Below, one piece after another: positions 1-61,956 of a stretch of DNA of 61,956 bases. Origin of the DNA: Meiothermus rufus DSM 22234 (lineage in GTDB: Bacteria; Deinococcota; Deinococci; Deinococcales; Thermaceae). The stretch is taken from NCBI RefSeq assembly GCF_000423425.1, contig NZ_AUHY01000012.1:1-61956 (forward strand), in the 5' to 3' direction. The position numbers and the translations under genes are program-made. The number at the start of each line of letters is the position of its first letter. Position 1 is the stretch's first letter. The notes beneath the pieces are model-generated. The model was not told where the DNA came from. It searched no databases and saw only the letters and a program-made list of their open reading frames with translations.

Positions 1-1
1 A

Positions 2-316
2 GAAGCGGTACTGGCTTTTCTTGAGAAGCAGGCCCAACAAGCCAGCCAGCAAAACAAGCTCACGGTCATGGTGCTGGACAATGCCAGCTTCCACAAAGCC
101 AAGCTGATCCAGGCTCGGCTGGCAACCTGGCAAGCGCAAAACCTCTATCTACGCTTCTTGCCTCCCTACAGCCCTCAGCTCAACCTCATCGAGACCTTTT
201 GGAGAAAGCTCAAAGCCTACCTTCTGCCCCGCCGCCATTACGCTAGCCTCTCCCACCTCAAGCAAGCCCTGTTGCAAGCCTTGGACCTACTGGGGGCTGT
301 GGAGGTAAAAATCTAA
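2..316 (+). CDS. IS630 family transposase, C-terminal part
   Basis: The frame is open from base 2 and gives about 104 residues. The sequence shows the typical end of the IS630 DDE domain: a hydrophobic strand ending in LDNASFHKA (the second catalytic Asp), then PPYSPQLNLIETFWRKLK, which contains the catalytic Glu and the family's conserved 'YSPxLNxIExxW' pattern. The protein catalyses cut-and-paste transposition at TA targets. The N-terminal helix-turn-helix is missing only because the window starts inside the gene. The second copy at the far end of the window shows the missing N-terminus. Confidence 0.93.
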   Translation, partial: EAVLAFLEKQAQQASQQNKLTVMVLDNASFHKAKLIQARLATWQAQNLYLRFLPPYSPQLNLIETFWRKLKAYLLPRRHYASLSHLKQALLQALDLLGAVEVKI

Positions 317-347
317 TGGGGAAATACTTAGCACACAGAAGAATGTC

Positions 348-372
348 CAGTCAACTGCAACTGCGTAACTCC
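348..372. repeat. IS630 terminal inverted repeat, left-hand copy
   Basis: Read on the minus strand it begins GGAGTTACGCAG and is identical over 25 bases to 61687-61711. It is flanked outside by the TA target dinucleotide at 373-374. Confidence 0.9.
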
Positions 373-1031
373 TATTTTGGTTTGAATGACTATCTTTTTG
401 AATCCGGTATAAGTGACTGCCTCGGCCTTTCTCGCTGCGTCCAAATTGCGCAATAGGCTGGCAGGAACCTGGCAGCTTGTCGATAAAGCTAAAGCCGGCT
501 TCAGGCTGGACAAATCGTCAAGGCTGCGTGTCCCACGCACCTCACCCGACTGGAGCGCAAGCACGCGGCGGGACCGCAGGTCGAGTGTAAGCAGGGCAGC
601 TTTGCCCGCCAGCAAGTCGGTGAAGATGAAATCGTAGTTGTCCGGGCTGGGGTTGATGATCTGGATCAGACCGGCCATGACCAGCGGGTTCTGCTGTGTG
701 GCCAGGCTGGCAATGCCAAGGGTATCGTCTCGAAATGCCAGGACGAAGAAACGGTAGGGGTCGTTGGTGAACACCCCGAGCGCAACCAGTTTGTCCAGGC
801 CCCCGTACAGCTTGGAGCCCGCCGTCTGAGACCAGTCCACCAAGTACCCCTGCTGTGCCAGGACGTTTACAGCCCCCGCGACCTTTGGGTTGGCCTGGCG
901 ATCTGGGCCAGTCGCCGGGTATGGCTCTCGTTCAGCGGGATGGGCCTGGGCGGCTCGGGGGAGCTACATGACGATAGCAAGGACGAACCCGCGGCGAGCA
1001 ATGCAAACCTTACAAATTCACGGCGCCTCAT
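373..1031 (-). pseudogene. Lipoprotein pseudogene (frameshift and IS truncation)
   Basis: The N-terminus begins at an ATG at 1029-1031. It carries a signal starting RRREFVRFALL and ending in the lipobox LLSSC, with a twin-arginine look. About 50 residues later, near 865-880, the frame breaks. Upstream reads LAQIAR and downstream continues in another frame as NPKVAGAVNVLAQQG and VDWSQTAG, consistent with loss of a few bases in a short GCC-rich repeat. The downstream half stays open to the IS630 element, which cuts it after IVIQTKI at the TA target. I do not recognise the folded domain. The break and the IS insertion are seen directly. That the gene was once one lipoprotein is inferred from the frames joining smoothly. 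Confidence 0.7.
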
Positions 1032-1198
1032 ATGGTCAGGGTACCTCAACGCTGGAGGCGACAAAAACTTATGCAAATGCCGAGAGGATAACCGAACACC
1101 GCTAACACTTGCTTTACCGGCTTCTCACCCCAGCCCAATCCTGGCCCCTGTGCTTTGAGCAAAGGTTCACTCGAGGCCACCCTCTCACCGCTAGCGGC

Positions 1199-1204
1199 TA
1201 AGAT
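1199..1204 (+). promoter_or_regulatory. -10 box TAAGAT of a leaderless gene
   Basis: TAAGAT lies 6 bases before the ATG at 1211, so transcription would begin at or next to the start codon. The same arrangement recurs at several other genes in this window. Confidence 0.45.
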
Positions 1205-1210
1205 AGGGGT

Positions 1211-2257
1211 ATGAAACCATGGTTGAGCCTGGCCGTACTAGCCCTGGTTAGCTGTATTCCTGAGCCGAACCCGCAAGCCTACCAGGTCAGCGAGGTTCAG
1301 CTTCTGTTTGCTGAAAACACCGAGCGCTGGACCTACTTCTACGGCGAGCCTCAGGTGATCTGGCTGGGTGAGCGCCGCCTGGCCTTAAGCCAGGGTAAAA
1401 GCGAAAGCCCCCTAGCCCTCCCCGAGGCTTTGCTGGTCGAGGGGCAGGGCTTCTACCGTGAGATTGGCCCGGCTTTACCGCGGGTGGCCCAGACCACCCG
1501 CACCTTCCCTGGTTTTCAGTGGGTGGTTCGCAGCCAGCAGGCTATCCAAAAGGCCTGGGTCTTCGATGGGGGATGGGCTGACCTAGGCGGCCCCTTTGAC
1601 CCCAACCGCACCCAGCAGACCACCCCACGCCCGGGAAGCCCCCGCCTGGCCGCTCTATCTGAGGCCGAAAACCGGGTGGTGTTGCAAGAAATCCTGAGCC
1701 GGCGAGCAGGCCGCCCAGTGGTAGTGTATGCGCTCGAGCCCCCCCTCCCCCCACAGCGCTTTGAACCAAGCCCCAGCCAGTACCGCTTGGCCGCGATAGC
1801 CGTGCAATATGGCCTCGAAACGGAGTTAGCCCTAATGCCCCCCAACCCCCAGCCCACCCCTCGCATCCTGGGCCAGGGCGCCCAGTCGGCCTACACTGCC
1901 CCCACCCCTGCGGCTTACCTAGCCCGCGACCCCAACCAGCTTCTGAGCCTGTGGCGTCTTGCCACTGGCTTGCAGCTGCCCCCACCCCCCACCCCCAGCG
2001 TTGACTTCAACCAGTCGCGGGTGGTGGCCTTCTTCTGGGGCCAAAAACCCACCGGTGGCTACGGCCTCCAACTGGTGAGCAGCCAGCTCGTAGGCGACAC
2101 CCTGCGGGTCACACTGCGGCTGACCAGCCCCCCTGCTGGGGCTATCGTAACCCAGGCCCTGACCAGCCCTTTCCTACTCTTGGAGGTGCCGGGCCGCTTC
2201 AACCGGGTAGAGTTCACCGACACCAGCGGGCGGCTTCTGGCCAGCGCAGGCCCTTAA
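1211..2257 (+). CDS. Lipoprotein with PrcB C-terminal domain
   Basis: 348 residues. The N-terminus is a short lipoprotein signal (WLSLAVLALVSC), so the mature protein would be anchored by Cys-15 outside the cytoplasm. The last ~75 residues match the PrcB_C family: VVAFFWGQKPTGGYGLQLV, then TLRVTLRLTSPPAGAIVTQALTSP, then a closing LLLEVPG strand. In the Treponema PrcB-PrtP complex this type of protein assists a secreted protease. No protease gene is adjacent here, so that role is only a family hint. The middle ~200 residues are proline-rich and unassigned. The start is supported by the -10 box just upstream. Its stop abuts the stop of der, which is transcribed towards it. Confidence 0.75.
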   Translation: MKPWLSLAVLALVSCIPEPNPQAYQVSEVQLLFAENTERWTYFYGEPQVIWLGERRLALSQGKSESPLALPEALLVEGQGFYREIGPALPRVAQTTRTFPGFQWVVRSQQAIQKAWVFDGGWADLGGPFDPNRTQQTTPRPGSPRLAALSEAENRVVLQEILSRRAGRPVVVYALEPPLPPQRFEPSPSQYRLAAIAVQYGLETELALMPPNPQPTPRILGQGAQSAYTAPTPAAYLARDPNQLLSLWRLATGLQLPPPPTPSVDFNQSRVVAFFWGQKPTGGYGLQLVSSQLVGDTLRVTLRLTSPPAGAIVTQALTSPFLLLEVPGRFNRVEFTDTSGRLLASAGP

Positions 2258-3598
2258 CTAGGCGGTTCGTTCCCTGCGGCCCCGGAAGATCAGGCGAAAG
2301 GGCACCTCGAGCAGGTCTAGGTCCTGGCCGATGCGGTTGCGTAGGTAGTTCTCAAAGGCCCGGGTTATAAACTCGGGGTAGTTGCAGAAAATCACAAAGG
2401 TGGGCGGGGCCACCTCGGGCTGGGTCATAAAGAAAAGCTTGAGGGGCTTACCCTTGAAGTTGGGCAACTGGGTCTGGATGGTCCAGAGCGAAAGCCAGCG
2501 GTTGAGTTCGGCCGTCTCGAAGCGTATCCGGGCCTTCTGGTAAAGCCGTGCTGCCTCCGAGAGCAGCTTATGCAGGTTCTGCTTGGTCACCGAAGAAACA
2601 TACACGATGGGCAGGTGCTGGATATGCGAGAGCTTGAGGGCCAGCTCGGCCCGCACCCGCTTGGCCTCTTCCTTGCTCTGGATCAGGTCCCACTTGGTGA
2701 TGGTCACGATCACCGGCTTGCCCGCCTCCAGGGCCTCGTTGGCCAGCTTTAGCTCGTGGTCGCCCAGCTCGCGGGGGTCTACTACCAACAAGACCACATC
2801 GGCATCCAGAATGGCCTGATGGGCCCGTCCAATGGCCTGTTCTTCAACCCCGGTCTCGGGGCGTTTGCGGATGCCCGCCGTGTCGACCAGCAAGAACTTG
2901 CTCCCCCCGTAGTCGAACTCCACGTCGATGGTATCGCGGGTGGTGCCGGGAATTTCCGAGACGATGACCCGCTCCTCGCCCAGGATGGCATTCAGCAGGC
3001 TGGACTTGCCCGCGTTGGGCCGCCCCACAATGGCCAGACGGATGGGCACCACCTCGGGTTCGCTCTCGCCCTGGCGAATGGGTAGCATGGCCCAGATGCG
3101 CTCGAGCAGCTCGTCGAAGCCCCGCCCGTGGGCTGCACTGGTCGGGACGGGCTCGCCAAACCCCAGGGCGTAAAAATCGCCCAGATAGGCCTCGTGTTTG
3201 GGGTCGTCGATCTTGGTAGCTACCAGCAGCACCGGCTTGCCCTGCCGGCGTAAGAAATCGGCCACCTCGAGGTCGGCGGTGGCGATATCGCTACGGCCAT
3301 CCACCGCAAACAGCACCAGGTCGGCATCCTGAATGGCCCGTTCCACTTTTTGTTTGATCTTCTTTTCCCACACATCACCCGACCACAGGCCGCCGGTATC
3401 CACCAGCTTGAAGCGGCCCTGCTCGCTTTCCACCATGCCCTCTTTGAGGTCGCGGGTGACCCCCGGCACATCGGCCACCACCGCGAACTGGCTCCCCACC
3501 CACCCCGCACTCTCGGGTGCCGCGCGCAGACCCAGCAGCCGGTTGAACAAGCTCGACTTGCCCACATTAGGGCGGCCCACTATCACCACTCGATACAT
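2258..3598 (-). CDS. der: Ribosome-assembly GTPase Der (EngA)
   Basis: Essential double GTPase that binds the 50S subunit late in assembly. It has 446 residues. The first G domain has GRPNVGKS at residues 8-15, DTGG near 68-71 and TKID near 129-132. The second has GRPNAGKS at 193-200, then DTAG and TKWD. The C-terminal KH-like domain ends in a basic GRRER tail. One oddity is extra sequence of about 12 residues (APESAGWVGSQF, about 27-38) inside the first switch I region, between FNRLLG and the strand leading to PGVTRD. The usual family sequence runs through this point with only a few residues. Both nucleotide sites look intact, so I expect a working protein. Confidence 0.96.
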   Translation of the reverse strand: MYRVVIVGRPNVGKSSLFNRLLGLRAAPESAGWVGSQFAVVADVPGVTRDLKEGMVESEQGRFKLVDTGGLWSGDVWEKKIKQKVERAIQDADLVLFAVDGRSDIATADLEVADFLRRQGKPVLLVATKIDDPKHEAYLGDFYALGFGEPVPTSAAHGRGFDELLERIWAMLPIRQGESEPEVVPIRLAIVGRPNAGKSSLLNAILGEERVIVSEIPGTTRDTIDVEFDYGGSKFLLVDTAGIRKRPETGVEEQAIGRAHQAILDADVVLLVVDPRELGDHELKLANEALEAGKPVIVTITKWDLIQSKEEAKRVRAELALKLSHIQHLPIVYVSSVTKQNLHKLLSEAARLYQKARIRFETAELNRWLSLWTIQTQLPNFKGKPLKLFFMTQPEVAPPTFVIFCNYPEFITRAFENYLRNRIGQDLDLLEVPFRLIFRGRRERTA

Positions 3599-3676
3599 GC
3601 CTTCCTCTCCAATACGCCTAGGAGTCCTCCAGGGTTGAACGCCAAAACAGCATCTTTGATGTTACCATGCGCTTTC

Positions 3677-4333
3677 ATGAGGGTCTGCTTGTTGGTCGGT
3701 ATGGGCCGCGGCCTTGGGCTGAGCCTGGCCCAACGCTTCGGTCGCGAGGGGTTCCGCTTGGCTTTGCTAGCCCGTAGCCAAGCGCAGCTACAAAACTACA
3801 GTGGGGCTCTGGAACTCGACGGGTACACCGCCCGGGCTTTCTGCGCTGATGCCGCCCATCCAACCCAGCTTATCTCGGCCATCCGGGAGGCCTTCCGCCA
3901 GCTTGGCCCCATCGAGGTGCTAATCTATAACGCCTATTCAGGCCAAGATGGCCCGGCCTCCACCCTGAGCCCGGAAGCCCTGGAAGCAACCCTTAGGGTC
4001 AACCTGTACGGCGCTTTGGTGGCAGCCCAGCAGGTGATTCCCAGCATGCGCGCCCGGCGGAAGGGAACCCTGCTCTTCACCGGGGACGGCCTAGCTCTAA
4101 ACCCCCAACCCCACCAGGCGGCCCTCTCGATTGGCAAAGCCTCGCTGCGGGCCTTGGTAGGCTCGCTGAGCAAAGAGCTCTACCACGAGGACATCCATGT
4201 CGCTACCGTGACCATCGCAGGGCAGGTCAAACGCCATACCCCCTTCGACCCCGACCTGATCGCCGAAAAGTTCTGGGAGCTACACACTCAACCACCGGGC
4301 CACTGGAAGACCGAGGTGGTCTACCAAGGATAA
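3677..4333 (+). CDS. Atypical short-chain dehydrogenase/reductase
   Basis: A 218-residue Rossmann protein that would bind NAD(P)(H). The dinucleotide motif is LLVGMGRGLGLSLAQRF at the very N-terminus. The central NAY-like strand is VLIYNAYSG. In the active-site region LLFTGDGLALNP and AALSIGKASLRAL stand where classical SDRs carry Ser and YxxxK. The Lys is present but the catalytic Tyr position is Leu. It therefore belongs with classical-like SDRs that lack the Tyr, and its activity is uncertain. I chose the ATG at 3677 because it directly precedes the first beta-strand. An in-frame ATG at 3659 would add six residues. The protein is shorter than the usual ~250 residues, mainly at the C-terminus. 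Confidence 0.8.
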   Translation: MRVCLLVGMGRGLGLSLAQRFGREGFRLALLARSQAQLQNYSGALELDGYTARAFCADAAHPTQLISAIREAFRQLGPIEVLIYNAYSGQDGPASTLSPEALEATLRVNLYGALVAAQQVIPSMRARRKGTLLFTGDGLALNPQPHQAALSIGKASLRALVGSLSKELYHEDIHVATVTIAGQVKRHTPFDPDLIAEKFWELHTQPPGHWKTEVVYQG

Positions 4334-4398
4334 AAGCCCTCCAGTCCCGATCCCCCTAAAAATAGGCGGCTAAACGCAGTCCATCTGACCGAACAACC

Positions 4399-4404
4399 TA
4401 TACT
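4399..4404 (+). promoter_or_regulatory. -10 box TATACT of a leaderless channel gene
   Basis: TATACT is followed by seven bases and then the GTG start at 4412. No Shine-Dalgarno sequence precedes the GTG, which fits a leaderless transcript. Confidence 0.55.
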
Positions 4405-4411
4405 TTTCGGT

Positions 4412-5278
4412 GTGAGTTCTGCGCCCAATGCCCTGACCCACCTGGTGGAATCGGCATCATTCAACCGCTTGGTGACAGGCGTAATCCTGTTCGCTGGGTT
4501 GCTGGTGGGCCTCGAGACCTACCCACCCCTGATGGAGCGCTACGGCCCCACCCTTCACCTTTTCAACAACCTCGTGCTGGCCATTTTTGCCCTCGAGGTG
4601 GTGCTGCGCATGGGGGCCCTCTGGCCCCGCCCACTGCACTATTTTCGTAGTGGCTGGAACGTTTTCGACTTTCTGATTGTGCTGGGCAGTCTGCTACCGG
4701 GGCTGGGGGCCTATGCTCCAGCCATGCGGCTGTTGCGCTTGCTTAGGGTGCTGCGCCTGATCCGCACCCTGCCCGACCTTCAGATTATTCTGGGTGCCCT
4801 GCTGCGCAGCATCCCCTCCATCGGCTACGTGCTGTTGCTTATGCTGTTGCTGCTGTATGTCTACGCGGTGGCCGGGGTGTTCTTGTTTGGCCCCAATGAC
4901 CCCTTCCACTTCGGCAACCTGCACACCGCCCTGCTGACCCTGTTCAGCATCCTGACCCTGGAAGGCTGGGTGGATGTGCTGCGCATTCAGTATTTCGGCT
5001 GCGACCGCTTCGAACTGCCCGACCCCGCCCTGTGCAGCCAGCCCCAGGCCCAGCCCCTGCTGGCGGTGGGGTACATGGTCTCGTTTGTGCTGCTGGGCAC
5101 GCTGGTTTTCCTGAATCTGCTGGTGGGCATTGTGGTGAACAGCATGGACGAGATGCGCAAAAGCCTGCAGGCTGCCCAAAACCCGCACGCTAGCGAGATG
5201 GAGCAGAAGCTGCAAGAGGCTCAGGCCAGGCTGAATGAGGCGCTGCGCTTGCTCCAATCGCTGGAACCTAAGCGCTAG
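4412..5278 (+). CDS. Voltage-gated cation channel, NaChBac-like
   Basis: 288 residues, one six-helix subunit that would assemble as a tetramer in the inner membrane. S4 is clear: repeated positive charges in MRLLRLLRVLRLIRTLP (residues ~108-124). After S5 (YVLLLMLLLLYVYAVAGVFLF) the pore loop reads LFSILTLEGWVDVLR. The filter TLEGW corresponds to the TLESW of known bacterial sodium channels, with Ser replaced by Gly. S6 is followed by a C-terminal coiled coil rich in Glu, Gln and Ala, as in NaChBac-type channels. The large insert with Cys residues between pore and S6 (CDRFELPDPALC) could form an external disulfide. Sodium selectivity is inferred from the filter Glu and is not certain. The start is GTG with an adjacent -10 box. 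Confidence 0.92.
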   Translation: MSSAPNALTHLVESASFNRLVTGVILFAGLLVGLETYPPLMERYGPTLHLFNNLVLAIFALEVVLRMGALWPRPLHYFRSGWNVFDFLIVLGSLLPGLGAYAPAMRLLRLLRVLRLIRTLPDLQIILGALLRSIPSIGYVLLLMLLLLYVYAVAGVFLFGPNDPFHFGNLHTALLTLFSILTLEGWVDVLRIQYFGCDRFELPDPALCSQPQAQPLLAVGYMVSFVLLGTLVFLNLLVGIVVNSMDEMRKSLQAAQNPHASEMEQKLQEAQARLNEALRLLQSLEPKR

Positions 5279-5553
5279 GCACTTCCCATACCCACCTCGT
5301 CACCGCCTGGGGAGGGTGGTCCGGCTCCCTCGAGGCCCTCTCCCGACACACGCACGGCGAAACCCGACAGCCACAGGGCCTGCTGGAGCGCCGCCTGAGC
5401 CCCGGCTCCCCCCGCCAGCACCTGCTCGGCCAGGCTCCGCGGGTCGTCGGCAGGGGGCTTGTTGCCCGGCCCGCCGCACGAGCCCAGCAGAGCCCAAAGA
5501 ACGGCCACGAACATCCACCGAGCGACTCCGTGAGGTTTGCCTCCCATACTCAT
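5275..5553 (-). CDS. Small lipoprotein, unknown function
   Basis: About 92 residues beginning MSMGGKPHGVARWMF. A signal peptide ends in the lipobox LLGSC and is followed by GGPGNKPPADD, a typical unstructured tether. The rest is Ala/Gly-rich with no family I recognise. Its stop codon shares the CTAG at 5275-5278 with the convergent channel gene. It lies just downstream of a frameshifted small exported-protein gene on the same strand, so the two probably formed one unit. An earlier in-frame ATG at 5571 exists, but the lipoprotein signal favours 5553. Confidence 0.5.
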   Translation of the reverse strand: MSMGGKPHGVARWMFVAVLWALLGSCGGPGNKPPADDPRSLAEQVLAGGAGAQAALQQALWLSGFAVRVSGEGLEGAGPPSPGGDEVGMGSA

Positions 5554-5585
5554 TCCCCGCCTCGAGGCCACCCCACGTCCCGCTG

Positions 5586-6092
5586 CTACTCCCGGTAATA
5601 GACGTCGAGCGTTCCATCAGGAAGCAGCATCACCAGCCGAACGTCGCCCACGTAGGGATCCTTCTCGACCCTCCACGGGAACGACCTGGGGCGGCCAGCC
5701 TTGGGGGCGATCGTCAACCGGTTCGCCTCGGCAGTAAACATTCCTTCCTCACCTCACTAGGACGTTCTGCTGCAGGCTCCCCGTATTTCGCGACGTGAAC
5801 ACGAACTCGTACGAGCCATCTGGCTTGAAGTGATAGCGCTTCCTCGAGGTGAAGGCGGGCCCGGTATCGTCCTGAACCCACACGCCCAATAGAGCCGTAG
5901 CCATCACCGACCTCCCCGAGGGGCTCGTCACAGGTCTGGCGTCTTTCCTGGAGGCCGGAAACTCCAAACGGGCCCGGTGGTGCCCTTCGAGCCCTCCACC
6001 TGCGCTCGAGCGGGCGCAGGGTCGAGAAGCGCTCCGCCCACGATAGACAACCCGATAAGCAGGAACCGCCAGACGTGCCGGTGGTCAAGCAT
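5586..6092 (-). pseudogene. Frameshifted small exported protein, lipocalin-like
   Basis: Three frames join into one protein. 6092-5928 starts with a signal peptide (VWRFLLIGLSIVGGALL, cleavage near ARA-Q) and ends GPVWSFRPPGKTPDL before a stop. The next frame continues SPSGRSVMATALLGVWV, then KRYHFKPDGSYEFVF, up to QQNVLVR at about 5750. The third continues EEGMFTAEANRLTIAP and ends DGTLDVYYRE at 5586. The last break is explained by one extra T (GTGAGG-T-GAGGAAGG). The pattern LLGVW, then F.PDG.Y, then EEG.F resembles small lipocalin-like or 'DUF' beta-barrel proteins. A Shine-Dalgarno GGAGGT before an ATG at 5902-5904 could still start a shortened product. Confidence 0.55.
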
Positions 6093-6116
6093 GAGGTAAG
6101 GGTACGAAAGGGTGGA

Positions 6117-6132
6117 TGACCGGAGGATGACC
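6117..6132 (+). promoter_or_regulatory. TGACC direct repeats, 11-bp period (site 1)
   Basis: TGACC at 6117-6121 and again at 6128-6132, exactly 11 bp apart, about 125 bases before the start of the BTAD-type regulator at 6257. The same arrangement occurs at 9391-9406 and 11748-11763. SARP-family activators are known to bind direct repeats at one-turn (11 bp) spacing, so this is a candidate operator. Confidence 0.45.
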
Positions 6133-6256
6133 CGTCAAGGCTGGGGGTACCAGGCTCAGAAGGGCCCCTCCTGAGGATTCCAGGCCAGACCGCCCTCGAA
6201 CCCCCGGCCGTCGGCGCCTGTGATAGCTCCATGGAGTACAATAGCCCTATCGGCTT

Positions 6257-9200
6257 ATGGACAAGGGCTCGAGTCCAGGCTCCTTGGTGCCCTCCAGGGT
6301 GAGCGAGCGCTTCAAGCCCATACTCGCCCGGTGGGCGGGGCTGGCTTTGGGCCTGTGGGGAGAGGCGGGCATCGGCAAGAGCTATACCGCGCGCGAGTTG
6401 CTGCAACAGACACCCTGCCGCAGCTTCAGCCTGCACGCTACTGTCTCGCTACCTGCCCTGGTGCAGCAGCTAGGGGAACCTCCCCACACCGCCCCGTTCC
6501 CGTTGTGGGCCCAGACGCTGCTGGAACGCCTTGGGTGCGGTGAGCCCTTGGGAAGCGAGAAGGCGGCCTCGGCCCTGAGCGCCCTGCTGGCGGCGCTGGC
6601 TCCGGTGATTTTGCACCTGGAGGACCTGCATGAGGCCCCCGCCGAGCGCCTCGAGCTTGTGCGGGAGCTGGCCCGCATGGTCTCGCGCACCAGGGGAACG
6701 GCCCTGCTGGTGACGAGCCGGGTCCTGCCACCCGAGCCCTTCCAGGCTTTGCGCATAGAACCCCTGTCCTTCGAGACTTCGAGAAGCCTGCTCGAGGCCG
6801 AACTGAGATCGGGCCTTCCCAAGGAAGCCGTCACGTGGATCTACGAGCAAGCCCAGGGAAATCCGCTATTCACCCTGGAGTACCTCCGCCATCTGGCCCG
6901 CCAGGGGTTTTTGTGGAATGACGGTAGCTGCTGGCACTGGCGCGCACCCCTCAAGGGCGAAACGCCGCTGACGGTGGAGGCCCTCATCGAACAGGCCTTG
7001 AAGGAGGCGGCCAGGGGCGGCCTCGAGGCCATCATTGCGGCCAAGGCCGTGCTGCCTTTGGGGGTTGAAGAGGCCTTCTGGGCCCAGGTCGCGGGGGTTT
7101 CGCCGGAGACCCTGGAGCGCGAGAAGGGCCGCCTCGAAGCAGCCGGCGTGCTGCGAAACGGGGAGTTTGTCCACCCGCTCTACCGCGAGGTCAGCCTGCA
7201 CCTCCTGCCCCCGCCGCACCGCCAGGAGCTGGCCCGCAGGGCGCTCGAGGCCCTGCAACCCCACGACCCCGAGGGGGCGGCCGCGTACATCGAGGAGGCG
7301 GGGCTGGAAAGGGAGGAGGCGCTGGAGCTGCTGGGCCGGGCCGCCGAGCACGCGCGGCAGGCCGGGAATGAGGTCCAGGCGGCGCGCTGGGGGGCGCGGG
7401 CAGCGGGCTATGCGCGGGGCGAGGAGCAGGGGCGGATGGCCCTGGAAGCCGCCCAGGTGCTTCAGCACCACGACCTCCCCGAGGCCGCCCGCCTGGTCCG
7501 GCTGGCCCTGCCGACCCCGGCGGCCACGGCCGAGACGGTGCGCTTCTACGCCCACCTGCTGGCGCGGCAGGGGCACCCCCCCGACCTCGAGGCCCTGCTC
7601 GAGGGCCTCCCCCCCAAGCTGCGCGAGGCGGTAGATCTCCCCTCGTTGGCCGTCACCACCTACAACATCGCCGGAAACAACGCCAAGGCCCTCGAGGTCT
7701 GGCTGGCCCACCCGCGGCTGCACGCCGACCCCTCGCCCGATCTCCTGCGCGCGGCGGCGGCTTCGGCGTTGGCGACGGGCCAGATGGAGATGGCCGAGTC
7801 CCTGACGGCCCGGGGCATCGCCACCGCGGACCCGGCCCTGCGCTGCGAGTTCTTGTCCATCCAGGCCCTGACCCACTACCACCGGGGGGAGTATGCGGCG
7901 GCCGAGGCCACCCTGGCGCAGGCCCTGGAGATCCTCGGCACCCTCGACGCGCCGCGCCTGCGGGGCACCGTGCTGGTCAACCGGGCGGCTTTCCTGCGGA
8001 TGCTGGGGCGTTACGACGAGATGGGCCGCTGCCTCGAGGAGGCCCTGCAGATCCGGCGCCAGGCCGGCGACGCCAAGGCCTACGCCTTCGCCCTGGCCGC
8101 CCTGGCCGAGCTTTTGGTCGAGCAGGGGCGCTACGGGGCGGCCGAGGAGGCCGTGCTCGAGGCCATCGCTACGCTCGAGCTCTACGGCCCCAGCCGCTTC
8201 CTGGCCAACGCGCACTCCATCGCGAGCCTGCTGTACCGTTCCCAGGACACCCCCATCGCCCGGCTCCTCGCCCTCAAGCACGCCGACCTCGCGCTGGGCT
8301 ACGCCCGCCAGCTCGGCAGCCCCCGGGTGGTGCGGGAGCTGCTCTTCGACGCCTCGCTCGCCAGCACCGGCGCCGGCCAGCCCGAGCGGGGGCTGGCCCT
8401 GGCCGCCGAAGCCGAAGGGCTGGCCGGGGCGGCGGGGGACTCGCCCCACGACAACTTCCGCACCCGCTGGGCTAAGGGCCTGGCCCTGGAAGCCCTGGGC
8501 GAGCGCGGCGCGGCCGTACAGGCCCTGCGCGAGGCCCTCGAGGGGGCGGGCCAGCTCGACGTGGCGATCGACGAGCACAAGCTCGGCCTCGAGCTCGACC
8601 GGCTCACCGGCGACGTGGAGAGCGCCCGCCGGCGGCTGGGGTGGTTCGAGGGGCACGGCCTCACGAACGGGGCCAACCTGGCCCGCCGCTACTTCCCCCA
8701 GCTCGCCGAGGCCGCCCCCGAGACCCCGCCCGCCGCCCTGCGCCTGGAGTTGCTGGGATCGATGCAGTTCGCCGGAGCGCCCGTGCGCGGCCATAAGCGC
8801 CAGGAGCTGCTGGCGCTCTTGCTCGAGGCCCGCGTCGCCGGGCGGGGCGAGGTGGGCAGGCTCGAGCTCCTCGACGCGCTCTACCCCAGCGAGGATGAGG
8901 AGAGAGCCGCCTCTGCGCTCAAGGAGCTGATCCACAGCGTGCGCTCGCGCTGGGGGGCTTCGGTGGTCGTCACCACCCCTACCGGCTACGCCCTGGGGGC
9001 CACGGTCGGCTCCGACCTGGAGGAGTTCTTGCGCACCGGCGACACCCGGCTGTGGCGCGGGGCCTACCTCGAGGGCCTCGCCTCCTTCAACGAGACCGTG
9101 CGCGAGTCGGCCCACCTGGCCCTGCGCGCGCGGGCCGGGGCGCTGCTGGAGGCCGACCCCAAGGAAGCGGCCCGCCTGGGGCGCCTGCTGCTCGAGGCCG

Positions 9201-9361
9201 ACCCCTACGACCTCGAGGCGCTGAGGCTCACGCTCGAGGCCCTGCGTCGCACGGGGAACCACCGGAGCCTGAACCGGCTGTACGAGGAAGCCAGGGCGAG
9301 GGTGCTCGAGGTCGGGGAGGCCTTGCCGGAGCGCTGGCCGGACTTCCTCACCCCGGCTTGA
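6257..9361 (+). CDS. STAND ATPase regulator with C-terminal SARP-type domain
   Basis: 1034 residues, a large cytoplasmic signalling ATPase and probable transcription regulator. The order is a P-loop ATPase with Walker A GEAGIGKS (35-42) and Walker B VILHLEDLHE (~117-126), as in MalT/AfsR-like STAND proteins. Then comes a long helical TPR region (~330-820, Ala/Leu/Glu-rich pairs). From ~829 there is a winged-helix segment starting LRLELLGSMQF, with KRQELLALLL and SALKELIHSVRSRWG, and then a BTAD-like helical end. Placing the DNA-binding and BTAD part at the C-terminus reverses the usual SARP order, which is seen at 17647-20445. A -10-like TACAAT (6237-6242) lies just before the ATG. G+C and CTCGAG content are very high. 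It reads in the same direction as the exported-protein genes downstream and probably controls them (inference). Confidence 0.82.
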   Translation: MDKGSSPGSLVPSRVSERFKPILARWAGLALGLWGEAGIGKSYTARELLQQTPCRSFSLHATVSLPALVQQLGEPPHTAPFPLWAQTLLERLGCGEPLGSEKAASALSALLAALAPVILHLEDLHEAPAERLELVRELARMVSRTRGTALLVTSRVLPPEPFQALRIEPLSFETSRSLLEAELRSGLPKEAVTWIYEQAQGNPLFTLEYLRHLARQGFLWNDGSCWHWRAPLKGETPLTVEALIEQALKEAARGGLEAIIAAKAVLPLGVEEAFWAQVAGVSPETLEREKGRLEAAGVLRNGEFVHPLYREVSLHLLPPPHRQELARRALEALQPHDPEGAAAYIEEAGLEREEALELLGRAAEHARQAGNEVQAARWGARAAGYARGEEQGRMALEAAQVLQHHDLPEAARLVRLALPTPAATAETVRFYAHLLARQGHPPDLEALLEGLPPKLREAVDLPSLAVTTYNIAGNNAKALEVWLAHPRLHADPSPDLLRAAAASALATGQMEMAESLTARGIATADPALRCEFLSIQALTHYHRGEYAAAEATLAQALEILGTLDAPRLRGTVLVNRAAFLRMLGRYDEMGRCLEEALQIRRQAGDAKAYAFALAALAELLVEQGRYGAAEEAVLEAIATLELYGPSRFLANAHSIASLLYRSQDTPIARLLALKHADLALGYARQLGSPRVVRELLFDASLASTGAGQPERGLALAAEAEGLAGAAGDSPHDNFRTRWAKGLALEALGERGAAVQALREALEGAGQLDVAIDEHKLGLELDRLTGDVESARRRLGWFEGHGLTNGANLARRYFPQLAEAAPETPPAALRLELLGSMQFAGAPVRGHKRQELLALLLEARVAGRGEVGRLELLDALYPSEDEERAASALKELIHSVRSRWGASVVVTTPTGYALGATVGSDLEEFLRTGDTRLWRGAYLEGLASFNETVRESAHLALRARAGALLEADPKEAARLGRLLLEADPYDLEALRLTLEALRRTGNHRSLNRLYEEARARVLEVGEALPERWPDFLTPA

Positions 9362-9368
9362 GCAGGTT

Positions 9369-9406
9369 CCGGCAAAACCTGCCCCATTTATGACCACGAT
9401 CTGACC
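9369..9406 (+). repeat. 38-bp intergenic element, copy 1 (with TGACC repeats)
   Basis: Runs from CCGGCAAAACCTGCCCC through ATTTATGACC to the second TGACC. It matches 11726-11763 at 34 of 38 positions by eye. TGACC occurs at 9391-9395 and 9402-9406 (11-bp period), with TGACA at 9414-9418. The upstream part forms an inverted repeat (GCAGGTT...AACCTGC). It starts eight bases after the regulator's stop and precedes a decayed zinc-ribbon gene and a lipoprotein gene. Confidence 0.6.
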
Positions 9407-9434
9407 GGTCCGGTGACACCCTGGTGCAGAGGGG

Positions 9435-9566
9435 GTGGAGGAGCAGGGGTTTTTACCGCATTTGCCTGCGCTGCGGCGGTGGGGCGTGCCTGCCCCCCTG
9501 CCAACACGCCCGGCGGGGGCAGCGTCACGGAGGGAAACTCGCCACGCCCAGCTTCAAGGAGGCAAT
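9435..9566 (+). pseudogene. Decayed zinc-ribbon gene, paralogue of 11801-12037
   Basis: Starts with GTGGAGGAG in the same position after the 38-bp element as the intact zinc-ribbon gene at 11801. After GGGGTTTTT the frame is off by one base. In the shifted frame it reads FYRICLRCGGGAC, against FYRICPRCARAVA in the intact copy. Further Cys residues follow, but the spacing of the zinc-binding pairs is lost. I read it as a broken paralogue that now serves as leader for the lipoprotein at 9567. The resemblance is short, so confidence is moderate. Confidence 0.5.
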
Positions 9567-10952
9567 ATGTCCAGGTTGTGGTTTCTAGTCCTTGGCTTCC
9601 TGTTAATCCTGGCCCTCACCGCTTGTCCTAGCGGGGGAGGTTCGACGCCTACTCTAAAGGTCACCCCGCCCTCGGCTACCGTCACCGCCGGGGGGGCGGC
9701 CATCCCCTTCTCCGCGACCCTGACGGGGGCCTCGGGGACCATCCATTGGAGCCTGAGCCCTGCCAGCGGGAGCGGAACCCTATCCGCCAGTAGCGGCCCC
9801 ACCGTGCAATACACCCCGCCTGCCAGTGTGAGCGCTCAGACCAGCGTTACCCTGGCCGCCACCTCGGGTAGCCTTAGCGCCTCGGCAAGCATCACCATCA
9901 ACCCCGCCCCCGGCCCGGCCTTTAGCGTGGTGGAGACCATCGCAGGCCAGACCGGGGTGCGTGGTGGTGCCGACGGCCCTGGCGCTTCGGCCACCTTCAA
10001 CTACCCCTACGGGGTGGCGGTCACCAAGGCTGCCGGAGCCACCGGCAACGAGGTGATCGTGTACATCGCGGGCCTCAACGACAGCATCCGCTATGCCCAG
10101 GTGGGCTACGCAGGCAACCCGGTGGGCACGGCTATCGGAAAGGGTACGAGCGGTAGCGTAGACGGCGACGCCAACACCGCCCTGGTGCGAGCCCCAAAAG
10201 GCATTGCCATCGGCTACGATTCGCCCGCCTACGAAGCCTACGCCTACTGGACCGAAGACGACTCTTGTGTAGTGCGCAAGCTCACCGCCTACCCGCTTAA
10301 CGGGAACCGCAAAGCCGTCACGGTGGCGGGCAAAGCCTATACCTGCGGAGCTGCCGATGGCACGGGGGCGGCAGCCCGGTTCAACCGACCTCGAGGTGTC
10401 GTGGTCAACACCCGCACCGGCGAGGTCTTCGTGGCGGACACCTCTAACTACACCATCCGGCGCATCTACGGCGACAGCGTGAGCACCATTGCGGGGCTGG
10501 CGGGTCAGCCCGGCAGCGCCGATGGCCCCGGTGCCACTGCACGGTTCTCCAACCCTACAGGGCTGGCCCTGAACCGCCAGGGAGACCTCTTGGTAGCCGA
10601 CGGCTCCAGCGTGCGCAAGATCACCGCCGGGGTGGTGAGCACCCTTGCCGGAAAGCCGGGCGAGCCCGGCTACAAGGACGGCCCCGGCAGCGAGGCCCGC
10701 TTCAACGGGGCTTCGGGCATCGCCGTGGACGAGGTAGGCAACGTCTACGTCTCGGAGACCGGCAACCATACCATCCGCAAGATCACCCCGGAGGGCGTGG
10801 TGAGCACCGTGGCCGGGGTGGCGGGCGTGACCGGAGCCGACGACGGCAGCCTGAGCGTAGCAACCTTCAACACCCCCACCGGGCTGGCCTACTACAACAA
10901 ACAGCTCTTCGTAGCCGACACCTACAACCAGACCATCCGCCGTATTCGCTAA
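9567..10952 (+). CDS. NHL-repeat lipoprotein with Ig-like domain
   Basis: 461 residues. The ATG at 9567 follows AAGGAGG at ideal spacing. The signal (WFLVLGFLLILALTAC) has a lipobox Cys at 20. Residues ~28-115 are an Ig-like beta-sandwich (LKVTPPSATVTAGG ... VQYTPPASVSA), closely related to one in the lipoprotein at 14337. Residues ~130-461 hold about five NHL repeats, each of the form 'VSTIAG..G..G.ADGPG..ARF..P.GLA....G..V.VAD....IRKI', which fold as a beta-propeller. Such propellers usually bind protein or carbohydrate outside the cell. It stands downstream of the regulator and a TGACC-repeat element. Enzyme activity is not indicated. Confidence 0.85.
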   Translation: MSRLWFLVLGFLLILALTACPSGGGSTPTLKVTPPSATVTAGGAAIPFSATLTGASGTIHWSLSPASGSGTLSASSGPTVQYTPPASVSAQTSVTLAATSGSLSASASITINPAPGPAFSVVETIAGQTGVRGGADGPGASATFNYPYGVAVTKAAGATGNEVIVYIAGLNDSIRYAQVGYAGNPVGTAIGKGTSGSVDGDANTALVRAPKGIAIGYDSPAYEAYAYWTEDDSCVVRKLTAYPLNGNRKAVTVAGKAYTCGAADGTGAAARFNRPRGVVVNTRTGEVFVADTSNYTIRRIYGDSVSTIAGLAGQPGSADGPGATARFSNPTGLALNRQGDLLVADGSSVRKITAGVVSTLAGKPGEPGYKDGPGSEARFNGASGIAVDEVGNVYVSETGNHTIRKITPEGVVSTVAGVAGVTGADDGSLSVATFNTPTGLAYYNKQLFVADTYNQTIRRIR

Positions 10953-11009
10953 AGCCCCCAGCGGCAAAAACCACCCCCCGGTCCGTACATCCAGCTCGCA
11001 GGAGGAACC

Positions 11010-11723
11010 ATGCTTGGCTCAAAACTCCGCAGCCTCACAATCATCGCTGCCGCCGGTCTCGCACTGGCCGCAGGCACGACCTATAGCATCGTGGTCAACG
11101 GGCAAGTGGCCACCGATAAGGCCATCGTGGTGAACGGCAAGACCTATGTGCCGCTCTCGGTGCTCAAGGAGCTGGGGGTGGCCTACAGCCTCAAGGGCAA
11201 CACCCTGACCCTCGGCAAGGCCGCCGCCAACCAGACCCCCGGCGGGGCCGAGCAGCGGGCAAGCCTCGAGGGCTGCCTGGGCGAGACCCTCTTCAACGGC
11301 GTCTGGCGCTTTAAGGTCACGAAGGTCGAGCCCATCGTGAAGGATGCCGGGACGCCCATCGAGACCCCCGGCTGGGGCGTGACGGTGGAGCTGCGCAGCG
11401 GGGCTAAGGCGAACGTCCAGCCGGTCTTCACCGGCGCCCGCGACCAGGGCATCCAGATCGCCTTCGCCGACGCACAGACCCTCACCGCCGACGCCCTGGA
11501 CGTGCAGAAGCTCACCTACGCCAACCTCCCGCCGGGCGGGGTCGTCACCCACCAGCTCAAGTTCTGGTACGCCTACGACACCCCCAAAGAGCAGATCCGG
11601 CCACCCGCCAAGCTGCTGTTCGAGATCAACCCCAAAGGCTTCGAGAACAGCATCCGGGCCAGCGGGGCGGGCTACACCACCCCTACCCCCAGCTTCCGGG
11701 TGCGGCTCGACTGCCAGAAGTAG
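11010..11723 (+). CDS. Exported protein with copper-amine-oxidase N-like domain
   Basis: 237 residues, preceded by AGGAGG. The N-terminus is a signal peptide (LTIIAAAGLALAAG) without a lipobox. Residues ~25-75 match the small 'copper amine oxidase N-terminal' stalk domain: YSIVVNGQVATDKAIVVNGKTYVPLSVLKELGVAYSL..NTLTL. This is a common extracellular binding module that does not imply oxidase activity. The remaining ~150 residues form a beta-rich domain with two Cys (C93 and C235 by my count) and no family I know. It lies 57 bases after the NHL lipoprotein on the same strand and ends just before the second 38-bp element. Confidence 0.75.
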   Translation: MLGSKLRSLTIIAAAGLALAAGTTYSIVVNGQVATDKAIVVNGKTYVPLSVLKELGVAYSLKGNTLTLGKAAANQTPGGAEQRASLEGCLGETLFNGVWRFKVTKVEPIVKDAGTPIETPGWGVTVELRSGAKANVQPVFTGARDQGIQIAFADAQTLTADALDVQKLTYANLPPGGVVTHQLKFWYAYDTPKEQIRPPAKLLFEINPKGFENSIRASGAGYTTPTPSFRVRLDCQK

Positions 11724-11725
11724 GA

Positions 11726-11763
11726 CCGGCAAAACCCGCCCCATTTATGACCGTCATCTGACC
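11726..11763 (+). repeat. 38-bp intergenic element, copy 2 (with TGACC repeats)
   Basis: Matches 9369-9406 at 34 of 38 positions. TGACC is at 11748-11752 and 11759-11763, 11 bp apart, 38 bases before the GTG of the zinc-ribbon gene. The element sits in the only real gap of this gene run, so it probably contains or adjoins the promoter for 11801-15737. Confidence 0.6.
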
Positions 11764-11800
11764 AGCCTGGCGGCAATCTCGAGCAAAGGGGGGTAGACGT

Positions 11801-12037
11801 GTGGAAGACGATCCGGGGATTTTTTATCGCATCTGCCCACGCTGTGCCCGTGCGGTTGCGATGAGCTCGAGCGAGCGCTACTGCATCAACGACGGCGTGC
11901 GCATGCTCGAGGCCTGTCCCGGTTGCGGGGCCCGGATCACCTCGCCCTACGCCCGCTTTTGCGGAAGGTGCGGGCGGGAATTCCGCCTCGAAGCCCGGGC
12001 GTTTGAGGACAAGGCAAGGCAAGGAGGATTGGGATGA
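11801..12037 (+). CDS. Small zinc-ribbon protein
   Basis: 78 residues from a GTG preceded by AAGGGGGG. Cys pairs are visible at CPRC, YC, CPGC and FCGRCG, enough for two zinc ribbons of rubredoxin-like or double-zinc-ribbon type. It is predicted to be cytoplasmic since there is no signal peptide. Its stop overlaps the start of the next gene (ATGA at 12034-12037), so the two are probably translationally coupled. A decayed copy stands in the equivalent place before the NHL lipoprotein. Its role could be regulatory or chaperone-like. Nothing in the sequence decides this. Confidence 0.7.
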   Translation: MEDDPGIFYRICPRCARAVAMSSSERYCINDGVRMLEACPGCGARITSPYARFCGRCGREFRLEARAFEDKARQGGLG

Positions 12038-14322
12038 GGCATTGGTTCGTGAGCGTATTGGTGTTGGCGGGCCTGCTCGGGGCGTGCGGCCCCAGGGACT
12101 CGGGCGGCGGTAACTCGGTGGTGATCAAGGCCGCCGAGGGCGGGGTGGTCGAAGCGGGCGGGGCTAAGCTCACGATCCCGCCGGGGGTGCTGAGCCGGGA
12201 CAGCCGGGTGAGCCTCGAGCTCAAGGCCAAGCCCAGCGAGCCCCAGGACAACCCCCTCAAGGCGGCCGGGCCGCAGGTGGGCCTCGACCTCGGCGGGGCC
12301 AGCCTCAACGCCCCGGCCACGCTCGAGCTGCCCACCGACCCCGGCAGCCCCGAGGGCAGCGTGGTGGTGCTGGAGACCGTCGCCGACCCCGAGCCGGACG
12401 GCCCCCGCCTGTGGGTGCACGCGGCCACGCCGGTAGGCGCCGGCGCGGCGGGGGTTTCGGGGCAGACGGTGCCCGCCAAGGTGGCCTACGCGGTGCGCCG
12501 GGTGGGGCTGTACACCGCCTACGTGGTGCCCAAGCCCAAGCCCCAGGAGGGGGGCGTGCGCTCGCTGCAGGTGCCCTTCTACTACCAGGCGGGCCTGCCG
12601 TGGTGCACCCCGACCTCGCTTTCGATGGTGATCAACTACCACCGGCCGCAGCCGGCCCTGGCCGCCAACCCCAAGTCCCCCGGGGGCTTCGCCAGCAACT
12701 ACGGCCTGGCCAGCCTGATCAAGCAGTCGCCCAGCAGCGGCGCGGGCGCGGGGAGCATCCTCAAGGCCGCCGGGATCCCCGAGAGCGCTTACAGCTACCT
12801 GCGCTGGGACGCCGAGCTCATCCCCAGCGACAACACCTCCGGCGGCTCCAACGCCTTCACCGCCTACGTCGCCATCGCGACCACCGGCTTCTTCGGCCTC
12901 TTCCCGGCCAAGCCGGTGTGGACCGCCTCCGACCGCCTGTGGCACGCCTTCGTCCTCACCGGGGTGACCGCCGACGGCGTCTACATCGCCGACTCCAACG
13001 CCCGCCCCAACAGCGACTGGAATGGCACCCACCCCTCCATGACCTGGAAGGCCTTCCGCGAAGCCAACTGCACGCTCAAAGACCCGAGCGATCCCTCCAA
13101 GGGCTGTGCCGACTCGGGCGACGCGGCCCAGCCCGACCTCTACACCCTGATCTTCTACAGTGCCCCCAAGCCCGAGAGCGAGCGGCGCGGCTCCATCGAG
13201 CTCTCCCACGGTGACACCCTCTACTTCGGCGGCGTGGGCATCCCCTACCCGGCCTCACTCATCTTCCGCAACCCGAGCGGCCAGGAGATCTCGCGCTGGA
13301 AGTGGGACGGAACCTACCCCAACGGCTACTACTACAGCGACGAGGCCACCACCCTCCCCACCTTCCCCTACGGCCACAACCTGGTGCAAGACAACGAGTT
13401 CCGCTACCTCATCTACCGCTCCAGCCGCATGGCGGTGAGCTTCAACGTGGTCAACGTGACCAACGTGGCGCTGGGCTTCGAGATCGAGGCCAGGCTCTAC
13501 GTGAGTGGGAGCCTGAAGGCCCAGAAGTTCGCCAACGTGAGCGTGGAGGCTTACAACCTCGAGCCCGTGAACCTCGACTTCGGCAACCTGGCGGGCGTGG
13601 TGGGGACAATAGGCGGGCCCACCCCGGCACGGCTGGAGCTCAAGCTGCGCCAGGGCGGCACCTTGCAGGACGTCAAACACATCGCCTTCAAGCTGGCCCC
13701 CGACCCCACTGACCTGCCCAAGGTGCGCATCCTGGTGCCCAGTGTCCCCACCACCTTGCTCAAGGGCGAGCCCTTCACCTTCCGGGGCGAGGGCTTCGAC
13801 GCCCACACCCTGCCCGATGGTCGCGCCCGCCTGGCCTGGTTCGAGGGCGCTAGCCCCCTGGGCGACGGCGCCCAGTACACCCTCACCCCCACCGCCGCCG
13901 GCTCGCGCACCCTGACCCTGGTGGCCACCGGCGAGTACGGCCTGCAAGCCGCCACCTCGGCCACCGTCAACGTCATCGACCCTACCCGCACCCCTGGCGA
14001 GATCGTGATCGTGGAGCCGAAGAACGGCGCCGAGTACTGGAGCCCCGACACCAACCAGCCCATGGTCGACGTGCCGCTGGTGGGTTACGCCACCTACTCC
14101 AACGGCGCGGCGGTGCCCGGCGAGCGGCTGGTGTGGAGCGCCCAGGCCCAGGGCGGCACCGAGGTGGAGGTGGGGCGGGGCTCGAGCCTCAACGTGCGCC
14201 TGGTGGGCGGCCGCAACTACAAGCTGCCCTACACCATCCGCCTCACCGTGCTCAGCGACAGCGGGCAGCCCATCGGCAGCAAGACCGTGACCATCACCGC
14301 CGGCTACACCTACGTCGGCTAG
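12034..14322 (+). CDS. Lipoprotein with ZU5-like and C39-type peptidase domains
   Basis: 762 residues with lipobox LLGAC (Cys ~19). Residues ~30-80 are a ZU5-like module (AAEGGVVEAGGAKLTIPPGVL), the same kind as in the truncated lipoprotein at 16315. Residues ~185-390 look like a C39/papain-like cysteine peptidase: VPFYYQAGLPWCTPTSLSMV supplies the Cys, LWHAFVLTGVTADGVYIADSN the His and the Asp/Asn. C39-like domains cleave leader peptides or act as envelope peptidases. The rest is beta-rich, with Ig-like segments near 590-680 and 690-762. Four extra Cys lie around the peptidase end (NCTLKDPSDPSKGC). Cleavage activity is inferred from the Cys-His pair only. Confidence 0.78.
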   Translation: MRHWFVSVLVLAGLLGACGPRDSGGGNSVVIKAAEGGVVEAGGAKLTIPPGVLSRDSRVSLELKAKPSEPQDNPLKAAGPQVGLDLGGASLNAPATLELPTDPGSPEGSVVVLETVADPEPDGPRLWVHAATPVGAGAAGVSGQTVPAKVAYAVRRVGLYTAYVVPKPKPQEGGVRSLQVPFYYQAGLPWCTPTSLSMVINYHRPQPALAANPKSPGGFASNYGLASLIKQSPSSGAGAGSILKAAGIPESAYSYLRWDAELIPSDNTSGGSNAFTAYVAIATTGFFGLFPAKPVWTASDRLWHAFVLTGVTADGVYIADSNARPNSDWNGTHPSMTWKAFREANCTLKDPSDPSKGCADSGDAAQPDLYTLIFYSAPKPESERRGSIELSHGDTLYFGGVGIPYPASLIFRNPSGQEISRWKWDGTYPNGYYYSDEATTLPTFPYGHNLVQDNEFRYLIYRSSRMAVSFNVVNVTNVALGFEIEARLYVSGSLKAQKFANVSVEAYNLEPVNLDFGNLAGVVGTIGGPTPARLELKLRQGGTLQDVKHIAFKLAPDPTDLPKVRILVPSVPTTLLKGEPFTFRGEGFDAHTLPDGRARLAWFEGASPLGDGAQYTLTPTAAGSRTLTLVATGEYGLQAATSATVNVIDPTRTPGEIVIVEPKNGAEYWSPDTNQPMVDVPLVGYATYSNGAAVPGERLVWSAQAQGGTEVEVGRGSSLNVRLVGGRNYKLPYTIRLTVLSDSGQPIGSKTVTITAGYTYVG

Positions 14323-14336
14323 GGAGGGAAGAGGCC

Positions 14337-15737
14337 ATGACCCGCACCTGGATCGTTCTCCTGGGCCTGCTGCTGGCGGCCTGCAACACCAGCACCCCGG
14401 CCGGCCCGCCCAAGATCAACGGCTTCACCGCCACGCCCGCCAGCCTGCCCAGCGGCGGAGGAAGCGTGACGCTGGAGTGGGACGTCACCGGCGCGAGCAG
14501 CCTCGACATCAGCGGGGTGGGCAGCGTGACCCCCGCCGACAGGGGCAGCAAGACCGTCAACGTGACCGCCAGCCGGACCTTCACCCTCACCGCGACCAAC
14601 AGTGCCGGGAGCGTGAGCAAGGACGCCTCGGTGACGGTGGCCCCCGCGCCTTCCATCAGCGTCACGCCCGCCTCGAGCGCCTTCGTGGCCGGCGACCCCG
14701 GCGGCAGCTTCGACGCGGTGGTGACGGGCTCGAGCGCCGCGGTGAAGTGGTCGCTGGAGGGCCCGGGGAGCCTGAGCTCGACCACCGGCCCCAGCGTGAT
14801 CTACACACCTCCTGCCACCCTCAGCGTCCTGACCACCGCCACCCTCACCGCCGCGCTCGAGGGCACCGGCCTGAGCGCCAAGGCCACCATCAGCGTGGCC
14901 CCCGCTGTGCTCAGCAGAGGGGTGCTGTTCTACAAGGCCGATGGTTCGGGAGCACTGGGAACCCTGGATAGCGCCGGGGCCTACACCCCGGTCAGGAGCT
15001 ACGCCGCCGGGGAGCTGCCCGCCGGGGTCAGCCACTTTGGCAAGCCTTACGAGCTGTACGAGCTGTTGTACAACTCCACCGACGGCTCAGGAGCGCTGGG
15101 TAGCTTCGACGGGACAGGCGTCTTCCGCAAGCTGCGCGCCTACGCCACCGGGGAACTGCCGGCCGCCCAGGATCAGATGGTGAGCCTGAACGACCGCCTG
15201 GTGTTCTACAAGGCTTCCACCGGAACCACCCTCTGCGGCAGCTACGGCCCCGACTACGGCTTCAGCAACCCCGTGACCCAGGCCGGCTACTCCAAGGACT
15301 GGAACCTCGTCGTGCGGGTCAACGACGCCAACGGGGTGTTCTTCTACAAGCAGCCCACCGGCACCGGGGGCTACGGGACCTACGACGCGGCCTGCAAGTG
15401 GTCGTACGTCTACTCCAATTACAGCCTCAGCACCAACTGGAGCCACATCCTGCGCACCCCGGGCGGGGTCTTGTTCTACCGCCAGAGCGACGGGATCGGC
15501 GCGCTGGTCACCTTCGCCGCCAACGGGGCGCCGACCCAGACCGGCACCTACGTCTCGGGGCAACTGGCCAAGGGCTGGGAGCAGGTGGTCAGCACCCCGG
15601 CCGGGGTGCTCTTCTACAAGGCCGACGGCTCGGGCGAGCTCGGCACCTTCAGCGGCAATACCTACACCAAGCTCAAGGCCTATGCCGCCGGGGAACTGCC
15701 TGCTGGGGCAGCGCTGGTGGTGCCGGTAGGAAAATAA
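14337..15737 (+). CDS. Lipoprotein with Ig-like domains and six tectonin-like repeats
   Basis: 466 residues. The signal ends in the lipobox LLAAC. Two Ig-like domains follow (~25-105 and ~108-195). The second is the same type as in the NHL lipoprotein at 9567 (both contain a YTPPA strand). From ~200 to the end there are six repeats of about 40 residues, with the core 'GVLFYKADGSG.LGTF...Y..L..YA.GELPAG'. The first and last are nearly identical and the middle ones diverged. Such repeats form tachylectin/tectonin-type propellers that bind sugars. It starts 14 bases after the C39 lipoprotein stop, so it belongs to the same transcript. A short hairpin (15738-15752) follows the stop. Confidence 0.8.
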   Translation: MTRTWIVLLGLLLAACNTSTPAGPPKINGFTATPASLPSGGGSVTLEWDVTGASSLDISGVGSVTPADRGSKTVNVTASRTFTLTATNSAGSVSKDASVTVAPAPSISVTPASSAFVAGDPGGSFDAVVTGSSAAVKWSLEGPGSLSSTTGPSVIYTPPATLSVLTTATLTAALEGTGLSAKATISVAPAVLSRGVLFYKADGSGALGTLDSAGAYTPVRSYAAGELPAGVSHFGKPYELYELLYNSTDGSGALGSFDGTGVFRKLRAYATGELPAAQDQMVSLNDRLVFYKASTGTTLCGSYGPDYGFSNPVTQAGYSKDWNLVVRVNDANGVFFYKQPTGTGGYGTYDAACKWSYVYSNYSLSTNWSHILRTPGGVLFYRQSDGIGALVTFAANGAPTQTGTYVSGQLAKGWEQVVSTPAGVLFYKADGSGELGTFSGNTYTKLKAYAAGELPAGAALVVPVGK

Positions 15738-15930
15738 ACTTCCTGCGGAAGTCGCTGCCTCTGACCATACGCAAGCAAAGCTGTTTGCTGGCTTCAGCAC
15801 GGACTTACGCTCGACACAGTGAAGAGCCGCGGCCCTTGGAAAGCCGGTACTCGGGGGCCTCAGGCAAAGGGCAACCAGGGGTTGGAGGTACTTAATCCAC
15901 GATGCCCTGTTTTCGCGGCATTCTGTAGCC

Positions 15931-16518
15931 ATGCGGTTGCTGCTGGTTTTGGGGATGGCGCTGGCCCAGGGGGCCCCTCGAGGCAGGTTCGTGGATGTGC
16001 CGCCGTGCCACTGGGCGGCGGAGGCGGTGCGGGTGCTGGCTGCCAGGGGGTTGTTTCAGGGGTATCCAGCCACCGCGCGCGAGCTGGCGGAAAACGCCCT
16101 GCGGCAGGTCTTCGAGGGGCTGAGGTGCGGCGAGACGAGCTGGAGCTTGGAGTTCCTCGAGGGCGCTCCTCCCAGCTTCGGAGCCGCGCCCAGGATTGAC
16201 GGCTTCGAGCTGAGGGGCCTGCAAACGCGGCTCAGCGGCGACCGGGGCACGATCGCTTTCGAGGTAGTCGTTTCCCAAGAGGGCGTGGTCTACACCCGCC
16301 GGGGGACGGCCCGACTAGTCTTCGTCCAGCAGGGCTGGAAAGTGCTCTACGAGGCTGTCCACGGCTCCGGGTGGAACGCTCAGGGTGAGCACCCCATCCG
16401 CCGAAGCCAGGCTGCCCCCTTCGGGCCCGATGGTGGCCGTCACCGGATCGCCGGTGGGGGTGCCTTTGAGGGTGGGTTCCGGCGCCACCGGCCTCGAGCC
16501 CCCGCTACAGGCCCCTAA
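15931..16518 (+). CDS. Exported SLH-like protein with displaced C-terminus
   Basis: Starts at an ATG followed by a short signal (LLLVLGMALAQG). RFVDVPPCHWAAEAVRVLAARGLFQGYP is a single S-layer-homology-like motif, the type that anchors Thermus-group outer-membrane proteins to secondary cell-wall polymer. A ~100-residue domain follows, ending VFVQQGWKVLYEAV near 16350. Beyond that the frame simply runs through the reverse complement of the lipoprotein gene 16315-16563 (low-complexity Arg/Gly/His-rich residues up to 16518). I take the true gene as 15931 to ~16350, with its natural end lost at a junction. There is no gene in the 193 bases before it. Confidence 0.6.
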   Translation: MRLLLVLGMALAQGAPRGRFVDVPPCHWAAEAVRVLAARGLFQGYPATARELAENALRQVFEGLRCGETSWSLEFLEGAPPSFGAAPRIDGFELRGLQTRLSGDRGTIAFEVVVSQEGVVYTRRGTARLVFVQQGWKVLYEAVHGSGWNAQGEHPIRRSQAAPFGPDGGRHRIAGGGAFEGGFRRHRPRAPATGP

Positions 16519-16563
16519 GAACCCCAGGAGAATCACCCCTGCCAGGTAGCCTAGCTTTCCCAT
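16315..16563 (-). pseudogene. Truncated ZU5-type lipoprotein
   Basis: Begins with a good lipoprotein signal (GYLAGVILLGFLGAC) and reaches IGPEGGSLASADGVLTLSVPPGAV, the start of a ZU5-like domain as in the lipoprotein at 12034. The family domain then breaks off. The remaining residues (DSLVEHFPALLDED) are only the reverse strand of the convergent SLH-like gene. The gene therefore lost all but ~65 residues in a rearrangement whose junction is near 16350-16360. The start lies 15 bases after the stop of the TolB-like gene on the same strand. Confidence 0.65.
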
Positions 16564-16578
16564 GGCTCTAGCCTCCTT

Positions 16579-17591
16579 CTATCGCGCGAAGGGCGACCAC
16601 TCCGGCTCCGAGCCCTTCGGGTCCACGACGAACGCCCGCGCCGAAGGGCCAATGGGGCCGCTCACCAGCAGGCCGCGCGCGTCGGCGAAGGCCATGGCCC
16701 GGCCGTCGGGCGAGATCGCGCCGCCCTTGGGTTCGCCCTGCAACGGGAAACCTGCCTCGGGGATCCAGCCCGGAACACACTTCCCGCCGCCGAAGCGCGC
16801 CGTGCTGTCGCCCCGACAGGCGCGCATCTCCTCGAGGCTGAACGCATAGACCCCCTGCTCCTCTGGCCGGGCCGGCCGGTAGGCGATGGCGTGCCAGCCG
16901 GTAATTTGCTGCTCGTAACCCACGACGCGATAGGTGGCCCCAATCACCACGAAGCGCGCACCGCTTTGGGCGACGTCGTAGACCTCGTCGCGAAGCCCCG
17001 GGATCCCGAACCGGTAGGGGCTGCTCTCGCCCTCCCAACCGCTCTTCGCCCCGCGTACCAGGTAGGGGTACGACCCGCCGCCCGAGAGGATCAGGCGTTC
17101 GCCGGTCATCCAGCGGGCGTGGTAGTAGCTCGAGCTGAACCGCCCCCAACTGCCCCCGGCCACCCCGGCGGCGGCCCAGCGGTCGGAGAAAGTCAGGCCC
17201 ACACGGGCGGGGTTTGGGCCCAGGGGGGTTACGACCACGTAGGCGAAGGCGAAGAGGCCCCCGTCCGGCGACAGCTCGGCGTGCACCAGGTTGATGAGCT
17301 CCCCCGGCGGGAAGACCCGCTTGCGCCCGTCCGGGCGGATGGTCACGAAGTGCGAACGGCCCGCGATCACCTGGACCGCGCCAAGGGTGCCGTCGTCGGC
17401 CAGGGAGGGGCTGCGGTAGCCGCCGTCAGGGTCAGCGGGCGCCGCTGTGCGGTGGAGGGCGTGAACGCCCAGACGTTGCCCTCGCGGATGTAGACGATAG
17501 ACCCCTGGAGCGAGGCCAAGGGGTTGTCCTGCGCCCAGACGAGCGGCAGGAGCAGGAGCCGCAGGGCAGCCCCAGCCGCGAACCGCTTCAC
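16579..17591 (-). pseudogene. TolB-like propeller protein, frameshifted
   Basis: The 5' part (17591-~17420) has a GTG start that overlaps the previous stop (TAGTG), a signal peptide (LLLLPLVWAQD) and the first blade (GSIVYIREGNVWAFTP). After RRPLTL the frame slips by one base near 17420. The continuation in the other frame reads DPDGGYRSPSLADDGTLGAVQV and stays open to 16579. It carries WD40/PD40-type blades (ELSPDGGLFAFAY, AISPDGRAMAFAD), a Cys pair and the end EPEWSPFAR. Such propellers are periplasmic binding proteins. A single sequencing error would also explain the break. Confidence 0.65.
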
Positions 17592-17788
17592 TATTTGCCC
17601 CTTTCCAGCGCCGCCAGCCGGGCCTCGAGGGCCTGGAGCCGGGCCTTCAGCTCCCGGTTCTCCTGGTGCAGCGCCTGGATGGCGGCCAGGGCCACCCCGT
17701 CGGCGTCCACGGTGCTGATGTGGCGGTCGTCCTCACCCAGCCCGAAAGCCGCCCTGAAGTCCTGGGCAGTAGGCCCCAGGTGGCGCAC
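17591..17788 (-). pseudogene. Remnant of S74 intramolecular chaperone domain
   Basis: 65 residues that match the end of tail-fibre/endosialidase S74 chaperone domains: RHLGPTAQDFRAAFGLG, then DDRHISTVDADGVALAAIQAL, then a terminal coiled coil (ENRELKARLQALEARLAAL). In complete proteins this domain drives trimer folding of a fibre and is then cut off. Here everything upstream is missing and the open frame merges, out of frame, with the 3' end of the SARP gene at 17647-20445. The stop overlaps the start of the TolB-like gene. I read it as the leftover C-terminus of an exported fibre-like protein. Confidence 0.75.
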
Positions 17789-20445
17789 GCCGGGCCCAAG
17801 CGCTCGCCGGGGCGCTCCTCCAGGAGTTCCAAAGCGGCCTGGGGCTCCTGGGCCTCCAGGTAGGCCCGAACCAGCACCAGGGCCAGGTACTCGCTCACGT
17901 CGAAAGGCCCTAGGGCCCGGGCGGCCTGGGCCAGCTCCCGGTGGGCCAGGGGCTCCCCCCGCTCCACGTCGGCCCCCACCAGGAAGGCCGTCGCCAGGAC
18001 CTGCCAGTAAGGGTCCTGCCCTAGCGCCAGGCGGTGGGCCTCCTCGAGGAGGGGATAGGCCTCGGCGAAGCGGCCCCGGTGGGCGTGCAGGGCCCCCAGG
18101 TAGGCGAAGGCGCGGATGCGGTGGCGGGGGTCAGGGTGGTCGCGGGCGAGTTCGGGCTCTAAGAGGCGCGCCGCCTCGGCGGCCCGGCCCACCCCCCACA
18201 AAGCGGCGGCGTAGGCGGTGAGGGTCAGGTGGGTGAGCTCTTCGTCCCCCAGTTCCTGGGCCAGGAGGTAGGCCTCCTGGGCATACCGCACCGCCTTCGG
18301 GTGGTCGCCGATGGCCAGGTAGGTGCGGGTTCGCAGGGCCTCCACCCGGACCCTGAGGGGGGTGGGGCCCTCGAGCAGGGTCTCCAGCAGGGCCTCCGCC
18401 TCGCAGTAGCGCCGCTGCTCGCGGTAGATGTCGGCCATCAGGAGCCGGGCCTCGGCCCGCATGGCCTCTTCCTGGCCGTAAGCCAGGGCTTTTTCCAGCA
18501 TGGCCAGGGCCTCGGCGTAAAGCGCGCGCGCCTGGTAGTCCCGGCCTGCGGCCAGCCAAGAGCGGGCCGCCGCTTCCTCCTGGCCGGCCAAAAGCCAGTG
18601 CTGGGCGATGCGGGCGGGGTGGGCCCCGGCCTCTTCGAGTGCGAGGGCTACCTGGTGGTGTAGGTGGGCCTGGATGGGGGCCGGGATGCCCTCCAGCACG
18701 GTCTCTCGGAGCAGGTCGTGGGCGAAGCGGCCCTCCCGCAGGATCTGGGCGGCCTCGAGCTCGGCCCAGGGCTCGGCCAGGTCCAGGGGGTTGCTCTGGA
18801 GAACGCCGGCGGCCAACCCCAGGGCCAGGTCTTCCCCGGCGATGGCCGCGGCCCGGACCAGGCGGGAAGCGGCCGGGGAGAGGGCTTGCAGGCGGCGGGC
18901 GATCAGCTCCTTGACCCGGCGGGGAGCCGGGAAGCGCTCGGGAGTCCCTTGCAGCCCACCCGACTCCCAGAGCGTGCGCAGGGTTTCCAGGACGAACAGG
19001 GGGTTGCCGCCGGTGTAGCGGCTGAGGAGCGGCGCCAGGCGGGCGGCGTCCAGGCCGGGCAGGTCCAGGGTTTGCAGGAGGTGGCCCACCGCCTGGGGGG
19101 TGAGGGGCTCGAGCCCGATCCGAACCGCCAGGCCGGCCTCCACCAGCCGCTGGACGGTAGCCAGGGCCTCTGAGGGCAGCTCACCGCCGCGAAAGCTGCC
19201 GATGAGGCGGGGAAAAGCCCCCGTGGGGCGCTGGATCAGGTGGATGGCCGCCTCGAGGCTGGCCGGGTCCATGTACTGCAGGTCGTCCAGGACCAGGGCC
19301 ACCACCCCGGCTTCGCGGAGCAGGCGCACCACCTCCCCCAGGGCCTCGAGCAGGCGCAGTTTGTCCTCCGCCGCGCGCAAGGGCGGCGGGGGTTCCTCGG
19401 CCAAGGCGGGCAGCAGGCGGGAGAGCTCGCGCCGCACCCAGCCCTTCAGGGAGAGCGCCGGGTGCTCGCGCAGGGCCTGCTCCAGGCCGCGGGCATAGGT
19501 GGAAAAGGGCACCCCCGCGTCGCCGGGGCGGGCCTCGACGAGGAGCGAGCGCCCACGGGAGGCCGCGAAATCCAGCATCAGCCGGCTCTTGCCTACCCCC
19601 GGCTCGCCCGAGATGAAGATGGCCTTCCCACTCTCCCAGGCTTCCTCCAGCAGGGCCCACTCCCGCTCCCGGCCCGAAAGCACCGGCGGGCGCAGCAGCG
19701 AAAGCGGAATCTCCCGCCGCGCTGGCGGGCTTTGCGCAGGCAGGATAGCCCCGCGCTCGATCTCGCGGGCCAGGGCCTGGGTCTCGGGCAGGGGGTCTAC
19801 CCCTAGCTCGCGCCGCAGCCACGCCTGGCCCTGATGGTAGGCCACCAGGGCCGCTCCCCGGTCGCCCAGCAGGTAGTACAGGCGCATCACCCGGCGGAGG
19901 TGCTCCTCGGAAAAGGGGTCGGCCTCCTGGAGGCGCAGGGCCAGGGCCAAAGCGCCCCGCAGCTCGCCCTCCTGCAAAAGCCGCTCGGCCTCGGCTTGCA
20001 AAGCCTCGCGCCGCAGCCCCGCCAGGTGCTCCCGCTCGGCCAGCAGCCAGTCGGCGAAGTCGGGGCAGTCGTCGTAGTCGTGGCCTGTGAGCAGCTCGCC
20101 CTCCAGCGCCAGCGCCTCGGCGTAGCGGCCCTGGAAGGCGAGCAGCACCAGCCGGGCGGCGTCGGCCTCGAGGCCCTCGGCGAGCTTAAGCACCTCGTCC
20201 CCGCCCGCTACCTCGTATCCCCCCGTGGCCTGGCGCAGCCGGCGCAGGGCCTGGACCAGGTTGTTGCGGGCGGCGCGCTCGGGCGTCTGGGGCCAGAGCA
20301 AGCCGGCCAGCCGCGAGCGGGGGGTGGGGCCCTCCAGGGCCAGATAGGCCAGCACCCCGGCGGCCCTGCGCTCCAGGCGCACGGGAGCTTTCCCCTCCAC
20401 CTCCAGGGTGGCCTCTCCCAACAGCCGCAGGCAATGCCCGGCCAA
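17647..20445 (-). CDS. SARP-family STAND ATPase regulator, 3' end displaced
   Basis: 932 residues. The AfsR-like order is: winged helix (1-~95, LRLLGEATLEVEGKAPVRL, SRLAGLLWPQTPERAARNNL), BTAD (~95-235), ATPase with Walker A GEPGVGKS (280-287) and Walker B VALVLDDLQYMD, then TPR-like helical repeats. The TTG start follows GGAGGG. The helical repeats run normally to AALELLEERPGERLG. The last ~55 residues then become Trp/Thr/Arg-rich noise, because the frame is reading the S74 remnant in the wrong frame. So the true C-terminus was lost in a deletion or recombination near 17790-17830. The DNA-binding and ATPase parts are intact, so it may still act. It heads the minus-strand set of exported proteins. 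Confidence 0.85.
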   Translation of the reverse strand: MAGHCLRLLGEATLEVEGKAPVRLERRAAGVLAYLALEGPTPRSRLAGLLWPQTPERAARNNLVQALRRLRQATGGYEVAGGDEVLKLAEGLEADAARLVLLAFQGRYAEALALEGELLTGHDYDDCPDFADWLLAEREHLAGLRREALQAEAERLLQEGELRGALALALRLQEADPFSEEHLRRVMRLYYLLGDRGAALVAYHQGQAWLRRELGVDPLPETQALAREIERGAILPAQSPPARREIPLSLLRPPVLSGREREWALLEEAWESGKAIFISGEPGVGKSRLMLDFAASRGRSLLVEARPGDAGVPFSTYARGLEQALREHPALSLKGWVRRELSRLLPALAEEPPPPLRAAEDKLRLLEALGEVVRLLREAGVVALVLDDLQYMDPASLEAAIHLIQRPTGAFPRLIGSFRGGELPSEALATVQRLVEAGLAVRIGLEPLTPQAVGHLLQTLDLPGLDAARLAPLLSRYTGGNPLFVLETLRTLWESGGLQGTPERFPAPRRVKELIARRLQALSPAASRLVRAAAIAGEDLALGLAAGVLQSNPLDLAEPWAELEAAQILREGRFAHDLLRETVLEGIPAPIQAHLHHQVALALEEAGAHPARIAQHWLLAGQEEAAARSWLAAGRDYQARALYAEALAMLEKALAYGQEEAMRAEARLLMADIYREQRRYCEAEALLETLLEGPTPLRVRVEALRTRTYLAIGDHPKAVRYAQEAYLLAQELGDEELTHLTLTAYAAALWGVGRAAEAARLLEPELARDHPDPRHRIRAFAYLGALHAHRGRFAEAYPLLEEAHRLALGQDPYWQVLATAFLVGADVERGEPLAHRELAQAARALGPFDVSEYLALVLVRAYLEAQEPQAALELLEERPGERLGPACATWGLLPRTSGRLSGWVRTTATSAPWTPTGWPWPPSRRCTRRTGS

Positions 20446-21214
20446 GGCGCCCTCCTCGGTACCTCAGAGTGTAATACCGAACTCAATCAAGCTGCTACCT
20501 CTCCAGGGGTCAAGAATGGGGGGCCATTGTAGATTAGGCTGTGGAAGACCATTGACAAAGCGATGAACCGTGGGCAGTGAGGGGCGTAAGTGCAGCCCGG
20601 ATCGCTGAATACTGGTATCGCCGGGCCGCTGAAGCGGCTTCACCGAGGCGTTGCGCGGAACACACGCCGCTTGAAGGCGGGGTCTTGGTGGCGAGAAGCA
20701 CCAATCCTGGCTGATCCGACCACCGGGCGAAGGAAAGACAGCAGAACGAGATATGGCCACAGAGTCTGGGCAGACGAGCACCTGGACAGCCGACAAGAAG
20801 ATCGGGAGTTGGGAGCCCAATGGCTGTACCGTGGCACCTCACCGAAGGGCAGGGCCTTCCCGTAGCGGTGGTGTACCCGGCCAGTACCCATGCACGCCGA
20901 GCCGCCCTGGTGGTATGGGAGACGGCGTCTCCCTCCACCTGGAGCATCTGGCGATAGATAAAGCCTTGGACACCATGCCCCTGGGTCACAGGCTCAGGAC
21001 TTCGCTTCCCAAGCGCCCGCCTAGACAGCGTTGCCGGATCAAGGGCCTCTCCACCCGGATGGGCTACGACCGCACTCTGGTCGCCCGCTGCGAGGGTAAA
21101 GCCCGGAACGACAGACGAGGAGGAATGTCCATTGCCGCCTTTCTCGTTTGCATCCACTCTTGAAGGGGTTGATTTATAAAGGGTACCTTGGCCCGGTGTG
21201 GTATACCAGTAGTA
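20446..21214. other. Gene-free 770-bp stretch with clustered hairpins
   Basis: No frame gives a recognisable protein. Within 110 bases there are four inverted repeats: GCCCGG...CCGGGC (20594-20626), GCCGC-TGAA-GCGGC (20625-20638), CCGC...GCGG (20667-20680) and TTGGTG...CACCAA (20685-20704). A further near-perfect hairpin, GGGAGAC-GGC-GTCTCCC, is at 20917-20933. This could be a structured RNA or the debris of a mobile element. Composition is less G+C-rich than the adjoining regulator gene. Confidence 0.4.
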
Positions 21215-21811
21215 ATGGCACATCCTTATGCGATTAGGCCCCAGACACCCTGGCAGCGCTTCGGGATAGGGGCCTTACGCATGCTGGGCTGGACAGCTGT
21301 AATGGCCCCGCCCCCAGGGACAAAGTTCGTGCTGGTGGGCTACCCCCACACCTCCAACTGGGACTTTCTGTATGCCCTTTTGTGGGGTGTGGCCTCTGGA
21401 ACGCGTTTTCGCTAGGTAGGCAAAAAAGAGCTGTTCCCTCCGGTGATCGGGGTGGTGATGAAGTGGCTGGGGGGTATCCCGGTAGACCGCTCCAGGGCGG
21501 GCGGCGATTTTGTGAGCCAGGTGGCCCGCATCTTCGACCAACACGACAACCTCTGGGTGGTGGTGGCCGCCGAGGGCACCCGCAGCCGCGCCCCCTACTG
21601 GAAAACCGGGTTTTATTACATGGCCCTGAAAGCCAGGGTGCCCATTGCCCTGGCCTACATTGACTACAGCAAAAAAGAGGTGGGCATTGGGGGCTACCTG
21701 ACCCCCAGCGGCGACCTCGAGGCCGACTTCGAGCAGATCAAAGCCTACTATGCCGACAAAGTGGGCCGCAACCCCAGCAAACAAAGCCCTATCCAGCTCA
21801 AGCCCAAATAG
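21215..21811 (+). pseudogene. PlsC-like acyltransferase with in-frame stop
   Basis: From the ATG at 21215 the frame reads a glycerolipid acyltransferase-type protein. GYPHTSNWDFLYALLWG carries the HxxxxD-like site (HTSNWD). After GTRFR there is TAG at 21413-21415, where family sequences have Trp (RFRWVGKKELF). The same frame then continues VGKKELFPPVIG, VDRSRAGG and AEGTRSRAPYWKTGFYYMA to 21811. A single base change TGG to TAG explains everything. The family acylates lysophospholipids at the inner membrane. Unless the stop is suppressed, the gene is dead. TATACC at 21202-21207 is a possible leaderless -10 box. Confidence 0.85.
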
Positions 21812-21873
21812 AGCCCTGCCCACCCTCATCCGCAGGCCGCCATCCGCGTTATCCTGTTAGATAGTGACCGCTT

Positions 21874-22944
21874 ATGCTGGAGAAGCTTGAATCGCTAGAA
21901 GCCGAGTACCAGACGCTCGAGCGGCAGCTGGCCGACCCGGCGGTACTCACCAATCCATCGGAATACCAGCGCGTGAGCAAGCGCTATGCCGAGATGGGCC
22001 ACCTGATCGAGACCATCCGCCGGTACAAAGAGGCCCTAGCCCACCGGGAAGAAGCCCGGGAACTTTTGTCCGACCCCGAGTTGGGCGAGATGGCCCGGGC
22101 CGATATAGAGGTGTTGGAACCCCGCATTCGCGACCTCGAGGCCGAACTAGAACGACTGCTTTTGCCCAAAGACCCCCTGGACGAGAAGAACGCTATTGTG
22201 GAAATCCGCGCCGGCACCGGTGGAGAAGAGGCCGCCTTGTTCGCCGCCGAGCTGCGCGACATGCTGATCAAGTACGCCCAGACCCACGGCTACAGAACCA
22301 ACCTGTTGGACACCGCCTATACCGATCTGGGTGGGGTCTCGAAGGTGGTCTTCGAAGTAACCGGGCCCGGAGCCTATGGTTTTTTGAAGTACGAGGCCGG
22401 GGTACACCGGGTACAACGGGTGCCCGCCACCGAGACCCAGGGCCGCATCCACACCTCCACCGCCACCATCGCGGTAATGCCTGAGGCCGAGGAAGTGGAT
22501 GTGCAAATCGATCCTGCCGATCTGGAAATAACGGTCTCGAGGGCCTCGGGCCCCGGTGGGCAGGGGGTCAACACCACCGACTCGGCGGTACAGGTCTTGC
22601 ACAAGCCCACCGGCCTGATCGTCTCCTGCATGGAGTCGCGCAGCCAGATCAAGAACAAGGAAAAGGCCCTTTCCATCCTGCGCACCCGCCTTTTGGAGAT
22701 GAAGCGGGCGGAGGAGGCGGCCCGCCGCCGGGAAAACCGCCTGGCCCAGATCGGCGCAGGAGAGCGCTCAGAGAAAATCCGCACCTACAACTTTCCCCAG
22801 TCCCGCGTGACCGACCACCGCATCGGCTTCACCACCCACGACCTGGAAGGGGTGCTGGCTGGCGATTTATCCAAGCTGCACGAGGCTTTGCGCAAGGCTG
22901 ACCAGGAACGCCAGCTCGAGGCCCTTTCCTCCCAGTCCGCTTAG
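21874..22944 (+). CDS. prfA: Peptide chain release factor 1
   Basis: 356 residues, normal for RF1. It reads UAA and UAG in the ribosomal A site and triggers peptide release. The stop-codon recognition motif PAT (HRVQRVPATETQGRIHTS) marks RF1 rather than RF2. The catalytic GGQ motif is in RASGPGGQGVNTTDSAV. The N-terminal helical domain (LEAEYQTLERQLADP) and the C-terminal ARRRENRLAQIG helix are complete. A Nudix hydrolase follows 18 bases after its stop. Stops in this window include many TAG, so RF1 is heavily used. Confidence 0.97.
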   Translation: MLEKLESLEAEYQTLERQLADPAVLTNPSEYQRVSKRYAEMGHLIETIRRYKEALAHREEARELLSDPELGEMARADIEVLEPRIRDLEAELERLLLPKDPLDEKNAIVEIRAGTGGEEAALFAAELRDMLIKYAQTHGYRTNLLDTAYTDLGGVSKVVFEVTGPGAYGFLKYEAGVHRVQRVPATETQGRIHTSTATIAVMPEAEEVDVQIDPADLEITVSRASGPGGQGVNTTDSAVQVLHKPTGLIVSCMESRSQIKNKEKALSILRTRLLEMKRAEEAARRRENRLAQIGAGERSEKIRTYNFPQSRVTDHRIGFTTHDLEGVLAGDLSKLHEALRKADQERQLEALSSQSA

Positions 22945-22962
22945 GGAAGAAAGGCGGACTCG

Positions 22963-23439
22963 ATGCACGGATTGCGACGTGAACTATTGGTGGCTGCAGC
23001 CATCCTGGTGGACAGACAAGGGCGGGTCTTGCTGGTGGCCAACGACTGGAGCCGGCGAGGCCGGGTACGCTACACCCTGCCTGGGGGTATGGTCGAGGCG
23101 GGTGAGACCGTTCCCGCGGCCATTTATCGGGAAGTGCGGGAAGAGACCGGGCTGCGCATCAAGGCCATCCAGCACTTGGCCTACGTGGTGCAGATCGAAG
23201 ACCTGCGCAAAAGCGAGCGCACCCTGGCCTTGGCTTTCCGCGCCGACTACGAGGGGCTGCTCAACCCTAAAGACCCCGATGGGCACATCGTAGAGGCCCG
23301 CTTTTTCACCCTAGAGGAGGTGGCCGTTAAGCTGGACGAACACCGCCCTCTCCTGGAACCACTCATGGACTACCTGCGCGGTGAACGGGGCCGTTTTTAC
23401 GCCTACTCGAGCTGGGGCAGTGAGGGAACCAGGGTTTGA
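22963..23439 (+). CDS. Nudix hydrolase
   Basis: 158 residues. The Nudix box GGMVEAGETVPAAIYREVREETGL fits GX5EX7REUXEEXGU exactly, with the metal-binding Glu residues present. It would hydrolyse a nucleoside diphosphate linked to another moiety; the substrate cannot be read from the sequence. The family's ADP-ribose and nucleotide-sugar members are the most likely given the nucleotide-sugar genes downstream, but that is only context. It follows prfA closely on the same strand. Confidence 0.92.
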   Translation: MHGLRRELLVAAAILVDRQGRVLLVANDWSRRGRVRYTLPGGMVEAGETVPAAIYREVREETGLRIKAIQHLAYVVQIEDLRKSERTLALAFRADYEGLLNPKDPDGHIVEARFFTLEEVAVKLDEHRPLLEPLMDYLRGERGRFYAYSSWGSEGTRV

Positions 23440-23523
23440 GGCCAGATAACCACGCTCGAGTAGGGGTGCGTGCAGTATGCTTCAAGGCGGGTTTTGAATG
23501 GAACCCACCCATTGAGGTGAAGC

Positions 23524-24921
23524 ATGGTTGCCGTCATCCTTTCGGGAGGGGCAGGTACCCGGCTGTGGCCGGTCTCGCGGGAGCAGTACCCTAAGCCTTT
23601 CATGAAACTACCCGACGGGCAAAGCCTGCTGCAGAAAACCTATCTGCGGGCAGTGGGGACAAAAGCCCGGCAGGTGCTCACCGTAACCGGCCAGGAATAC
23701 TACTTCAGTACCGTCCACGAGTACCAAACCTTGGGCCTGCCTGAGGTGCCCACCGCCTTCATCTTGGAGCCAATGCGCCGCAACACCGCCCCGGCCATTG
23801 CCATGGCCGCCTTATGGGTCGCCGAGCAAGACCCCCTCGAGCCCATGCTGGTGCTCTCCGCAGATCACCTGATCCAGCACGAAGCAGCCTTCATCCAGGC
23901 CGTTGGCCAGGCTCTGCCCATCGCCCAGGAAGGTTACTTGGTCACCTTTGGTATACAACCCACCTACCCGGCCACCGGGTTTGGCTATATCGAGCAAGGC
24001 CCCCCCTTGCCCTGCGGGGGCTACCAGGTGGCCCGCTTCGTGGAAAAACCCGACCGATCTACCGCTGAAGGCTACCTACAAACTGGGCGCTATTACTGGA
24101 ACGCCGGTATTTTCTGCTTCCAGGCTGGAGCCTATTTAGAGGCTCTGCAAACACTTCAACCCCAGATGTATCAAAACGCCCTGGCCTGCTGGCAAAACAG
24201 CGAGAAGGGTTCGGTGGTCTATTTGAATCCAACCCTGTTCAAGCAGGTGCCCGCCGAGTCGGTAGACTACGCAATTATGGAAAAAGCCCAGCGGGTAGCG
24301 GTGGTGCCGGCTGACCTAGGCTGGAGCGACCTAGGCTCCTGGGACGCCGCCGCCGAGCTGGTGCCCCCCGACGCCCAGGGCAACCGGGTGCTAGGGGAGG
24401 CGGTGCTGCTCGAGACCACCGATACCTTTGTGCAAAGCGAAGACCGATTGGTGGCGGTCATCGGCGTCAGCGACCTGGTAATCGTGGACACCCGGGATGC
24501 CCTCTTGGTGGCCCGGCGCGACAAGGTGCAGGAGGTAAGGAGGGTGGTAGAGCAACTCAGCCAGGCCAAGCACAACACCGTGCAGCGCCACCCCATCATC
24601 CAGCGGCCCTGGGGCAGCTACGTAACCCTGGAAGAGACCAGCGGGTTCAAAATCCGGCGGGTGGTGGTCCGACCCGGCCAGGCCCTTTCCAACCACCGAC
24701 ACCACCACCGCAGCGAACACTGGACCGTGCTGCGGGGCACCGCCCAGGTCTGGCTGGAGGGCCAAGCCCGGTTTCTCCGCCCCAACGAGTCGGCTAGCGC
24801 TCTGGCCGGGGTTGCCCATCAGATCGTCAACCCCGGCCTTCTGGAGCTGGTTTTGATCGAGGTGCAAACCGGGGAGTACCTAGGGGAAGAGGATGTAGAA
24901 CGGCTGGATAGCCTGGTATAA
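23524..24921 (+). CDS. manC: Mannose-1-phosphate guanylyltransferase/mannose-6-phosphate isomerase
   Basis: 465 residues, the type II bifunctional form. The N-terminal guanylyltransferase has GGAGTRLWPVSREQYPKPF and the FVEKPD active-site motif near residue 177. It makes GDP-mannose from GTP and mannose-1-phosphate. The C-terminal cupin (from ~360) has WGSYVTLEE and SNHRHHHRSEHWTVL, the metal-binding His-rich motif of type II isomerases, so it likely also interconverts fructose- and mannose-6-phosphate. GAGGTGA before the ATG is a good ribosome site. It starts a nucleotide-sugar gene set for surface polysaccharide. Confidence 0.95.
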   Translation: MVAVILSGGAGTRLWPVSREQYPKPFMKLPDGQSLLQKTYLRAVGTKARQVLTVTGQEYYFSTVHEYQTLGLPEVPTAFILEPMRRNTAPAIAMAALWVAEQDPLEPMLVLSADHLIQHEAAFIQAVGQALPIAQEGYLVTFGIQPTYPATGFGYIEQGPPLPCGGYQVARFVEKPDRSTAEGYLQTGRYYWNAGIFCFQAGAYLEALQTLQPQMYQNALACWQNSEKGSVVYLNPTLFKQVPAESVDYAIMEKAQRVAVVPADLGWSDLGSWDAAAELVPPDAQGNRVLGEAVLLETTDTFVQSEDRLVAVIGVSDLVIVDTRDALLVARRDKVQEVRRVVEQLSQAKHNTVQRHPIIQRPWGSYVTLEETSGFKIRRVVVRPGQALSNHRHHHRSEHWTVLRGTAQVWLEGQARFLRPNESASALAGVAHQIVNPGLLELVLIEVQTGEYLGEEDVERLDSLV

Positions 24922-25083
24922 AGCTTCCTGGTTTACAGGGCGTAACGCTATGGCGTAAAAAGTGCCTCTAGAAGCCTCGGGCCTCGAGGGGCCGTGACGT
25001 TTGTTAGCGGAAACCAGAACAATCGTTCGTAAACTAGGTAGCCAGATAGCATTTTGTAGGCATGAAGATGTAGCGAGGTGGGC

Positions 25084-26490
25084 ATGAAAGCTATGAAGGT
25101 TGCGGTCATTGGTACAGGATATGTGGGCATTACCACCGGGGTCACCCTGGCCTATGTGGGCCACCAGGTCACTTGTGTAGACGTAGACCCGCAAAAGCTA
25201 GCCCTGCTGCGTGCAGGCAAGGCCCCCATCTACGAGCCAAACCTAGAGGAGTTGATGCACCTGGCGCGCGAACGCCTACGCTTTACCGACACTTACGCTG
25301 AGGCTGTTCCCGAAGCCAACGTGATCTACATTGCGGTGGGTACCCCACCCACCGCCGACGGTAGCCCTGACCTGCGTTACGTGCAGGCCGCGGCCGAAGG
25401 CATTGGACAACACCTGAGCGAAAAGTTTACCGTAATCGTCAACAAGTCGACCGTGCCCATCGGCTCAGGCAACTGGGTGGAGTCGCTGGTGCAGGCTGCC
25501 TACGAAGCCCGGCACGGCAAGCGGGCCAAGGGCACCTTCGCCGTGGCCTCCAATCCCGAGTTTTTGCGGGAAGGCTCTGCCATTTACGACTCGCTCTACC
25601 CGGATCGCATCGTGGTGGGGGCTGAGCGCACCGAGGCCCTCGAGGTGCTGTACAACCTCTACCGCCCTATCCTCGAGCAAAGCTTTATCGAGCCTGCCTT
25701 CCAGCCCCGCCCCAACACCATGAAGGCCGTACCATTGATCTCTGCCGACCTAGCCTCAGCCGAGCTGATAAAATACGCAGCCAACGCTTTTCTCTCGGTT
25801 AAAATCAGCTTCATCAACGAGATTGCCAACCTGGCCGAGCGGGTCGGAGCCGACATCACCCAGATTGCCCGTGGCATCGGCCTGGATAGCCGCATCGGCC
25901 CCCGCTTTCTCCAAGCGGGTATCGGCTGGGGAGGGAGCTGCTTTGGCAAGGACACCGCCGCGCTAATCGCCACTGCCAAGGAGTACGGCCTCTCCATGCC
26001 CATCGTAGAGGCGGCTCGCGAGGTCAACTACCGCCAACGAGAGCGCATCATCGAAAAGCTCCAGCGCGAGTTGAAGATCCTCAAGGGGCGCACCATCGGT
26101 CTTCTGGGCCTGACCTTCAAGCCCAACACCGACGACCTGCGCGACTCACCCGCCCTCGACCTAGCTGAGCGCCTGCTGCGGCATGGGGTGCGGGTAAGGG
26201 TGCACGACCCAGTAGCCCTGGAGAAAGCCAAACAGCAGAACCCCGACCTAGCAGTTGAATACTATCAAAGCGTGCTGGAGCTGGCCGAGGAAGCCGACGC
26301 GTTGGTGCTGGTCACCGACTGGGCCATCTACCGTGAGCTAGACTGGGAAAGCCTGGCCCAGCTCATGAAAAACCCCCTGGTGGTAGATGGGCGCAACTTC
26401 CTGGATAAAAAGCGCCTGATCAAAGCTGGTTTCCAGCATGTAGGGGTGGGTACCGGCAGCAATCCTCAGCTGGTCACAGCTGAAGGTTAA
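25084..26490 (+). CDS. ugd: UDP-glucose 6-dehydrogenase
   Basis: About 468 residues. It oxidises UDP-glucose to UDP-glucuronate with two NAD+. Motifs are the Rossmann [10 protein letters not shown] at the N-terminus, [13 protein letters not shown], the catalytic Cys in [10 protein letters not shown] (usual family form GGSCFPKD, Pro to Gly here), and the C-terminal [18 protein letters not shown] substrate-binding motif. I chose the ATG at 25084 because GAGGTG lies five bases before it. The GTG at 25078 is inside that site. The next gene, which uses its product, starts eight bases after the stop. Confidence 0.96.
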
Positions 26491-26498
26491 GGGGTCTT

Positions 26499-27452
26499 AT
26501 GCGCATCCTCATCACCGGTGCGGCAGGTTTTTTGGGTAGTCACCTGGCTGAGCGGCTCCTCCTCGAGGGGCACGAGATCATCGGGGTAGACAACTTCAGC
26601 AGCGGCCAAAGGCGAAACATAGAGCTCTTATCCGAATGGCCTCGGTTTCACTTTCTTGAAGCCGATGCCTCTAGACCGCTGGATATTGCCGGGCCTCTTG
26701 ACTGGGTAATGCACTTTGCCTCACCCGCCTCTCCCCCGCGTTACCTAAAACTGCCCTTAGAAACCCTCTTAGTCAACGCAGAGGGCACCCGCCATCTGTT
26801 GGACCTGGCTGTGGCTAAAGGAGCCCGTTTCTTCCTAGCCTCCACCTCGGAGGTCTACGGTGACCCACTGGTGCACCCCCAGCCTGAGGGCTACTGGGGT
26901 AACGTCAATCCAGTGGGGCCACGCGCTATCTACGACGAAGCCAAGCGTTACGCCGAAACCCTCACCACGGCCTACCAGCAGGCCCGAGGGGTCTCTACCC
27001 GGATCATTCGCATCTTCAACACCTATGGCCCCCGCATGGACCCTCAGGACGGGCGGGTGGTGACCAATTTCATTGTGCAGGCCCTGAAAGGCCAACCCCT
27101 CACCATCTTTGGCGATGGGTGCCAGACCCGTAGCTTTCAGTACGTCGACGACCTTATCGAGGGTATCCGCCGCTTGATGGAAGTGGAGTACCACCAACCC
27201 GTTAACCTAGGCAACCCCGAGGAGTACACCATGCTCGAGCTGGCCCAACTTGTGCAGGAGCTGGTGGGTTCCCGCCTGCCCTTTGTCCACCAACCCCTCC
27301 CCCAGGACGATCCCCGCCAGCGCCGTCCGGACATCACCCGGGCCAAAACCCTGCTGGGTTGGGAACCCCGTGTACCGGTACGCGAGGGGCTAGCCCGTAC
27401 CATCGCCTACTTTAGGGAGCTGTTATACACATCACCCGAGGTATCGTCATGA
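26499..27452 (+). CDS. UDP-glucuronate decarboxylase (UDP-xylose synthase)
   Basis: 317 residues, an extended SDR. It converts UDP-glucuronate to UDP-xylose and would use the product of ugd directly upstream. Motifs are [15 protein letters not shown] (NAD binding), [27 protein letters not shown] (a signature of this family), [10 protein letters not shown], the YxxxK pair in YDEAKRYAE, and [21 protein letters not shown]. The related ArnA-type and dTDP-glucose dehydratases are less likely because of the SPASPPRY motif. Its stop overlaps the ATG of a galE remnant (ATGA). Confidence 0.93.
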
Positions 27453-27666
27453 ATGTGCTGGTTGTGGGCGGTGCAGGCTATATCGGCAGTCACAGCGCTA
27501 AAAGCCTGAAGAAAGCTGGGAAGCCCCTCGCCGGGCTGGAGACCCCCCCGCCTTGGTAGCTGACCCTAGCAAGGCCCACCAGATTTTGGCCTGGAAAGCC
27601 CAGTATTTGGATATCGACCAGATCGTCGAAACCGCCTGGCGCTTTGCCCTACGGCGCGAGGGGTAG
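27449..27666 (+). pseudogene. galE: galE remnant with large internal deletion
   Basis: Opens with [20 protein letters not shown], the start of UDP-glucose 4-epimerase, and after ~30 residues reaches a stop (PPPW*). In another frame, right behind, it gives ALVADPSKAHQILAWKAQY and then DQIVETAWRF, the end of the same family (PxxAxxxLgWxPxy...ii...W.w). About 250 residues of the middle are gone. It overlaps the UDP-xylose synthase stop, so it was the fourth gene of the nucleotide-sugar set. Confidence 0.88.
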
Positions 27667-27709
27667 ACCGCCTTCAGCAACCGGTGGCCCAATCGGGGTC
27701 TGGTTTGGC

Positions 27710-27742
27710 TTGACCCATTTTTTAGTTTAGGCTAAACTTATA
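27710..27742 (+). promoter_or_regulatory. Promoter with DtxR/IdeR-type operator
   Basis: TTGACC (27710-27715) and TAAACT (27733-27738) are 17 bp apart, a good sigma-A promoter. Overlapping the spacer and the -10 is a dyad at 27722-27740 with the core GTTTAG-G-CTAAAC. Against the known IdeR/DtxR consensus TTAGGTTAGSCTAACCTAA it matches at about 16 of 19 positions. Binding of the metal-loaded regulator would block this promoter, so the regulator and transporter genes are probably autoregulated. Confidence 0.8.
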
Positions 27743-27754
27743 GTGGATTTTGTT

Positions 27755-28507
27755 ATGGGTAGCCTAAAATATGCTGCTGACCGGTTGGCCGCCAATCAGC
27801 GTCCCCCTCTCTCCGAGGCCCAGGAGGATTACCTCAAGCAGGTACTGCTCCTAGGTAGCGAGGGACGTGGCACCGACCGGCTCGAGGACACCACCACCGT
27901 CTCTACCCAGGCCCTGGCCGAACGCATGCAGGTCCGGCCTGCCTCAGTGACGGGAATGCTCAAGAAGCTCGCCGAGCTGGGCCTGGTGGAGTACGAGGCT
28001 TACCGGGGAGTGCGGCTAACCCAGGCTGGCCATAGGGTTGCCCTCGAGGTGCTGCGGCACCACCGGCTGATCGAGGCCTACCTGCACCAGGCTTTGGGCT
28101 ACGGCTGGGAAGAGGTGCACAGTGAGGCAGAAAAACTCGAGCACCATATCTCCGAGGCCTTCGAAGCCCGCATTGCCCAGTGGCTGGGCCACCCTTCCCA
28201 CGACCCCCACGGCGACGCCATTCCCAGCGCGACCCTCGAGTTACCCCAGAGCCTCCCCAACCGCCGCCTGGTCGGCCTCGAACCCGGGTCCACGGGTAGG
28301 GTGGCCCGGGTGGCTACCCAGGACCAGGACTCGCTTAACCTCTTCGCCCATCTGGGCCTCAAACCCGGCGCCCGGGTAGAGCTGCTCGAGCACGCCGCTG
28401 AGGGCAGCCGCATCCGGGTAGGGAAAGAGCGCTACCTGTTGCCTGCTAGCCTGGCCCAGGTGCTGTGGATACACCTCGAGGAGGAAAACCATGCGAACCC
28501 TGCCTAG
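27755..28507 (+). CDS. DtxR/MntR-family metal-dependent repressor
   Basis: About 250 residues. The N-terminal winged helix (LSEAQEDYLKQVLLL ... VSTQALAERMQVRPASVTGMLKKLAELGLVEYE) is typical of DtxR/MntR. The dimerisation and metal-binding domain has RHHRLIEAYLHQALGYGWEEVHSEAEKLEHHIS, with the family's His/Glu ligands. A C-terminal FeoA/SH3-like domain follows (GSTGRVARVATQD ... GLKPGARVELLEH). Metal binding would switch it to DNA binding at the dyad upstream. Start choice: the transcription start predicted from the promoter is near 27745, so ATG 27755 is preferred to the GTG at 27743. It overlaps the next gene by 17 bases. Mn2+ is favoured over Fe2+ by the transporter type, not proven. Confidence 0.9.
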   Translation: MGSLKYAADRLAANQRPPLSEAQEDYLKQVLLLGSEGRGTDRLEDTTTVSTQALAERMQVRPASVTGMLKKLAELGLVEYEAYRGVRLTQAGHRVALEVLRHHRLIEAYLHQALGYGWEEVHSEAEKLEHHISEAFEARIAQWLGHPSHDPHGDAIPSATLELPQSLPNRRLVGLEPGSTGRVARVATQDQDSLNLFAHLGLKPGARVELLEHAAEGSRIRVGKERYLLPASLAQVLWIHLEEENHANPA

Positions 28508-29423
28508 ACTTGCCCTGCTACTACTGCTGGCCCTACCCGCCCAGGCCCAGGCTGCCGACAAAATCGCCCAGCTAGAGCCCGTGGGCCAGGGCCCCGTCCG
28601 GGTGGTCACCACAGTTAATTTCATCACCGACCTGGTGCGCCAGATAGGGGGCGCGCGGGTGCGGGTGGAGGGCCTGATGGCCGCCGGGGTGGACCCCCAC
28701 CTCTACAAGGCCTCGGCGGGCGATGTGCGCAAGCTGTTGCAGGCCCACCTGGTCTTTTACGGAGGCCTTCACCTGGAAGGCAAGATGGTGGAGCTGCTGG
28801 AGCGCCTGCCCAAAGCCATCGCCCTCAGCGAGGCCATTCCGCGCGAGCGCCTGATCCCGGTTGGCCCCAGTGAGTACGACCCCCACATCTGGCACGACCC
28901 CAGCCTCTGGCAGCTCACCATACCCCTCGTGCAGGAGGCCCTTTCCCGGGTGGACCCGGCCGGGGCCAGCCTCTACCGGGCCAACGCCGAGGCTTTCCGC
29001 CAGCGGCTCCTGCAGCTCGACCGCTTCATCCAGCAGCAAATCGCCCGGATTCCCCCCGGGCAGCGGGTGCTGATTACCTCCCACGATGCTTTTGCCTACT
29101 TCGGGCGGCGCTATGGCCTCGAGGTGCGCGGGCTACAGGGCATCTCTACCCTGAGCGAGGCCGGCACCCGCGACATCCAGCAACTGGCCGATTTCATCAT
29201 CCAGCGCAGGATTCGGGCCATCTTTGTGGAGTCCAGCGTACCCCGGCGGGCCATCGAGGCGGTGGTGGCGGCGGTGCGGGCCCGGGGCTGGACGGTGGCG
29301 GTGGGGGGGGCGCTCTTTTCCGACTCGGCGGGCAACCCCGGCACCCCCGAGGGAACCTACGTGGGCATGATGGAGCACAACACCCGCACCATCGTGGCTG
29401 GGCTTTTGGGAGGAGCGCTATGA
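28491..29423 (+). CDS. Metal ABC transporter substrate-binding protein
   Basis: 310 residues, cluster A-I (ZnuA/MntC/PsaA type). A signal peptide ([15 protein letters not shown]) exports it. There is no clear lipobox, so it is probably free or anchored by an uncleaved signal. Candidate metal ligands are His in VDPHLYKAS, His in YDPHIWHD, Glu in AIFVESSV and Asp in ALFSDSAG. This His-His-Glu-Asp set, without the His-rich loop of zinc binders, points to Mn2+ or Fe2+. It overlaps the regulator upstream and the ATPase downstream, so the operon is tightly coupled. Confidence 0.92.
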
Positions 29424-30163
29424 CCCTGACCCAAACCGCCACTCTGCCCCTGGAGGTGCGCGACCTCACCGTGGTCTACCGAGAACAACCGGTGCTTTGG
29501 GACGTGGACCTGGCCATACCCCCCGGCCAGCTCTCTGCCATTGTGGGCCCCAACGGAGCGGGCAAGTCTACCCTGCTCAAGGCCGTGCTGGGCCTAGTGC
29601 CCAGGGCCTCGGGCCAGGTCTGGTTCTTCGGCCAGAGCCTGCGCGAGGCTCGAGCCCGCATCGGCTACGTTCCCCAGCGCAACACGGTGGACTGGGACTT
29701 TCCCACCAGCGTACTGGACGTGGTGATGATGGGGCTGTACGGCCAGCTTGGCTGGTTCCGCCGGCCCGGCAAGCGCGAGCGCGAGGCGGCCATGCACTGC
29801 TTGGAACAGGTCTCGCTGCAAGACCTGGCCCACCGGCAGATTGCCCAGCTCTCCGGCGGGCAGCAACAGCGGGTCTTCCTGGCCCGGGCACTGGCCCAGA
29901 ACGCCGACCTGTACTTTATGGACGAGCCCTTCGCTGGGGTGGATGCCGTAACCGAGGAGGCCATTTTGCAGGTGCTGCACGGGCTAAAAAGCCAGGGAAA
30001 AACCGTGGTGGTGGTGCACCACGACCTCGAGACGGTGCGCGAGTACTTTGACCACCTGACCCTGCTCAATGTGCAGGTCATCGCCAGCGGGCCCATGGAG
30101 GAAACCTTTACCAGTGAAAACCTGCGGCGAACCTACGGCGCAAAGGCCCGGACAGGAGGGTAG
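29420..30163 (+). CDS. Metal ABC transporter ATPase
   Basis: 247 residues. Walker [18 protein letters not shown]-loop [12 protein letters not shown] (this 'QR..VDWDFP' is typical of the manganese/zinc ABC family), signature [15 protein letters not shown], Walker [13 protein letters not shown] and H-loop VVHHDLETV are all intact. It powers the two permeases encoded just downstream. It overlaps the substrate-binding gene by four bases and ends three bases before the first permease. Confidence 0.95.
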
Positions 30164-30166
30164 GGC

Positions 30167-31288
30167 GTGCTCGAGCTCTTCACCGACTACACCCTGCGCA
30201 ACGTGGCCTTGGGCTCGGCCTTGCTGGGCGTGGTGGGCGGGGCCCTGGGCACCTTTGCCATGCTGCGCCGCCAGAGCCTGCTGGGCGACGTGCTGGCCCA
30301 TGCAGCGCTGCCGGGCATCTGCTTGGCCTTTTTGCTCACCGGGGCCAAAGCGCCGCTGGTGTTGCTGGTAGGCGGGGGGCTGGCAGGCTGGCTGGCCGCT
30401 TGGCTGGCGCTGGCGGTACTGCGCCACACCCGGCTGCCGGAGGACTCCGCTTTAGGGGTTATGCTGAGCAGCTTTTTTGGCTTTGGCATCGCCCTGCTGA
30501 CCTTTATCCAGCAACGGGACAACGCCAACCAGGCCGGGTTAGATCAATACATCTTCGGCCAGGCCGCGACCATCGTGGCAGCAGACGTGGCCAATTTTGC
30601 CCTGCTGGCCGGGATGGCCCTGGCTTTGCTGGGGCTTTTCTACAAGGAGTTCAAGCTGACTACCTTCGACCCCGGGTATGCCCAGAGCCTGGGCCTGCCG
30701 GTGCGCGGCCTGGGCACTCTCCTGACCTCGCTGGTGGTGCTGGCAGTGATGGTGGGGCTGCAAACCGTGGGGGTGGTGCTGATGGCGGCCATGCTGATTG
30801 CCCCTGCCGCGGCCGCCCGTCAGTGGACCGACCGGCTGGGGGTGATGCTGGCCCTCTCGGCCTTGTTTGGCGCGCTGGCCGGGGTGAGCGGGGCCTTAAT
30901 CTCGGCCAGCCGGGAGAACCTGCCCACCGGCCCTCTGGTGGTACTCGCGGTGAGCGCCATTCTGCTGGTCTCACTGTTTTTTGCCCCCCAGCGGGGCCTG
31001 GTATGGGACTGGGCCCGCACCCGGCAAAACCGCAAGCGCGTGCACCTCGAGCGCCTGTTGCTGGATGCTTTGGCCTTGCTCCAGCACGGCCCACTCACCC
31101 CCCAGGCCCTGGCCCAGCACCGCCGCGAAAGCCTGGCTGCAGCCACCCGGCACCTCGAGGCCCTCGAGGCCCAGGGCTGGGTGCGGCCCGGCCCCCAGGG
31201 CTACCGGCTTACCCCCGCAGGCCAGCAGAAGGCCCTGGAGCTGCAAATGGCCCTGCGCAGCCAACCCAGCGTTTTTCCCTCGCCATGA
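30167..31288 (+). CDS. Metal ABC transporter permease 1 with winged-helix tail
   Basis: 373 residues. The first ~285 form an ABC-3 family permease with about eight or nine membrane helices. Conserved ABC-3 segments are LLGDVLAHAALPGICLAFLL and QTVGVVLMAAMLIAPAAAARQW. A soluble tail of ~85 residues then starts with basic RTRQNRKR and reads as helices plus wing: LERLLLDALALLQHGPLTPQALAQ, TRHLEALEAQGWVRPGPQGYRLTPAGQQ. This looks like a MarR/DtxR-type winged helix fused to a membrane protein. The start is a GTG three bases after the ATPase stop. Its stop overlaps the start of permease 2. Confidence 0.92.
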   Translation: MLELFTDYTLRNVALGSALLGVVGGALGTFAMLRRQSLLGDVLAHAALPGICLAFLLTGAKAPLVLLVGGGLAGWLAAWLALAVLRHTRLPEDSALGVMLSSFFGFGIALLTFIQQRDNANQAGLDQYIFGQAATIVAADVANFALLAGMALALLGLFYKEFKLTTFDPGYAQSLGLPVRGLGTLLTSLVVLAVMVGLQTVGVVLMAAMLIAPAAAARQWTDRLGVMLALSALFGALAGVSGALISASRENLPTGPLVVLAVSAILLVSLFFAPQRGLVWDWARTRQNRKRVHLERLLLDALALLQHGPLTPQALAQHRRESLAAATRHLEALEAQGWVRPGPQGYRLTPAGQQKALELQMALRSQPSVFPSP

Positions 31289-32373
31289 ACCCCGATCTGG
31301 TCATCGTCACAACCGCCATTCTGGTCTCTAGCGCCTCGGCCCTGGTAGGCACCTTTCTGGTGCTGCGCCGCATGGCCCTGCTCTGTGATGCCATATCCCA
31401 CGCGGTGCTGCCGGGCATCGTGCTGGCCTACTGGCTTTCGGGCGGGGCACGGGCCACCCTGCCGGCCTTGTTGGGGGCCGCAGCAGCAGGCTTGGTCACG
31501 GTCAGCCTGGTGGAGTGGCTCACCCGCACGGGCCGGGTTAAAAACGACGCCGCCATTGGCATCGTGTTCCCGGCGCTTTTCAGCCTGGGGGTGCTGGCCG
31601 TCTCGCTCTACTTCCGTCAGGTGCACCTGGACCTCGACGCCGTGCTCTACGGCGAGATAGCCTACGCCCCCCTCAACACCCTGTGGCTCTGGGGCCTAGA
31701 GTTGCCCGAGTCGTGGCTGGTGATGGGCTTGCTGACCCTGCTGAACCTGCTTTTCGTGCTGCTTTTTTACAAAGAACTCAAGCTCTCGACCTTCGATGCC
31801 GGCCTGGCCGCCTCTTTGGGCTTTGCCCCCGGCGTGCTGCACTACGCCCTGATGGCCCTGGTCTCCTTCACCGCGGTGGGGGCTTTCCAGTCGGTGGGGG
31901 CCATTCTGATCGTGGCCTTCCTGATCATTCCCCCGGCCACCGCCTACCTGCTCACCCGGCGCCTGCCCACCATGCTGCTGCTGGCCGTGGGGGTGGGGGT
32001 GGTGGCCAGCCTGGGGGGGTACGCGCTGGCCATCTGGCTGGATGCCTCCATCGCCGGCATGATGGCCACGGTGGCCGGGGTCTGCTTTGCTCTGGCCTTT
32101 CTTTTCTCGCCCCTGGAGGGCTTCCTGACCACCCGCCTGCGCCGGCGGCGGCAGCGCCTCGAGGTGGCCGCCCGGCTGCTGGTGGCCCACCTGGCCCACC
32201 ACCCCCAGCCGGTTTCGGAGCAGGAGATTATGGCAGAGTTTGGCTGGCACCCCCGCTTCCTGCGGCAGGCCAGGGAAAAAGCCCTGCAAGCGGGGTGGCT
32301 CGAGGCCCGGCGCGAGGGCCTCTGGCCGACCTCGAGGGGGCGGGCTCTGGGCCAGGGGCCGTCGGTGCCCTAG
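31285..32373 (+). CDS. Metal ABC transporter permease 2 with winged-helix-like tail
   Basis: 362 residues from the ATG in the ATGA overlap with permease 1. The ABC-3 permease core is LVLRRMALLCDAISHAVLPGIVLAY, then SFTAVGAFQSVGAILIVAFLIIPPATAYLL, with about eight or nine helices to ~residue 280. A cytoplasmic tail follows: TTRLRRRRQRLEVAARLLVAHLAHH, SEQEIMAEFGWHPRFLRQAREKALQAGWLEARREG. It is again a helix-turn-helix-like arrangement, shorter than in permease 1. The two permeases would form a heterodimer, placing both tails together at the membrane. The stop shares CTAG with the convergent lipoprotein gene. Confidence 0.92.
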   Translation: MNPDLVIVTTAILVSSASALVGTFLVLRRMALLCDAISHAVLPGIVLAYWLSGGARATLPALLGAAAAGLVTVSLVEWLTRTGRVKNDAAIGIVFPALFSLGVLAVSLYFRQVHLDLDAVLYGEIAYAPLNTLWLWGLELPESWLVMGLLTLLNLLFVLLFYKELKLSTFDAGLAASLGFAPGVLHYALMALVSFTAVGAFQSVGAILIVAFLIIPPATAYLLTRRLPTMLLLAVGVGVVASLGGYALAIWLDASIAGMMATVAGVCFALAFLFSPLEGFLTTRLRRRRQRLEVAARLLVAHLAHHPQPVSEQEIMAEFGWHPRFLRQAREKALQAGWLEARREGLWPTSRGRALGQGPSVP

Positions 32374-33020
32374 CGGCGCACATCCACGCTGGTCCGGTTG
32401 CCTGCGGCGTCCACCGCAATCAGGGTCACCTGGCGCACCGGCAGCTCAACGTAAAAACTAACCTCCTTGCCCTTGGGCAGCGACAAGGGGGTGAAGGTGC
32501 GGTTGTACTGCAGGGTAACCCGATCCACCCCGGTATCGTCTAGCACCCGTCCGGAGATTTGCAGGGTGGACTCGGTGCGGGCCGGGATTTCTTCCTCACT
32601 GCCGTCGGGCAGGGTGCGTTTGCGGGCCGGTTGCACCACCGTCACCACCCGCTCAGCCCGCTCGATGACAATCTGCGGCGGGCGGGCATCCAGCACCATT
32701 GGCAGGCGCACGGTGCGGGTCTGGCCGCTGGTATCGGTGGCTTCTACCCTGATCTCCACCTGCCCCGACTGCGGAGCCTGGACGCGAAAGCTAAAGCGCA
32801 CCAGCCGCTGCCCTCGCTCGGGCTCGGGAAGCAGCTCCTTGCCCTCCACCTTCACACTTTGGATCCCTACATCATCGAGGGCATACCCCTGCACCTGCAA
32901 CGAACGCTGGGAGAGCACCCCGCTTTTGGGCTGGGTAATGCCAATCAGGGGCGGCTGGGTATCCCCAGGCCGCGTGCAGCCCACCAGCAGAAGTAATAAA
33001 AGAAGGGGTGCAAAGCGCAC
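32370..33020 (-). CDS. Lipoprotein with Ig-like domains
   Basis: 216 residues. GTG start, signal FAPLLLLLLLVGC with lipobox Cys-15. Two Ig-like beta-sandwich stretches follow: ITQPKSGVLSQRSLQVQGYALDDVGIQSVKVEG (~28-60) and the segment STLQISGRVLDDTGVDRVTLQYN (~150-172), which end in LIAVDAAGNRTSVDV. These resemble bacterial Ig or cadherin-like surface modules. No catalytic features are seen. The GTG lies inside a terminator-like hairpin (33002-33026), so expression may depend on its folding. Only this start keeps the lipobox, because a stop lies four codons upstream. The convergent permease shares its CTAG stop. Confidence 0.78.
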   Translation of the reverse strand: MRFAPLLLLLLLVGCTRPGDTQPPLIGITQPKSGVLSQRSLQVQGYALDDVGIQSVKVEGKELLPEPERGQRLVRFSFRVQAPQSGQVEIRVEATDTSGQTRTVRLPMVLDARPPQIVIERAERVVTVVQPARKRTLPDGSEEEIPARTESTLQISGRVLDDTGVDRVTLQYNRTFTPLSLPKGKEVSFYVELPVRQVTLIAVDAAGNRTSVDVRR

Positions 33021-33026
33021 CCCTTC
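32998..33026 (-). terminator. Terminator-like hairpin over a start codon
   Basis: Read on the minus strand: GAAGGGGTGC, loop GCTTT, GCACCCCTTC, then TTTT. It stands 14 bases after the stop of the gene at 33040-33501 and contains the GTG start (33018-33020) of the next lipoprotein gene in its first arm. Confidence 0.6.
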
Positions 33027-33039
33027 ATCCTAGCAGGAT

Positions 33040-33501
33040 TTAGGGCCTGAAAATTAAGCCAGCTCGAGCGTTGAAGTCGATACCCCCAATGACCCCGGAA
33101 AGCGAGCCCAGAGCAATACCAAAGCCCACCTGAAGCTCACCATATAGGCTAAAGGGCTGACCGGGGAAAGCATATTCGATACCCGCAAGGCCGTGAGGGA
33201 AGAGATAGATGCCACTGTTACCCAAGACCGTCCAAAAACCTGCCGAGGCCCCCGCCCCGGCATACCAGCTCAGGTCAAAGCCCGGCGCAGCGGGAATAGC
33301 CTGCTCGAGAAACATGTAGTCTACCCCTCCGCCCAGCCCGGCAAAGGCCAGACCGGCACCCAGGCGGAAGTTGCTGACCTGGTACTGCACACCGATCCAG
33401 GTGGGGAAGCCCGAGTAGATGCCAAAACCATCCGACTGGGCTTTGCCAAGAGAGCCAAACAGCAACGCAAACAACACGATCAAGGGGGCGATACGTTTCA
33501 T
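33040..33501 (-). CDS. Small outer-membrane beta-barrel-like protein
   Basis: 153 residues with a signal peptide (IVLFALLFGSLGKAQ, cleavage near KAQ-S). The remainder alternates short hydrophobic and polar residues with many Gly and aromatics ([45 protein letters not shown]) and ends FNARAGLIFRP with a hydrophobic residue near the end, as in small outer-membrane barrels. Six to eight strands would fit. Function is unknown. GGAGGTGA lies well placed before the ATG. A hairpin with a T-run follows its stop. Confidence 0.7.
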   Translation of the reverse strand: MKRIAPLIVLFALLFGSLGKAQSDGFGIYSGFPTWIGVQYQVSNFRLGAGLAFAGLGGGVDYMFLEQAIPAAPGFDLSWYAGAGASAGFWTVLGNSGIYLFPHGLAGIEYAFPGQPFSLYGELQVGFGIALGSLSGVIGGIDFNARAGLIFRP

Positions 33502-33554
33502 TTTTTTCTCACCTCCAAGCCCAGTCTAACATGCCCGCACGATTTTTGCCTTAT

Positions 33555-34697
33555 TTATGTGGTGTAAAGTGCGTTGATCCGCACGTACTCCTCGGTAAGA
33601 TCGCAGCCCCAGGCCATGCCCTGGCCCTGGCCCAGCCCTAAGTCGGCCTCGACCAGCACCTCCTCGGCCCGCATGGCCTGGCTGGCCTGGGCCCGGTCGA
33701 AGTCCAGCGCCCGGCCCGCGTAGAGGGGAATCCCCTGAAGAACAATGCGCACCCGGTCGACCTCGAGGGCCACCCCCGCCTTGCCCAAGGCCATCATAAT
33801 GCGCCCCCAGTTGGGGTCGTTACCGTACAGGGCGCTTTTCCACAAAGGGCTGGCCGCCACCGAGAGGGCGGCTTTGCGGGCCTCGGCATCGTTTAAAGCA
33901 CCGGTAACCTTCACCGTGAGAAGCTTGGTAGCCCCCTCGCCATCGCGGGCCAACTTGCGGGCCAAAGCCACGCAAACCTGCTCTACCGCCTGCCAGAACT
34001 CAGCCAGGTCTACTGGCCCCGCTGCCCCATTGGCCAGGATGACAGCCATGTCGTTGGTAGAGGTGTCGGTGTCCACCGTAACCTGGTTGAAGCTACGCTC
34101 CACCACTCCTCCCCAGCCCCGCCGCAGCTCCTCCTGCGCAACCGCTGCATCGGTAACCACATAGGCCAGCATGGTGGCCATGTTGGGCTGAATCATCCCG
34201 CTACCCTTGCACACCCCCACCACCCTTGCCCCGCTGGAGAGGGTGGCCTCGGCCATCTTGGGTACTAGGTCGGTGGTCATGATGGCTTCCATGAAGGGGT
34301 CGGCCTCTGGGCCCAGATGAATCTGGGGCAGGGCTGCTGCGATTTTTTCCACCGGCAAGGCCTGGCCGATCACCCCGGTCGAACCGGTGAGAACCACATC
34401 AGGCCCCAGGTTTAGCCGGGCCGCCGCTAAAGTGGCCATCCTGCGGTCGGCCTCGAGGCCTTCTGGGCCAGTGGCGCAGTTGGCGTTGCCTGCGTTGACC
34501 ACCACCGCCTGCAGGGGCCCTCCGCCCGCCAGTAGGGCGCGGCCTCGCGCCACACAGGGCGCGGCAGCCCGGTTGAGGGTACCTACAAAAGCCCAGTTGC
34601 ACGGGGTTCCTGAGACCAGAAGGGCCAGGTCGGGTTTGCCCGAAGGCTTGATACCCGCCCGGGTTGCACCTGCACGAAAACCAATGGGCAGTCGCAT
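33555..34697 (-). CDS. argJ: Glutamate N-acetyltransferase/amino-acid acetyltransferase
   Basis: 380 residues. The enzyme recycles the acetyl group from N-acetylornithine to glutamate in arginine synthesis. Family features are [36 protein letters not shown], and the autocleavage site PNMATMLAY, where the Thr becomes the N-terminal nucleophile of the beta chain. [25 protein letters not shown] and DPNWGRIM follow. The C-terminal [12 protein letters not shown] is complete. I prefer the ATG at 34697 ([10 protein letters not shown]). A GTG at 34754, overlapping the hpf stop, would add 19 unlikely residues. Confidence 0.95.
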
Positions 34698-34754
34698 AGG
34701 AAAAGCATAGGGCCCAGGCCGGCAGAGGAAAAGCCAGCCCGAACCCAAGCCCAC

Positions 34755-35303
34755 TCAAGGGGTGGGTTCTATCAGGCCATAATTGCCGTCGCGGCGGCGG
34801 TAAATCACGTTGATCTGGTCGGTTTGCGCGTTGCGGAAGACAAAGAAGTCGTGCCCTAAGGCCTCCATTTCAAAGGCCGCGTCCTCGGGGGTCATGGGCT
34901 TCATGGCAAAGCGCTTGGTGCGCACGATCTGGGGGGTGCTTTCCTCCTCCAGCCCCTCTGGCTCAGCCCCTACCGCTGGTTCTGGGAGAGCCTGGCGGTT
35001 GCGCCGGAAGTGGCGCTCTTTATAGCGCTTGAGTTGGTACTCGAGGCGGTCGATGGAGCGGTCAATGGCCGCATACATATCGGCGTCGGCCTCCTCCACC
35101 CGTACCATACCCCCTGGCACGTTAACCTGAATCTCGGCCTTGGCCCTGCGCTCGATCCGCGGCCCCTGGGCCATCGAGAGAACCACCCGGGCTTCCGCGT
35201 TGCCCTCAAAGTGGCGATCCAAACGGGCCATCTTTTTATTCAGGTAGTTCTTGAGGGCCTCGGTGATCTCGATTTGACGACCAACCAGCTTATAGACGTT
35301 CAT
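34755..35303 (-). CDS. hpf: Ribosome hibernation promoting factor, long form
   Basis: 182 residues. The N-terminal ~100 residues are the ribosome-binding HPF/RaiA domain (MNVYKLVGRQIEITEALKN, ARLDRHFEGNAEARVVLS, ADMYAAIDRSIDRLEYQL). The C-terminal domain (IVRTKRFAMKPMTPEDAAFEMEALGHDFFVFRNA) is the dimerisation part of long HPF, which joins two 70S ribosomes into inactive 100S dimers in stationary phase. GGAGGG lies before the ATG at 35303. argJ follows on the same strand. Confidence 0.95.
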   Translation of the reverse strand: MNVYKLVGRQIEITEALKNYLNKKMARLDRHFEGNAEARVVLSMAQGPRIERRAKAEIQVNVPGGMVRVEEADADMYAAIDRSIDRLEYQLKRYKERHFRRNRQALPEPAVGAEPEGLEEESTPQIVRTKRFAMKPMTPEDAAFEMEALGHDFFVFRNAQTDQINVIYRRRDGNYGLIEPTP

Positions 35304-35468
35304 ACTTGCCCTCCGAATTGGCCCGGGTCGGCAGACCAGGCGGGTCTGGGAGTAAAGGCTATGTATAGCCCCAGCCGACCCAGGAGCTTTGCTGGCTTTC
35401 AAAGAACCCCACCGCCTGGTAGCTCAATCCTACCACCTCCGCCCAAGGGATAGATGTCCGCCCTAGGC

Positions 35469-36155
35469 CTAGTCCAGGCTGTAGCGGCCCTCCCGCTCGT
35501 CGCGGACGAGCTGCCCTGCCTTGAGCAGCACCACCCGCTGCGGGTAGGCTTCCACCAAGTCGCGGGCGTGGGTAGCCATGAGCACGGTGGTCCCCCGGGC
35601 ATGGGCGGCTTTGAAAATTTCCAGCACCGACAAGGCATTCGCTGGGTCAAGGTTGCCCGTGGGCTCATCGGCCAGAAGCACCGGAGGCTCGCCCACCAAG
35701 GCCCGAGCAATAGCCACCCGCTGGGCCTCGCCCACCGAGAGTTCCTCGGGGTAGACCCGCTTCTTGTGCGCCAAGCCCACCTGCCGCAGCACCCGGGTGA
35801 TGCGGGCCTCCCACTCACCCTGAGCCACTCCCCAGACCCGCAACACAAAGCGCAGATTTTCCTCTACGGTCATCTCTTTGAGCAGCCGATGATCCTGGAA
35901 GACCACCCCAATCCGGCGGCGGTGCCAAGCAATGCGATCCCCTCGCAGAGCCCTGAGGTTTTCCCCAGCAAAATAAACCGCCCCTGAGGTGGGCTCGAGG
36001 CGTTTCAGAATCAGGTTGAGCAGGCTCGATTTGCCCGCACCAGACTGGCCCACCAGAAAAACAAACTCCCCTTTCCTAATCTCCAAGCTCAGGTCGAAGA
36101 GGGCCTTGGTCCGGGTACGGGGGTACTCCAGGGTTACCCGGTGGAAGTGAATCAT
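35469..36155 (-). CDS. ftsE: FtsE-like cell division ABC ATPase
   Basis: 228 residues. In the divisome FtsE works with the membrane protein FtsX to activate cell-wall hydrolases. Walker A GQSGAGKSSLLNLIL, Q-loop VVFQDHRLLKEMTVEENL (typical of FtsE), Walker B VLLADEPTGNLDP and H-loop MATHARDL are present. The signature reads LSVGEAQRVAIARAL instead of the usual LSGGE. No ftsX follows; the next gene downstream on this strand is hpf. Without the partner the assignment rests on the Q-loop and length. A LolD-like exporter ATPase is the alternative. Confidence 0.85.
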   Translation of the reverse strand: MIHFHRVTLEYPRTRTKALFDLSLEIRKGEFVFLVGQSGAGKSSLLNLILKRLEPTSGAVYFAGENLRALRGDRIAWHRRRIGVVFQDHRLLKEMTVEENLRFVLRVWGVAQGEWEARITRVLRQVGLAHKKRVYPEELSVGEAQRVAIARALVGEPPVLLADEPTGNLDPANALSVLEIFKAAHARGTTVLMATHARDLVEAYPQRVVLLKAGQLVRDEREGRYSLD

Positions 36156-36243
36156 CGCCCTTCATACTACAAGGGCTTTGTCCCCCAACGAACACTCCCT
36201 TCTCATTCATTCCGGCTACACTACAAGTTAGGTGAACGAAACC

Positions 36244-37560
36244 ATGAAGCGCAGAGCTTGGCTAATCGTGGTGGGCGGCCTTCTGGCTGCCCTGGTCTAC
36301 GCCCAACTGGCTGGGGGCGGTGCCGAGGCCTTCGGCCGCAATCCCTACGGACAGGCCCTAATGCAGACCTACCAGCTACTGCAAAACCAGTACCTCAACC
36401 GCCTCGAGCCAAACCAGCTCAACCGGGTATTGGAAGGGGGCATCCGGGGCATGCTGGGCGCGCTGGACGACGAGTTTACTAGCTACGCCCCGCCCCAGCG
36501 GGCCAACCTGCGCAACCAGGATATTCAAGGGGAGTTCTTCGGCATTGGGGCCACCCTTTCCCCCAACGAAAACGGGGGGGGTGCCCGGGTACAGGGGGTG
36601 ATCCGGGGGCTGCCGGCCTTCAACGCCGGTATTCGTGTGGGGGACGTCATCGTCGAAGTGGACAACGAAGACGTCACCAAGCTGGACATCAACGAGATTG
36701 TGGCCAAAATCCGTGGCCCGCGCGACACCAAGGTGGTCATCGGCATCCGCCGCGAGGGCACCAACGCCATTCTGCGCTTTGAGATGATCCGTCAACGGGT
36801 GGAGATCATCTCGGTCTCCAAAACCATCCTGCCCGGCAACGTGGGCTATGTGGCCCTCGAGACCTTTGGCAATGTACGGGTCATCGAGCAGCTGAACGCT
36901 GCTTTGAACGAGATGAAGCAGCGAGGGGTGCAAAAGCTCATCTTCGACCTACGCGACAACGGTGGCGGCCTGCTAGACCAAGGCTGCCAGGTGGCCCGGG
37001 CCTTTATCCGCGAGGGGCCCATCGTCTATGTGCGCACCCGGAACGAGACCCGGCTCTACTGCGAGGCCACCGGCCAGGTGGTCTGGAGCGGGCCTATGGT
37101 GGTTCTGATCAACGGCAACTCCGCCTCGGCCTCGGAGATTGTGGCCGGGGCCATGCAGGACACCGGGCGGGCCAAGGTCATCGGCGAGACCTCCTTCGGT
37201 AAGGGGGTAGGCCAGAACGTGGTTAGCCTGGCCAATGGGGGCGACCTGACCCTGGTCACCTTCGAGTGGCTGACCCCCAAGCGGCGCAGTGTGCACAAGC
37301 AGGGTATCAAGCCCGACCTCGAGGTCAAAGACACCCGCTTCGAGGTGCCGGTCTCCTTTGAGGGGGCCGGGGCTAAGCCGGGTGAGACCGTAACCCTAAG
37401 CATTGGCGGTCAGACCTTCACCACCAAAGCCGACGCCCAGGGTAAGTTCAGCTTTAGCCAGCCCCGCCCTGCGGTCAACCTGCCCGCCGAACGCGGCCAG
37501 GCTGAGGTGGATCTGAACAAAGACGCCATTCTGCGCCGGGCGCTGGAAGAGCTTCGCTAG
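36244..37560 (+). CDS. ctpA: C-terminal processing peptidase (S41)
   Basis: 438 residues from an ATG preceded by AGGTGA. An N-terminal signal or anchor segment (AWLIVVGGLLAALVYA) takes it across the membrane. A PDZ domain (~90-185: GVIRGLPAFNAGIRVGDVIVEVDNEDV) recognises C-termini of substrates. The S41 core has DLRDNGGGLLDQ, catalytic Ser in NGNSASASEIVAGAM and catalytic Lys in GETSFGKGVGQ. The last ~60 residues form a small beta domain (TVTLSIGGQTFTTKADAQG). It probably processes or degrades envelope proteins. An ABC ATPase follows five bases after the stop. Confidence 0.95.
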   Translation: MKRRAWLIVVGGLLAALVYAQLAGGGAEAFGRNPYGQALMQTYQLLQNQYLNRLEPNQLNRVLEGGIRGMLGALDDEFTSYAPPQRANLRNQDIQGEFFGIGATLSPNENGGGARVQGVIRGLPAFNAGIRVGDVIVEVDNEDVTKLDINEIVAKIRGPRDTKVVIGIRREGTNAILRFEMIRQRVEIISVSKTILPGNVGYVALETFGNVRVIEQLNAALNEMKQRGVQKLIFDLRDNGGGLLDQGCQVARAFIREGPIVYVRTRNETRLYCEATGQVVWSGPMVVLINGNSASASEIVAGAMQDTGRAKVIGETSFGKGVGQNVVSLANGGDLTLVTFEWLTPKRRSVHKQGIKPDLEVKDTRFEVPVSFEGAGAKPGETVTLSIGGQTFTTKADAQGKFSFSQPRPAVNLPAERGQAEVDLNKDAILRRALEELR

Positions 37561-37565
37561 ACAGG

Positions 37566-38300
37566 ATGATCCGTCTCGAGGACCTCAGCAAGCGCTATGG
37601 TGGGTTTGTGGCCTTAGAGGGCCTCAGCCTGGAGATAGCCCCAGGCGAGACCCTGGCCCTTTTGGGCCCTAATGGGGCTGGCAAAAGCACCACCATCAAG
37701 GCCCTGGTCGGGCTGCTGCGGCCCAGCCGGGGCCGGGCCTTGGTGGGCGGGATAGACGTGTGGAAGGAACCGGTGCGGGCCAAGGCCCAGTTCGGCTACG
37801 TGCCCGACCGGCCCTATCTCTACGGTAAGCTCACCGGCCTCGAGCTTCTGCGCTTTGCCGCGGGGGTCTACCGGCTGCCCCGCGCACAGGCCGAGGCCCG
37901 TATCGAAGAACTGTTGGTGCGCTTTCGCCTGGAGCGCTTTGCCTCTTCCCTGATTGAAACCTACTCCCACGGCATGCGGCAAAAACTCTCCCTGGCCCTA
38001 AGCCTGCTGCACAGCCCCCCAGCCCTCATCCTGGACGAGCCCATGGTGGGCCTCGATCCGCATGCCTCGAGGCTGGTCAAAGACCTGCTGCGGGACTACT
38101 CCAAAAACGGGCGGGCCGTGCTCTACGCCACCCACCAGCTCCACCTAGCCGAGCAGGTGGCCGACCGGGTGGCCCTGGTGCACCAAGGGCGCTTGCTGGC
38201 CTTAGGCAAGCCCCAGGAGCTTTTGCGCCAGCACGGCAGCAGCGACCTAGAGGAGTTCTTCCTACGCCTCACAGAAGAAGCCCAGCCTCTGCCCGCTTGA
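37566..38300 (+). CDS. ABC transporter ATP-binding protein
   Basis: 244 residues. Walker [20 protein letters not shown]-loop FGYVPDRPYLYGKLTGLELL, signature YSHGMRQKLSLALSLL (the SHGM.QK form of Ccm/Nod/ABC-2 type exporters), Walker B LILDEPMVGLDP and H-loop ATHQLHLAEQVADRV. It is the nucleotide-binding half of an ABC-2 type exporter. No permease gene is adjacent, so partner and substrate are unknown. It is probably cotranscribed with ctpA. Confidence 0.9.
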   Translation: MIRLEDLSKRYGGFVALEGLSLEIAPGETLALLGPNGAGKSTTIKALVGLLRPSRGRALVGGIDVWKEPVRAKAQFGYVPDRPYLYGKLTGLELLRFAAGVYRLPRAQAEARIEELLVRFRLERFASSLIETYSHGMRQKLSLALSLLHSPPALILDEPMVGLDPHASRLVKDLLRDYSKNGRAVLYATHQLHLAEQVADRVALVHQGRLLALGKPQELLRQHGSSDLEEFFLRLTEEAQPLPA

Positions 38301-38332
38301 GTTGTATTCCTTCCCGAGGGTTTTCCCGTTAA

Positions 38333-38338
38333 TATACT
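38333..38338 (+). promoter_or_regulatory. -10 box TATACT of a leaderless HemC-like gene
   Basis: TATACT is followed by six bases and the ATG at 38345. No ribosome-binding site lies between them, so the transcript is probably leaderless. Confidence 0.55.
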
Positions 38339-38344
38339 GGGGTT

Positions 38345-39238
38345 ATGCGCGTTATTGTGATTGGTGCCAGGGCAAGTCTGCTGGCCCAAGCCCAGACCCG
38401 CTGGGTGGTGGAGCGCCTAAAGGAAAACTGGCCGGAAACCGAGTTCAAAATACGCACCATACAGGCTAAACATGCCTCTGAACAAAGTGCTGCCGAGGCC
38501 CTGCGGGAAGCGCTGAGCCAACGGCAGATCGACATTGCCGTCTACTCTTTGAAATACCTCCCCACCCAGGAGGTACCCGGAATCCATCTGGTCGCTGTTC
38601 CCAAGCGGGTCGAGCCCCGCGAGGCCCTAGTAGGCCGTAGCAGCAAGCGCCTAGAAGACCTACCCAAAGGGGCTATGGTCGGGGTGAACAGCCTGCGGCG
38701 CAAGGCCCAGCTTCTGGCTTACCGCCCCGACCTGAACCCCTGCCCCCTCGAGGGCGACGTGGATGACCGCCTAAGCGCCATCGGCACTGGTGAGTTCGAC
38801 GCGGTCATCATGGGTGCGGCCAGCCTACTGCGGCTCGACCTGCGCAACCGCATCGATCAGCTCATCGATCCCGAGGTGATGCTGCCAGCGCCGGGCCAGG
38901 GGGCCTTGGGCCTAGAGGTGCGCCGGGGCGACGACTGGGCCGAAGAGCTGGCCTACAGCCTCAATCACCGCCCCTCTTTCGTCCGGGTGACGGCGGAACG
39001 GGCCTTCCTGCGGGCCCTGGATGCAGGCGATGAGTGCCCCGCTGCCGCTTTGGCCACCCTCGAGGGCGACGACACCCTGGTGCTGCATGGGCTCATCAGC
39101 TCACCCGATGGCCGCGAGCTGATCCGGGCTGAGATAGAAGGGGATGCGGAGGAGGCCGCTGAGCTGGGCCTTGAGCTAGCCCAAGACCTGCTGGCCGAAG
39201 GGGGAAGGGAGCTTTTGGGGGCGGTATCGGCCCGGTAG
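38345..39238 (+). CDS. HemC-like protein, probably inactive as HMB synthase
   Basis: 297 residues, aligning end to end with hydroxymethylbilane synthase. Kept are GARASLLAQAQTRWVV (Arg-11 of E. coli HemC), SLRRKAQLLAYRPDL (Arg-131/132), PAPGQGALGLEV and the C-terminal domain. Lost are the catalytic Asp-84 (YSLKYLP where the family has HSLKDLP), the GGKGLF.KELE loop (here EALREALSQRQ), the Arg of LRGNV (here LEGDV), and the dipyrromethane-carrying Cys-242 (DAGDECPAA where the family has EGGCQVPI, so Cys is two positions later). Such a protein is unlikely to hold the cofactor. I read it as a HemC paralogue turned to another use, with the working hemC elsewhere. A Fur-family gene follows. Confidence 0.8.
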   Translation: MRVIVIGARASLLAQAQTRWVVERLKENWPETEFKIRTIQAKHASEQSAAEALREALSQRQIDIAVYSLKYLPTQEVPGIHLVAVPKRVEPREALVGRSSKRLEDLPKGAMVGVNSLRRKAQLLAYRPDLNPCPLEGDVDDRLSAIGTGEFDAVIMGAASLLRLDLRNRIDQLIDPEVMLPAPGQGALGLEVRRGDDWAEELAYSLNHRPSFVRVTAERAFLRALDAGDECPAAALATLEGDDTLVLHGLISSPDGRELIRAEIEGDAEEAAELGLELAQDLLAEGGRELLGAVSAR

Positions 39239-39323
39239 CCTCGAGAGGCTGCCTGGCTCACGATTGTCCTGGCCCTACGCCTTTAGACTTAGGCAGGGGA
39301 AGCTCAGCAGCCGCCCCAGGTCT

Positions 39324-39773
39324 ATGGGAATGAAGCGTCTGACCAAGCAGCGTAAGGCTGTCCTCGAGGTGGTTCGCCAGGCCAAGGGCTACCATCCCGA
39401 CGCGGCCTGGGTTTACGCCGAGGTGCGCAAGCGGGTACCCCGCATCAGTCTGGGCACGGTCTACCGTACCCTGGAGGTTCTGGTTGAAGAAGGCTACTTG
39501 CTGCCCCTTTCCCGCCCCGGCGAGGCCCTGCGCTACGAGGCCAACCTGGACGGGCACCTGCACATGCTCTGCCGCCACTGCCACGAGTACTTCGACATCG
39601 TGCACCCCTTACCCGACCTGGTGAGCGAGGTCAGGGCCAAGTACCCCGAGCTGAGCATCGAACGGGTCCAGGTGGAGTACCAAGGCCTCTGCCCCCGCTG
39701 CCGGGAAAAACACCCAGGCAACCCGCCTTCCCGTAATACCGAGCCGTCGGTTAGTCAAACCCCTCACATCTGA
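39324..39773 (+). CDS. Fur-family metal or peroxide regulator
   Basis: About 149 residues. Winged helix LTKQRKAVLEVV ... HPDAAWVYAEVRKRVPRISLGTVYRTLEVLVEEGYLLPL, then the dimer domain RYEANLDGHLHMLCRHCHEYFDI with the HxHxxCxxC zinc/metal region, and a second Cys pair LCPRCREKH. It could be Fur, PerR or Zur. The residues seen do not decide, though the presence of two CxxC pairs favours a structural zinc site as in PerR/Zur. ATG 39324 or 39330 are both possible. It lies 85 bases behind the HemC-like gene. Confidence 0.92.
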   Translation: MGMKRLTKQRKAVLEVVRQAKGYHPDAAWVYAEVRKRVPRISLGTVYRTLEVLVEEGYLLPLSRPGEALRYEANLDGHLHMLCRHCHEYFDIVHPLPDLVSEVRAKYPELSIERVQVEYQGLCPRCREKHPGNPPSRNTEPSVSQTPHI

Positions 39774-39776
39774 GCA

Positions 39777-39816
39777 AAAATGCGCACGGGCATCCCCTCA
39801 CAGGGGATGCCCGTGC
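39777..39816 (-). terminator. Terminator of the V-ATPase operon
   Basis: A perfect 14-bp stem (GCACGGGCATCCCC / GGGGATGCCCGTGC, 39784-39816) with a five-base loop. On the minus strand it is followed by GCATTTTTG. It lies 10 bases after the atpD stop. It also closes the convergent Fur-family gene, though the plus strand lacks a T-run. Confidence 0.85.
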
Positions 39817-39826
39817 AGGGCCGTGG

Positions 39827-40492
39827 CTACAGCCCGGCCCCCTTTTCGATGTGGGCCGAGACCTCCCCGGTCTCCTCCGCCTCACGGCGCAGGATAGCGG
39901 CTTTGATGCGCTTAAGGGTGGTAACCTCTTCCAGAGCCCGCTGGTCGAGGGTATCGGTGATGAACTTGATCTGCTCGTTGATTTCGGGGATGGAAATCTG
40001 CTCCAGGGCGTTCACCCGGCGGTTGGTCTTCTTGATCTCCTCGCCGATTTTGCGCAAACGGTTCTCAGTGTTGGCCACCGCCACGATGGCCTCAGCCAGC
40101 CGGCGGAAGGCCGCCGCGGCCTCGAGGGTCTTGGCTCCCACCCCGATGGGGCTAAAGGAAAGCGCCCCGCTGCCCTCAGGGGCTACAATACGGGGCACCT
40201 TGACCCCATAGAGGCTCTGTACCTCCAGGCTCACCTCGAGGGGGGTTCCAGAGAGCGACTCCACCGCCTCGGGGCTATCGAAGGCTTTGGCAATCAGCAG
40301 GCTAAAGTAGGCGTCCTTGGCCGCGTTGTTGAGGGCCTCCCTGGCCTTCAAGGAGTCTTGCACCAGGGCAAAAAACTCCCCGATCAAGGCGTCCCGCTTG
40401 TTTTTCAAAAGCTCCACCCCCTGCAGGGCCAGGCGCTTCTGATCGCGCTTGGCCAGCAGGGTGGAACGGGTCGGTGAAACAGGTTCAGCCAT
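39827..40492 (-). CDS. atpD: V-type ATPase subunit D (central stalk)
   Basis: 221 residues from the ATG that follows GGAGG at five bases. Subunit D is the rotor shaft inside the A3B3 head. It is a long antiparallel coiled coil: N-terminal TRSTLLAKRDQKRLALQGVELLKNKRDAL and the C-terminal helix IGEEIKKTNRRVNALEQISIPE, with the family's conserved RRVNALE motif. It is the last gene of the operon and is followed by the terminator. Confidence 0.97.
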   Translation of the reverse strand: MAEPVSPTRSTLLAKRDQKRLALQGVELLKNKRDALIGEFFALVQDSLKAREALNNAAKDAYFSLLIAKAFDSPEAVESLSGTPLEVSLEVQSLYGVKVPRIVAPEGSGALSFSPIGVGAKTLEAAAAFRRLAEAIVAVANTENRLRKIGEEIKKTNRRVNALEQISIPEINEQIKFITDTLDQRALEEVTTLKRIKAAILRREAEETGEVSAHIEKGAGL

Positions 40493-40554
40493 TGGCACCT
40501 CCAGTAGGGTGCGTGCCGAAGACTAAGGGCCCTGGCCTTCGGCCTGCACCATCC

Positions 40555-41955
<1,401 letters not shown>

Positions 41956-41965
41956 CTCTACCTCC

Positions 41966-43702
41966 TTACGCCTTCACCGCCCCCAAAAACGCGGTCTTGA
42001 TCATCTGGTCGAACTCGGCTTTGTAAGCGGGGAACTCGGCCTCCGGTACGTAGCGGGCCCGCCCAATCTTCTCGATCAGCGGATCGGAGAGGATGTCGGC
42101 GATGGTGGCCCCTTTGGAAAGGGCCACCTCGCCCTGCTTGTAGGCCGCAATAATCATCTGCATGATGCCGTAGGCTTTAGCCATCGAGCAGGAGGCGTCT
42201 ACCGGGTCAAAGCCGTTTTGCTGCAGGAAGTCTTCGCGAGCGATACGGCCAATCTCCAGCACCAGCCGCTCGGCATCTTGCAGGGCATCGGGGCCCACCA
42301 GCTGCACCACCTGCTGCAACTCGGCCTCGCGCTGCAGGAAGGTGATGATCTGGGTGCGTACCTCAGGGTAGTCGGGGGCTACGTTCTGGCGGTACCAGGG
42401 CTCCAGAATGTTCAAGAAGAGCGAGTAGGAGCGGGCCCAGTTGATGGCCGGGAAGTGGCGAGCCCGGGCCAGTTGGGCATCCAGCGCCCAGAAGCCACCG
42501 GTAATGCGCAGGGTAGACTGGGTCACCGGCTCGGAGAAGTCGCCGCCAGCGGGCGAGACCGCCCCAATCACCGAGACCGCCCCCTGTTCACCGGCCAAGG
42601 TGATCACCTTGCCCGCCCGCTCGTAGAAGCTGGACAGGCGCGAGGCCAGGTAGGGCGGGTAGCCCTCTTCGGCGGGCATCTCTTCCAAGCGGCTAGCAAT
42701 CTCGCGCAGGGCCTCAGCCCAACGGCTGGTGGAGTCCGCCATCAGCGAGACCTTGTAGCCCTGGTCGCGGAAGTACTCCGCCAGGGTAATGCCGGTATAG
42801 AGGCTGGCCTCACGTGCGGCCACCGGCATGTTGGAGGTGTTGGCTACCAGAATGGTGCGCTCCATCAAGGGCCGGCCCGTCTGGGGGTCTTCCAGCTCGG
42901 GGAACTCCACCAATACATCGGTCATCTCGTTGCCACGCTCGCCGCAACCTACGTAGACCACAATGTTGGCATCACCGAACTTGGCAATGGACTGCTGGGT
43001 TACGGTCTTACCCGAGCCGAAGGGACCTGGAATGGCAGCAGTACCCCCCGCCGCCAGCGGGAAAAGCACATCTAGGATGCGCATCCCGGTCAGGAAGGGT
43101 TCGTTGGGGTCGAGTTTCTTGCGGAAGGGGCGAGGTTTGCGCACCGGCCAGTAGTGGGCCAGGCGCAGCTTGGTACCGTCCTCGAGCTCAGCGATGGTAT
43201 CGTCGATGGTGTACTGGCCTGGCCCCACAATGCTCTTGATGCGGCCCGACTTGTCGGGGGGAACCAGGATTTTGTGGGTGAAGCTGAACTCAGGCACCGT
43301 GCCCAAAATATCCCCGCCCGAAACCTCGTCCCCTACCCCCTTCATAGGGGTGAAGTCCCACTTCTTGCTGCGGTCGAGCGAGGAAACCTCGATCCCCCGG
43401 GAGATAAAGATGCCCGAGGCGGCCATAATCTTATCCAAGGGGCGCAGAATACCATCGAAGATACCATTGAGAAGCCCCGGCCCCAGCTCCAGGGCCAAAG
43501 GCAGCCCGGTGCTCACCACCGGCTCGCCCACCTTCAACCCGTTGGTGTCCTCATAGACCTGGATAAAACAGGTATTCCCATCCAGGCGGATGATCTCTCC
43601 TACCAGCTTTTCATGACCGACGCGCACGATGTCATACATCTTGGCGCCTTCAAGGTTCTCAGCGATGACCGCTGGACCTGCTATCTTTTTGATCGTTCCC
43701 AC
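41966..43702 (-). CDS. atpA: V-type ATPase catalytic subunit A
   Basis: 578 residues. P-loop [13 protein letters not shown] binds [19 protein letters not shown] carries the catalytic Glu, followed by [18 protein letters not shown]. The V-type non-homologous insert (~110-200, including [16 protein letters not shown]) is present. No intein, which some homologues have, interrupts the P-loop. In Thermus this complex works mainly as an ATP synthase. Confidence 0.97.
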
Positions 43703-43757
43703 ATCTCCTCCTCTGGAGGTTTGGCAGTAAGGGTGGGGGCGGGTGGCCCCCTCCTTC

Positions 43758-44078
43758 TTACAGTTTTATATCGAAGCCAATGGTCTGGCGTACCAGCTGG
43801 CGCATGTAGGCCTTGGGGTCGCCCCCTCCACTAAAGACCTCGAGCAGGTTGGGCAAGGACAGCAACACCGGGGCACTGCGCCCCCGCATCACCCGCTCAG
43901 CCGCCTTGTTGGGATCAGGCAACAGACGCTCGTCCACCGCCACCAGGGCATACTGGTTAGACTCTATCATCTCCAAAAGCCTACGCACGGCCTCCTGGGG
44001 GGTGGCCACCACGGCCTCGAGGCCGGCCATGCGGTAGCCAGCGGCGGTTTCCCCATCGGTCAGAACACCGATTTTCAC
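43758..44078 (-). CDS. atpF: V-type ATPase subunit F
   Basis: 106 residues from a GTG preceded by AAGGAGGT at close spacing. The small Rossmann-like rotor protein ([23 protein letters not shown] ... [11 protein letters not shown]) sits on subunit D at the central stalk. It overlaps the atpC stop by four bases. Confidence 0.95.
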
Positions 44079-45061
44079 GCGACCTCCTTCGCCACCGCGT
44101 CCGCAGGCAGATTGAAGTAGGCCCGGCGGGCCAGTAAGCGGATACGGCTGGCTTCCCACAGCTTGCGCTGAATATAGTCCAGCACCAACCCACCCCCCAG
44201 GCTATCAGTGGCCCCGCTAGCAGCTTTATCCAGCAGGATACGGCGCAGGGCGCGCTCGAGCTCACCGAGGGTACGCGCGCTGGCCGCAGGAGCCAGAGGG
44301 GTACCCCCAAGGGCATCCATGGCCGCCAGGTCCCCTGCCGCTATCCGCCCAAAGACCACCCGGCTTAGGTGCTTGCCCCCAGGCACAAAGTAGCCATCCA
44401 GGTTAGCCTCCCCCACCCCCAAAGCCCGCAGCTTGAAGGCCGTGGCCAGGTTGGTGGCGTCTACCTCGAGGGCGAAGTAGGCCGCCACGTGAGGCTGGCG
44501 CAGGCGCTTGGCTTTCTCGAAGCAGGCGGCAAAGAACTCGCGGTCGAGGGCCACCTCGAGGGCCAGCAGGTCGGGGCTACCCGCCACTGCCTGGCGCAAG
44601 GCTTTGGCCAGGGGATGCCCCGGTAGCTGCAGTAGCTGGGCCAGGCTGGCGGCGTCGGGGGCTTGGAGCATGGCGTTCAAGAGCGGCTCCTTGAAGGTTC
44701 CGCCCAACAAGCCCGCCTTGATCTCCTCCGGGGTCTTGCCCATGGCCTTGCCGCGCAAAATGGCCTTCAGGTTGACCAGGTCGGCCCGCAGCAAGGGCAG
44801 GCGCACCAGCTCGCGCAGCTCCCCCGAGACCAGGGTAGGCAGATCGTGCACCGTGCGGGCCAGGTGGTTGGCCACCGCCCGATCCACATCGGCCAGGGTA
44901 TCGCCCACCAGGTCGGCCCCGTAGACCGTCTCGGAGAGCATGCGCACGAACTCGGCGAAGGACTGGTTTAGGGCCTGCTGGAAAAAAGGCTCTGGAACCA
45001 TCTGGCTCCGCCTGGAGCGCACCCGGGCGTTCAGGTAGGCAAAGGTATTTCGTGTCAGCAC
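44075..45061 (-). CDS. atpC: V-type ATPase subunit C
   Basis: 328 residues, mainly helical. It is the funnel-shaped socket that links the central stalk to the membrane ring in Thermus ATPase. Features are FAYLNARVRSRRSQMVP at the N-terminus, LREVLVRLPLL-like helices around LREL..LPLLRADLVNLKAILRG, and KRLRQPHVAAYFALEVDATNLATAFKLRALG near the middle, a family hallmark. It overlaps atpF by four bases. The hairpin at 45087-45110 stands between atpE and this gene. Confidence 0.95.
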   Translation of the reverse strand: MLTRNTFAYLNARVRSRRSQMVPEPFFQQALNQSFAEFVRMLSETVYGADLVGDTLADVDRAVANHLARTVHDLPTLVSGELRELVRLPLLRADLVNLKAILRGKAMGKTPEEIKAGLLGGTFKEPLLNAMLQAPDAASLAQLLQLPGHPLAKALRQAVAGSPDLLALEVALDREFFAACFEKAKRLRQPHVAAYFALEVDATNLATAFKLRALGVGEANLDGYFVPGGKHLSRVVFGRIAAGDLAAMDALGGTPLAPAASARTLGELERALRRILLDKAASGATDSLGGGLVLDYIQRKLWEASRIRLLARRAYFNLPADAVAKEVA

Positions 45062-45086
45062 CTAACCCTCCCGTTGTTCCTTCCTT

Positions 45087-45110
45087 GGGGAAGCGCCGCA
45101 GCGCTTCCCC
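45087..45110 (-). promoter_or_regulatory. Intercistronic hairpin between atpE and atpC
   Basis: Perfect 10-bp stem (GGGGAAGCGC-CGCA-GCGCTTCCCC) in the 58-base gap between atpE and atpC. No T-run follows on the minus strand. It may stabilise mRNA ends or reduce read-through and so help set subunit ratios in the operon. Confidence 0.55.
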
Positions 45111-45119
45111 ACAGGGTAC

Positions 45120-45686
45120 TTAGCCCCAAAGGGCCCCAGCCGCCTTGGCCGAAAGCGCATCCCAGGCCCGCTCGAGGCGCTCGGAAAGGGCATTCTGCAC
45201 AAAGGCCCGCCCTCCTTCGGCTACCAGCCGTACCCCATCGCGGATGGCATCATCGGTCTTGAGCTCTAGCCCCCTGTCCCGGGCCCAGTCGCTCAGCAAG
45301 GCGGCATGGGCGGGGTTGACCAATACCGACTCGGCCTTACCGATGCCCTGGAGAGCCTCCTCGGCCAGCTTTTGCAGGATAGGGCCAAACTCGGGCTGGG
45401 TGGCTAGGGCCTGCAAGCGCCGCAAGGCCTCGGCCCGCACCTGCTCCATAACCCGCCCCTTGGCGGCAATCCGGGTCTGGCTCAGCAGCAGCTCGGCTGC
45501 GCTTTGTGCACGCCGCAGGGCTGCCGTGCGCTCGGCCTCGAGCTGCCGCTCCTTGCTGGCCTTGAGGGCCTCGGCTTTGGCCCGAGCCTCTTCCACAATG
45601 GCCCTAGCCTTGCTCTCGGCCTCGGCAGCTACGGCAGCAATTTCGGCAGCCACCTCGTTTTGCAGAATATCTTCCAGTTTCGACAT
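45120..45686 (-). CDS. atpE: V-type ATPase subunit E (peripheral stalk)
   Basis: 188 residues, the same length as the Thermus thermophilus protein as I recall it. The N-terminal ~100 residues are one long Ala/Glu/Arg-rich coiled-coil helix (AAIAAVAAEAESKARAIVEEARAKAEA type). The C-terminal domain (LVNPAHAALLSDWARDRGLEL...) binds the head. It pairs with subunit G in each of the two peripheral stalks. Confidence 0.95.
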   Translation of the reverse strand: MSKLEDILQNEVAAEIAAVAAEAESKARAIVEEARAKAEALKASKERQLEAERTAALRRAQSAAELLLSQTRIAAKGRVMEQVRAEALRRLQALATQPEFGPILQKLAEEALQGIGKAESVLVNPAHAALLSDWARDRGLELKTDDAIRDGVRLVAEGGRAFVQNALSERLERAWDALSAKAAGALWG

Positions 45687-45708
45687 GGGGCTCCTCTATG
45701 AGCCAGAA

Positions 45709-46005
45709 CTAGTTGATGAGGAAGGAGAAGGCCAGACCGAAGATGGCCAAAGTCTCAGGAATCAGGAAGAAGATCAGGGCCGTACCGAAGTTGCGGCGGT
45801 CTTCGGCCACCGCACCCACAGCCGCCGCCCCGATGGCGCTTTGGGCCATACCCGTGCCCAACAAACCCAAACCGATGGCCAACCCTTTGCCGATAGCGGC
45901 AAAGGAAGCCCCACCCGCTGCGGCCTCCTCGGCGGCAAAGGCCACAGTGGCTAGAACAACGATGGCGATGATCAACAGGGTCTTGGTCAGCTTTGCGTTC
46001 TTCAT
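45709..46005 (-). CDS. atpK: V-type ATPase proteolipid subunit (K/L)
   Basis: 98 residues. A signal-like first helix (TLLIIAIVVLATVAFA) is followed by the two-helix hairpin of the rotor ring: GASFAAIGKGLAIGLGLLGTGMAQSAIG and TALIFFLIPETLAIFGLAF. Glu in IPETLAIFG is the ion-carrying residue. The absence of the sodium-site Gln/Tyr pattern suggests protons, which fits Thermus enzymes. The pre-sequence is known to be removed in Thermus. Confidence 0.95.
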   Translation of the reverse strand: MKNAKLTKTLLIIAIVVLATVAFAAEEAAAGGASFAAIGKGLAIGLGLLGTGMAQSAIGAAAVGAVAEDRRNFGTALIFFLIPETLAIFGLAFSFLIN

Positions 46006-46059
46006 GGGTTTTTCTCCTTTAAGGTTCCACGTGCCTCTGGCACATCATGGACGGTTTGC

Positions 46060-48042
46060 TTAGGCGTTTTCCGACTTAACCGATTTGAACGGCTTGTAGG
46101 GCCGGCCGCTCTCCTCGAAGAAACCAAAGTTGGTCGAGAACTCAATCCACAAGAGACGGATGGGCTGGATCACATGCCCCAGGGTGGTGATGACGATGAT
46201 GGCCAGAATCAGAATAAGGCCCACCACAAAGCCCAGCACCCCCCCGATAAAGCCGAAGCGCTCAGCCAGGCCAAAGCCCACCTGGTTGGCCAGGCTGGCC
46301 AGCACCCCACCGGCCACCCCTACCGCGTACAAACGGATGTAGCTGAGAATCTGCCCGCCCTTGCCCGGCAGTTCAGCGATCATCAGCACCTCGCGCGACA
46401 GGGCCACCCCCACCAGGAAGAGGAGCAAGCCCACCCCGAAGATCAGGTTGAGGAGGGGCAGGTTGGCCTGGGTGAGGAAGTTGTAGGCAAAGGCCACCAA
46501 GCCCACCAGGCCCGAAAAATAGCCGAAGCCCTCCCAGAAGTGCTTCATATGCCCGTGGGCCAGCCCCAGGCGCATGCGCAGGAAGAAGGCGTAGAGCACC
46601 TGGAACACCCCAAACAAAATGGCGAAGACCATCAGCCCGTTGGCCGTTTGGGCGAAGTCCAGACGGTTGATGAGGATGGGGATCAAGCCGCTGCCGCCGT
46701 GGTTGGGGTCGTAGAAAATGGTTCCACCCCCTGGCAACACCTTGAGTTTTTCCAGGAAGGTACCAAAAAACTCCCCGTACAGCACGCCCCAAAACATGGC
46801 CCAGCCGGCCATCCACTTACCGATGGTGGCTAGCTTGCCTAGCACATCCGGGCCAAAAGCAGCCCCCAGGAAGTCGATGCGCAGGGTCTCACCCCGCTGG
46901 GACTTCCCTGCCAACCAAAGCGCGGCCAGCAAGAACAGCAGCCCAATACCAATATCGCCCACCACAATCCCGAAAAACAACGGGAAGAACAGCGCAATCA
47001 TCCGGGTGGGATCGTACCCCCCGTAGGCTGGGGTATTGAGGAAGCTGTGCATGAGTTCAAAGGGCCTGGCCCAAGCCGGGTTGTCCAGGGTAACGGGCAC
47101 CTGGTGCCCCTCGTGGTGCTCATCTACCGGCTCAAAGGTGTAGACCACCTGGTTACGCAGGCGGTTCAGGGCCTCCTCTACTCGAGCTTTGGCCTTCTGT
47201 GGCACCCAGCCCATCAGCGCCACCCCATACTTACCTGCGGCCATATCCGCTGCGGTACGGTAGCGGGCCACCTCGTCCTTGCCTCGAGCCCACAAGGCTC
47301 GCAAAACCCCTTCCGATTCCCGCGCCAGCCGGGCGATCTCCTCCCGAATGCCCACCAGTTCCTCGGGGGCTAGGCGGGCACGCTCCTTCATACGGGCGCT
47401 GGCCTGGGCCAAAGGCATCTGGCCATAGGCCCCAGGGAAGCGCAGCTCGGCTAAGCCCAGGCGGGAAAGGGCTGAGCGGGCAGCCTCGAGCTCGCTCCGC
47501 CGCACCACCACCGCCGCTGCCACCTGGTGATCCAGGGCCTCGGCATCGAGGACGAAGCGATCTTCCAAGGCTTGCCGCAAGGCGGCGCGCACCCCCTCGA
47601 GCTCCTCGGGCTTGGCCACCAGGAAGGGAATCACCGCCAGCCAGGGGCTCTGATCCAACCCCTGCACCAGCCCGGCCAGGCGCTCGGCGGCCTTACCGAA
47701 GAGTTCGATGGTCTGAATTTCCTCCTCGAGGGCAGCCCGTTCCTTACCCAGCACCTCAGCCCGCGTTGCCACAGGCTTTAGGGTAACCTCGGCCTCCTCC
47801 AAAGTGCCCTCAAAGAACTTTTCTCCCGGGGCCACGGCCAGGCCAGCCACCAAAAGGGCCTGCTCGGCCTGCGACACCACCGCCTCCCAACGCCTGAGTT
47901 CAGCTTCCTCAGAAGGTGAAAGGCGGTACTCGTCTAACTCGTCGGGGCGCAAAGGGTCGATGTGCACTACTCCGGCCTGCTGCAGCTCCCGCAAAAGCTC
48001 CCGGGCCAGCCGCTTGGGGCCGGCCACAATCAGCTTCTCCAT
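46060..48042 (-). CDS. atpI: V-type ATPase subunit I (a subunit)
   Basis: About 660 residues. The N-terminal half is a soluble arm with coiled coils (EELVGIREEIARLARESEG). The C-terminal half has about eight membrane helices and the stator half-channels, including the functional Arg in the segment KGGQILSYIRLYAVGVAGGVLA, where SYIRLYAVG is the family's conserved site. The ATG at 48042 (MEKLIVAGPKRL) is chosen. A TTG overlapping the atpG stop would add four residues. Confidence 0.95.
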   Translation of the reverse strand: MEKLIVAGPKRLARELLRELQQAGVVHIDPLRPDELDEYRLSPSEEAELRRWEAVVSQAEQALLVAGLAVAPGEKFFEGTLEEAEVTLKPVATRAEVLGKERAALEEEIQTIELFGKAAERLAGLVQGLDQSPWLAVIPFLVAKPEELEGVRAALRQALEDRFVLDAEALDHQVAAAVVVRRSELEAARSALSRLGLAELRFPGAYGQMPLAQASARMKERARLAPEELVGIREEIARLARESEGVLRALWARGKDEVARYRTAADMAAGKYGVALMGWVPQKAKARVEEALNRLRNQVVYTFEPVDEHHEGHQVPVTLDNPAWARPFELMHSFLNTPAYGGYDPTRMIALFFPLFFGIVVGDIGIGLLFLLAALWLAGKSQRGETLRIDFLGAAFGPDVLGKLATIGKWMAGWAMFWGVLYGEFFGTFLEKLKVLPGGGTIFYDPNHGGSGLIPILINRLDFAQTANGLMVFAILFGVFQVLYAFFLRMRLGLAHGHMKHFWEGFGYFSGLVGLVAFAYNFLTQANLPLLNLIFGVGLLLFLVGVALSREVLMIAELPGKGGQILSYIRLYAVGVAGGVLASLANQVGFGLAERFGFIGGVLGFVVGLILILAIIVITTLGHVIQPIRLLWIEFSTNFGFFEESGRPYKPFKSVKSENA

Positions 48043-48050
48043 CGGAGCTA

Positions 48051-48365
48051 TCAAGGCAGTACCTCCCGCAACACCACCTCTACCGCCTCAGTTAGCCGGG
48101 CCGCCGACCCCTCCGCGATGGCCTGGGCCTCCGCCTCGGCTTTGGCCTTGGCCTCGCTTTCGATCTGTGCCACAGCCTCGGCAATCTGCCTACGGAAGAG
48201 GGCTTCCATCTCCCGCGCGGCTTGCTCGGCCTCAGCCAGAATCTGCGCCGCCTGGGCCTCGGCTTCTTTGACCTTGGCCAAAGCAGCCTGCCTGGCCTCC
48301 TCGAGCTGCCGGGCTAGGGCCTGCTCGCGCTCAGCAAGGCTTTTGATAAGTCCTGATCCTGCCAC
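48051..48365 (-). CDS. atpG: V-type ATPase subunit G (peripheral stalk)
   Basis: 104 residues from a GTG preceded by AAGGAGGG at five bases. Nearly the whole protein is one charged Ala/Glu/Lys coiled coil (AALAKVKEAEAQAAQILAEAEQAAREME) that pairs with subunit E. It is the first gene of the operon, 77 bases downstream of the predicted transcription start. Confidence 0.92.
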   Translation of the reverse strand: MAGSGLIKSLAEREQALARQLEEARQAALAKVKEAEAQAAQILAEAEQAAREMEALFRRQIAEAVAQIESEAKAKAEAEAQAIAEGSAARLTEAVEVVLREVLP

Positions 48366-48412
48366 ACACCCTCCTTTCTTGGCGCCGCTACACCTTGGTA
48401 CATCCTAAAAGC

Positions 48413-48432
48413 GAGCAAGTGAAAACTTGCTC
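48413..48432 (-). promoter_or_regulatory. Hairpin in the V-ATPase operon leader
   Basis: GAGCAAGT-GAAA-ACTTGCTC is an 8-bp perfect stem with a GNRA-type tetraloop on the plus strand. On the minus strand it lies inside the predicted leader mRNA of atpG and is followed by CGCTTTTAGG. It could stabilise the mRNA or act as a weak attenuator. Confidence 0.5.
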
Positions 48433-48448
48433 AAACTGAACCCCAAGA

Positions 48449-48478
48449 ATCATAGCGACTTCTCAGGATTCGTGTCAA
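48449..48478 (-). promoter_or_regulatory. Promoter of the V-ATPase operon
   Basis: On the minus strand TTGACA (48478-48473) and TATGAT (48454-48449) are separated by 18 bp, near consensus for sigma-A. The start of transcription would be near 48442, giving a leader of about 77 bases. The upstream 48480-48620 is unusually A+T-rich for this genome and may act as an UP-type region. Confidence 0.85.
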
Positions 48479-48617
48479 CGCGAAACAGCATACTATAAGG
48501 AGTGGATACGGCTTTAGCAAAGAAAAGTGGTGTTTTAGCGATTATTTGCGAAACAAAACAAAGATAAAAGGTATTGTCTGGAAAATATTCATATACAAGC
48601 AAGCAAGGGGTATTGTG

Positions 48618-48623
48618 TAGACT
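48618..48623 (+). promoter_or_regulatory. -10 box TAGACT of a leaderless gene
   Basis: TAGACT is followed by six bases and the GTG at 48630. It lies back to back with the V-ATPase promoter. Confidence 0.45.
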
Positions 48624-48629
48624 CTTTAG

Positions 48630-49784
48630 GTGAAGGTACGCATCTCTCCTAAAGGAGCCGCCCGGCTCCTGGCCCGCCACCCCTGGGTGTACAAAAGCGA
48701 TGTGCTCGAGGGCCCCGCTAACCCCGGCCTTTACCCCGTTCAGGCTGGTAGAAAGACCCTGGGACTGGCCTTGTACAACCCTGCTTCTGAGATCACCGTG
48801 CGGGCCTTTAGCTTCGAGGAATCTCCCGACCCCCTGGAGGTATGGCTAGCCAACCTGCGCCAGGCCTTGCGCCAGCGTCAGGCCGCCTTGGCCCAGGAAC
48901 CCGAGGGAGGCTACCGTCTGGCGCATGCCGAGGGTGACCTGCTGCCCGGTCTGGTACTGGACTACTACGCCGGGCACGGGGTCTTGCAGATAGGTTCAGC
49001 GGCTTTGGAGCCCCTTATGCCCCGGCTGGTTCAGGTCATCCTAGAGGAGATCCCCCTGCGCAGCCTGCTGGCCAAAAACGACCAGAAGTCCCGGCTTCTA
49101 GAGGGTCTACCCCTGGAGGTTCGGGTGCTCCAGGGAGCCGTGCCCGAGAAGGTGGTGGTGCAGGAAGGGGCCATCCGCTACCAGGTAGAGCTCTACCAGG
49201 GCCAGAAGACCGGGGCCTTTTTGGATCAACGCGACAACCGTCTGCGCATGGAAGGTTTTCGAGGCCAATCGGCCCTCGACGTGTTTAGCTACCACGGCTC
49301 GTTTGCCCTGCACCTAGCCCGGGGCTTCACCCAGGTCACCGCCGTAGATAGCTCTGCCGCCGCCCTAGAGCGAGCCCAGGAAAACGCGCAGCTCAACGGC
49401 TTTGACAATCTCACCCTACACGAAGCTAACGCCTTTGACTTTTTGCGAAAGGAAGAGCGGCGCCAGGCCCGTTACGACCTGATCGTCCTCGACCCCCCCG
49501 CCTTCGCGAAAAGCAAACGCGACCTCGAGCGCGCCTACGCCGCCTACAAAGAAATCAACCTGCGGGCCTTGAAGCTCTTAGGGCGCGGGGGCATCCTGGC
49601 CACCGCCTCCTGCAGCCACCACCTAGGCGAGCCCCTCTTCTACCAGATGCTCACCGAGGCCGCCGCCGATGCCCAGCGCACGGTAAGAGTCCTGGAGAAA
49701 CGCGGCCAGGGCTGGGATCATCCGGTTTTGCTCAACGTACCCGAGACCCACTACCTTAAGTTTGCCCTATTGCAAGTGCTGTAA
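48630..49784 (+). CDS. 23S rRNA cytosine methyltransferase, RlmO/RlmI family
   Basis: 384 residues. The N-terminal PUA domain ([28 protein letters not shown]) recognises RNA, a middle EEHEA-like domain follows, and the C-terminal Rossmann fold binds S-adenosylmethionine ([37 protein letters not shown]). The catalytic motifs are [15 protein letters not shown] and ATASCSHHL, with the m5C nucleophile Cys. The closest protein I recall is Thermus RlmO (m5C1942). The E. coli RlmI site is the other option. GTG start with an adjacent -10 box. Confidence 0.9.
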
Positions 49785-49786
49785 GG

Positions 49787-50473
49787 CTACCAAGCCCCCT
49801 GGCTTCGGCACTCGGTATAGAGGGGGCAGTCTTGGCAGCGCGGCTTACGGGCAGTACAGCGGTAGCGGCCAAACAGGATAAGGGCATGGTGGACAAAAAC
49901 CCACTTATCCCGAGGGAAAAGCTTTTCCAGGTCAGCCCCGATTTTCTCGGGGTTTTTCTCCTGGGAAAGCCCCAGGCGGTGGGCCAGGCGGGTCAGATGG
50001 GTGTCCACCGCAATCCCCGGTATGCCAAAGGCAGCCCCCAGCACCACCGTGGCGGTCTTCCAGCCCACCCCGGGGAGGGCCTGTAGCTGGGCTTTATCGG
50101 CGGGCACCTGGCCACCGTGCTTTTCCACTAGCTGCCGGGCCAGCTGCACGATGTTCCGGGCTTTGCTGCGGTATAGCCCGATGGTTTTGATGTAGGGTTC
50201 GACCTCTTCGGGAGTGGCCTGGGCTAGGGCCTGGGCGTTGGGGTAGCGGGCAAAAAGGGCGGGGGTGGCCCGGTTCACCGAAGCATCGGTAGCCTGGGCC
50301 GAGAGCACGGTGGCAATCAGCAGCTCAAAGGGATTGCGATGAAAAAGCTCGGTGGCCGCTTGAGGATAAAGAACCTCCATTACCTCTAGCACCCTAAGCG
50401 CCCGCTTTTTTATGATCCGCCAAGAAGCCCTCTGGCGCTGGCCACGGGCGACTCTGGGTTTGGTACCTGCCAT
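49787..50473 (-). CDS. nth: Endonuclease III
   Basis: 228 residues. A base-excision repair glycosylase/AP lyase that removes oxidised pyrimidines. The helix-hairpin-helix LPGVGWKTATVVLGAAFG contains the catalytic Lys, followed by the catalytic Asp in VDTHLTRLAHRLG. The C-terminal iron-sulfur motif CTARKPRCQDCPLYTEC (C-x6-C-x2-C-x5-C) is intact. It starts three bases after the proS stop, so the two share a transcript. The stop lies two bases from the convergent methyltransferase stop. Confidence 0.96.
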   Translation of the reverse strand: MAGTKPRVARGQRQRASWRIIKKRALRVLEVMEVLYPQAATELFHRNPFELLIATVLSAQATDASVNRATPALFARYPNAQALAQATPEEVEPYIKTIGLYRSKARNIVQLARQLVEKHGGQVPADKAQLQALPGVGWKTATVVLGAAFGIPGIAVDTHLTRLAHRLGLSQEKNPEKIGADLEKLFPRDKWVFVHHALILFGRYRCTARKPRCQDCPLYTECRSQGAW

Positions 50474-50476
50474 AGC

Positions 50477-52153
<1,677 letters not shown>

Positions 52154-54739
52154 ATGCGGAAATATCTTGTCTTACTAGGTTTAGCAGCCTTCCTGGCAGC
52201 CTGTGGGAACAAAACAGGTAGCCAGCCCAACCTCGAGGTCATTGCCAGCCTGCCCCCTCAGACCACCTTCGGCAGTATGGTGGATGAAACCCCCACCCGC
52301 TGGTTTGTAGAGCTATCGGGTGGGACTCAAAGCGATGGTGTTAGCCTGCAAAGTATCCAGGCTCAGCATGCTGCCTTCCGTCAGGCTGCCCAAGCCGCAG
52401 GGGTCAAAATTCTCTTCGCTTACACCGACCTCTTCAACGGCTTCTCGGTAGAAGTAGCTAGCAATAACCGAAAGCTGCTGTACACCCTACCAGGGGTGGA
52501 AGGTGTCTACCCCATTGGCACCTATTGGTTGCCACCCCGTGAGGTTGCCAACCCCGACCTGGCCTCCGCACTCACCCAGACCGGGGCTGATATCGCCCAA
52601 AACGACCTGGGCCTGACCGGGCGGGGCGTTAAGGTGGGGATCATTGACAGCGGCATCGACCTGCAGCACCCTGCCTTTGCAGGGCGCATCGCGGATGGCT
52701 ATGACTTTGTAGGAGACGATTACGACGCCTCCGACCCAGCCAAATCTACCCCGGTACCCGACCCCAACCCCGACGACTGCAACGGTCACGGCACCCACGT
52801 AGCGGGCATCGTGGGGGGCAAAGACAGCCAGATTACCGGGGTAGCCCCTGGAGTGCTGTTTGGGGCCTACAAGGTGTTCGGCTGTGAGGGCTCCACCAGC
52901 GACGACGTAATCCTGGCAGCTCTCGAGCGAGCAGAGAGCATGGGCATGGACGTGGTCAACATGAGCCTAGGCTCACCTTTCGGCTGGAGCGTATTGGGCA
53001 AGGCCCTCACCAAGATGGTCAAGCGTGGCACGGTGGTGGTGGCCTCGGCGGGCAACAACGGCAACCTGGGCCTTTTTGCCACCGGTGACCCCGCTGCCAC
53101 CGAAGGGGTCATCAGCGTAGCCTCCTTCGACAATATCGCCGTGAATGCGCAAAAAGCCATTGTGAACGCTACCGGGGCCCCACTGGGCTACCTGGTGCTG
53201 GGCGGGGCTGAAGCTCCCCCCACCAGCGGCCAAAGCGCCGAGGTGGTTTGGATTGGCCGGGCCTGTAACGCCGATACCTTGCTGGCCGACCCCACGGGCA
53301 AGGTGGCTCTTATTGAGCGTGGTACCTGCACTTTCAACGAGAAGTACCAGCGGGCGATTAGTGCCGGTGCACTAGGGGTCATCATCCATAACAACGCCAC
53401 CGGCCTGTTTGCCGGCGGTGGCGTGACCGGAGTAGCCGGTAAGTTTGGCATTAGCATCTCCCAGGCCGATGGGCTAGCTCTGCGGGCCCTGAGTACCCCC
53501 ACCACCCTGACCTGGACCTCCGAGACCACCGCCGTGGCCAACCCCACAGCGAACCTCATCTCTAGCTTCAGCTCCTGGGGTTTGAGTCAGGACCTCGAGC
53601 TCAAGCCTGACCTGGGTGCTCCCGGCGGCCTGATTCGTTCGGCGGTACCGCTGGAGCAGGGCGGCTACGCCATCCTGAGCGGTACTTCCATGTCGGCGCC
53701 TCACGTGGCCGGTGCGGTAGCGTTATTGCTGGAGGGGAACCCGGCCTTCTGGCGGCAACAGCGGCCCAGCGAGGTACGCAAGTACCTGCAAAACACTGCC
53801 ATGCCCAAGGCCTTTGCTCTGGCCCCAAGCAGTGGCCTGCCCGAAACCAGCTACCGCCAAGGAGCTGGCATGATCGACATCGTGGCGGCAGTGCAGAACC
53901 GAGTGACCGTAACCCCCTCGGCCATCTCCTTCGCGGCCAAGGCCGGTGCCCATACCGAGCGGCTGGTGCTGAAAAACCGTAGCAATGTCCCACTTATCTA
54001 CAAACCGATCCACCTGCCAGGGCCTGCCGCCTTTGGCAGTATCCACACCCCGAGCTTTGCTATCGCTTCGGCCACAGTCAGCTTCAGCCACTCGCAAATC
54101 ACCGTGCCGGCTCGGGGCGAGGCCATCCTGAGCGTGACCATCACTCCTCCCGCCAGTCTACCCAACAAGGGGCTCTACGGCGGCTACATCCAGCTCGAGC
54201 CGGTAGGAGCTGGCCTGAAGCTCAACGTGCCCTATGTGGGCATGCAAGGTGGCTATCAGGCTATTCAAATTCTCACCCCAGCCGCTTTTGGCTTCCCCCT
54301 GTTGGCCAAACTTAACGATGCGGGCACCGGCTACGAGGTTCTGCCCAGCGGTGGCTCCTTCACCCTACAGGGTAACGACCTGCCCTACCTCCTGGTGCAC
54401 TTCGAGCACGGCGCTCGGGTTTACGAGGTGGTCATTCTCAACGCTGCCACCAACACCCCCATCCACCCCAAGTACAGCCGGGCCGATTACGCCGAGTACA
54501 TCCCGCGCAACACCAGCGCCAACGGTTTCTTTGCCATTCCCTGGGATGGTACTCGCATTAGCAAGTACGCCAAAGAGGACGTCTACGGCAATAAAATTCC
54601 CGTGCCTGCCGAGTTCCAGGCTGTACCCAATGGCCAGTACAAGCTGCAGATTCGGGTGCTGAAGCCCACCGGCAAGATGTCCAACCCCGCTGACTGGGAA
54701 AGCTGGATCTCACCGGTCATCACCATCGCCCGGCCCTAA
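52154..54739 (+). CDS. Large subtilisin-family (S8) lipoprotein peptidase with PA domain
   Basis: 861 residues from the ATG that follows AGGAG. The signal ends in lipobox LAAC (Cys-17), so it is anchored at the surface. Residues ~45-130 are an inhibitor-I9-like propeptide. The triad is Asp in KVGIIDSGIDLQHPAF, His in CNGHGTHVAGIVGG and Ser in LSGTSMSAPHVAGAVALLL. Between His and Ser sits a protease-associated (PA) domain (VALIERGTCTFNEKYQRAISAGALGVIIHNN). Behind the catalytic domain come an Fn3-like domain (RLVLKNRSNVPLIYKP...) and a C-terminal beta domain ending DWESWISPVITIARP. It is probably a nutritional or surface-processing protease. It has its own promoter region and a terminator. Confidence 0.94.
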   Translation: MRKYLVLLGLAAFLAACGNKTGSQPNLEVIASLPPQTTFGSMVDETPTRWFVELSGGTQSDGVSLQSIQAQHAAFRQAAQAAGVKILFAYTDLFNGFSVEVASNNRKLLYTLPGVEGVYPIGTYWLPPREVANPDLASALTQTGADIAQNDLGLTGRGVKVGIIDSGIDLQHPAFAGRIADGYDFVGDDYDASDPAKSTPVPDPNPDDCNGHGTHVAGIVGGKDSQITGVAPGVLFGAYKVFGCEGSTSDDVILAALERAESMGMDVVNMSLGSPFGWSVLGKALTKMVKRGTVVVASAGNNGNLGLFATGDPAATEGVISVASFDNIAVNAQKAIVNATGAPLGYLVLGGAEAPPTSGQSAEVVWIGRACNADTLLADPTGKVALIERGTCTFNEKYQRAISAGALGVIIHNNATGLFAGGGVTGVAGKFGISISQADGLALRALSTPTTLTWTSETTAVANPTANLISSFSSWGLSQDLELKPDLGAPGGLIRSAVPLEQGGYAILSGTSMSAPHVAGAVALLLEGNPAFWRQQRPSEVRKYLQNTAMPKAFALAPSSGLPETSYRQGAGMIDIVAAVQNRVTVTPSAISFAAKAGAHTERLVLKNRSNVPLIYKPIHLPGPAAFGSIHTPSFAIASATVSFSHSQITVPARGEAILSVTITPPASLPNKGLYGGYIQLEPVGAGLKLNVPYVGMQGGYQAIQILTPAAFGFPLLAKLNDAGTGYEVLPSGGSFTLQGNDLPYLLVHFEHGARVYEVVILNAATNTPIHPKYSRADYAEYIPRNTSANGFFAIPWDGTRISKYAKEDVYGNKIPVPAEFQAVPNGQYKLQIRVLKPTGKMSNPADWESWISPVITIARP

Positions 54740-54756
54740 CCCCCAACACGACCTGA

Positions 54757-54783
54757 AAGACCCGCCGAAGCGGGTCTTTTTTC
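54757..54783 (+). terminator. Terminator of the subtilase gene
   Basis: AAGACCCGC-CGAA-GCGGGTCTT followed by TTTT, 17 bases after the subtilase stop. The -10 box of the next gene begins within the T-run. Confidence 0.92.
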
Positions 54784-54784
54784 G

Positions 54785-54790
54785 TATGCT
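54785..54790 (+). promoter_or_regulatory. -10 box TATGCT of a leaderless acetyltransferase gene
   Basis: TATGCT lies eight bases before the ATG at 54799, directly behind the terminator of the preceding gene. Confidence 0.5.
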
Positions 54791-54798
54791 ATGGGCAG

Positions 54799-55329
54799 AT
54801 GGAACTGTGCGGCCCCCGCATCCGGCTCCGGCCCCCTCGCCCAGAGGACACCCTGGCCCTGTTTACCCTGATGTCCGACCCGGAGCTGGCCCCTTTCGTC
54901 TATTGGGAGCCCCACCAGGACCCCCACCAGACCTACCAATACCTCGAGCACCTGCAAACCAAGGAGGGCTTTTTCGTCATCGAGGCGGGGGAGCAGCCCG
55001 CAGGGGTCATTGGGCTGCACCTGGACTGGGCCAACAAGCTGGGCGAGACCGAGACCTGGCTGGGGCAGCCCTACTGGGGCAAAGGCCTCAACACCGAGGC
55101 CAAGGTGGTGCTCTTCGACTACGCTTTTGGGCCCTGGGACCTGCGCCGCATCCAGGCCATCGCCCATGTGCACAACCCCCGCTCGCAGCGGGCGCTGGAG
55201 AAGCTGGGCTTCCAGCGCGAAGGTCTGTTGCGCCGCTGGCGCTGGATTCGCGGGGAGCCGTGGGACTTCTACATGTACAGCCTGCTGCCGGAGGAGTGGC
55301 TGTCGAGCCGGCCGCCGATTTTTTACTAA
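54799..55329 (+). CDS. GNAT N-acetyltransferase (RimJ/RimL type)
   Basis: 176 residues. RLRPPRPEDTLALFTLMSD at the N-terminus, ETETWLGQPYWGKGLNTEAKVVLFDYAF (motif A, acetyl-CoA binding) and RIQAIAHVHNPRSQRALEKLGFQREGLLR (motif B) are typical of GNAT enzymes that acetylate protein N-termini or small amines. The substrate is unknown. The start is fixed by the -10 box. Confidence 0.92.
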   Translation: MELCGPRIRLRPPRPEDTLALFTLMSDPELAPFVYWEPHQDPHQTYQYLEHLQTKEGFFVIEAGEQPAGVIGLHLDWANKLGETETWLGQPYWGKGLNTEAKVVLFDYAFGPWDLRRIQAIAHVHNPRSQRALEKLGFQREGLLRRWRWIRGEPWDFYMYSLLPEEWLSSRPPIFY

Positions 55330-55356
55330 CAGCAGCGCTAGTCCTGGCAGGAAGGG

Positions 55357-55362
55357 TAAACT
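55357..55362 (+). promoter_or_regulatory. -10 box TAAACT before apgM
   Basis: TAAACT ends nine bases before the ATG at 55372, consistent with a leaderless or near-leaderless transcript. Confidence 0.45.
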
Positions 55363-55371
55363 AATCCGGCT

Positions 55372-56601
55372 ATGGACATGCTCCCTATCCTCGAGGAACT
55401 ATCTCAACAAACCCCCTCCAAGATTCTGCTGGTGGTGCTGGACGGCGTAGGGGGCCTGCCCCAAGCACCCGGCGGCCCCACCGAGCTGGCCGCGGCCCAC
55501 ACCCCCCACCTCGATGCGCTGGCCAAGCAAAGCGCTTTGGGACTGCTCACCCCAGTCTACCCTGGCCTGGCCCCTGGCTCTGGCCCCGGCCATCTCGCGC
55601 TCTTTGGCTACGACCCCTTCAGGTATCTGGTCGGACGGGGGGCGCTCTCGGCCATCGGGATTGGGGCCGACTTCCAGGACGGCGATGTGGCCGTGCGGGG
55701 CAACTTCGCCACCCTCGATGCGGCTGGGCTGGTTAAGGATCGCCGCGCAGGCCGCCCCAGCGATGCGGAAAACGCCCGCGTAGTGGGCAAGCTCAAAGCC
55801 GCCATCCAGGAGGTGGAAGGGGTACAGGTGCACTTCTACACCGAGTCCGAGCACCGCTTTGTGGTGGTTTTGCGCGGGGCAGGCCTGGGAGAAAAAACCA
55901 GCGACACCGACCCCCAGAAAACCGGGGTAGCCCCCCTGCCCTCCCAGCCCCACGACCCCACCGACGCCGCCAGCAGTAAGACGGCCCGCCTCCTCAACGC
56001 CCTCAGCCGGCGCATCCGAGAGGTATTGCAAGACGAGCCCCAGATTAACGGCGCGCTCTTCCGCGGCATCTCCCTCAAGCCTCGCTTCCCCAGCATGGCC
56101 CAGGTCTACAAGCTCAACCCGGCCTGCGTCGCCAGCTACCCCATGTACAAAGGGGTGGCCAGCCTGGTAGGCATGAAGGTGCTGCCGGTGGAGGGGGTGG
56201 AAGACGCACCAAAGGGCAAGCTGCGGGCGCTACAGGAAAACTGGGCCAAGCACGACTTCTTCTACCTGCATTTCAAGAAAACCGACGCCACCGGCGAAGA
56301 CGGCAACTTCGCGGAAAAAGTCCACAAGATTGAGCTTTTCGACCATCTGCTGCCGGAGCTACTGGCCCTGAAACCCGATGTGCTGGCCATCACCGGCGAC
56401 CACTCCACCCCCAGCGTGCTGAAGGCCCACTCCTGGCACCCGGTACCGCTCTTGCTGTATGGTCCCTACCTGCGCAACGACGCCGCCCAACGCTTCACCG
56501 AGGACGAAGCGGCCAAAGGCAGCCTAGGCCACCTGCGCGGGGTGGAGCTGATGCCTTTGCTGCTGGCCCACGCCGGCAAACTGCAAAAGTACGGGGCCTA
56601 G
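55372..56601 (+). CDS. apgM: 2,3-bisphosphoglycerate-independent phosphoglycerate mutase, archaeal type
   Basis: 409 residues. Interconverts 3- and 2-phosphoglycerate in glycolysis through a phosphoserine. The alkaline-phosphatase-like fold starts [13 protein letters not shown] (metal Asp). The catalytic Ser lies in [17 protein letters not shown]. Further metal ligands are in [12 protein letters not shown] and [20 protein letters not shown]. The second domain ([12 protein letters not shown] ... [12 protein letters not shown]) identifies the ApgM family. It shares a CTAG stop with the convergent VanW gene. Confidence 0.95.
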
Positions 56602-57779
56602 CGGTTGCGGGCCGGTCGCAGGGTGGTCTGGGTGGGCAGGCGGTAGCCGTGGTTGTCGGGGGCGTCGTCGGTGGCCGCAGTGAGCACCCGCCCATCGGGC
56701 AGCCGGGTGCCCTCGCCCACCAGGTATACCGCGCCCCAGGGGCGGTAGGTGCTGGAAAGGGTGTCCCTGCTGACCTGGCCATCGGTAAAGCGGATGGTGC
56801 GGTGAACCTGCACGGTGGCTCCCTCGGCAGCCCAGTCTACCTGTACGAACTGCTGCGGCTTGAGTTCGGGAATCACGATGTAGCGGGTCGGCAAGGGTGG
56901 GGTGCGGCTGAGAATCACAGGCTGGCTCCAGGCCACCTCGCGGTCTTTGCTGCCGAAAAGGCGGAAGGTCAGGCGGTTACCTCTAACCTCGCTCTGAATG
57001 AGCAGATGGCCGGGGGTGTCGTTTTTGAAGCGTAGGTCGAGGGAGGGCAGAAAAACCGCCGCATCCAGGCCGGTGGGCTGGTAGTAGCGCACCTGGTAGC
57101 TGTGCGGGCGGCGCTGCACAATGGGCAGGCCAGCAAAATAGGCCGAGCGGAAAAGGGTGGTCGAGACCTGGCACAATCCCCCACCCACCCCTTCTAGGGT
57201 TTGCTCGCCGGAAATCACGAAGGCTTTTTTGAAGCCGGTGCGCTCCGAGACCTCGCCTATGGCTTTGGCAAAGGAGAAGGTCTCGCCGGGGGCAATTTGC
57301 ACCCCGTTCAGGAGGCTGGCCGCCAGCGCGATGTTGTAGCCACGCTCGTAGGAGGAGCCCGCAAAGGAGGTGGTGGCCTCGGCCAGAAGCTGGCGGATGC
57401 CCAGCCGGTAGTAGAAGGGGGCCCCTTCCGGGTGCAGGGTGTGGGTTACAGGCAGCAAAAACTCCTCCTGCCCGGCTCGCAGGGCCTCGAGGTAGCGCTT
57501 TTTAGCCTCGGCTAGGTCGAAGTGGTGCCCCATCTGGTCGGCCATCACCCAGTCCTTTAGGGCTGGGTCGTAACGCCAGCGCGCCGCCTGGGGCGGGCGG
57601 GCCGCTTTAGCCAGCAGAACCTCGAGCTGGCCCACCCCACCCACCTTGATGCGCTGCAGTACGCCCACAGTGACCATCTGGCCCTTTTCGATGCGGTTTT
57701 CCAGAGCGTAGAAAACGCCGTCTGGCCCTGCCAAAGCCAGAGAAATGCAGAGAAAAATGGCCGGTATTATGAACCTCAT
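56598..57779 (-). CDS. Exported VanW-family protein with G5-like domain
   Basis: 393 residues with a signal peptide ([15 protein letters not shown]). The VanW core lies at ~140-265: [75 protein letters not shown]-terminal G5-like stretch follows ([33 protein letters not shown]). The biochemical role of VanW is not established. Related YoaR-type proteins are linked to the cell envelope. trmH lies 48 bases upstream on the same strand. Confidence 0.88.
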
Positions 57780-57826
57780 AAAGCCACTTTACGCCAATCC
57801 TGCGAAAAAATAGTGCGCTTTTGACC

Positions 57827-58435
57827 CTAACCCTCCCCCTGCTCGTGGCGCTTTAGCCAGTACTGCAGCACCTCCTGGTAGCGCGCTGGTGAAAGCCGGG
57901 GCCGGTCGTAGAAGCCGGCCTCGAGGCGTTGGCGCTGGGCCTCGAACAGAATCACCGCTGCCGCCACCGAAACGTTCAGGCTCTGCACCATGCCCATCAT
58001 GGGAATAATCACGTGCTGGTCTGCTTGCTGGGCCGCCTCGAGCGAGACCCCCCACTTCTCGGTGCCGAGCAGAATGCAGGTCGGGCGGGTATAGTCCACC
58101 TGGCGGTAATCCACGGCCTGCGGGGAAAAATGGGCGGCCAACATCTGGAACCCCTGCCTTCTCAAGAAGGCGAAGGCCGAAGCCGTATCGTCGTGAAGGC
58201 GTAGGCCCACCCACTTGGCGGCCGAGCCGGAGGTCTCATTGTAGGTCCTGCCCTGGAGACTCAGCTCGCCCTGCGCGGGTGGGATGGCGTGGGCCTCGAG
58301 CACCCCCACCGCATCGCAGGAGCGCAGAATGGCCGAAAGGTTGTGGGGCTTGTGCACCCGCTCCAACAGCACTGTCAGGTCGGGCTGGCGCTTGTCCAGC
58401 ACCGCGCGAATTCGGGCCAGGCGTTCCGGCGTCAC
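57827..58435 (-). CDS. trmH: tRNA (guanosine-18-2'-O)-methyltransferase
   Basis: 202 residues. SPOUT-type knotted enzyme that methylates Gm18 in tRNA. Visible are [23 protein letters not shown] (motif 1 with Asn and Arg), the SAM-binding [11 protein letters not shown] and the knot [29 protein letters not shown] (motif 3). The C-terminal basic tail binds tRNA. It is divergent from the quinone-oxidoreductase gene with only 32 bases between the starts. Confidence 0.94.
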
Positions 58436-58467
58436 GAGGGCCTATTGTACCGTGAGAAAATAAGCCC

Positions 58468-59436
58468 ATGAAAGCCATCGTAGTAGAACAAAACGGCCCA
58501 CCAGAAAACCTGCTGTACCGCGAGGTGCCCGACCCCACCCCCCAGGCCGGCGAGGTCGTACTGCGCACCCGCCTGACCAGCCTCAACTTTGCCGATATCC
58601 AGGCCCGGCGGGGAGGCTATGAGGCGGGCAGCCCACCCCCCTTCATTCCCGGCCTGGACGCCGTGGGGGTGGTTGAGGCCCTGGGCCAGGGGGTGGAGGG
58701 CCTTAGGGTAGGGCAACGGGTGGTGGCCTTTGCTGCGGGAGGCTCCTACGCCGAAAAGGTGGTGGCCAAAGCGGTGCTCACCTACCCTGTTCCCCCCGAG
58801 CTTCCCGACGAAGCGGTATCGGGCCTTACTGTACTGGTCACGGCCTACAACATTCTGGCCTGGGCCGGGCGGCTGCAAAAAGGCGAGACCGTGCTGGTGC
58901 ACGCTGCTGCCGGCGGGGTGGGTAGCACCGCCATACAGATGGCCCGGGCCCTGGGGGCAGGAAAAATCATCGCCACAGTCGGCAGCGAAGCCAAAGCCGA
59001 CTGGGTGCGCCGCCTGGGGGCCGATGCGGTTCTGACCTACCACGGCTTCGCCGAGAGGGTCCTCGAGCTGACCGGCAACACCGGGGCCGACCTGATTCTG
59101 GACTCCATAGCAGGTGAGATCTTCCAGCAAGGGATGAAGTGCCTGGCCCCCTTCGGGCGGCTGGTGGTGTACGGGCACGCAGACGGGCAGGCCGGAAGTT
59201 TCGACACCAAGCCGCTGCACCGACAAAATAAAGCCGTAATTGGCTATAGCAGCGGGCACTACCGCCGCAGCCGCCCCGAGGCGCTCAGGCCCACCGTCGA
59301 GGCGGTCTTCGAGATGCTGCGCTCGGGTCAGGTCAGCCTCGAGATTGGTGCCAGGTTCAAGCTGGAAGAAGCCAGCCAGGCCCACGCCCTGATGGAAAGC
59401 CGCCAGAGCATGGGGAAGATTCTGCTATACCCCTAG
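58468..59436 (+). CDS. Quinone oxidoreductase-like MDR protein
   Basis: 322 residues, medium-chain dehydrogenase fold without zinc ligands. The N-terminal [19 protein letters not shown] and [31 protein letters not shown] match NADPH:quinone reductases. The nucleotide-binding [32 protein letters not shown] is intact. Zeta-crystallin-type quinone reductases and enoyl reductases are the likely activities. It shares a CTAG stop with the convergent aldo/keto reductase gene. Confidence 0.92.
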
Positions 59437-60449
59437 ACTTCCCGCTCGGTACGGGAAAGGGGCCAGCTCGAGGCCTCGTCCAGGGCGGCCACCTCCTCTG
59501 GGCTGAGTTGTAGCTTTACCGCCGGTAAGAGGTCTTGAAGCTGCTGCACACTGTTGGCCCCGACAATGGGCGCAGCGACATAGGGACGCGACCACTGCCA
59601 GGCTAGGGCCACCTGGGCTGGGTGTACCCCTCGTTGCTGGGCAATCTCCAGCACCTTGTCCAGAATTTTCCAGTTCTGCTCGGTGAAGCGCCCACTAGCA
59701 ATACCCTGGGCCCGCACGCTCTCGGGCAGGGGCTGGTCGCGGCGGTACTTGCCGGTCAGGAAACCGCCGGCCAGGGGGCTGTAGGGAATCACGCCCAGGC
59801 CGTAGGTTTCGCAGACCCGGGCCAGTTCGCGCTCGAAGTTCTGCCGGGTGGGCTGCACCAAGCTGTACTCCGGCTGAAGGGAAACAAAGCTTTCTAAGCC
59901 GTGCTTGTCCGAAGCCCACAGGGCCTGCATCAAGCGCCAGGCCGAAAAGTTAGAGCAGCCGATGTAGCGCACATACCCCCGGCGTACCAGGTCGGTCAGG
60001 GCCGAGAGGGTCTCCTCGATGGGCACTTGGTTGTCTACCCAGTGCACCTGGTAAAGGTCGATGTAATCCACCTGCAAACGACGCAGGGAGTCTTCTACCG
60101 CGCGCATAATCCACCGGCGCGACAGCCCCTCGCGCTGCAAAGGGTGGCGCCGCCCCTCCGAACCACCTGGCCCCATGGCGCCGCGTACCTTGGTAGCCAC
60201 GATCACCCGGTCACGGTACCCCCGGCTCTTGAGCCAGCGCCCAATAATCTCTTCCGAAACCCCCCCAGGGTTGCCCGGCGCCCAGTTGGAGTAGATATCG
60301 GCGGTATCAATTAGGTTACCCCCAGCTTCCACATAGGCGTCCAGGATGGCATACGCGGTCGGCTCGTCCGCGGTCCAACCAAATTGCATGGTGCCCAGGG
60401 CCAACGGAGAGACGAAAAGGCCAGATTTTCCCAGTTTGCGATAGGTCAT
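59433..60449 (-). CDS. Aldo/keto reductase
   Basis: 338 residues, TIM barrel. The tetrad is visible as Asp and Tyr in [11 protein letters not shown], Lys in [12 protein letters not shown] and His in [11 protein letters not shown]. The NADPH-binding end reads [15 protein letters not shown]. It is close to the YajO/Tas-like or general stress AKR group. The physiological substrate is unknown. Confidence 0.94.
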
Positions 60450-60503
60450 GGGCCTGATTGTACTGGCTTTTGGGCCAGATGACCCTGCCGATCTTGTCTG
60501 GCC

Positions 60504-61163
60504 CTACTCCGTTTCTCCAGGTGCCCGCTCCGGGCCCCTACTGCTGGACTGCTCACGCAGGCGCTCAATCAGGGGGCGAATGAGGGCCCGCTTGAGCTTG
60601 AGGGCCTGGCGGTTGACGATAAAACGGGCCGTGGAATGGGCCAACACCTCGAGCTCCACCAACCCCGCCGCCTTCAGGGTAGCCCCGGTCTGCACCACAT
60701 CCACCACCGCATCGGCCAGCCCGGTAAGGGCAGCCAGTTCCACGTTGCCGGCCAGCTCGATGATATCGGCCACCATCCCTCGCTCGCGCAACACCCGGGA
60801 GGTAAAGTTGGGGTACTTGGTAGCGATCCGGCGAATGGGGCCTCTGGCCTGGGGATGGCGGATTAGGGAGAGACGGCAGGCCCCGCTGCCCAGGTCTACC
60901 GGTTCGTACACATCGCGGCCAGACTCCAGCAGCACGTCATGCCCCACCACCCCCACATCGGCAATCCCCAGGTCTACATAGATGGGCACGTCGTGGTTGC
61001 GCAGCTCGAGGATGGCCACCCCTCCCTCCCTGCCGTGCAGCAAAGCCCGCTCGTTCTCGATGGGGGGAAGCTCGAGGCCAGCCTGGGCCAGGGCCCGGTA
61101 CCCGTCGCTGAAGTTGCGCCCCTTGGGCAAAGCCACCACTAGGGCAAAGCGTCCGCGTATCAT
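60504..61163 (-). CDS. hisG: ATP phosphoribosyltransferase, short form
   Basis: 219 residues, first enzyme of histidine synthesis. It joins ATP and [19 protein letters not shown] at the N-terminus, [10 protein letters not shown] and the PRPP-binding [16 protein letters not shown] are present. The length shows the short form, which lacks the C-terminal regulatory domain and needs HisZ as partner. hisZ is not in this window. A TATAAG box lies about nine bases before the ATG on the minus strand. Confidence 0.94.
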
Positions 61164-61237
61164 CCGAGCCTTCTTATATCACAAGCTGCCCGGTACTGCA
61201 GAAAAACCCCAGCCTGACCGTACATCATCGTATAGGC

Positions 61238-61266
61238 TTGACGCATAATGTATATGGGTGTATATT
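61238..61266 (+). promoter_or_regulatory. Strong promoter directly before a terminator
   Basis: TTGACG (61238-61243), 17-bp spacer, TATATT (61261-61266), close to the sigma-A consensus. The start of transcription would be near 61273, only a few bases before the terminator hairpin at 61276. The plus-strand transcript would be about 25 nucleotides. Confidence 0.6.
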
Positions 61267-61275
61267 GAACATATC

Positions 61276-61298
61276 AGCCCGCAAAAGCGGGCTTTTTT
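61276..61298 (+). terminator. Intrinsic terminator facing metF
   Basis: AGCCCGC-AAAA-GCGGGCT followed by TTTTT. The T-run is on the plus strand, so it stops plus-strand transcription running towards the 3' end of metF. It does not work as a terminator for metF itself. Confidence 0.85.
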
Positions 61299-61300
61299 AT

Positions 61301-61686
61301 TTAGCGCAAAACCGTCTGCAAGTTCTGCACCACCCGCCGGGTGGCTGGTGACTTGTTGAGGGTGTAGAGGTGAAGGCCGGGAACCCCCGCCTCGAGCAGC
61401 TCCCGGGCCTGCCGGGTGGTGTGCTCTACCCCGATTTCCAGAACCTCCTCCGGGCTCCGGGCTTTTTCCAGGCGCGACAGCAGAGGCCCGGGAATGCTGG
61501 CCCCACACATGTCCATAAAGCGGCGAATCTGGGCTAGGTCGGTAATGGGCATCAGACCCGGTACGATGGGTACTCGAATGCCAATACGGCGGGCCCGCTC
61601 TACGAAGCCAAAGTACAGGGCGTTGTTGAAGAATAGCTGGGTAACCACTAAATCCAGCCCGGCCTCCACCTTCTTCTTTAGGTTTA
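61301..61686 (-). pseudogene. metF: 5,10-methylenetetrahydrofolate reductase, cut by IS630
   Basis: About 128 C-terminal residues of MetF are open from the IS edge: KVEAGLDLVVTQLFFNNALYFGFVERARRIGI, then RVPIVPGLMPITDLAQIRRF, then the C-terminal helices HTTRQARELLEAGVPGLHLYTLN. The family reduces methylene-THF to methyl-THF for methionine synthesis. The IS630 element begins at 61687, right after the TA target (61685-61686). Roughly the first 170 residues lie beyond the element, if they are still there. The gene is therefore split. Confidence 0.9.
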
Positions 61687-61711
61687 GGAGTTACGCAGTT
61701 GCAGTTGACTG
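61687..61711. repeat. IS630 terminal inverted repeat, right-hand copy
   Basis: Begins GGAGTTACGCAG and is identical over 25 bases to the reverse complement of 348-372, with TA outside at 61685-61686. This marks the 5' edge of the second copy. Confidence 0.9.
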
Positions 61712-61786
61712 AACCTGGACGGACACATGTGAGACTCTAAGCTGGGATAAAAAGAGGGGAACCAACCAAGAAAGGAGGTTCCCCAG

Positions 61787-61956
61787 GTGCAGTTTACCAC
61801 CGTTGGCCGAGAGATATGGCAAGGCGCTAGACAAGCACAGAGGCTGGCCGAGGCCAAAGCAGGCGACCCAGAGGTCAAGGAACGTCTGCGCAAGCTCCGA
61901 CTGGTCAAAGCCCTGCGTGAAAGTAAAAAGAGCTGGAAGGAGATCCAGGACCTGGT
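61787..61956 (+). CDS. IS630 family transposase, N-terminal part
   Basis: GTG start eight bases after AAAGGAGG. It reads VQFTTVGREIWQGARQAQRL, then a charged helical segment with RLRKLRLVKALRESKKSWKEIQDL, the start of the helix-turn-helix that binds the terminal repeats. It continues past the end of the window. Together with the C-terminal part at 2-316 it shows both ends of the transposase family present here, but the middle ~180 residues are not visible. Confidence 0.85.
   Translation, partial: MQFTTVGREIWQGARQAQRLAEAKAGDPEVKERLRKLRLVKALRESKKSWKEIQDL

Follow-up and report, generated by a model that had tools for sequence, protein, structure and literature searches.

Two candidate SARP-type promoters beside a large regulator with a C-terminal SARP domain in Meiothermus rufus

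The window analyzed here is a 61,956-bp stretch of the Meiothermus rufus DSM 22234 genome. It holds an island in which a large regulator gene is followed by lipoprotein and zinc-ribbon genes, with TGACC direct repeats in three of the intergenic gaps (Table 1). The decayed zinc-ribbon gene that the first-pass annotation had placed ahead of the NHL-repeat lipoprotein is real, as FYRIC-RC survives there in a shifted frame. The corresponding operons of relatives encode lipoproteins with a papain-family peptidase region. An ion-channel protein (Pfam Ion_trans, E = 7.8e-47) is encoded just upstream of the island at 4412-5278. No Rfam match to an RNA element was found between positions 5900 and 12200.

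Table 1. Features of the island, in coordinates of the window
Feature	Position	Strand	Basis and remarks
Third TGACC-N6-TGACC pair	6117..6132	+	No -10 at required distance; not conserved; probably chance
Large SARP-type regulator, 1034 aa	6257..9361	+	N-terminal AAA ATPase, TPR middle, C-terminal SARP domain; Pfam AAA_16 and TPR, AfsR profile match, orthologs
SARP domain, OmpR-type winged helix and bacterial transcriptional activation helices	8735..9358	+	Recognition helix ALKELIHSVRSRWG; AlphaFold2 model, Foldseek, VIA-align
Promoter 1, upstream block CCGGCAAAACCTGCCCCATTTA	9369..9390	+	Conserved in orthologs
Promoter 1, direct repeat TGACC-N6-TGACC	9391..9406	+	
Promoter 1, -10-like CACCCT	9417..9422	+	10 bp past second TGACC
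Zinc-ribbon gene remnant, frameshifted FYRIC-RC	9435..9566	+	
NHL-repeat lipoprotein	9567..10952	+	First intact gene past promoter 1; Pfam NHL 1.2e-24
Secreted protein, weakly like copper amine oxidase N-domain	11010..11723	+	First gene past promoter in relatives
Promoter 2, upstream block CCGGCAAAACCCGCCCCATTTA	11726..11747	+	
Promoter 2, direct repeat TGACC-N6-TGACC	11748..11763	+	
Promoter 2, -10-like CAATCT	11774..11779	+	10 bp past second TGACC; 21 bp before zinc-ribbon start
Double zinc-ribbon protein, 78 aa	11801..12037	+	Pfam DZR 1.7e-7; adjoins regulator across family
Lipoprotein with peptidase C39-like region	12034..14322	+	Pfam Peptidase_C39_2 5.3e-5
Lipoprotein, tectonin lipoprotein of the first-pass annotation	14331..15737	+	No Pfam match; synteny in relatives

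The last 260 residues of the regulator match AfsR (8hvr) in an hmmsearch profile comparison (E = 1.2e-4). The full-length protein stays below detection by Pfam BTAD at a threshold of 0.001. For an AlphaFold2 model of the C-terminal domain (pLDDT 92.9), Foldseek gave only two strong matches, AfsR and EmbR, with alignments of more than 200 residues. The same two proteins lead the VIA-align comparison (Z 12.3-12.9, rmsd 5.0-5.4 over about 205 residues; next rows about 10), with AfsR at Z 12.9, rmsd 5.0 and 205 aligned residues and EmbR at Z 12.7. The C-terminus is thus predicted to fold like the SARP domain of AfsR and EmbR, and the model has the arrangement that defines the SARP family, a winged helix followed by a bacterial transcriptional activation domain. 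Profile match and predicted fold together bear out the regulator class assigned at first pass, a SARP/EmbR-type domain. No paper on SARP/BTAD regulators of Thermus, Meiothermus or Deinococcus was found in the literature searched.

The pattern TGACC-N6-TGACC occurs three times in the window, as initially reported, each time on the plus strand in intergenic DNA, and there are no further matches. Shuffled sequence gave a mean of 0.14 copies, and none of 100 shuffles reached three. Among same-strand TGACC pairs in the window, three are 11 bp apart, compared with zero to two at nearly all distances up to 100 bp, the exception being 36 bp with four pairs. The whole genome (2.74 Mb) contains nine copies of the bare pattern versus three of the reversed pattern, and TGACC pairs at spacings of 7-17 total 131, or about 12 per spacing. 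The six copies outside the window lie in or before unrelated genes. Enrichment of the bare pair is therefore a property of the island and not of the genome. As a genome-wide regulon marker the bare pair was ruled out, there being no enrichment at 11 bp.

The first-pass proposal of a regulon marked by the bare motif consequently stands only in part: genome-wide, the motif is nearly as frequent elsewhere, and the idea is rescued by an extended motif and its conservation. When YANNNT is required exactly 10 bp past the second repeat, only two sites remain in the whole genome, those at 9391 and 11748. These two are not independent draws, as a 38-bp block found nowhere else in the genome is common to both. 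Both sites contain CCGGCAAAACCYGCCCCATTTATGACCNNNATCTGACC, of which no further genomic copy was found at up to three mismatches.

In SARP promoters the direct repeats are spaced by 11 or 22 bp, and 8 bp separate the 3' repeat from the -10 element (PMC10936776). The repeats at 9391 and 11748 are 11 bp apart, and their distance to the -10 is likewise 8 bp when TGACCNN is counted as a heptamer. CACCCT and CAATCT are both weak -10 elements with A at position 2 and T at position 6, and judging from the sequence, neither promoter requires a -35 hexamer. Across the window and relatives the block reads T(G/A)ACC-N6-T(G/A)ACC-N10-YANNNT, in which the 10-bp gap between second repeat and YANNNT is exact in all tabulated island sites (22/22). 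At promoter 2 and in most relatives the start codon follows about 20 bp past the -10 (20-23 bp in most sites of clade 1 and of the TAACC clade). Other distances are found at promoter 1, with its decayed leader of 144 bp, and in the second paralog clade (35-52 bp). No third repeat at -22 is proposed, since TGCCC or CGACC lies 11 bp upstream in some sites and out of register in others. Clade 1 has a conserved CGGCAAAACC box 12-21 bp 5' of the first repeat, and the TAACC clade has a variant of it; the window copies lie within 9369-9390 and 11726-11747.

The pair at 6117 is of a different kind. GGGGGT occupies its -10 position, YANNNT is found at none of the gaps from 6 to 17 bp, the 8-bp spacing of SARP promoters included, and the nearest regulator orthologs have no counterpart of the pair. 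Regulator genes of relatives are preceded instead by TAACG-N6-TAACG-N10-YANNNT, in all three paralog clades. This TAACG promoter is missing before the regulator orthologs of the window, M. taiwanensis and Calidithermus roseus, and upstream of the window regulator no degenerate TAACG box with up to three mismatches plus a -10 was found. The 6117 pair is probably a coincidence that lies outside the promoter system. Autoregulation through this pair, as suggested at first pass, is not supported because a properly spaced -10 is absent and the pair does not recur in relatives. Of the three gaps highlighted in the first-pass annotation, it is the two at 9391 and 11748 that hold conserved promoters with SARP geometry, each ahead of a lipoprotein operon.

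The regulator has relatives in Meiothermus, Calidithermus and one more genus of the family, and the double zinc-ribbon protein occurs in the same genomes, usually at the same locus. Every fuller regulator relative (15 genomes of Meiothermus, Calidithermus and related bacteria) has the promoter block in its island, where the T(G/A)ACC (TRACC) pair lies 3' of the regulator and before a zinc-ribbon or lipoprotein operon. When the 450 bp downstream of 21 regulator genes were scanned for TRACC pairs at distances from 6 to 30 bp, 16 loci had a pair at 11 bp, and every other distance was empty. In genome G002 (L043) the site is located about 9 kb further downstream, before its zinc ribbon, and two regulator paralogs (L060 and L061) have no downstream promoter of the TRACC-pair type. 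The -10 A and T, which played no part in site selection, are invariant in 19 sites whose flanks are less than 80% identical. Among 22 Meiothermus-like genomes, all 15 with the regulator have an island site, and none of the seven without an intact regulator does. The full TRACC pattern numbers 72 in 50 genomes of the family, against six for the reversed control, and 40 of the 72 are in Thermus. Two of the seven genomes without an intact regulator (G009 and G017; L163 and L172) keep only deletion remnants, in which a single short frame, preceded by an intact TAACG promoter, joins the regulator start, part of the DNA-binding domain and the zinc ribbon.

Repeat type tracks regulator clade rather than genome. 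One genome (G004) has three regulator paralogs, each adjoined by its own version of the repeat, TGACCGCCGTCTGACC, TAACCGGCAGATAACC and TGACCGACTTTTGACC. In the TAACC clade (L048 and L055, sister rows with support 97), both half-sites are altered together and the recognition helix changes from LIHTVR to VFKTR or VFQAR. A third TAACC site, in genome G019, lies on a separate contig without a regulator match. The change from TGACC to TAACC is a single event on the tree. Because the sites are linked to the regulator and the helix changed only once, the matching of helix to half-site and the co-occurrence carry less weight, and co-inheritance through linkage and shared ancestry explains part of the matching. 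Paralogs with matched changes in recognition helix and half-site constitute a natural set for studying a SARP-DNA recognition code.

TAACG-N6-TAACG-N10-YANNNT is widespread, with 183 sites in 50 Thermaceae genomes, none in the reversed control and none in the window. Genes following these sites in the fetched loci (L155-L204), named by sequence inspection rather than by family search, encode SARP/BTAD-type regulators, NHL and Ig-like lipoproteins, a DegT-type sugar aminotransferase and small conserved proteins. The pattern apparently marks a large, undescribed regulon, possibly the larger story. As TAACG sites also occur in genomes that do not have this regulator, a different factor would read them. 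Relatives of the NHL lipoprotein are elsewhere preceded by TAACG sites, and the window copy may therefore have shifted to the island TGACC promoter. A tentative extension, to which we give slightly less than even odds, is that Thermaceae operate parallel regulons on the single layout N5-N6-N5-N10-YANNNT, with the 5-base half-site as the address. TGACC and TAACC would belong to different large C-terminal SARPs, TAACG to a higher factor over SARP and many surface genes, and TGACA to PhoB, together forming a two-level cell-surface cascade, of which the window lineage would have lost the TAACG step.

Sequence, spacing, conservation, predicted fold and co-occurrence all suggest that the two promoters are most likely read by the adjacent cognate SARP through its C-terminal domain, which would act in cis to activate both lipoprotein operons. 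The repeats at 9391 and 11748 would then be -35-region operators of two SARP-type activator promoters, on which two SARP domains of the 1034-aa regulator would sit side by side, one per helical turn. Standing in for a -35 element, these domains would contact sigma region 4 and RNA polymerase in the manner of AfsR at afsS, and both the NHL-lipoprotein operon and the zinc-ribbon/C39-lipoprotein operon would thereby be switched on. The ATPase-TPR part presumably gates activation upon a signal, and the 6117 pair would have no role.

PhoB-type regulators share the winged helix, and their promoters, built on TGAC repeats at similar spacing, have the same geometry. The sites could accordingly be Pho boxes, in which case a PhoB-type response regulator would activate the lipoprotein operons in response to phosphate starvation and the neighboring SARP would be incidental; we regard this as unlikely. 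In Thermus, TGACC-N6-TGACC-N10-TAGACT, which is probably a Pho box, precedes a 5'-nucleotidase gene, related sites precede genes for a UgpB-like binding protein and a PhoB-like response regulator, and pstS carries TGACC-N6-TGACA. However, the island repeats do not match the pstS repeat of their own genus: Meiothermus pstS promoters, that of the window genome included, have TGACA-N6-TGACA, whereas the island half-sites are TGACC or TAACC in 44 of 44 tabulated. Moreover, Meiothermus 5'-nucleotidase genes have no such box, genomes without the SARP retain the pstS box and not the island sites, and several repeat types coexist in one genome, each beside its own SARP paralog. The Thermus Pho-type boxes (L098-L111, L205-L216) differ from the Meiothermus pstS repeat as if PhoB preference had shifted between the genera. 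At three Thermus loci (L102, L107 and L110), a recurrent block of TAACCTGGACGTAACCTCCCCCCTGCTACCCTGGGGCTAACCC followed by GTAAGGGGGTG or a close variant lies ahead of several different genes.

The promoters might also be real and activator-dependent and yet respond in trans to another OmpR/SARP-family protein, for example the reader of TAACG. The same geometry is widespread with TAACG, and relatives of the NHL lipoprotein are found behind it at L160, L167 and L193; TAACG sites nevertheless persist in genomes that lack the regulator, where the TGACC island sites do not, and within a single locus the half-sites are kept distinct, with TAACG ahead of the regulator and TGACC behind it. This makes a different trans factor very unlikely. 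That all three pairs are coincidences of GC-rich DNA plus one duplicated intergenic block is hardly credible, even though the bare motif lacks genome-wide enrichment and the 38-bp block is shared by two of the sites. Chance probably does account for the 6117 pair, but at 9391 and 11748 it is contradicted by the conservation of repeats, spacing and -10 across genera with diverged flanks.

Activation by the adjacent SARP, the reading we prefer, can be set beside several known systems. To our knowledge, almost all SARPs known so far come from Streptomyces antibiotic clusters. EmbR of Mycobacterium tuberculosis resembles the window protein, as modeled, in its two-part SARP fold and differs in having a C-terminal FHA domain and no ATPase-TPR part. 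SARP-LAL regulators of the PimR type (PMC5930380, PMC3367932) likewise join a SARP to an ATPase regulator and use heptameric direct repeats, but their SARP domain is N-terminal and their targets are polyene antibiotic genes. The Pho box of PhoB shares with the window sites the direct repeats 11 bp apart upstream of the -10 and, in Thermaceae, the TGAC core; it differs in its fifth base (A at Meiothermus pstS), in often comprising three repeats and in serving unrelated operons.

The closest parallel is AfsR, a large SARP of Streptomyces coelicolor. At afsS the repeats are 11 bp apart and the -10 is a weak CACTGT; the -35 region is covered by two adjacent AfsR protomers, which contact sigma region 4 (PMC10936776). 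AfsR/afsS and the window have in common repeats 11 bp apart over the -35 region, 8 bp to a weak -10, a SARP fold, and ATPase and TPR parts in one protein. In contrast to AfsR, where the SARP domain is N-terminal, that of the window protein is C-terminal, the repeat is TGACC and the phylum is Deinococcota; the likely targets are lipoproteins, zinc-ribbon and cysteine-peptidase-like proteins rather than an antibiotic regulator. In an alignment by eye, the AfsR DNA-contact residues T88 and R92 correspond to E and S in the window protein (T in most relatives). What appears to be new is a large C-terminal SARP with AfsR-like promoters outside the actinobacteria. At the sequence level, the island thus argues for an AfsR-like activation promoter in a thermophilic, deep-branching phylum; the domains of the regulator stand in reverse order to those of AfsR, and its putative targets are surface lipoproteins and proteases.
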